From a virus: 23,510 nucleotides of DNA. The stretch spans positions 1 through 23,510 of the IMG/VR virus record IMGVR_UViG_3300013094_000282. The stretch is one strand, 5' to 3'. Position numbers and translations under genes: made by a program. Under the pieces are notes generated by a model, which saw only the letters and a program-made list of their open reading frames with translations, was not told where the DNA came from and did no database searches. The number at the start of each line of letters is the position of its first letter. Position 1 is the stretch's first letter. Shown here one piece after another: positions 1 through 23,510 of the stretch.

Positions 1-1
1 C

Positions 2-109
2 GCTGTTGGAGGAACGTCATTTTATCTCTGTAGTCATCCTACAATGTGGGTAACTTATATTTGTGTGGATAACACAGCAGGGAATTGTTTTGTAAAAGCG
101 TCAGTATAA
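2..109 (+). CDS. 3' end of a gene of unknown function (partial)
   Basis: An open frame enters from the left edge in frame 2 and gives 35 residues before a TAA stop. The visible C-terminus is rich in Val, Thr, Cys and aromatics and has the look of a beta-structured phage surface or tail protein, but no family can be named from so short a piece. The other two forward frames stop earlier, at about 33 and 53, so this is the longest one. It precedes a hairpin and a late promoter, which fits the end of a transcription unit. The coding call is plausible, not proven. Confidence 0.42.
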   Translation, partial: AVGGTSFYLCSHPTMWVTYICVDNTAGNCFVKASV

Positions 110-113
110 CAAT

Positions 114-130
114 CACTGCTATCAGCGGTG
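114..130 (+). terminator. hairpin after partial gene, possible weak terminator
   Basis: CACTGCT and AGCGGTG form a 7-bp stem (one G-U pair) around a 3-nt ATC loop, just after the stop codon at 109. Only TTT follows, not a long U-run, so termination would be weak. It could instead be an mRNA 3'-end or processing structure. Confidence 0.3.
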
Positions 131-160
131 TTTGGATATTTGGTAGCAGTTGCGTATAAC

Positions 161-168
161 GATAAATA
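161..168 (+). promoter_or_regulatory. T4-type late promoter motif
   Basis: GATAAATA matches the T4 late -10 element TATAAATA at 7 of 8 bases and lies 26 nt before the nuclease start codon. The same octamer recurs before several other genes here (5160, 7671, 10129), which supports a real promoter motif. It implies late expression of the nuclease. Confidence 0.6.
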
Positions 169-194
169 AAATACTAACATAAAGGATGTTAAAA

Positions 195-1028
195 ATGAAA
201 AAACTATTAGCAGGGTTATTTTTCGCCCTAGTAGCCGTAACAAGCACACAAGCCCTTGCTTGGAATCAACGTCAACCATTTCCGCCGGCACAATGTCAAG
301 CACATGCACCCTACGGATTTCCACAGACAGCTCGTCAACTACAACCATTATGCCAACAAGCATATCTAGTTGGCTACGATGCAGCTGCGAAGTTACCAAA
401 CTATGTAATGTATGAATTACTACCACAGAACGCATTAGGTTGTGTAGCACGTACCAACGCATTTGCCGCTAATCAATTTGTGCCTAACGGTGCTGTACCG
501 GGCGACTATGCAGGCACAGGCTACGATAAAGGACACATGGCTCCAGACGGTGACCTATCATGGGATCCACAAGTAGAGTATGAAAGTTTTTTAATGACAA
601 ATATGTCACCACAAGCCGGTTCTTTAAATCGCGGAATTTGGAAATTGTTGGAGACTTCTGTCCGCGGATGGTCAGTCCAGAGAAATCAGAGCTACACAGT
701 TATTGCGGGCGGCTTGTATGGTCCTGGCGATAAGACAATTGGTAAAGGTGTAGTTGTACCACATGGCTTCTACAAGATTGTTATCAATAACGCTACTAAA
801 GAAATCGCAGGTTGGGGATTCCCACACGTTGCTCCATATCCAAACTTGGGCAATGACCTAACTAAATTCCGTGTACCAATCGCTCAGATTGAACAACAAG
901 CTGGTATTAAGTATGCTTTCCCACAAGGTGCAGTTGAACTACAACCAGGTAAAGAATGGCCTGTAGATTTTGGCGCATTAACCAACGCTAAACGTGCTAA
1001 ATGTGGTGCGAACGCTTCTGCAGACTAA
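195..1028 (+). CDS. secreted DNA/RNA non-specific endonuclease (NUC1 family)
   Basis: Predicted sugar-non-specific nuclease of the Serratia/NucA beta-beta-alpha-metal family, cutting DNA and RNA outside the cytoplasm. Residues 1-22 form a classical Sec signal peptide (MKKLL start, hydrophobic core, cleavage after QALA). The active site is DKGH at 111-114 (family DRGH; H114 the likely general base), followed by the block TNMSPQ...LNRGIW at 135-149, with N145 the probable metal ligand and E153 nearby. At 277 aa it is full length for the family. ATG 195 is chosen over the in-frame ATG at 186 because AAAGGA at 181-186 sits 8 nt before 195 and because the signal peptide then starts cleanly. A late promoter motif precedes it. 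An exported nuclease is unusual for a lytic phage: it could act in the periplasm on incoming phage DNA or release nucleotides outside. Family call firm, biological role inferred. Confidence 0.88.
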   Translation: MKKLLAGLFFALVAVTSTQALAWNQRQPFPPAQCQAHAPYGFPQTARQLQPLCQQAYLVGYDAAAKLPNYVMYELLPQNALGCVARTNAFAANQFVPNGAVPGDYAGTGYDKGHMAPDGDLSWDPQVEYESFLMTNMSPQAGSLNRGIWKLLETSVRGWSVQRNQSYTVIAGGLYGPGDKTIGKGVVVPHGFYKIVINNATKEIAGWGFPHVAPYPNLGNDLTKFRVPIAQIEQQAGIKYAFPQGAVELQPGKEWPVDFGALTNAKRAKCGANASAD

Positions 1029-1043
1029 GGAATAAATATTGGT

Positions 1044-1925
1044 ATGAAAACATTTCCGTACCAGACATTTGCTAGCCTTTGCGAAGCATATATCGCAGAG
1101 GTTAGCACTTCACTAAATCTAGTAAAACAGCAACCAGGTGGCGATGCTGTTATCAAATACCTACACAGTAAACAAGGTTTAAGCCACGATCAAAGCTATC
1201 GTCCTGTAGATAAAATCTCCTGGAGTGATCTTAAAGGTAGCTATAGAGGAGCGTGGGTTATTATTATTGGTCAGAAGGGTGTAGGTGCTATTAGAGCCAG
1301 TGGAGGAACTACGGGCAGTTATGAAGCTATCGCAGTTGACCCCTCAGGCGAACTGCGTCACTTAAATGATAGTCGCGGCGGAAATATCCTAGATTTCTTT
1401 AAACCATTACTTGGTAAGTTTAACAAATACTACGTTGGGTCAAACACAACTGCAGTAAAAGACAAACAAAAACAACGTGATTGGAATCAATCATCTCCTG
1501 CGAGCCAAGTAGATAAAACTACAATTATTAAAAAATTCAAACCATTGTGGGTCAAAGCCATGACAGCAGCTCTAGCTGATGTTAAAGGTATGGCACAAAC
1601 AATGATTAAAAACGATTCTTACGATAAAGCAGAAAAGAAGCTATCTCTATGTAGAAGTTTAGAAAATGCGATCGATGCTGTTGAATCTGGCGATACTGAT
1701 ATTCCAGGCATTATCGGCAAAGCTGTTAACTCAGGAATACTAATGGCTGCAAGTCATCACTATCCAGAAGAAACTGGAGAAATTAATCGTGGACGTTACG
1801 GTGGTGATCTTAGTACAGAAAGACAAGAAGGTCCTCAGAAATTACTAGCAGATATCGCAGGTGGCGATACTGCAAAATTAGGTACAATATTAAGCTTCTT
1901 TAAAAGGAGTTTAATGACATCATGA
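1044..1925 (+). CDS. unknown protein, possible internal head protein
   Basis: A 293-residue soluble protein with no membrane segment and no recognised domain. The first 20 residues hold two (I/L)-x-E sites, LCE (12-14) and IAE (17-19), and begin MKTF, recalling the MKTYQEF start of T4 internal proteins, which the prohead protease gp21 cuts after (L/I)-x-E. This suggests, but does not prove, packaging in the head. The middle is mixed alpha/beta; residues from about 165 on are mostly helical and Lys-rich. Its stop overlaps the next start by 4 nt (ATGA), so the two are translationally coupled. An AATAAATA at 1031-1038 lies too close to the ATG to serve clearly as its promoter. Function unknown. 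Confidence 0.8.
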   Translation: MKTFPYQTFASLCEAYIAEVSTSLNLVKQQPGGDAVIKYLHSKQGLSHDQSYRPVDKISWSDLKGSYRGAWVIIIGQKGVGAIRASGGTTGSYEAIAVDPSGELRHLNDSRGGNILDFFKPLLGKFNKYYVGSNTTAVKDKQKQRDWNQSSPASQVDKTTIIKKFKPLWVKAMTAALADVKGMAQTMIKNDSYDKAEKKLSLCRSLENAIDAVESGDTDIPGIIGKAVNSGILMAASHHYPEETGEINRGRYGGDLSTERQEGPQKLLADIAGGDTAKLGTILSFFKRSLMTS

Positions 1926-3046
1926 GAATAACACAATTATTTGAAGCCAACGTGGCTGCTAAAATTAAAGATCCAAAAACGATCAAGCAGATTAGAATCG
2001 CTATGAGCCACGACTCTACATTACCTAGAGCCGCTGTAGCTAGATTAGGTCCAAAGCCAGATGATCAAAGTATTTTAGCGTTATGGAGTACATTACTTGA
2101 TAAAAGTTTATCAAACACACAGTACGGTGATATTAGCCAAGATGGTAAATTTGATGAATGGCTAACACGTTTATATATTAACGGTCAGATTGACTACGAA
2201 GATATGAACGGTGAAGGTGGTGATGCACTAGGTGCATGGAAAGCTCTAAGTATTCGTGGACGTCTAAAAGAAAAAGACCAAGACTTTAATAAATTTAAAA
2301 GCCTACGCCAAATACAGCGAATCACTAACGATCGCGAGTATCGTGATGAACTACGTAGAATCCAAGATTCAGAAACTATTGAAAAACACAAACGTGAAAA
2401 GAAAGAAATTACGATTCTTGATAACGAGCGTTTCCTAGTAACAGTACCTATGAACTATGGTGCTTGCTATACATTTAACAATTCACACGGATTTAGAGCT
2501 AGCTTCTGTACAGGTAGTAGCTCAGGACTAACTTGGTTTAATCGTTATGCTGATGACGGTCCTATCGTTTCAATCTTTGATAAAGAACATGCAGATGATG
2601 TAAACGGTAAATGGCAGATGCATGCCCCAACTGATCAGTTAAACAACGGTGACCAAAGTATTAGTCGCAGTCGCGGCGATGCTAAGTTTGCTGAGTTGTT
2701 CCCAGGTCTAATGAAAGAAATCATTAAGGCATTAAAAGCACACGCTGCTGAAATCAAAGCCAACAGCGAAGATATCGTTAGGGGCGGATATGATGTAGAT
2801 AAAGCTGCTAAAGATATTGAACAAAAATTCCCATTGTCATACGCATCTGGTAAAGAACCTGAGCCAGAACCAGAAGAAGAGCCAGGGCAAGAAAGAGCTT
2901 ATCTAGTAACATTGATCAGCACTGGACGTCAAGCTCGTGTTCCAGCTACAAGTGAACAAGACGCTATCCAGCGTGTAATTGCACGTCACCCAACGATCAC
3001 TCCAGATCAGTTACGTGTAGATGGTCTAGCACCACAAGAAGTATAA
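1922..3046 (+). CDS. large unknown phage protein with LFE N-terminus
   Basis: A 374-residue protein coupled to the gene before it by an ATGA overlap. The N-terminus MRITQLFEA carries an (L/I)-x-E site at residues 6-8, a possible prohead-protease and head-targeting signal. Residues about 125-165 are charged and helical. The centre (about 175-250) has Cys/Trp/Asn-rich segments such as YGACYTFNN and GLTWFNRYADDGP, then GKWQMHAPTDQ, resembling a family of phage proteins of unknown function with a WCTA-like core; I cannot confirm that match. A Pro/Glu linker (near 312-325) separates a small C-terminal domain (about 326-374) that reads like a substrate- or peptide-binding module. No catalytic motif is evident. 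Probably virion-associated, by inference from position and N-terminus only. Confidence 0.78.
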   Translation: MRITQLFEANVAAKIKDPKTIKQIRIAMSHDSTLPRAAVARLGPKPDDQSILALWSTLLDKSLSNTQYGDISQDGKFDEWLTRLYINGQIDYEDMNGEGGDALGAWKALSIRGRLKEKDQDFNKFKSLRQIQRITNDREYRDELRRIQDSETIEKHKREKKEITILDNERFLVTVPMNYGACYTFNNSHGFRASFCTGSSSGLTWFNRYADDGPIVSIFDKEHADDVNGKWQMHAPTDQLNNGDQSISRSRGDAKFAELFPGLMKEIIKALKAHAAEIKANSEDIVRGGYDVDKAAKDIEQKFPLSYASGKEPEPEPEEEPGQERAYLVTLISTGRQARVPATSEQDAIQRVIARHPTITPDQLRVDGLAPQEV

Positions 3047-3052
3047 TGAATA

Positions 3053-3175
3053 ATGAATATCCAGTCTATCCAGAAGACGACGGTTACGACACTCCAAAAA
3101 ATCCTTACAGCCCTGTTTAACGGGCTTGTAATGCTTGGATGTGGATTAGCCGGAATAGAATACACAAACCCTTAG
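3053..3175 (+). CDS. possible 40-residue membrane peptide
   Basis: A short frame giving 40 residues, the second half hydrophobic (ILTALFNGLVMLGCGLAG) and able to span a membrane. An alternative frame, 3046-3120, overlaps it, encodes 24 Pro/Tyr/Asp-rich residues and starts on the TAATG of the preceding stop, so it would be translationally coupled. Only one, or neither, is likely real; neither has a good ribosome-binding site. The region also folds into hairpins (AGCCC at 3109-3113 with GGGCT at 3122-3126). Recorded as tentative. Confidence 0.3.
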   Translation: MNIQSIQKTTVTTLQKILTALFNGLVMLGCGLAGIEYTNP

Positions 3176-3259
3176 GACCGTTAATCTTTACGGGTGTGTA
3201 GGAGGCTCCTGCCACATTGTATAACGCCATTTACAATTAAAGTGGAGCAACTATTCAAG
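3176..3259 (+). other. gene-free structured segment, possible small RNA or 3' UTR
   Basis: No convincing gene lies between 3175 and the terminator. Inverted repeats are visible: AGGA/TCCT around GGC (3200-3210), and CCAC plus ATTGTA (3212-3221) against TACAAT plus GTGG (3232-3245) with a TAAA bulge. With the terminator that follows this gives two stem-loops and a terminator, the shape of a small structured RNA. It resembles no RNA family I know and has no clear promoter of its own, so a processed 3' UTR is as likely. Confidence 0.3.
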
Positions 3260-3290
3260 AGAAAGCCCCAATTAAGGGGCTTTCTGCTTT
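3260..3290. terminator. bidirectional intrinsic terminator between convergent operons
   Basis: AGAAAGCCCC and GGGGCTTTCT form a perfect 10-bp stem with a 6-nt loop. U-rich tails occur on both sides (TTTCTGCTTT forward, TTTCTCTTG reverse). It separates the forward genes ending at 3046 from the reverse genes ending at 3335 and can serve both. Confidence 0.85.
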
Positions 3291-3334
3291 ACGGTATAGT
3301 ATAGTAAACTTATATTGGCTACGCCTAAATAATA

Positions 3335-3601
3335 TTATTTTTTTGCGCCTGTGTTTACAAAAGCATACATTTTTTCCGCTGCTTCAAGAACTTTATCAAG
3401 TCCTGGAAACTCTGGCATACCAACTTGTGTAACGATCTGACCTGTCTTCTCGTCACGTTTTGCTGACATTTCCCAACCAGCGAACTTAGTAGTATATTCA
3501 GCTTGCACTAGGTCTTTGGCCATTGCTAGGATATCTGTACGGATTTCGTAACCGTTTTTATTAAACTTAACTTCTGGTAGTTTTGGTGTATTCTCTGACA
3601 T
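3335..3601 (-). CDS. conserved small phage protein of unknown function
   Basis: An 88-residue acidic/basic soluble protein with a basic C-terminus (GAKK). Motifs EVKFNKNGYEIR (10-21) and GWEMSAKRDE (42-51) recall a small protein common in aquatic T4-like phages, by memory only. Its start lies 2 nt after the stop of the phasin-like gene, so the two form one operon read from the promoter at 3871-3899. The pairing with a phasin-like protein is the only functional hint. A 14-bp palindrome, AAATAATATTATTT (3327-3340), overlaps its stop codon. Confidence 0.8.
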   Translation of the reverse strand: MSENTPKLPEVKFNKNGYEIRTDILAMAKDLVQAEYTTKFAGWEMSAKRDEKTGQIVTQVGMPEFPGLDKVLEAAEKMYAFVNTGAKK

Positions 3602-3603
3602 GA

Positions 3604-3810
3604 TTAAGCTGCCTTCTTGTAAATTGCATCGCCTGCATTTTTAACAAATGCTTGAGCAATATCTAACGTGCTTTGTACTGAGCCTTTAGCAAACTTAGTC
3701 TGTGCATCAACTAGTTTTACAAGTTCTGCTTTGAATTTAGCGTCTTGAACGAATGTCTCAACGAATGTCTTTTTGCTATCTTGGATAGCGTCGATGATTT
3801 GATTAAACAT
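3604..3810 (-). CDS. phasin-like small helical protein
   Basis: A 68-residue, almost wholly helical amphipathic protein. The pattern (FNQIIDAIQDSKKTFVETF, then ELVKLVDAQTKFAKG and AQAFVKNAGDAIYKKA) resembles phasins, which coat polyhydroxyalkanoate granules. It is shorter than usual bacterial phasins (about 110-190 aa), so it may bind lipid or protein surfaces rather than do the full job. AGGAG at 3817-3821 (reverse strand) sits 6 nt before the ATG. First gene of a two-gene operon with a sigma70-like promoter, hence probably expressed early by host polymerase. Phasin relation is moderate; the role is unknown. Confidence 0.72.
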   Translation of the reverse strand: MFNQIIDAIQDSKKTFVETFVQDAKFKAELVKLVDAQTKFAKGSVQSTLDIAQAFVKNAGDAIYKKAA

Positions 3811-3870
3811 TTTAATTCTCCTGTGTGTTAATGTTTGTGTGTTGACAGCAATTTGTTGTCTACTTTATTT

Positions 3871-3899
3871 ATTATAGAGATATCACTTTAGTAGATCAA
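3871..3899 (-). promoter_or_regulatory. sigma70-type promoter, reverse strand
   Basis: On the reverse strand TTGATC (3894-3899), a 17-bp spacer and a perfect TATAAT (3871-3876). It lies partly inside the 3' end of the acetyltransferase gene and drives the phasin-like operon. An overlapping AATAAATA on the same strand (3865-3872) could add late transcription. Confidence 0.7.
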
Positions 3900-4437
3900 G
3901 TGGTTTGGCAAACCTCTTGCCTAGATAATCTATGACAGCTAAATTGCTGTCTACTTGTTCATTCATGTATGTCTTGATGTTAGGGCTATCTAGTTCTATG
4001 TCTGCTAGTGTTTCACCATGCTCTGAATGTATATGGATACCATTCTTTAAGCACAGGTGTTTGATAGCACCGTTAGTGGCTAGACAAACCATACAGCCTT
4101 TGAGCTTGTTATGTATGCGGCACCATTGGATGCAACGCTTCATCAGCTTATCGCCCATACCCTGTCCTTGGTATTCTTTAAGTACAGAGAAAGCCAGTTC
4201 TAGTTCGCCTTGTAGAGCAATATGTCCTATTGCTACGAACTCTAACTGATTATTTTCTATACAAAAAAGAATATTGTGTGTAGGATCGGCTTCAAACTTA
4301 TCGCAAAGTGCGTCAAGAGCGGAGTCGCTGATCGGATACCCAAACCTGAGTATCTTAGAATCGGCATCCAGGGACTTAAGATGTGTACGATACTTGCCAT
4401 ACTCATGTGGCAATACACGGCGGACTGTTGTAAGCAT
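3883..4437 (-). CDS. GNAT family N-acetyltransferase
   Basis: A 184-residue acetyl-CoA-dependent acetyltransferase of the GNAT fold. The acetyl-CoA pyrophosphate-binding motif A is QGQGMG at residues 90-95 (Q/R-x-x-G-x-G/A), preceded by the beta-strand ELELAFSVL and followed by the helix GDKLMKRCIQWC. A later strand and helix, MVCLATNGAIKHLCLKNG (116-133), fits the C-terminal half of the fold. The substrate cannot be read from sequence; phage GNATs may modify host proteins, small molecules or toxins. Last gene of a three-gene reverse operon, starting 3 nt after the 30-residue gene. It contains the promoter for the next operon near its end. Confidence 0.85.
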   Translation of the reverse strand: MLTTVRRVLPHEYGKYRTHLKSLDADSKILRFGYPISDSALDALCDKFEADPTHNILFCIENNQLEFVAIGHIALQGELELAFSVLKEYQGQGMGDKLMKRCIQWCRIHNKLKGCMVCLATNGAIKHLCLKNGIHIHSEHGETLADIELDSPNIKTYMNEQVDSNLAVIDYLGKRFAKPLDLLK

Positions 4438-4440
4438 CGT

Positions 4441-4533
4441 TTAATACCAGTGATACCCTTGGACACGGGCCTTTGCAGCTTCTGTACGAGCTTCAACAAA
4501 TGCGTTCCAGATATTGATAAGAACTCGTTTCAT
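4441..4533 (-). CDS. 30-residue protein of unknown function
   Basis: Reads MKRVLINIWNAF..., ends GYHWY, amphipathic and helical, with an Ala/Glu/Arg-rich centre. It starts on an ATGA overlap with the stop of the gene before and ends 3 nt before the acetyltransferase start, so coupling and spacing support a real gene despite the size. The N-terminal pattern NAFVEAR resembles very small proteins of proteobacteria and their phages; function unknown. Confidence 0.6.
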   Translation of the reverse strand: MKRVLINIWNAFVEARTEAAKARVQGYHWY

Positions 4534-4685
4534 AGACCGCGCCCCCAATACATACCGTTACCTTGTTCGTATTGATGTGTCCAATACTCTACTTCAGCGG
4601 CATTGGTTGGACGTTTGCTGTTGATAAATGCTTCTAATGCGGATTGTTGGCTAGGATTAAGCCATGATAATAATTTTTTAAACAT
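4530..4685 (-). CDS. small DUF3563-like protein
   Basis: A 51-residue protein beginning MFKKLLSWLNPSQQ, with the core FINSKRPTNAAEVEYW and a Gly-rich tail. The N-terminal helix plus the segment ending in AEVEYW resemble the DUF3563 group of proteobacterial and phage small proteins; function unknown. The start at 4685 is chosen over the upstream in-frame ATG at 4742 because AGGAAA lies about 7 nt before it and because 4742 falls inside the promoter -10 element. First gene of a tight three-gene operon with the 30-residue protein and the acetyltransferase. Confidence 0.72.
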   Translation of the reverse strand: MFKKLLSWLNPSQQSALEAFINSKRPTNAAEVEYWTHQYEQGNGMYWGRGL

Positions 4686-4740
4686 TTTGTGTTTTCCTGT
4701 ATGTGTATGTAGACTCATGGTTTCTACTGAGTATTTAGTC

Positions 4741-4769
4741 ACTATATATTACAACGAGATTAAAGTCAA
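4741..4769 (-). promoter_or_regulatory. sigma70-type promoter for reverse operon
   Basis: On the reverse strand TTGACT (4764-4769), a 17-bp spacer and TATAGT (4741-4746): 5/6 matches to both consensus boxes. It precedes the DUF3563-like/acetyltransferase operon. Its -35 box lies 2 bp from the -35 box of the forward promoter. Confidence 0.72.
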
Positions 4770-4771
4770 CA

Positions 4772-4800
4772 TTGTATATTACCAAAATAAAATGTATAAT
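4772..4800 (+). promoter_or_regulatory. sigma70-type promoter, forward
   Basis: TTGTAT (4772-4777), a 17-bp spacer and a perfect TATAAT (4795-4800), forming a back-to-back pair with the reverse promoter. It should drive the gene at 4840. An AATAAATA motif at 4814-4821 may add late expression. Confidence 0.68.
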
Positions 4801-4839
4801 TGATTACAGGAGCAATAAATAAACTTAAAGGAAACTATA

Positions 4840-5139
4840 GTGAAAAGACTCACCCGTAGCTTATTAGAAGAACTTAACGATATTGCTGTTAAAAAGGATA
4901 CAGAAACGGTAATTGAAAGCCGTGCTGTACACGTTATTAATAGTGCTATTAATTTGTTAAGCCTTATACGAGAAAACTTTGATCCAGAGATGGCCTACGA
5001 GTTAGAGCGCCGCTTCCTTAATTCAATCAAGGGTGCAGACCCTGCTAAATTTACACGTGGTATCCGCAAGCTACGTGACTCAAAAGACACTAAAAACAGC
5101 CTGATAATCATCGAAGGCGATCAAAAATCTGACGATTAG
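4840..5139 (+). CDS. conserved small helical protein of unknown function
   Basis: A 99-residue, charged, mostly helical protein with a GTG start preceded by AAAGGA (4827-4832). Features are SLLEELNDIAVKK near the N-terminus, a hydrophobic central helix (HVINSAINLLSLIRENF), then ELERRFLNSIKG and an acidic tail. It resembles small conserved proteins of T4-like aquatic phages; I know no function. It has its own sigma70-type promoter, facing away from the host-modification operon, which fits early or middle expression. No DNA-binding or catalytic motif is visible. Confidence 0.78.
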   Translation: MKRLTRSLLEELNDIAVKKDTETVIESRAVHVINSAINLLSLIRENFDPEMAYELERRFLNSIKGADPAKFTRGIRKLRDSKDTKNSLIIIEGDQKSDD

Positions 5140-5159
5140 AGCTGGTTTTTCCTTACTCG

Positions 5160-5167
5160 GATAAATA
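5160..5167 (+). promoter_or_regulatory. T4-type late promoter motif
   Basis: GATAAATA followed by C. Transcription should begin around 5173, just before a strong hairpin at 5179-5195 in the leader of the gene at 5222. Confidence 0.65.
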
Positions 5168-5178
5168 CTCATACCAAA

Positions 5179-5195
5179 TACTCCGGAGCGGAGTA
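5179..5195 (+). promoter_or_regulatory. 5'-leader hairpin of late structural gene
   Basis: TACTCCG and CGGAGTA form a perfect 7-bp stem with a GAG loop, within a few nt of the predicted late transcript start and 26 nt before the start codon. 5'-terminal hairpins are known to stabilise phage and bacterial mRNAs; that role is inferred here. Confidence 0.6.
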
Positions 5196-5221
5196 GACAT
5201 ATCGAGATAAAGGAGAAAATT

Positions 5222-5629
5222 ATGTCATTAGGAATCACAAGAAAAAATGGTTACGTAAAACCAGGTAGCTTTTATGGTTACCAAACACGTTACTTCACAG
5301 TAGCAGGCGCAGGCTTCTATACAGATGCTTCAACTGGTTACACAAACTATGTATCAAACAGCGTATTTGAAAATGCTGTTCGTGGTGCAGAGCAATTAGC
5401 TTCTATCACTATCGTTGGTACACCAACATCAGCTGGTTTCACAATCGCTGTTGATGGCGACACACTATACGGTCGTGATGACGCAACTGGTTATGCTGCC
5501 GATGGTTCAGCTGTTGATTTAGCTGGCGCTATCTATGCTGCTTCTGGTAACACATGTACAGTTACTGAAGTTATTCTATCAGGTGTGGGCTTCACAGCTG
5601 GTACAGTTGCTCCATACAGCAACATCTAA
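5222..5629 (+). CDS. probable abundant virion protein (decoration-type)
   Basis: A 135-residue, Gly/Ala/Thr/Tyr-rich, beta-predicted protein without membrane segments or cysteine-rich motifs (one Cys). The composition, with many short Gly-bounded strands, is typical of capsid decoration or tail surface proteins. It is a single-gene unit with its own late promoter motif, a 5'-leader hairpin, a strong ribosome-binding site (AAAGGAG 9 nt before ATG) and its own terminator, an architecture suited to very high expression. I do not recognise the family. A head-decoration (Hoc/Soc-like) role is inference; a tail or fibre component is possible. Confidence 0.8.
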   Translation: MSLGITRKNGYVKPGSFYGYQTRYFTVAGAGFYTDASTGYTNYVSNSVFENAVRGAEQLASITIVGTPTSAGFTIAVDGDTLYGRDDATGYAADGSAVDLAGAIYAASGNTCTVTEVILSGVGFTAGTVAPYSNI

Positions 5630-5647
5630 TAGTTTTATTAGACTGGA

Positions 5648-5676
5648 AGAGGGAGTTTTTAACTCCCTTTTCTTTT
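5648..5676 (+). terminator. intrinsic terminator after the 5222 gene
   Basis: AGGGAG (5650-5655) pairs with CTCCCT (5663-5668) around TTTTTAA, with flanking A/T pairs extending the stem, followed by TTTCTTTT. It isolates the 5222 gene from the next. Confidence 0.82.
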
Positions 5677-5679
5677 GAC

Positions 5680-5687
5680 CATAAATA
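5680..5687 (+). promoter_or_regulatory. T4-type late promoter motif
   Basis: CATAAATA followed by C, 17 nt before the ATG at 5705 and directly after the terminator, so a new late transcript starts here. Confidence 0.62.
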
Positions 5688-5704
5688 CATTATATAGGTA
5701 TATA

Positions 5705-6118
5705 ATGGACATCATAGAAATTAAAACTCTCATAGACATCACTAATACAGATGTTAGACGTATCAATCAAGGAACACAGATTGAGCTAGACCAATTCCGT
5801 AATTGGACTACTCTTACTCAGTGTATTGGTATGCGAGCCATTATGCTTTATGATAAAGACCCGTCAAGTGAAGTTGTTGATGTCAAAGGCATGGGCTTTG
5901 GTAGTGAATACAAAGGCAAACATCGTGTATGGACTTTTCAATTTAGAACAGACAGACAAAATGCTTTCCTTGAAAAAGCCGACCGTGTAGGCCTACTACG
6001 CATTGATTTAGACAAGATTCCTGTTATTGTAAAATTAACAGAAACAATAAATATACAACAAGCAGTCTTTGAGTTATTAGACCCAAAAATAACAAATACT
6101 GTTGTTAAGGCATTATAG
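5705..6118 (+). CDS. conserved T4-like phage protein of unknown function
   Basis: A 137-residue protein; the start at 5705 is preferred to the upstream in-frame TTG (5675), which lies in the terminator tail. AGG at 5696-5698 is the only ribosome-binding hint. The N-terminus MDIIEIKTLIDIT, the core VDVKGMGFGSEYKGKHRVWTF (split by strands) and the later VIVKLTETINIQQAVF match by memory a protein frequent in aquatic T4-like phages with no assigned role. Mixed alpha/beta, no signal peptide or catalytic motif. Expressed from a late promoter, hence probably structural or assembly-related. Confidence 0.8.
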   Translation: MDIIEIKTLIDITNTDVRRINQGTQIELDQFRNWTTLTQCIGMRAIMLYDKDPSSEVVDVKGMGFGSEYKGKHRVWTFQFRTDRQNAFLEKADRVGLLRIDLDKIPVIVKLTETINIQQAVFELLDPKITNTVVKAL

Positions 6119-6175
6119 GCATATTAGGCACAGTAAGCATAGTAAGATTAGAGAAAACTTATTTGGAGAAATAAT

Positions 6176-6418
6176 ATGTCGACATCCCCGACAACTGATT
6201 TAGAAAAAACAAGCCTTGAAGCACATGTTGATTTGTGTGCATTACGTTACGGACAATTAGATCAACGCCTAAGCAGCGTTGAATCAAAAATTACTACACT
6301 ACAAGATACTATTGAAAAGAGCCATCTAAGTATGGTTAAAGTATTAATAGGTACAGCAGGTACTGTTATCGTTGGTATACTATCAACCCTTGCTGTAGTA
6401 ATGACGAAAGTACATTAG
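6176..6418 (+). CDS. small coiled-coil protein with C-terminal membrane anchor (XhlA/holin-like)
   Basis: An 80-residue protein: residues 5-50 form a helix with heptad pattern (YGQLDQRLSSVESKITTLQD), and residues 54-76 are one hydrophobic membrane span (VLIGTAGTVIVGILSTLAVVM). This layout resembles hemolysin XhlA-type and other single-span holin-like phage proteins. A ribosome-binding site (GGAGAA) precedes it. A role in lysis or membrane change is inference; no partner endolysin is adjacent and the M15 peptidase lies 12 kb away. It ends 1 nt before the next start. Confidence 0.72.
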   Translation: MSTSPTTDLEKTSLEAHVDLCALRYGQLDQRLSSVESKITTLQDTIEKSHLSMVKVLIGTAGTVIVGILSTLAVVMTKVH

Positions 6419-6419
6419 T

Positions 6420-7013
6420 ATGAAGATTCGAGAGTTAGTTCAAGAAGACCGCCTTGACGAGTTTTTACCTGCACTAGCAGGTGCCGCTGGTGCATTAGCA
6501 CGTGGCGCTGTTGCTGTAGGTGGTGGACTAGCTAGAGGAGCAAGTGCTGTAGGAAGAAGTGCTGCAACTGTAGGCCGCGCCGCAGGTAATGCCGCAGGCA
6601 AAGTAGCTCAGCAAGTTGGCAAAGCACCAGGACAACAAAACCTAAAAGCAGCCAATGCAGATCAAGAACAAAAAGATATACAAAAAAATCTTACTACCAT
6701 TAAATCGCAAGTTCCTGGATTGAATGTTAATAAAGTAACACAAGCATTAACCAAAGCAGACACTGGACAAAAATTAACAGGTCCAGATAAAGATGCTACT
6801 ACACAGTTATCACCCTCAATGGCACATCTAGTTAGAGATCCGCAGATCCTACAGCAATTTAAACAGTTACTAGATAAGAGCCAAACTAAAGAAAAACAAC
6901 GCCAAGCTCAATTGGCTGTACAACAAGTACAACAGCAACAACAAGATCAAATGCAACAGGCTAACCAGCAAGCACAAGGTCAGCAAGGGCAAGCTCCTAA
7001 CGCGGCATTCTAA
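6420..7013 (+). CDS. Ala/Gly- and Gln-rich protein, possible internal head protein
   Basis: A 197-residue low-complexity protein. The N-terminus MKIRELVQEDRLDEFLP has two (I/L)-x-E sites (IRE 3-5, LDE 12-14), the type of site cut by T4 prohead protease. Residues 19-75 are Ala/Gly/Arg repeats (ALARGAVAVGGGLARGASA) that could form an amphipathic helix or hairpin in membranes. The C-terminal third is Gln-rich (QQVQQQQQDQMQQ) with predicted coiled coil. The composition suits an ejected or core protein. Between them lies a Lys-rich linker with SPSMAHLVRDPQILQQFKQLLD, the only ordered-looking piece. Function unknown. Confidence 0.75.
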   Translation: MKIRELVQEDRLDEFLPALAGAAGALARGAVAVGGGLARGASAVGRSAATVGRAAGNAAGKVAQQVGKAPGQQNLKAANADQEQKDIQKNLTTIKSQVPGLNVNKVTQALTKADTGQKLTGPDKDATTQLSPSMAHLVRDPQILQQFKQLLDKSQTKEKQRQAQLAVQQVQQQQQDQMQQANQQAQGQQGQAPNAAF

Positions 7014-7014
7014 T

Positions 7015-7236
7015 ATGAAAATCCATCAAATCGTAGGAGCTCCATCAATCATTTTAACAAACGAAGAAAAGTCTTTCGTTAATCATCACGAAAACGAAAT
7101 TCCTATTAAGAATCTCTACGACAGAGACGAAGTCATCGCTCGCAATCTAGTACGCAAGGGCGTATATGAAATAAGTAATGATGACCAGTATATTGTGTTA
7201 AAAAAAGATGCCCACAAACAAAAAACAAATCTTTGA
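7015..7236 (+). CDS. small protein, possible winged-helix fold
   Basis: A 73-residue protein with residues 17-65 reading as helix-helix-strand (LTNEEKSFVNHH, YDRDEVIARNLVRKG, VYEISNDDQYIVLKK). That order recalls a small winged-helix domain seen in phage proteins, but no DNA-contact motif is provable. The start is 1 nt after the previous stop and the end overlaps the next gene by 29 nt in another frame. Function unknown. Confidence 0.65.
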   Translation: MKIHQIVGAPSIILTNEEKSFVNHHENEIPIKNLYDRDEVIARNLVRKGVYEISNDDQYIVLKKDAHKQKTNL

Positions 7237-7675
7237 TAATATAGCAACACTTACCAAATCTATTAAACAAGAGTTTAAGAAGAAAGGTGTTGTAGTACCT
7301 AGCCTTGACGCTAACGGTGATACTCGCATTGGTGCTTACACTATTGTAAAAGTAGACAACGCTTATCAAATTAAAGATTCACGAAACCATGTTATTGCTG
7401 GTCCAGTAAATTTAGCACAAACAGCCATACTCATAGCCAATGACCTAGCTTTAGGACGTTGGCCAGATCATGACCTAATAAACAACGATAAATGGTACGG
7501 ATTTAAGTCATTTGACGAACAATCTGCCAAATATCTAGCAGAAAGAGCCGCAAAACAACACGATGTTGATCGTCAAGATCTAAGCCTTTCTAAAGCAGAA
7601 ATAGCACATCAACAGAAACTGTATTACAAACGTAGCATAGTCTCGCGCTTTACTAAGTTGTGTAATCTGAGATAA
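7208..7675 (+). CDS. conserved unknown phage protein
   Basis: A 155-residue basic protein overlapping the end of the gene before it. The N-terminal helix is Lys-rich; a small beta domain follows (RIGAYTIVKVDNAYQIKD, then VIAGPVNLAQTA), then helices with ALGRWPDHDLINNDKWYG and a basic C-terminus (RSIVSRFTKLCNLR). It resembles conserved unknown proteins of aquatic T4-like phages from memory, not from a search. No catalytic motif seen. The late promoter motif for the next gene overlaps its stop codon. Confidence 0.75.
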   Translation: MPTNKKQIFDNIATLTKSIKQEFKKKGVVVPSLDANGDTRIGAYTIVKVDNAYQIKDSRNHVIAGPVNLAQTAILIANDLALGRWPDHDLINNDKWYGFKSFDEQSAKYLAERAAKQHDVDRQDLSLSKAEIAHQQKLYYKRSIVSRFTKLCNLR

Positions 7676-7678
7676 ATA
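7671..7678 (+). promoter_or_regulatory. T4-type late promoter motif
   Basis: GATAAATA followed by G, 33 nt before the ATG at 7712. It overlaps the stop codon of the gene ending at 7675. Confidence 0.62.
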
Positions 7679-7711
7679 GATTAAAGAATTAGCATTTTTG
7701 GAAACAAAATT

Positions 7712-9022
7712 ATGAGAACCCTAGACCTAAATACACCACTATCTGCACATGCTCTTAATGAAAGCATGTTCAAGAAATTCAATGTCAGAGTTAACTTTGA
7801 CAAGTACACACGTGAAGACTTAGAAAACTATCGTAACCTATTACGTACAAAAGTACATAGTACAGAAGCTCAAGCCAGCTTCAATGATCTGTTAACTAAC
7901 GAAACATATCAAAAAGACAAATACATGTTGGGTGTGTTGAATACTAAGATCAAAGAAATGCTAGGCGAAAGCAAGATGTTAGCTGAAAAGAGTGTAAGCC
8001 AAAAGCAAGCACGTACAATGGCTGCTGCCGCTCATGATCCTAAGTTTGCCAAGAAGGTAGGTATCAAACAAAGCGTTGCTAAAGAATTTAACAAGGCTGA
8101 CAAGGGTACTAAACAGTTGAGCAAGGCAATGAAAAACACAAAAGAAGGTCTAGATCCAGTAGGCCAAGAAGATGATGATGTAAACAATGATGGTAAGGTC
8201 AATAAATCAGACAAGTACCTAAAACATCGTCGCGATGTAATAAGCAAAAAAGCTAAAGAAGGTACAGAGGAAACCACAATGAACAAAAAAACAATGGAAG
8301 CTAAGAAAGCCAAACCAGATTTCTTAGACTTTGACAAAGATGGCAACAAGAAAGAAACTTTCAAGAAAGCAGTTGCTGACAAGAAAAAAGCTGGCGTTAA
8401 AGAAAGCCAATGCTGTTGCGATACTAAGGGCAAGAAAGCATGTCCAGTACACGGCGGCAAGAAAATCAAAGAAAGCAAGAGTGAATTAATCCATCGTGCT
8501 TATCAGAAATATATTTCTGAAGGTATTGCTTACTACATCGCTGAAGACGAAGAAGGTAAAGCTAAATCCATTACAGCCGCAGCTGATATGGTTAACGACT
8601 TTACATCATGGATGCAACGTGTTGGTAACTACCAAACTAAGTCAATGATTGAATTGGCAGACAACATCCGTGCTAACTTTGGTATGCAAGAAGCAGAAGC
8701 ATTCAAAGCATCTGTTGCCACAGCATTGGAAGGCGCACTATCTGCATTAACTACAGCACGTGAAGAAATCAACAATGCTGTTGCTGTACTAGCAGGCGAA
8801 GCTCCAGCTGAAGAGCCAATGGGTCAAGAGCCAGGCATGGATAACATGTCAGATGGTAATTTAGAATTACCTGCTCCAGCAGAAGATGACAACATGAACA
8901 TCGGTGGCGAAGATGAATTTGCCGCTAGCGATGCAGCCGCAGGTGGTCCAGAAACAACAGGACGCATTAAGCGTGAATCAATTGAGCGTGGAAATCGCTT
9001 AATGGCTATTCTTGGTTCATAA
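7712..9022 (+). CDS. prohead core/scaffold-like protein with metal-binding motifs
   Basis: A 436-residue, Lys/Ala/Glu-rich protein of modular look. The N-terminus has LNE at 15-17 and further (I/L)-x-E sites occur inside (LAE, ISE, IAE), as in T4 core proteins cut by the prohead protease. Residues 156-167 ([12 protein letters not shown]) and 206-215 ([10 protein letters not shown]) fit EF-hand/dockerin-like calcium loops. A cysteine cluster follows: CCC at 234-236, C244 and H247 (CPVHGGKK), a likely zinc site. After that come helices (about 255-360) and an acidic Pro/Met-rich stretch (about 365-415). It follows a late promoter motif and overlaps the next gene by 1 nt. Head-core location is inferred; the EF-hand-like and Cys motifs are seen directly. 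Confidence 0.75.
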
Positions 9023-9366
9023 TGAGATTATTTGAAGTTGCAGGAAATCAATTTCAGGACGACCTTGCTAATATTTTAAAAGTATTACAAGGTCGCGCCA
9101 ACACCAAGCAAGCACCATCAACAGTATCCTGGACAGTACTAAATGGTATGTTGTCTTCACAAGGATACGGTGAAGTAAATCAAGACATAGTAACTAAAAT
9201 TAAAGATAAGATCGGTGACGATGTTATCCAAGACGTTACTCCAGAAGGCATTGTTTTAAAAACTGATGTTGGTACTCCAGAACAAGATCCTTCAGTCGGC
9301 TCAAATCCCCGTAGCGGTAAATCCATAGACCAAATGGCACATAATGTTGTGTCAAAAGGCTTGTAA
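9022..9366 (+). CDS. small unknown protein with LFE N-terminus
   Basis: A 114-residue soluble protein. It begins MRLFEVAG, an (L/I)-x-E site at residues 3-5 close to the N-terminus of the gene at 1922 (MRITQLFEA). The rest is helical (FQDDLANILKVLQ), then a small alpha/beta part (QDIVTKIKDKIGDDVIQDV) and a disordered Pro/Ser/Gly tail. The start overlaps the stop of the core-like gene (TAATG), so it is translated with it. Head packaging is inference. Confidence 0.72.
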   Translation: MRLFEVAGNQFQDDLANILKVLQGRANTKQAPSTVSWTVLNGMLSSQGYGEVNQDIVTKIKDKIGDDVIQDVTPEGIVLKTDVGTPEQDPSVGSNPRSGKSIDQMAHNVVSKGL

Positions 9367-9389
9367 TAAATCTAAATTAGTAGTATAAT
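9361..9389 (+). promoter_or_regulatory. sigma70-type promoter with no leader
   Basis: TTGTAA (9361-9366), a 17-bp spacer and a perfect TATAAT (9384-9389). The first base of the start codon at 9395 is 6 nt after the -10 box, so the transcript would begin at or near the A of the ATG. The -35 box overlaps the stop codon of the preceding gene. Confidence 0.55.
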
Positions 9390-9394
9390 GTGGA

Positions 9395-10105
9395 ATGGAT
9401 ACTACAACAATAACAATAGAACCGCCACCATTCGTAGAACGTTTCCAGTATAAAAACTGTAAACAAGTAAATGATCCAGTAACTCGTAAACGTGTTTATC
9501 AAACTCCAGATGGAGAAACACTACCTAGCGTTACTACAATCTTAAGTGCTACCAAAGACATGACAGCTATTAATGAATGGCGAGATCGTGTTGGACACGC
9601 TAAAGCACAGCAAATTACCACAGAAGCTGCTAATCGCGGCACTAGTATGCACGGTAATCTTGAACGATTCTTAGCAGGACTACCACGCCAACCGGGCGGT
9701 AATCTAGTACACGATCAAGCACATCAAATGGCTGACGTTATTATTGCTAACGGTATAAAGGATATCAACGAAGTATGGGCGATGGAGCAGAGCTTGTACT
9801 TTCCAGGACTATATTCAGGTACTACTGACTTAGTTGCTGTTTATAAAGATAATCCCTGTATCGCTGACTACAAGCAAACAAACAAGCCCAAGAAAGCAGA
9901 ATGGGTAGAAGATTACTACTTACAGTTAGTTGCCTATATATTAGCACATAATGAAGTATATGGCACAGACATGCGTGAAGGACATATTTTCATGTGTTCT
10001 AAGGATCTAGTATATCAGCAATTTGATCTTTGGCCCGCTGATTTTAACAAATATCAGGATATGTGGCTATCTAAAGTAGAAGAATACTATACTACAAAAA
10101 TGTAG
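9395..10105 (+). CDS. PD-(D/E)XK nuclease, RecB/Cas4-like
   Basis: A 236-residue DNA exonuclease of the PD-(D/E)XK superfamily. Motifs in order: RGTSMHGNLE (81-90, the RG-x3-H helix), E131, GTTD (142-145) with D145, the core D158-Y-K160 in IADYK, and QLVAY (177-181, Q-x3-Y). These are the usual metal-binding and catalytic positions of RecB-type nucleases. It lacks a cysteine cluster, so it is not an iron-sulfur Cas4. Such single-domain nucleases in T4-like phages are thought to process recombination intermediates or degrade host DNA. The start is supported by the promoter placement rather than a ribosome-binding site: no clear Shine-Dalgarno precedes 9395. Confidence 0.85.
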   Translation: MDTTTITIEPPPFVERFQYKNCKQVNDPVTRKRVYQTPDGETLPSVTTILSATKDMTAINEWRDRVGHAKAQQITTEAANRGTSMHGNLERFLAGLPRQPGGNLVHDQAHQMADVIIANGIKDINEVWAMEQSLYFPGLYSGTTDLVAVYKDNPCIADYKQTNKPKKAEWVEDYYLQLVAYILAHNEVYGTDMREGHIFMCSKDLVYQQFDLWPADFNKYQDMWLSKVEEYYTTKM

Positions 10106-10128
10106 AGATCGAACAACTGCTTTATTAA

Positions 10129-10136
10129 GATAAATA
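10129..10136 (+). promoter_or_regulatory. T4-type late promoter motif
   Basis: GATAAATA followed by T, 22 nt before the ATG of the tail spike at 10159. Confidence 0.65.
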
Positions 10137-10158
10137 TCCGTACAACGAGGATATTTTC

Positions 10159-11772
10159 ATGGCGGTTATTCAAATCAGTAAAATGCAGGTCCGTAGGGGC
10201 CAAACAGCACAAACAACCTTCCCACAACTATCCAGTGGAGAATTTGGTTGGAGCATCGATCAACAAGAATTATACATTGGTAACGGAGCAGTATCAGAAG
10301 GTGCGCCTGCTGTTGGTAATACACGCATACTTACAGAAAACGATAACTTATTCCTAATTTCAAAAGCCATTTATACATATGGCGAAAGCGAACTAAGTCC
10401 TCCACAAACAAATTACATTGACCCTAATAATCCTATACAGCGTAGTCTACAAGCAAAATTAGATGATGTTGTTAGTGTGCGTGATTTTGGCGCCAAAGGT
10501 GACGGTGTTACAGATGATACAGGTTCAATCCAACAAGCGATTGATTGGACTTCAAGAAACGCAAAGGTATTAGATTTTTCTGAAGGTACATATATCACCC
10601 ACGGTACCTTATACTTGCCACCTAATACAACTATTAGAGGTGCCGGCAAAAATAAAACAATCGTTAGCAACACTTCAACTCAGGCTGCGTTCCAAACAAC
10701 ATTTATCGCCAGCAAAGATCTAGTAAGAGATGTATTTCCATTTGTTGGTGCTTACAACAACACATTGTCTAATATCGTATTAGGCGGACTAACTATCAAA
10801 TCTCCTACCCAAGGTGCTGATACTATGCTACGTTTGGACTGTGTCAATCATAGTTCTATCCATGATGTAGAATTTATCAGTTCAGCTAACACAAGTACTG
10901 CCGCAAACGCTATTGACATTCGCGGCATCGGTGCTTTGAAATCATCAGACATTACAATTAAAGATTGCCGTTTTTATAATCTAAACACAGCCATTGTCAG
11001 CAACTACGATATCATTGATGTAACTATCCATAATAATCTTTTTGATACACTAAACCGCGGCATGTCGTTTATTAATACAGTAACTACTTCTACTAATTAC
11101 GGTCCACGCGATGTATTGATTACAGAAAATACGTTTGTTAATATTAATCAGCAAGGATTGTCAGTAGGCTCATTGAGTACTACTACTGCCGTGCTTAATA
11201 ACATTGTCAGCAATAACAATTACTATACACTAGTAGGTTACGGCGGAAATGGAATCCTAGGCGAAGCCAGCCAAGTATACGATGTTATTACTTTTAAAGC
11301 ATTAGGTTGCTACAGTAAAAATGATTACTTTGAACGTATCACTTATGATAATGCTGTAACTGTAGCAAACACAGTAACTTATTACCAACCTGCTGTTAGC
11401 GGTCCATTATCACTAACATCAAATTTACCTTTAACCGTTGATGTTTACAACGGTACTAATAGTGTGTTAACATATCCTATATACAATTATACTTTTGCTG
11501 ATACCGGTGGTGCAGCAAGTATTATAATTGAACTAGACTACACATTGATTAAACCATATGAAAGTGTAGTTAGAAAGGGCACCTTGGAAGTAACTCTAAT
11601 TGGCACAGCATCAAATATTAAAGATACATTTACCTACAGCGGACCAAACGATGGTAATGTAGTTTTCTCAACGGCTGTATTAACAGGACTAAACGCATTT
11701 AAAATACTTGCAAACAATTACGAATCTACCCAAGGTAATTTGAGTTTTACATACACAATAAGACAAGTATAA
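10159..11772 (+). CDS. tail spike/fibre with right-handed beta-helix (pectate-lyase-3 type)
   Basis: A 537-residue receptor-binding or polysaccharide-processing tail protein. Residues 1-45 (IQISKMQVRRG..., ELYIGNG) match the small N-terminal attachment module common on phage fibres. VRDFGAKGDGVTDD (107-120) is the hallmark start of the pectate-lyase-3/glycosyl-hydrolase-28-like beta-helix. Residues about 130-395 show the repeating short strands of a parallel beta-helix (DVTIHNNLFDTL, DVLITENTFVNI). The C-terminus (about 410-537) is a beta-sandwich-like domain, perhaps trimerisation or receptor binding. Late promoter upstream; the next gene begins 3 nt after the stop. The polysaccharide target is unknown; catalytic activity is possible but no active site can be assigned by eye. 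Confidence 0.88.
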   Translation: MAVIQISKMQVRRGQTAQTTFPQLSSGEFGWSIDQQELYIGNGAVSEGAPAVGNTRILTENDNLFLISKAIYTYGESELSPPQTNYIDPNNPIQRSLQAKLDDVVSVRDFGAKGDGVTDDTGSIQQAIDWTSRNAKVLDFSEGTYITHGTLYLPPNTTIRGAGKNKTIVSNTSTQAAFQTTFIASKDLVRDVFPFVGAYNNTLSNIVLGGLTIKSPTQGADTMLRLDCVNHSSIHDVEFISSANTSTAANAIDIRGIGALKSSDITIKDCRFYNLNTAIVSNYDIIDVTIHNNLFDTLNRGMSFINTVTTSTNYGPRDVLITENTFVNINQQGLSVGSLSTTTAVLNNIVSNNNYYTLVGYGGNGILGEASQVYDVITFKALGCYSKNDYFERITYDNAVTVANTVTYYQPAVSGPLSLTSNLPLTVDVYNGTNSVLTYPIYNYTFADTGGAASIIIELDYTLIKPYESVVRKGTLEVTLIGTASNIKDTFTYSGPNDGNVVFSTAVLTGLNAFKILANNYESTQGNLSFTYTIRQV

Positions 11773-11775
11773 AAG

Positions 11776-12210
11776 ATGTTTGATCTTGATACTGACGATC
11801 GGTTAACAGCCTGGTCAGAATTGCGTAAGGCTATTGACCTAAGCAATGAACCTTTACAAACCTGCGTAGACTTTTGGTTTAAAGTTCCGTTCGTTCCATT
11901 TAATAAATCAGTCGACCCATTCTATCCAGCGAGCTGGCCAACTCCTTGGGAAATCATAGTCCAAAACCAATATGACGATTTTACCAAGGCTGTGATGATG
12001 GGCTACACACTCTTGCTAACTGAGCGATATAAAAATAGCCTAGTCGAAATCAAAACTCTAGTAGACAGTAAACAAAATAGACTGTACAATGTAGTCTATA
12101 TTGATAATACTTGGGTGTTAAATTTTGACGACTACCGCCCAACTGTAGTTGATTCTGTACCTAGTTTATACAGACTTGAAAATCTAGTCGAGTTAAAGCG
12201 TCCAAGGTAA
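11776..12210 (+). CDS. conserved unknown protein downstream of the tail spike
   Basis: A 144-residue protein rich in Trp, Phe and Pro (DFWFKVPFVPFNK, PASWPTPWEIIVQNQYDDF). It reads like a compact alpha/beta protein of T4-like aquatic phages often found near fibre genes. Three nt separate it from the spike, so co-expression is nearly certain. It may be a fibre chaperone or a baseplate-attachment protein; that is inference from position. No catalytic motif. Confidence 0.75.
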   Translation: MFDLDTDDRLTAWSELRKAIDLSNEPLQTCVDFWFKVPFVPFNKSVDPFYPASWPTPWEIIVQNQYDDFTKAVMMGYTLLLTERYKNSLVEIKTLVDSKQNRLYNVVYIDNTWVLNFDDYRPTVVDSVPSLYRLENLVELKRPR

Positions 12211-12252
12211 ATATCAACTCCAGCAATAATAAAAAGAAAATACAGGTGAACA

Positions 12253-14580
12253 ATGATTACAGTCGTTAAGCGTAACGGGGAAAGAGTTCCTCTAGACATT
12301 AGCAAGATACAGAGACAAGTAGCGTTTGACTGCAAAGGCATTGATGGGGTTAGCCCGTCGATGATTGAGATCAAAGCACAAATTGAATTACACGATGGCA
12401 TGACCACCGAAACAATCGATGAACTACTATTAAAGGCGATGGTAGACTTGATCGATGAAACAGAAAATCCAGAAATAAATCACACAAACTATCAATACGT
12501 TGCTGGACGACAGAAAGTGTCTATGCTTCGTAAGAGTGTCTACGGACAGTATACCCCTCCTGCATTGTATGACATAGTCAAGCGAAATGTTGAAGTTGGT
12601 ATGTACACTCCAGAACTATTAGATTGGTATACCAAAGAAGAATGGGACATCATTGATCTATTCCTTGATCATGCCAAAGACGAAGAATACACTTATGCGG
12701 CTATCGCACAGTTGGCAGAAAAATATCTAGTACAGAATCGTGCCACTGGGCAGATTTATGAAACTCCGCAAGTACGTTATGCTGTTGCGGCCGCTACCGC
12801 TTTCCATAGCGAACCAAAAGATAAGAGATTAAAATATGTTAAAGAATATTATGAATGTGCAAGTGACGGGCACTTCACTCTTGCCACACCTGTCCTCGCT
12901 GGTCTTGGCACTCCCACAAAGCAGTTTTCCAGTTGTGTTCTCATTTCCAGTGATGATACTCTTGACTCAATATTTGCCGCAGGAGAAATGATGGCCAAGT
13001 ATGCTAGCAAACGTGCTGGCATAGGATTAGAGATCGGCCGTATACGACCACTCGGCGCCCCAATTAGAAATGGCGAAATCAAACACACAGGCTTACTACC
13101 ATTCTTGAAAAAATGGTTTGCTGACTTACGTTCATGCAGTCAAGGTGGCATCCGTAATGCGTCATGCACAGTTACACTACCTATCTGGCATGCACAGTTT
13201 GAAGACTTCATTGTACTAAAGAACAATCAAGGTACTGAAGAAACTCGTGTACGTCAAATGGATTACTCAGTAGTTGTTAACAAGATGTTTTGGAATCGTT
13301 ATAAGAACAATCAGAACATCACACTATTTGATCCGCACGAAGTTCCAGACTTATACGAAGCGTACTATCGCGACTCTGCAGAATTTGAAAGACTATACAC
13401 ACAGTATGAGCAAGATAAGAACATTAAAAAGAAAGTGCTATCAGCAGATGAGATATTCAAAAACGGTATCCTTAAAGAACGTACTGACACTGGCCGTATC
13501 TATCTAGTAAACATTGATAATGTTATTAACCAAGGGCCGTTTGATACTACTGTAGATCCTATCTACCAAAGTAATTTGTGCCAAGAAATCCTATTGCCCA
13601 CGAGGCCTTTCCAGCGTATAGAAGATCCAGAGGGACGTATTGCCCTATGTACGCTGGGTTCAATTAATTGGGGAGCATTTAATAACCCACAACAGATGCG
13701 TAAAGCGTGTCGTGTACTGGTTCGCTCGTTAAGTAATTTACTAGGCTACCAAGATTTCTTAAGTATTCAAAGCAAACTGGCAAATACAGATTTTGAACCG
13801 TTAGGTGTTGGCATTACCAACTTGGCCTACTGGCATGCTAAACGTAGTTTAAAATACGGTGATGCAGATGCTCTAGCAGAAGTCAAGCGTTGGATGGAAC
13901 ATCAAGCATACTTCCTTACTGAAGCAAGTGTTGAACTTGCCCAAGAAAGAGGCCCATGTCAGCGTAGCCAATACACTTACTACGGTAAGGGAGTGTTTCC
14001 TTGGGAACGCCGCAGTAAAGGTGTAGATGAATTAACTGACTTTACTCCTAGCATGGATTGGGAAGGACTAAGAGCAAAACTAAAAGAGTTTGGTATCCGT
14101 AATGCTACTCTAATGGCTGTTGCTCCAGTTGAATCTAGTTCGGTAGTATTAAACAGTACTAACGGTATTGAAATGCCAATGGAACTGATCAGTGTCAAAG
14201 AATCTAAAGCAGGTTCATTTGTACAGGTTGTACCAGAATATCGCCGTTTAAAAAATCGTTACCAACTAATGTGGGAACAGCAAGATTGTGCGGCATATTT
14301 AAAAACAGCGGCCGTATTAGCCGCATACATAGATCAAAGTCTATCAACTAATACATTCTATAATCCAGCATTTTTTGATGGTGGTAAAATCCCAGGAACG
14401 TTAATTGCCAAAAACTTAATGTTGGCTTACAAATGGGGATTGAAAACCATCTATTACAGCCTTATTAATAAGGTAGGATCTAAAGTCAGCGTAACATCGA
14501 CTCAAAGTTTGCCTATCCTTAATGGAGAACCTATAACTATATACGCAGACGAAGAAGACTGCGTAGCCTGTAAACTTTAA
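12253..14580 (+). CDS. nrdA: ribonucleoside-diphosphate reductase, large subunit (class Ia)
   Basis: Reduces ribonucleoside diphosphates to deoxy forms together with NrdB. 775 aa, full length. Residues about 1-90 are an ATP-cone activity-control domain (VVKRNGERVPLDISKIQ). Catalytic residues are intact: C228 (SSCVLIS), N441, C443 and E445 (NLCQEI), C466 (ALCTLGS), the radical-path dyad Y734-Y735 and the redox C-terminal pair C770/C773 (DCVAC, spaced CxxC, shorter than in E. coli). Presence of the ATP cone implies dATP inhibition is possible. AGGTGA lies 4 nt before the ATG. A weak GGTAAATA (12206-12213) is the only late-type motif upstream. First gene of the nrdA-nrdB-glutaredoxin set supplying dNTPs for phage replication. 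Confidence 0.97.
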   Translation: MITVVKRNGERVPLDISKIQRQVAFDCKGIDGVSPSMIEIKAQIELHDGMTTETIDELLLKAMVDLIDETENPEINHTNYQYVAGRQKVSMLRKSVYGQYTPPALYDIVKRNVEVGMYTPELLDWYTKEEWDIIDLFLDHAKDEEYTYAAIAQLAEKYLVQNRATGQIYETPQVRYAVAAATAFHSEPKDKRLKYVKEYYECASDGHFTLATPVLAGLGTPTKQFSSCVLISSDDTLDSIFAAGEMMAKYASKRAGIGLEIGRIRPLGAPIRNGEIKHTGLLPFLKKWFADLRSCSQGGIRNASCTVTLPIWHAQFEDFIVLKNNQGTEETRVRQMDYSVVVNKMFWNRYKNNQNITLFDPHEVPDLYEAYYRDSAEFERLYTQYEQDKNIKKKVLSADEIFKNGILKERTDTGRIYLVNIDNVINQGPFDTTVDPIYQSNLCQEILLPTRPFQRIEDPEGRIALCTLGSINWGAFNNPQQMRKACRVLVRSLSNLLGYQDFLSIQSKLANTDFEPLGVGITNLAYWHAKRSLKYGDADALAEVKRWMEHQAYFLTEASVELAQERGPCQRSQYTYYGKGVFPWERRSKGVDELTDFTPSMDWEGLRAKLKEFGIRNATLMAVAPVESSSVVLNSTNGIEMPMELISVKESKAGSFVQVVPEYRRLKNRYQLMWEQQDCAAYLKTAAVLAAYIDQSLSTNTFYNPAFFDGGKIPGTLIAKNLMLAYKWGLKTIYYSLINKVGSKVSVTSTQSLPILNGEPITIYADEEDCVACKL

Positions 14581-14592
14581 AATAAGAACAAT

Positions 14593-15693
14593 ATGAGCAA
14601 AGCACAATACGACATTAGTCGTCAGACTAACTACCTTAAAAGAAAGATGTTCTTGGATCCAGAAGGTCCAGTTACAGTACAACGGTTTGAAGAAGTAAAA
14701 TATCCTAAGATCGCTAAGTTTGAAGAACTGGCTCGTGGCTTCTTTTGGGTTCCAGAAGAAATTAGTTTGACTAAAGATAAGATGGATCATAAGGATGCTA
14801 GCGATGCTGTTAAACACATCTTCACTAGTAATCTGTTGCGTCAAACAGCACTAGACAGTATCCAAGGTCGCGCTCCTAATCAAGTGTTTAGTCCTGTAAT
14901 CTCAATTCCAGAGCTCGAAGCCCTAGTCAGCAACTGGAGTTTCTTTGAAACCAATATTCACAGCAAGAGCTATTCACACATTATTCGTAATGTCTACGGT
15001 GTGCCTAAGGAAGAGTTTAACAAGATCCACGACACCAAAGAAATCGTAGAAATGGCTGCTAACATAGGCAAGTACTACGAGGACCTACATCAATTAAATT
15101 GTAAGAAAGAATGTAATAGCGAAGTTAGCGAACACGATCATATTAAGGCTATCTACCTAGCACTCCACGCAAGTTACGCATTAGAAGCACTTCGCTTTAT
15201 GGTATCATTTGCCACTAGCCTAGCAATGGTTGAGAATAAAATTTACATTGGGAATGGGAATATTATTAGTTTGATCCTACAGGATGAACTACTACACACT
15301 GAGTGGACTGCTTGGCTAATCAATAACGTGGTCAAAGATGATGAGCGTTTTATCAAAGCCAAAGAAGAGTGTGAAGCAGAAGTGTATCAAATGTACATGG
15401 ATGTGATTGAAGAAGAAAAAGCATGGGCCGAATATCTATTCAAACTAGGACCAGTTATTGGACTTAATGCTACTATTCTTAAAGACTTTGTAGACTACAC
15501 AGCATTTACTCGCTTAAAAGAAATCGGTATCAAGTATCACGGCGAGCATCCGAAGTCTAGTCCTATTCCATGGTTTAATAAACATGTGAATATTAACAAG
15601 AAACAAACTGCGTTACAAGAAAATGAAAGCACCAACTATGTTATTGGTGTGATGAGTGATGCTGTAACGTTTGAAGAATTACCAGATCTATAA
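14593..15693 (+). CDS. nrdB: ribonucleoside-diphosphate reductase, small subunit (class Ia)
   Basis: Carries the diiron-tyrosyl radical for NrdA. 366 aa. Recognisable positions are W52 (FFWVPEE), D88 (LDSIQGRAPN), E119, H123, radical Y127 (IHSKSYSHI), E198 (LEALRF), E232 and H235 (DELLH). The C-terminus EELPDL should dock in NrdA. The oddity is ETNIH at 119-123: E. coli has E-T-I-H (ExxH), so here the ligand pair is separated by one additional residue (ExxxH), while the flanks on both sides align well. Otherwise the enzyme looks complete. It starts 12 nt after nrdA and ends 10 nt before glutaredoxin. Confidence 0.95.
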   Translation: MSKAQYDISRQTNYLKRKMFLDPEGPVTVQRFEEVKYPKIAKFEELARGFFWVPEEISLTKDKMDHKDASDAVKHIFTSNLLRQTALDSIQGRAPNQVFSPVISIPELEALVSNWSFFETNIHSKSYSHIIRNVYGVPKEEFNKIHDTKEIVEMAANIGKYYEDLHQLNCKKECNSEVSEHDHIKAIYLALHASYALEALRFMVSFATSLAMVENKIYIGNGNIISLILQDELLHTEWTAWLINNVVKDDERFIKAKEECEAEVYQMYMDVIEEEKAWAEYLFKLGPVIGLNATILKDFVDYTAFTRLKEIGIKYHGEHPKSSPIPWFNKHVNINKKQTALQENESTNYVIGVMSDAVTFEELPDL

Positions 15694-15703
15694 GGAAACA
15701 AAA

Positions 15704-15931
15704 ATGAAAGCAGTCGTATGGAGCAAATATAATTGTCCTTATTGCGAGCAGGCAAAAGCCTTGCTAAAGCAGAAAGGTATCGTATTTGAAGAAAAGAAAA
15801 TTGGTGACGGATATACCAAAGAGGATCTATTAGAAGCTGTTCCAACAGCACGTACAGTTCCTCAGATATTTTTAAACGAGGAGTTAATAGGTGGATTTAC
15901 CGAACTCAAAAGTTACCTTACCAGTAAGTGA
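15704..15931 (+). CDS. glutaredoxin
   Basis: A 75-residue glutaredoxin with the dithiol site CPYC (11-14), then TVPQIF (cis-Pro loop) and GGFTEL (glutathione-binding turn). It probably re-reduces the C-terminal cysteines of the phage NrdA. ATG 15704 is chosen since AAGGAA (15692-15697) lies 6 nt before it; frames upstream of it run into nrdB. Third gene of the reductase set. The next gene starts inside its 3' end, so the operon continues. Confidence 0.93.
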   Translation: MKAVVWSKYNCPYCEQAKALLKQKGIVFEEKKIGDGYTKEDLLEAVPTARTVPQIFLNEELIGGFTELKSYLTSK

Positions 15932-16367
15932 ATTTGATTACTCAGCCAGTGGCGGTCCTTACACTATTGATGTAACTGCCGGTGGCTATGCTGTCCAAGA
16001 CTACAGTATCGATATGAACAATATCACTATATCTAGTACAGCCAGTAATTATTATAGTACCGTACTTGGCAGTAATTACAATTACGGTAATGTTACTATA
16101 AGCAGTGGTGGTTCAAGTTACAACACTTGGGATACTAGTCATCCTTCACTACAAGTTACAGGTGATGCAACATTTGATGGTGATATCAAAGTGCAGGGAA
16201 AAAGTCTAGCTGACTGGATGAAGACCATGGAAAAGCGTCTTGCTATACTTGTGCCTGATCCTAAGAAATTAGAACATTTTGAAGCACTACAAAAAGCCTA
16301 CGCTCACTACAAAACTTTAGAAGCCCTATGCGAGCTTCCTTCAAAGGATGAAGATGGATCAGTATAA
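15891..16367 (+). CDS. probable virion structural protein, beta N-domain plus helical tail
   Basis: A 158-residue protein starting at GTG 15891 inside the glutaredoxin gene (41-nt overlap), supported by GAGGAG at 15878-15883, 7 nt upstream. Residues 1-85 are Ser/Thr/Tyr/Gly-rich with short beta repeats (TISSTASNYYSTVLGSNY). Residues 86-100 (LQVTGDATFDGDIKVQG) and the helical part with KRLAILVPDPKKLEHF resemble the C-terminal module of small phage structural proteins. No other in-frame start except deeper in the gene. Role inferred: neck, whisker or baseplate-type component. It overlaps the next gene by 14 nt. Confidence 0.7.
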   Translation: MDLPNSKVTLPVSEFDYSASGGPYTIDVTAGGYAVQDYSIDMNNITISSTASNYYSTVLGSNYNYGNVTISSGGSSYNTWDTSHPSLQVTGDATFDGDIKVQGKSLADWMKTMEKRLAILVPDPKKLEHFEALQKAYAHYKTLEALCELPSKDEDGSV

Positions 16368-16551
16368 AGACACAGTAGTTGTTAATAAGCCAGATGCTGT
16401 TGCACAAAAGTTAAAAATGCTTGAAGACGAGCTTGGCAGATTAAACACGCAAAATGTTGAATTAAAAGAAAAGGTGCAGTATCTTGAAAGAGAAAATGCT
16501 CGCCACAAATCCGAAATAACTCAAATAACCAATCACCTAAGAAAGAAATAA
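16354..16551 (+). CDS. small coiled-coil protein
   Basis: A 65-residue protein beginning MDQYKD. Residues 14-65 show a strong heptad pattern (KLKMLEDELGRLNTQ, ELKEKVQYLEREN). ATG 16354 is preferred over ATG 16348 since AAAGGA (16343-16348) ends 5 nt before it. It overlaps the end of the structural gene before it and ends 1 nt before thyX. Likely an oligomeric adaptor; function unknown. Confidence 0.7.
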   Translation: MDQYKDTVVVNKPDAVAQKLKMLEDELGRLNTQNVELKEKVQYLERENARHKSEITQITNHLRKK

Positions 16552-16552
16552 T

Positions 16553-17233
16553 ATGAATGTTCGATTACTCAGTTACAGCCAACCAACAGAAGAATTTACA
16601 AATTTGGGCATCGATGATGCACAGGAACTCATTGCGTATTGCGCCCGTGTGTCCAATCCAAGCAATCAACTTAACACTGAAACATCAGAAAAACTTATCA
16701 AGTACCTTATCAAGCACCAGCACTGGTCACCTCTTGAAATGGTCTCAGCCTGTATCGAAATTACCACAACAAGAGATATCGCAAGACAAATCCTTAGACA
16801 CAGAAGTTTTAGCTTCCAAGAATTTTCTCAACGCTATGCTGACCCAACGAAAGATCTTAACTTCGTTACAAGAGAAGCTCGCTTGCAAGACACAACCAAC
16901 AGACAAAACTCAAGAGACCTCGACCTTGAAGACGACATGCACCGCCAGATCGCATATCAGTGGGAAAACCTACAAAGAGATCTCGTTGCTAAATCAAGAG
17001 AAATCTACGAGTGGGCTATCAGTCGTGGTATAGCAAAAGAGCAAGCTCGTGCTGTGCTACCAGAAGGCTTAATTGAAAGCAGAATTTATATGAACGGAAC
17101 ACTTCGTTCTTGGGTACACTTTATAGAATTACGTTCAGCGAACGGTACCCAAAAAGAACACCAGGAAGTTGCTAAGGCCTGTGCTAAAGTAATCGCTACG
17201 GTGTTCCCAATGGTAAATGATTTAGTAAAATAA
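16553..17233 (+). CDS. thyX: flavin-dependent thymidylate synthase ThyX
   Basis: Makes dTMP from dUMP with methylene-tetrahydrofolate and FAD. 226 aa, normal length. The signature RHRSFSFQEFSQRY at 82-95 fits the ThyX motif RHRxxSxxxxSxR exactly. Other marks are HWSPLEM near residue 60 and the C-terminal SWVHFIELRSANGTQKEHQ, which matches the conserved FAD/dUMP-binding helices. It completes thymine supply next to the reductase genes. ThyX rather than ThyA is frequent in aquatic phages. Confidence 0.96.
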   Translation: MNVRLLSYSQPTEEFTNLGIDDAQELIAYCARVSNPSNQLNTETSEKLIKYLIKHQHWSPLEMVSACIEITTTRDIARQILRHRSFSFQEFSQRYADPTKDLNFVTREARLQDTTNRQNSRDLDLEDDMHRQIAYQWENLQRDLVAKSREIYEWAISRGIAKEQARAVLPEGLIESRIYMNGTLRSWVHFIELRSANGTQKEHQEVAKACAKVIATVFPMVNDLVK

Positions 17234-17244
17234 AAAGGAAAAAT

Positions 17245-17541
17245 ATGTTAATTGAAAAAGGCCCAGATATTGGTGATGTAGTTACTTTAAAACTACTGAC
17301 CAGCGAAGAACTAATTGGAAAACTAGTTGCAGAAACTGATACACATTACAGTTTAGATAGACCCCTAACTTTAGCTGTAAGTGCTAAAGGTCTAGTGATG
17401 CAACCATGGTTGTTTACTGTTAGTGATTCAAAACCTATCAAACTACCGAAAGATAAAGTTATGGTAATTGCTAATACTATTAAAGAAATGAGCGATAGCT
17501 ATCTTTCTCAAACTAGCGGTATAGCTCTTGCCTCAGCTTAA
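17245..17541 (+). CDS. small Sm-like beta-barrel protein
   Basis: A 98-residue protein with AAAGGA before its ATG. DIGDVVTLKLLTSEELIGKL (8-27), then THYSLDRPLTLAV and a later strand ending KLPKDKVMVIA, follow the strand-turn pattern of a short Sm/LSm-like or SH3-like barrel seen in aquatic phages. A ring-forming RNA-binding role is possible by fold, but the RNA-binding residues cannot be verified. It could equally be a structural adaptor. It sits between thyX and the paralogue pair. Confidence 0.6.
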   Translation: MLIEKGPDIGDVVTLKLLTSEELIGKLVAETDTHYSLDRPLTLAVSAKGLVMQPWLFTVSDSKPIKLPKDKVMVIANTIKEMSDSYLSQTSGIALASA

Positions 17542-17562
17542 ATAGCATAAAGGAGAATTATT

Positions 17563-18219
17563 ATGCCAAGTGAAGTAACACTAACAGGACCAGGAACCGC
17601 AACAATAACTGATGATGCAGCTGCGGCCATCACCGCAATGAGTACTGCAATTACCGCCGCTCTTGCCGCTCAAACAACAGCTATTACTGGTGGACCTGAA
17701 ATTCAGAATTCACTGTACGCAATTAATAATTCTCTAGCAAACATCACAGGTAATACAGGCGATGCTAGTGACGTTGCTAAATCTCTTTCAAAAGCACTAA
17801 AAGATCTTGACGCTTCACTAATGGCAATGACTTCGGCATTAGCTGTACAAAATAGTTTGCAAGCTACTTTGGTAGCTAACCAGATCAAAACTAATAACTT
17901 CCAAGTACAGGCAACTAAAGAAGCTCTTGAACGTACAGGACAACCAGTTCCGGTAGAACCTCCTATAAAAGATCAAATTATAGAAAATGTTAAAGACAGC
18001 ATTACCTTAACTGAAACAGCGGTTGTAACTGGTGCGATCACTACGCAGGTCGCCGCTACTGCAGCAACTACTGGCGATATGATTGCTGCTACTTCTGTAT
18101 ACAAAACTATTGCAGGTTGGTTAGAAACAGCAAAAGAATCAGTAGTGTCAATCTTACCACCTAGTGTGCAAACAGCATTAGGTAAAACGTCTTCTCAGAC
18201 AGCAACTCCGAGCAAATAA
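17563..18219 (+). CDS. Ala/Thr-rich protein A of a tandem paralogue pair
   Basis: A 218-residue Ala/Thr/Ser-rich protein, largely helical with no cysteines and no signal peptide. Residues about 12-50 are low-complexity Ala/Thr, then GGPEIQNSLYAINNSLANI, a central helix (KALKDLDASLMAMTSALAVQ), NQIKTNNFQV, an Ala/Thr-rich amphipathic part and the C-terminal block TSVYKTIAGWLE...ILPPSVQTALGKTSSQTATPSK. It shares these blocks with the next gene. An AGGAG site precedes it. It is followed by the PAAR-M15 spike protein, so a baseplate, spike or membrane-contact role is likely but unproven. Function unknown. Confidence 0.75.
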   Translation: MPSEVTLTGPGTATITDDAAAAITAMSTAITAALAAQTTAITGGPEIQNSLYAINNSLANITGNTGDASDVAKSLSKALKDLDASLMAMTSALAVQNSLQATLVANQIKTNNFQVQATKEALERTGQPVPVEPPIKDQIIENVKDSITLTETAVVTGAITTQVAATAATTGDMIAATSVYKTIAGWLETAKESVVSILPPSVQTALGKTSSQTATPSK

Positions 18220-18220
18220 C

Positions 18221-18895
18221 ATGGCATACGGCCAGATTCAGACTTTTGTTTGGAATCCACCTCCTGGATGGACTGGTCAACCCTTTCCTGAAACGTTTAC
18301 AGTAACAACAGATATCGCTGCTCAGATTGCAAAAGCTAGTACAGCCATTGTTGGCCAAATTAATGCAAATACTTTATTAATTTGTGGAGGTCCAGGTAAG
18401 CCAAATTCTCTATGGGCAATTAATAACACCATCGCAAATTGTACTGACTTTACAGCTGGTATTACTGTTCGTGCTAAGATGTTGACCAAGGCCTGTCAAG
18501 ATCTTCAAGTAGCTGTAATAGCATACACATCAGCAATACAATATACCAATCAACTGCTTGCAATGAAAACCGCAACTACAGTAAAGACTAATGAATTTAC
18601 CCTAGCACTAAGTGATGAGAAACCTACAGTACCATCAACATTTATACAACAACGAAATGCTATTTCAGAAGGCACTCTGCATTCCGGTATAGCTAAAGTA
18701 GAAGGTGCGATAACAGGATCAATTAATTCAGTGATAACTGGCGCAGGTAGTGCGATCGCAGACACTTCTATATACAAAACTATAGCATCGTGGTTTAGTA
18801 ATGCTGTTGATGTAATTGAAAAAGCGATCCTTCCATCGAGCGTATATACCGCGTTAAAGAAAACATCTTCGCAAACAGCGACTCCGGAGAAATAA
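18221..18895 (+). CDS. protein B of the tandem paralogue pair
   Basis: A 224-residue paralogue of the preceding gene, starting 1 nt after its stop. Shared blocks are GGPGKPNSLWAINNTIAN, VKTNEF, and the C-terminal TSIYKTIASWF...ILPSSVYTALKKTSSQTATPEK. It differs in an N-terminal Trp/Pro-rich segment (FVWNPPPGWTGQPFPETF), which may be a new surface, and it contains three cysteines. The DNA has diverged, so the duplication is old. It ends 1 nt before the PAAR-M15 gene. Probably part of the same assembly; function unknown. Confidence 0.75.
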   Translation: MAYGQIQTFVWNPPPGWTGQPFPETFTVTTDIAAQIAKASTAIVGQINANTLLICGGPGKPNSLWAINNTIANCTDFTAGITVRAKMLTKACQDLQVAVIAYTSAIQYTNQLLAMKTATTVKTNEFTLALSDEKPTVPSTFIQQRNAISEGTLHSGIAKVEGAITGSINSVITGAGSAIADTSIYKTIASWFSNAVDVIEKAILPSSVYTALKKTSSQTATPEK

Positions 18896-18896
18896 T

Positions 18897-19925
18897 ATGG
18901 CCGCAGATTATTCAGCCGCGAGAGTAAACAAAGACAAAGCAGGTGCATTAATCAGTGCAGGCTCTACAAACGTTTACCTAGATAACTTTCCATCAGCTAC
19001 TGAAGGAAGCACTCTTAAAAACGGTGATGTTATTACTTCAAGCCAAACTAACGTATATGTAAACAATAAACGTATGGCCATGGAAGGTGCAAGAACAGCT
19101 AGAGGACAAGCGGTTGGCCATGCTAGCCAAGATGTATTCGTTGGCAATGCTGATGTTCATGCTGATGTGATTATCGTTCAAAATGACGAACTTGAAAGTG
19201 CTGATCCAAAAACACACGGCACAGCGATAACATTCTTAAAACAACAAGTAGCCAAAGGACATCTAGATCCTGGTATCGTACAAAGAACAGAATCAGCACA
19301 GTCAACCGCAGTTGATAATAAACCCGGTTCTACACTACAAGGTGCTATACAAAACTGTGGCCAGATACACAGCATGTCTACGTTTCCTTTGGATCTGCGT
19401 GTCAGCAAATATTTCACTCTAGATAATTTGTTACGAAAATGGACAGATGGACAGCTGATACAGTTTAATGGACATCGCCCAACAGCAAACAAAGGTTGGA
19501 GGATAGATGAAATCGTTTGTAACTTATCTTTGCTAGCCCAAAACGTACTAGATCCACTTCGCGATCAGTATCCTGACTTTAGAGTTACAAACACATTCCG
19601 TGAAGGGGCTGGACAAGCACAACACGGTAATGGACAGGCTGCAGATGTTATATTTGCTGATCGTGCCCGCCCATTAACTTATCAACGTGCTCAATGGATG
19701 CGTGATAATTTACCTTACGATCAAATACTAATAGAATACCGTGATGCTGTAGCTAACGGCAAACCCTATATCCAAAATTGGGTACATATCAGCTTTGTAG
19801 GTCAGGGCATTTATCGCCTAAGCGGTACTGGTGGCCCTACAGGCAATCGTCCTGCTAGTGCAGGGGATCACGTTGGCTCTTTATACAACGATGTGTGGAA
19901 GGGTCCCGGACTCCAATTGTATTAA
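18897..19925 (+). CDS. PAAR-like spike tip fused to M15 peptidase
   Basis: A 342-residue protein that likely caps the tail spike and cuts peptidoglycan on entry. Residues 12-90 match the PAAR-like pattern of repeated short strands with Gly turns (GALISAGSTNVYLDN, GDVITSSQTNVYVNNK, GNADVHADVI), as in T4 gp5.4 and type VI secretion spike tips. Residues about 168-300 are an M15 zinc peptidase: H243-x6-D250 (QHGNGQAAD), E280 and H297 (WVHISF) give the metal and general-base set. R235 in TFREG also fits. A linker (about 100-165) joins them. Placed after the paralogue pair with 1 nt spacing. M15 enzymes cleave D-Ala or L-Ala/D-Glu bonds; which one is unknown. Confidence 0.88.
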   Translation: MAADYSAARVNKDKAGALISAGSTNVYLDNFPSATEGSTLKNGDVITSSQTNVYVNNKRMAMEGARTARGQAVGHASQDVFVGNADVHADVIIVQNDELESADPKTHGTAITFLKQQVAKGHLDPGIVQRTESAQSTAVDNKPGSTLQGAIQNCGQIHSMSTFPLDLRVSKYFTLDNLLRKWTDGQLIQFNGHRPTANKGWRIDEIVCNLSLLAQNVLDPLRDQYPDFRVTNTFREGAGQAQHGNGQAADVIFADRARPLTYQRAQWMRDNLPYDQILIEYRDAVANGKPYIQNWVHISFVGQGIYRLSGTGGPTGNRPASAGDHVGSLYNDVWKGPGLQLY

Positions 19926-20024
19926 ATACAAGTGCTGTTCGCTGTATAATTACGTAGTAATTTGGGTGCGTGAGAGGCTCATCGTATTGCGAGAGACATG
20001 GATAAGCGAATGGATCTCTCATAG

Positions 20025-20053
20025 TTGACAGACTATTAAAATAAATGTATAAT
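20025..20053 (+). promoter_or_regulatory. perfect-consensus sigma70 promoter of the tmRNA
   Basis: TTGACA (20025-20030), exactly 17 bp, TATAAT (20048-20053): a full match to both boxes. Transcription should begin near 20060. The roughly 100 nt between the PAAR-M15 stop and this promoter hold no gene; a second TATAAT (19945-19950) there lacks a good -35, and GAGAGA/TCTCTC repeats flank a loop at 19991-20020. Confidence 0.85.
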
Positions 20054-20125
20054 AGCAGTAATTGTTGTAATTCCTTTGGATCAAAGGCGCTGTGGACGGC
20101 GGTTCGATTCCGCCCATCTCCACCA

Positions 20126-20182
20126 AAAACATATTCGACCGTAGGCGCGAAACGGTGACATGTAACAGAATGTGTTTTTGAT
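20126..20182 (+). other. intervening (excised) segment of the permuted tmRNA precursor
   Basis: Joins the acceptor CCA to the 5' base of the coding piece. AAAAACATATTC, starting at 20125, pairs with GAATGTGTTTTT near 20168-20179 (one G-U pair), a stem-loop bringing the two ends of the acceptor stem together. In known two-piece tmRNAs such a segment is removed by processing; that is inferred here. Confidence 0.75.
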
Positions 20183-20267
20183 GGGGATGACCTGGTTTCG
20201 ACATGGTGAGATAGTGAAGACGGCAACACAGTAGGCGATGACTGTAAATCAAGCAAAACCTATAAAC

Positions 20268-20300
20268 GCAAACGACAACGTTTACGCATTGGCAGCTTAA
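20268..20300 (+). other. tmRNA tag reading frame, ANDNVYALAA
   Basis: GCA AAC GAC AAC GTT TAC GCA TTG GCA GCT followed by TAA. It starts with the usual AND and ends in ALAA, the ClpXP/ClpAP degron type. TAAACG before it and CGTTTA within it pair around the resume codon region. E. coli carries ANDENYALAA; here the middle is NVY. Confidence 0.92.
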
Positions 20301-20341
20301 CAGCTGACTAGGGTAGGAAATACCTCGTAACAGAAAATACC

Positions 20342-20369
20342 AAAAAGCACCTTCGGGTGCTTTTTCTTT
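20342..20369 (+). terminator. intrinsic terminator of the tmRNA
   Basis: AAAAAGCACC and GGTGCTTTTT form a 10-bp stem with a stable TTCG tetraloop, then TTTTTCTTT. Confidence 0.92.
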
Positions 20370-20382
20370 GACCCAAATTTAC

Positions 20383-20412
20383 TTGACATCAGTAGTATCC
20401 TGGATATATACT
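20383..20412 (+). promoter_or_regulatory. sigma70-type promoter of the outer-membrane protein gene
   Basis: TTGACA (20383-20388) with TATACT (20407-20412) at an 18-bp spacing; TATATA at 20405-20410 (16 bp) is an alternative -10. It lies between the tmRNA terminator and the beta-barrel gene. Confidence 0.75.
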
Positions 20413-20455
20413 ATATGAGTGATTATAGTCACTATATTAAAAAGGAAGTTAAAAC

Positions 20456-20917
20456 ATGAAGAAAATTGCATTAGCAACATTATTGGCATTAGCCGCAGTA
20501 GCAACTACAGCTCAAGCAGTTGAAGTTGGTGTAGTAGGTGGTACAGACTTTTTGAACGGTGGAGCCAACCATGGTACAGCCGGTCTTACAGTTGGCGAAC
20601 ATTTTGGCCCATGGAGTGTAGCAGCAGAAGCACTACGTGAAGTCAAAGGCAACACCAACAAGTTCAACCTACTAGGTGGTTATGACTTTGCTAAGTTTGG
20701 TACAGCTACTTTCACAGCCAAAGCTGGTGTAGCATATATCGATAATGGCACATTGAATTCAAGCGATCGTTATGCAGGCGTAGTTGGTTTAGGTGCAAGC
20801 CTTCCAGTTACAACCAAAGTAACCGCAACTGTGGATTATCGTTTCCAAGCTACTGATGACGCCGCGAAGAAATTCCAAGGCAACACAGTTTTGGTCGGTG
20901 CTAAGTATAGTTTCTAA
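20456..20917 (+). CDS. phage-encoded outer-membrane beta-barrel protein
   Basis: A 153-residue exported protein. Residues 1-21 are a signal peptide (MKKIALATLL core, cleavage after TAQA). The mature part alternates short amphipathic strands (VEVGVVGGTDF, WSVAAEALREV, NKFNLLGGYDF, ATFTAKAGVAYI, KVTATVDYRF) and ends KYSF with the C-terminal Phe required by the BAM machinery. About 8 strands and 132 mature residues fit a small OmpX/Lom-type barrel. Its own sigma70-type promoter, a strong AAGGAAG ribosome-binding site and a terminator make it a single-gene unit of host-polymerase expression. Known small phage barrels modify the host surface; masking or blocking receptors is inference. Confidence 0.85.
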   Translation: MKKIALATLLALAAVATTAQAVEVGVVGGTDFLNGGANHGTAGLTVGEHFGPWSVAAEALREVKGNTNKFNLLGGYDFAKFGTATFTAKAGVAYIDNGTLNSSDRYAGVVGLGASLPVTTKVTATVDYRFQATDDAAKKFQGNTVLVGAKYSF

Positions 20918-20937
20918 TTTAATTTAGAATCTTTACC

Positions 20938-20965
20938 AAAGGGCCTTGACGGGCCCTTTTCTTTT
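20938..20965 (+). terminator. intrinsic terminator after the beta-barrel gene
   Basis: AAAGGGCC pairs with GGCCCTTT (20952-20959) around a TTGACG loop, followed by TCTTTT. The loop doubles as the -35 box of the next promoter. Confidence 0.85.
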
Positions 20966-20974
20966 ATGTATAAT
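20946..20974 (+). promoter_or_regulatory. sigma70-type promoter nested in the terminator
   Basis: TTGACG (20946-20951) is the terminator loop; after 17 bp, through the descending arm and U-tract, lies a perfect TATAAT (20969-20974). Transcription should start about 20981, at the ATG of the TraR-like gene. Confidence 0.68.
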
Positions 20975-20980
20975 ATACAC

Positions 20981-21232
20981 ATGAATGAAAAAGACGATTT
21001 TACCTATGACAATGAAGAAGAAGCCGAAATGGCTCAGCTTCATTCTATCCATTTACATATGAACGCTATTGCTGAGGTGCGTAAGAAAATTGGAAAAGGT
21101 CCAAGTCTAACGCATTGTGAAGAGTGCGGTGAAGAAATTCCCGAAGCTCGCAGGATTGCTGTTTCAGGATGTAAAACTTGTATAACCTGTCAAGAAAATC
21201 TTGACAAACGTAAGAAGCTCTACGGAGCATGA
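20981..21232 (+). CDS. TraR/DksA-like zinc-finger protein
   Basis: An 83-residue protein of the DksA/TraR family, which binds the secondary channel of host RNA polymerase and alters promoter choice. The zinc finger is C46-x2-C49, 17 residues, C67-x2-C70 (CEECG... and CITC), the DksA spacing; C64 is an additional cysteine. The acidic N-terminus (DDFTYDNEEEAEM) corresponds to the TraR helix that enters the channel. IPEARR after the first pair is also family-typical. Start at 20981 is chosen over ATG 20966 because 20966 falls within the promoter -10 region, so the 20966 codon would not be on the transcript. No Shine-Dalgarno is present, which fits a leaderless mRNA. Expected to be early. Confidence 0.85.
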   Translation: MNEKDDFTYDNEEEAEMAQLHSIHLHMNAIAEVRKKIGKGPSLTHCEECGEEIPEARRIAVSGCKTCITCQENLDKRKKLYGA

Positions 21233-21259
21233 TTTTTAACCCAAAGAAAGGAAGTAAGT

Positions 21260-21586
21260 ATGTTTAAGGCAATTTTGGCAGGTATTGGTGCGTTGGTATT
21301 GTTCCTGGCGGTATGTTTTGGACTTAACTTGTTTGGTCTGGCCAGTTATAGTTTCTTTGCACCAAAGTATCGTGCTGTAGATAATGCTGTTTATCACGAA
21401 AGTGAACAGTACAATGAAGGTATGGTACGTGATTTGGAAAACCTGCAACTAGAGTACATTAACGCTACTCCAGAAGGCAAACAGTCACTCCGTGCTATTG
21501 TGTTGCATCGCTTTTCAGTTTATCCAGAAGATAAACTTCCACCTAACCTTCGTAACTTTTATAACGACTTGAAAGCAGGGAAATGA
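21260..21586 (+). CDS. small membrane-anchored protein of unknown function
   Basis: A 108-residue protein with one N-terminal membrane span (residues 5-27, ILAGIGALVLFLAVCFGLNLFG) and a soluble charged domain (VYHESEQYNEGM, RDLENLQLEYINAT, LPPNLRNFYNDL). It resembles prophage and bacterial proteins with the same FFAPKYRAV region, from memory. A strong AAAGGAAG site lies upstream; the soluble part probably faces the periplasm. It begins the chain of small envelope genes to the right edge. Confidence 0.75.
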   Translation: MFKAILAGIGALVLFLAVCFGLNLFGLASYSFFAPKYRAVDNAVYHESEQYNEGMVRDLENLQLEYINATPEGKQSLRAIVLHRFSVYPEDKLPPNLRNFYNDLKAGK

Positions 21587-21588
21587 AA

Positions 21589-21738
21589 ATGGAATGGTTC
21601 GGCTTTTGGATCTTCTTGTCCGTGTATGTGATCTGTGAAGCTTACTTGTACAACAACGGACATGATACTTTATTTTGGCAACATAAGACCGTAGCCGAAC
21701 AACAAATTCAACAAAACTCAATTAAGGATTGTAAATGA
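21589..21738 (+). CDS. 49-residue membrane protein
   Basis: One hydrophobic span (WFGFWIFLSVYVICEAYLY) near the start, then a polar Gln/Lys tail (TVAEQQIQQNSIKDCK). ATG 21589 is preferred over 21583, as AGGG (21577-21580) is 8 nt before it. It overlaps the following lipoprotein start by 4 nt (ATGA). It fits the envelope cluster; function unknown. Confidence 0.65.
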   Translation: MEWFGFWIFLSVYVICEAYLYNNGHDTLFWQHKTVAEQQIQQNSIKDCK

Positions 21739-22217
21739 AAAAGTTTCTATTGGTATTGCCCATTGTATTTGCATTGGCCGCATGTGATCAGGCTCCTAAC
21801 TCAACTCAAATTGAACGTAAGAAGCAGGAAGAAATGAGTCTTCAAGCTGTTCAACAAGTTGGTATGCCAGCTATCACTAACTTTGCTGAAAAGCGTATGA
21901 TGAAAGATATTCTAGAGTTGCGTGATCAAAACGTAGCTACTACAACCTACATCGCTGATATGAACGGTAAATTGCATAAGGTGTGTAATTCAGTTGGCTA
22001 CGGCTTGCCATATGCTACACAGTACACTAACCCACAACGCACATTCAGTGATGCTCACGGCTATGGTACTATTCCACAAGCAGATCCAAATGGATTGTAC
22101 TCACCAGCATCAGCAGATGGTACTTGGGTATTGTGTGTGGACACTAAGAGTGGTAAACCAAAACCAGTTTACATTGAACCACGTGTAATCGTTTCACCAA
22201 TTCCATTAGGCGAATAA
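21735..22217 (+). CDS. lipoprotein A (tandem pair)
   Basis: A 160-residue lipoprotein: residues 1-16 signal peptide, lipobox LAAC with acylated C17. Asp follows at +2 (CDQ), the inner-membrane retention signal of the Lol system in E. coli-type hosts. The mature part has a helix (IERKKQEEMSLQ), the block VGMPAITNFAEKRMMKDILELRD, then GYGLPYATQYTNP and DPNGLYSPASADGTWVLC. It is a paralogue of the next gene, with long stretches nearly identical in DNA. Domain unnamed; probably periplasm-facing. Superinfection exclusion is a guess from location and export. Confidence 0.82.
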   Translation: MKKFLLVLPIVFALAACDQAPNSTQIERKKQEEMSLQAVQQVGMPAITNFAEKRMMKDILELRDQNVATTTYIADMNGKLHKVCNSVGYGLPYATQYTNPQRTFSDAHGYGTIPQADPNGLYSPASADGTWVLCVDTKSGKPKPVYIEPRVIVSPIPLGE

Positions 22218-22396
22218 TATGAAAAAGATTCTATTTGTAGTTTCACTTATTGCTTTGCTAGCAGGTTGCGATGGCAAGGATTACCGTAACAGCCAGCAAA
22301 TTGAACGTGACAACCAAGAGAAGTCACTTAAGATTATGGCTCAAAGTATTGGTATGCCAGCTATCACTAACTTCGCTGAAAAGCGTATGATGAAGG
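21859..22396 (+). repeat. near-identical DNA blocks in the two lipoprotein genes
   Basis: About 45 bp encoding GMPAITNFAEKRMMKD at 21859-21909 and 22349-22396 differ at very few sites (one T/C in TTT/TTC Phe and A/G in Lys), although flanking parts differ greatly. A second block encodes GYGLPYATQYTNP. Direct repeats of this kind point to recent gene conversion or duplication. Confidence 0.7.
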
Positions 22397-22668
22397 ATGT
22401 GTTGGAGTTGCGTGATAAGATGCAACCTACATACACTTACCTCGTTGGTATGAACAATCAACTCACTAAGCTGTGCGATAGCGTTGGCTATGGCTTGCCA
22501 TATGCTACACAATACACCAACCCATCGTTGGCTGATCCAAACGGCTTGTATACTCCTGCGAGTGCAGATGGTACTTGGGTACTTTGTTTAAACCCTCATA
22601 ACAAGAAGGTCGAACCACAGTACATTGAACCACGTGTTATCGTAATGACTTATCCGTTAGACAAGTAA
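22219..22668 (+). CDS. lipoprotein B (tandem pair)
   Basis: A 149-residue paralogue of the gene before it: signal peptide 1-16, lipobox LAGC (C17), Asp at +2 (CDG). Shared blocks are IGMPAITNFAEKRMMKDVLE, SVGYGLPYATQYTNP, DPNGLYTPASADGTWVLC and QYIEPRVIV. It lacks the His/Gly-rich insertion (about 11 residues) found after TNP in the first copy. It starts 1 nt after the stop of the first. The unequal loop lengths suggest different partner specificity, by inference. Confidence 0.82.
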   Translation: MKKILFVVSLIALLAGCDGKDYRNSQQIERDNQEKSLKIMAQSIGMPAITNFAEKRMMKDVLELRDKMQPTYTYLVGMNNQLTKLCDSVGYGLPYATQYTNPSLADPNGLYTPASADGTWVLCLNPHNKKVEPQYIEPRVIVMTYPLDK

Positions 22669-22669
22669 T

Positions 22670-22774
22670 ATGTCAAGCGATAAGACATTCTTTGGAACTA
22701 TACTCGCAATGATGGCCTTATTGTTTGGCCATCCTATTGCGGCAGTCATTATCTTTATGTTGGCGATAGCATGA
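22670..22774 (+). CDS. 34-residue membrane protein
   Basis: MSSDKTFFGTIL... then a single membrane span (residues 8-33, ILAMMALLFGHPIAAVIIFML) and nothing more. It starts 1 nt after the lipoprotein stop and overlaps the next start by 4 nt (ATGA). Spacing supports it as a gene. Possibly part of an envelope complex with the two lipoproteins. Confidence 0.58.
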   Translation: MSSDKTFFGTILAMMALLFGHPIAAVIIFMLAIA

Positions 22775-23241
22775 ATTGGCAAATAGTTAAAAAGATTATC
22801 TGGCAACCTAGCGGTGGATATTGGCTCTTTTACTGTAGTGCCATTTACTTTAATGTGGCAATGTATTCAATTTTTGTTGAAAAATTTGCGCCAATTGAGT
22901 TGATTCAATTTGGATGGTTGTGTATAATTGCTTTACCGTTAGTATGTAATCCGCTGGCTCGCCGGCTTAACATGAAAGAGAATACTATGTTTGATTTTTT
23001 TAAGAAAAAGGATCCTAAATTGGTAGAATTTCCAAAACCTAAACTTGTAGATCCAGAACCTACACCTGCACCTGAAAAAGAAAAACCTGCAAAAATTTAT
23101 TATCGTTTGGGATTAACTGATAACAACCGTGTTTCGTTTAACATGGGTTATACAGAAATCACCATGAACAAGGCTGGTTGCCAGCAAATGATTGATCAAC
23201 TGACTTTTTTCCAAAGTCAACTTTACGAGGAAGAAGAATGA
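22771..23241 (+). CDS. membrane protein with soluble C-terminal part
   Basis: A 156-residue open frame. Residues about 15-37 and 43-62 are two hydrophobic spans, followed by a Lys/Pro/Glu linker and a soluble domain (IYYRLGLTDNNRVSFNM, ITMNKAGCQQMIDQL) with an acidic end. An internal ATG at 22987 gives an 84-residue product beginning MFDFFKKKD and preceded by AAAGAGA, so the frame may encode both a membrane protein and a free soluble form, or be two fused genes. It ends 3 nt past the start of the next gene (ATGA-type overlap). Function unknown. Confidence 0.65.
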   Translation: MNWQIVKKIIWQPSGGYWLFYCSAIYFNVAMYSIFVEKFAPIELIQFGWLCIIALPLVCNPLARRLNMKENTMFDFFKKKDPKLVEFPKPKLVDPEPTPAPEKEKPAKIYYRLGLTDNNRVSFNMGYTEITMNKAGCQQMIDQLTFFQSQLYEEEE

Positions 23242-23390
23242 ACTGGTTTAAATATCATCAAAGAGAAATAAGTTTTTTTATCGCAGGTTGGTGTGCGTTG
23301 GCCTGCTTGGATAATTTGGCCAAAGGCGATTATGTATGGGCCGCTATTAATGGCGCACTAGTAGTTTTAAATATTAAATTAGCAGACTAA
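23238..23390 (+). CDS. 50-residue membrane protein
   Basis: MNWFKYHQREISFF... with two weakly hydrophobic helices (FIAGWCALACLDN and YVWAAINGALVVLNI). It overlaps the preceding stop by 4 nt. It starts like the gene at 22771 (MNW), a resemblance too short to argue paralogy. Function unknown. Confidence 0.6.
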   Translation: MNWFKYHQREISFFIAGWCALACLDNLAKGDYVWAAINGALVVLNIKLAD

Positions 23391-23401
23391 AGGAAACTGA
23401 A

Positions 23402-23510
23402 ATGTCTAAAGTCTATATCTTGTTTTATGATCACAACGGCACTCGTGGAGAATGGAACACCTTTTATACTCCGTGCGAGGCATTTGCAAGTGAGGCAGAT
23501 CGTGATGCTC
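23402..23510 (+). CDS. partial gene entering the right edge
   Basis: The first 36 codons, beginning MSKVYILFYDHNG and running on with polar residues (TRGEWNTFY). AAAGGAAACTGA lies before the ATG, with AAGGA ending about 6 nt upstream. Truncated by the window end; no family can be named. Confidence 0.6.
   Translation, partial: MSKVYILFYDHNGTRGEWNTFYTPCEAFASEADRDA

Follow-up and report, generated by a model that had tools for sequence, protein, structure and literature searches.

The nuclease gene and its active site

The window, i.e. the whole stretch of 23,510 nucleotides analysed here, is a 23.5-kb IMG/VR virus fragment (G000) that carries, close to one end, the gene of a predicted exported nuclease. 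The features discussed below are the following.

161..168, + strand: T4-type late promoter core GATAAATA (TAAATA at 163-168), by direct reading
182..186, + strand: Shine-Dalgarno sequence AAGGA, by direct reading
195..1028, + strand: CDS, DNA/RNA non-specific endonuclease, predicted exported, 277 aa with stop (PF01223, PHROG 14168, 114 relatives)
195..260, + strand: predicted Sec signal peptide, residues 1-22, cut predicted after ALA and before W23
294-296, 351-353, 441-443 and 1002-1004, + strand: Cys34, Cys53, Cys83 and Cys270, four invariant mature cysteines
525..536, + strand: predicted catalytic D111-K112-G113-H114, the DKGH form of DRGH
627..653, + strand: predicted metal ligands Asn145 (627-629) and Glu153 (651-653)
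1033..1038, + strand: second TAAATA, just after the nuclease and before the next gene (ATG 1044), position only
20015..20367, + strand: permuted (two-piece) tmRNA of the betaproteobacterial type, RF01850 (beta_tmRNA), 176.8 bits

The protein encoded at 195-1028 matched PF01223 with 139.5 bits (E 1.7e-40, curated cut-off 23) and the PHROG 14168 'nuclease' family with 111.9 bits, and NCBIfam gave no name for it. The open reading frame can be extended to an upstream ATG at 186, but as this codon overlaps the Shine-Dalgarno sequence, ATG 195 is the better start. One of the relatives, L002, comes from the 71.7-kb contig G019, which agrees with the window at 7025 of the 7025 bases compared, and our script assigned AAGGA to the L002 leader too. 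The gene upstream of the nuclease is not seen whole because the G019 contig, like the window, ends beside the nuclease gene.

Relatives were collected in four scans of viral contigs, which returned 398, 443, 228 and 386 overlapping hits, and the best 80 of each scan were kept. This gave 194 loci, 116 of them nonredundant, and 114 distinct proteins. In one scan alone, 398 virus-contig stretches encoded a relative at E <= 1e-3, although the samples overlap and only the best 80 were examined. The relatives come from uncultured virus contigs, and for each of them the ATG closest to the query's start codon was used as the start.

The textbook motif of PF01223 nucleases is DRGH. The first-pass annotation had called the DKGH/Asn catalytic set intact, and the comparison of the distinct relatives (best 80 per scan) agrees with it: DKGHM was found in 113 of the 114 and DRGH in the remaining one, so that DKGH is this clade's form of DRGH, and NRGxWxxxE, which contains the predicted metal ligands, was present in all 114. 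DKGH was also invariant in alignment A2, whose bacterial rows had been found partly by that motif, and the Asn145 and Glu153 columns were invariant in the 33 rows of A2. The four cysteines were invariant in the 30 rows of alignment A1, and after residue 20 all 114 proteins (best 80 per scan) contained exactly four Cys. Four conserved cysteines in the predicted mature protein fit an oxidising compartment.

The first AlphaFold run, for which we used A1 with its near-identical rows and included the signal, was poor (pLDDT 73), and A2 replaced A1. With the bacterial relatives of A2, the model of the mature protein reached a mean pLDDT of 93.4 and a pTM of 0.92. In structure comparisons this model resembled CPS-6/EndoG (Z 29.3, rmsd 1.9 over 216 residues), NucA (2o3b, Z 27.8) and Serratia nuclease (4e3y, Z 26.2). 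The best match among predicted viral structures was a myovirus 'DNA/RNA non-specific endonuclease' with 22% identity, and a sequence search of solved structures agreed, with 18 distinct sequences at E<=0.001. The predicted structure is hence a confident EndoG/NucA fold, that of a beta-beta-alpha metal nuclease. With the PF01223 enzymes (Anabaena NucA, Serratia nuclease, EndoG/CPS-6 and EXOG) it has in common the domain, the fold (Z ~26-29) and the His/Asn/Glu set, whereas identity to the solved structures is only ~21-28% in structure alignments and the window has DKGH where they have DRGH.

Export signal and late promoter

The predicted signal peptide of the window reads MKKLLAGLFFALVAVTSTQALA, with the predicted cut immediately before W. 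All 114 distinct relatives examined (best 80 per scan) have a basic start followed by a hydrophobic core, and in all of them this signal-like stretch is 18-25 residues long and ends before a conserved Trp. The residue at -1 is Ala in 109, Ser in four and Gly in one, and an acidic residue is absent from 113 of the 114 signals, the remaining one having a Glu at residue 19. Among the same relatives, again the best 80 per scan, 105 signals are distinct. Median identity across 1500 random pairs was 0.42 in the signal vs 0.81 in the mature part, and the median pN/pS was 0.58 vs 0.195, although these ratios are rough, as pS is ~0.71 in both parts and thus close to saturation.

A basic n-region, a hydrophobic core, small residues at -1 and -3 and a fast-evolving signal, which are the criteria of Sec export, are therefore all present at the level of sequence. 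A diverged signal joined to a conserved mature enzyme is typical of cleaved export signals, and the examined members are under purifying selection. The clean signal peptide noted by the first-pass annotation thus recurs as a layout in every relative examined, and its proposal that the enzyme acts outside the cytoplasm is borne out insofar as sequence can tell: export of the nuclease out of the cytoplasm is, as an inference, well supported.

Close before the start codon, the window sequence GATAAATA resembles the T4 late promoter TATAAATA, and its position is conserved in relatives. For the count, 112 leaders with 120 nt available were collapsed at 80% identity into 86 leader clusters. TAAATA stood 20-48 nt before the ATG in 55 of the 86 clusters, as compared to 67 of 500 control genes taken from the same loci (Fisher p 7e-22), and was not in place in the other 31. 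Shuffled nuclease leaders had it in place in a mean of 4.6 cases, and an equal stretch further upstream contained it in 3 of the 86 clusters. This analysis supersedes a cruder earlier count, in which NATAAATA occurred within 150 nt in 28 of the 55 leaders of the first scan. The family of the T4 late sigma factor gp55 (phrog_234) was matched in 5 of 18 nuclease-carrying viral records, which may be incomplete; four of the five belong to the largest records and may be closely related to each other. It was not matched in the other 13, G019 among them, which may be explained by their being fragments.

Production of the nuclease late in infection is therefore well supported as a reading of the promoter sequences. 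The late promoter motif had been recognised in the first-pass annotation, which took it to favour a role at or after assembly, and with TAAATA conserved in place the predicted late timing holds. Also of note is that TAAATA is depleted in the window as a whole: it matches 18 times, whereas dinucleotide shuffles contain 30.3 matches on average and 99 of 100 of them reach 18 or more. The motif thus looks as though it were excluded from wrong places.

The leaders of the T4 genes e, soc, 49 and I-TevI are described as having an inverted repeat between the late promoter motif and the ribosome site (PMC3014915), and an inverted repeat lies between TAAATA and the ribosome site in many of the relatives' leaders. 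A usable ribosome site was found in 53 of the 55 TAAATA leaders, with L147 and L217 dropped. The hairpin of 16 of these 53 beat the leader's own shuffles at p<0.05 (paired Wilcoxon p 0.012). An opening change greater than 2.5 kcal/mol was seen in 36% of 50 nuclease leaders vs 33% of 57 others (Mann-Whitney p 0.55), and in the window leader, calculated as L002, opening costs 1.5 kcal/mol in the read-through transcript vs 1.4 kcal/mol in the late one. We therefore rejected an e-type early-silencing hairpin as a feature of the nuclease gene: other genes are alike and the window copy is without it. In another arrangement, a strong hairpin carries TAAATA in its loop; this was seen in L243 (before the gene at locus position 1624), L010, L013, L054 and L237. 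In L243 and L237 a T run follows, as though a single element served as both terminator and late promoter, and in L010, L013, L054 and L237 the hairpin precedes a MARPNPIR protein.

Carrier phages, gene neighbours and relatives

T4 Gp23 was matched in 7 of the 18 viral carrier records, including all six of at least 190 kb. It was not matched in the other 11, for which fragmentation of the records may account. None of the 18 matched PF00589, a search that covers tyrosine integrases and leaves serine integrases outside. The carriers thus look T4-like, and the 'lytic phage' of the first-pass annotation is likely correct, with the qualification that the records may be fragments and that the integrases sought were of the tyrosine type. 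The sample sets of the carrier contigs are, as we take it, freshwater or lake water.

Twelve of the 18 nuclease-carrying records contain a permuted tmRNA above the RF01850 gathering score, and ARAGORN gave ANDNVYALAA as the tag of the one in the window. The beta_tmRNA in the carriers suggests betaproteobacterial hosts, and we consider that the carriers probably infect Betaproteobacteria. Some caution is needed, as tmRNA lineage and host are reported to disagree in Melnitz, a T4-like phage; two-piece tmRNA in aquatic phages has been described before (PMC9004378).

In 16 loci, a T4-type terminase family lies one to three genes downstream of the nuclease, which places the nuclease in a late region in those 16 loci. 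Counting a gene without relatives as a family of its own, there were 44 different upstream families in 109 loci and 52 different downstream families in 111 loci. In 104 loci there were 74 different neighbour pairs, none of them constant, so that a fixed operon partner was rejected, and no fixed lysis-gene neighbour was found among them either. As the neighbours differ this widely, the nuclease gene seems to travel as one unit between the late regions of phages.

Several other genes of these loci are worth recording in their own right. A ferritin-like gene, Dps-type by eye (L183, 4341-4778, and its relatives), lies one or two genes upstream in 12 loci. Two small genes of the window on the - strand, 3604-3810 and 3335-3601, encode proteins that look phasin-like by eye and matched neither Pfam nor PHROG at E 0.01; a family resembling the 3335-3601 gene (family 14) recurs in 15 loci. 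Furthermore, the window genes at 1044, 1922 and 6420 and other locus genes have MRAxEFIxE-like starts, the similarity of 1044 being by eye only. Such head-targeting-like starts were counted in 151 of 1271 distinct starts, by a pattern chosen after the starts had been seen; placed at residue 41, this pattern gave 18. We take these starts to resemble T4 capsid-targeting sequences, and the capsid-targeting motif that we used for comparison of head proteins is an approximation. By analogy with T4, which is described as packing diverse internal proteins by a targeting sequence (PMC3012670), the heads of the nuclease-carrying phages may hold a large variety of packaged proteins. The nuclease itself does not have the form of a T4-type internal head protein, its N-terminus being a predicted Sec signal without an acidic residue in 113 of 114 relatives.

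In a tree of 97 rows, in which the bootstrap is not fully settled and long branches are present, the 18 chosen clade members formed one phage-only branch with a support of 100/100. The clade lies apart from the bacterial rows and from six rows of other phages, and those six need four changes. It also differs from the bacterial rows of A2 in that the phage clade alone keeps a conserved C-terminal tail bearing a Cys. A close donor was not found in any of three collections, for which the scans were all non-exhaustive. An exact-pattern scan of bacterial genome contigs gave 49 loci with at most 41% identity. Matches were found in 32 of 369 genomes of the class of G018, the best with 133.6 bits and 33% identity. 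Among plasmids, 269 of 72,556 records matched, each below 60%, and the best of the matches listed had 35%. By sequence, the nuclease group represents a new clade, specific to phages, within a family of enzymes that is well known.

Nucleases with the same Pfam-type domain as in the window are found in the phages K64-1/RaK2 of Klebsiella, XaC1 of Xanthomonas, YerA41 and GN1 of Yersinia, and Phosso of Sinorhizobium. Those of K64-1, XaC1, YerA41, GN1 and Phosso also have signal-like N-termini, and that of K64-1 is annotated as periplasmic. In contrast to the clade members, these large-phage nucleases have at most ~37% identity and fall outside the clade on the tree. The DNase of the Campylobacter CJIE4 prophage (nucA, CJE1441) and the other CJIE DNases are likewise exported nucleases of this family encoded on phage DNA, whereas the CJIE4 enzyme is 25.5% identical to that of the window and CJIE4 is a temperate element. 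Temperate carriage of the CJIE type did not emerge for the carriers, given the 0 of 18 records for PF00589 (serine integrases outside the search) and the 7 of 18 for Gp23.

Possible roles of the nuclease

The first-pass annotation named three candidate uses, namely the degradation of superinfecting genomes, the clearing of DNA at lysis and the supply of nucleotides to neighbours. The explanation that we favour, to which we would give an even chance, is that a late, Sec-exported nuclease of the EndoG/NucA type removes DNA and RNA at the time of lysis or shortly before it. The enzyme would be a late-expressed product of a T4-like phage whose freshwater hosts are probably Betaproteobacteria. Its precursor would be threaded unfolded through Sec, and the nuclease would fold and form its disulfides in the periplasm, thereby sparing the phage DNA and mRNA in the cytoplasm. 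It would accumulate late in infection and, upon breach of the envelope, cut the host DNA and RNA spilling out, with the result that the lysate would be thinned, virions would not be trapped and nucleotides would be freed. DNA entering the periplasm late would also be cut, which would give some late superinfection exclusion as a side effect. Such an enzyme would most simply serve to remove host nucleic acid at lysis, a role that rests on its predicted timing and export. The known exclusion genes of T4 act early, and hence late timing favours a lysis-phase role.

The main rival is superinfection exclusion proper, in which the nuclease would patrol the periplasm and destroy injected competitor DNA so that late-stage cells are not taken over. 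A periplasmic nuclease would equally be expected under such a role, and both export and the predicted broad specificity fit it. The CJIE DNases, exported Campylobacter prophage relatives (L086), are reported to block DNA uptake by natural transformation (PMC3995785), and DNA crossing the periplasm can therefore be a target. However, phage DNA that enters through a tail tube may at no point be accessible, expression looks late in comparison with the early exclusion genes of T4, and the PADLOC defence models had no match to the nuclease and the two genes after it. We regard this role as rather unlikely. That the nuclease is instead carried on the particle, acting during entry or on the extracellular DNA in which particles get caught, seems quite improbable. 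The annotation of YerA41_018, a distant relative, reads phage particle associated protein, and YerA41 proteomics listed 63 proteins of this kind (PMC7354516), but the list includes DNA polymerases, helicases and other intracellular enzymes, which makes carry-over likely, and the N-terminus of YerA41_018, as annotated, is signal-like too. The predicted Sec signal, without an acidic residue in 113 of 114 relatives and unlike the head-targeting-like starts (151 of 1271), further weakens this alternative. Also very unlikely in our view is a role in nutrient gathering, in which the exported nuclease would break down environmental DNA or that of neighbours, and the infected or nearby cells would gain phosphate and nucleotides. 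The window also encodes ribonucleotide reductase and ThyX, and nucleotide supply therefore matters to the phage; on the other hand, late expression leaves little time for a benefit, and general family scans gave no phosphate or nucleotide uptake match among the window proteins covered.

Clearing at lysis and exclusion might also be combined, in that a T4-like lineage with a dedicated late envelope nuclease would possess a barrier that both frees its progeny and destroys late-entering phage genomes. We think this unlikely; if true, it would be a phage-versus-phage weapon placed in the periplasm rather than in the cytoplasm.

The enzyme type is well known. Purifying selection, export as judged by sequence and a mostly present late promoter together indicate that the enzyme should matter to the phage. 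If the nuclease only thins lysates, the finding is a modest one, whereas exclusion of rival phages would represent a new site of action. A phage nuclease acting in the envelope would bear on the products of lysis, on competition between phages and on the turnover of environmental DNA in lakes.
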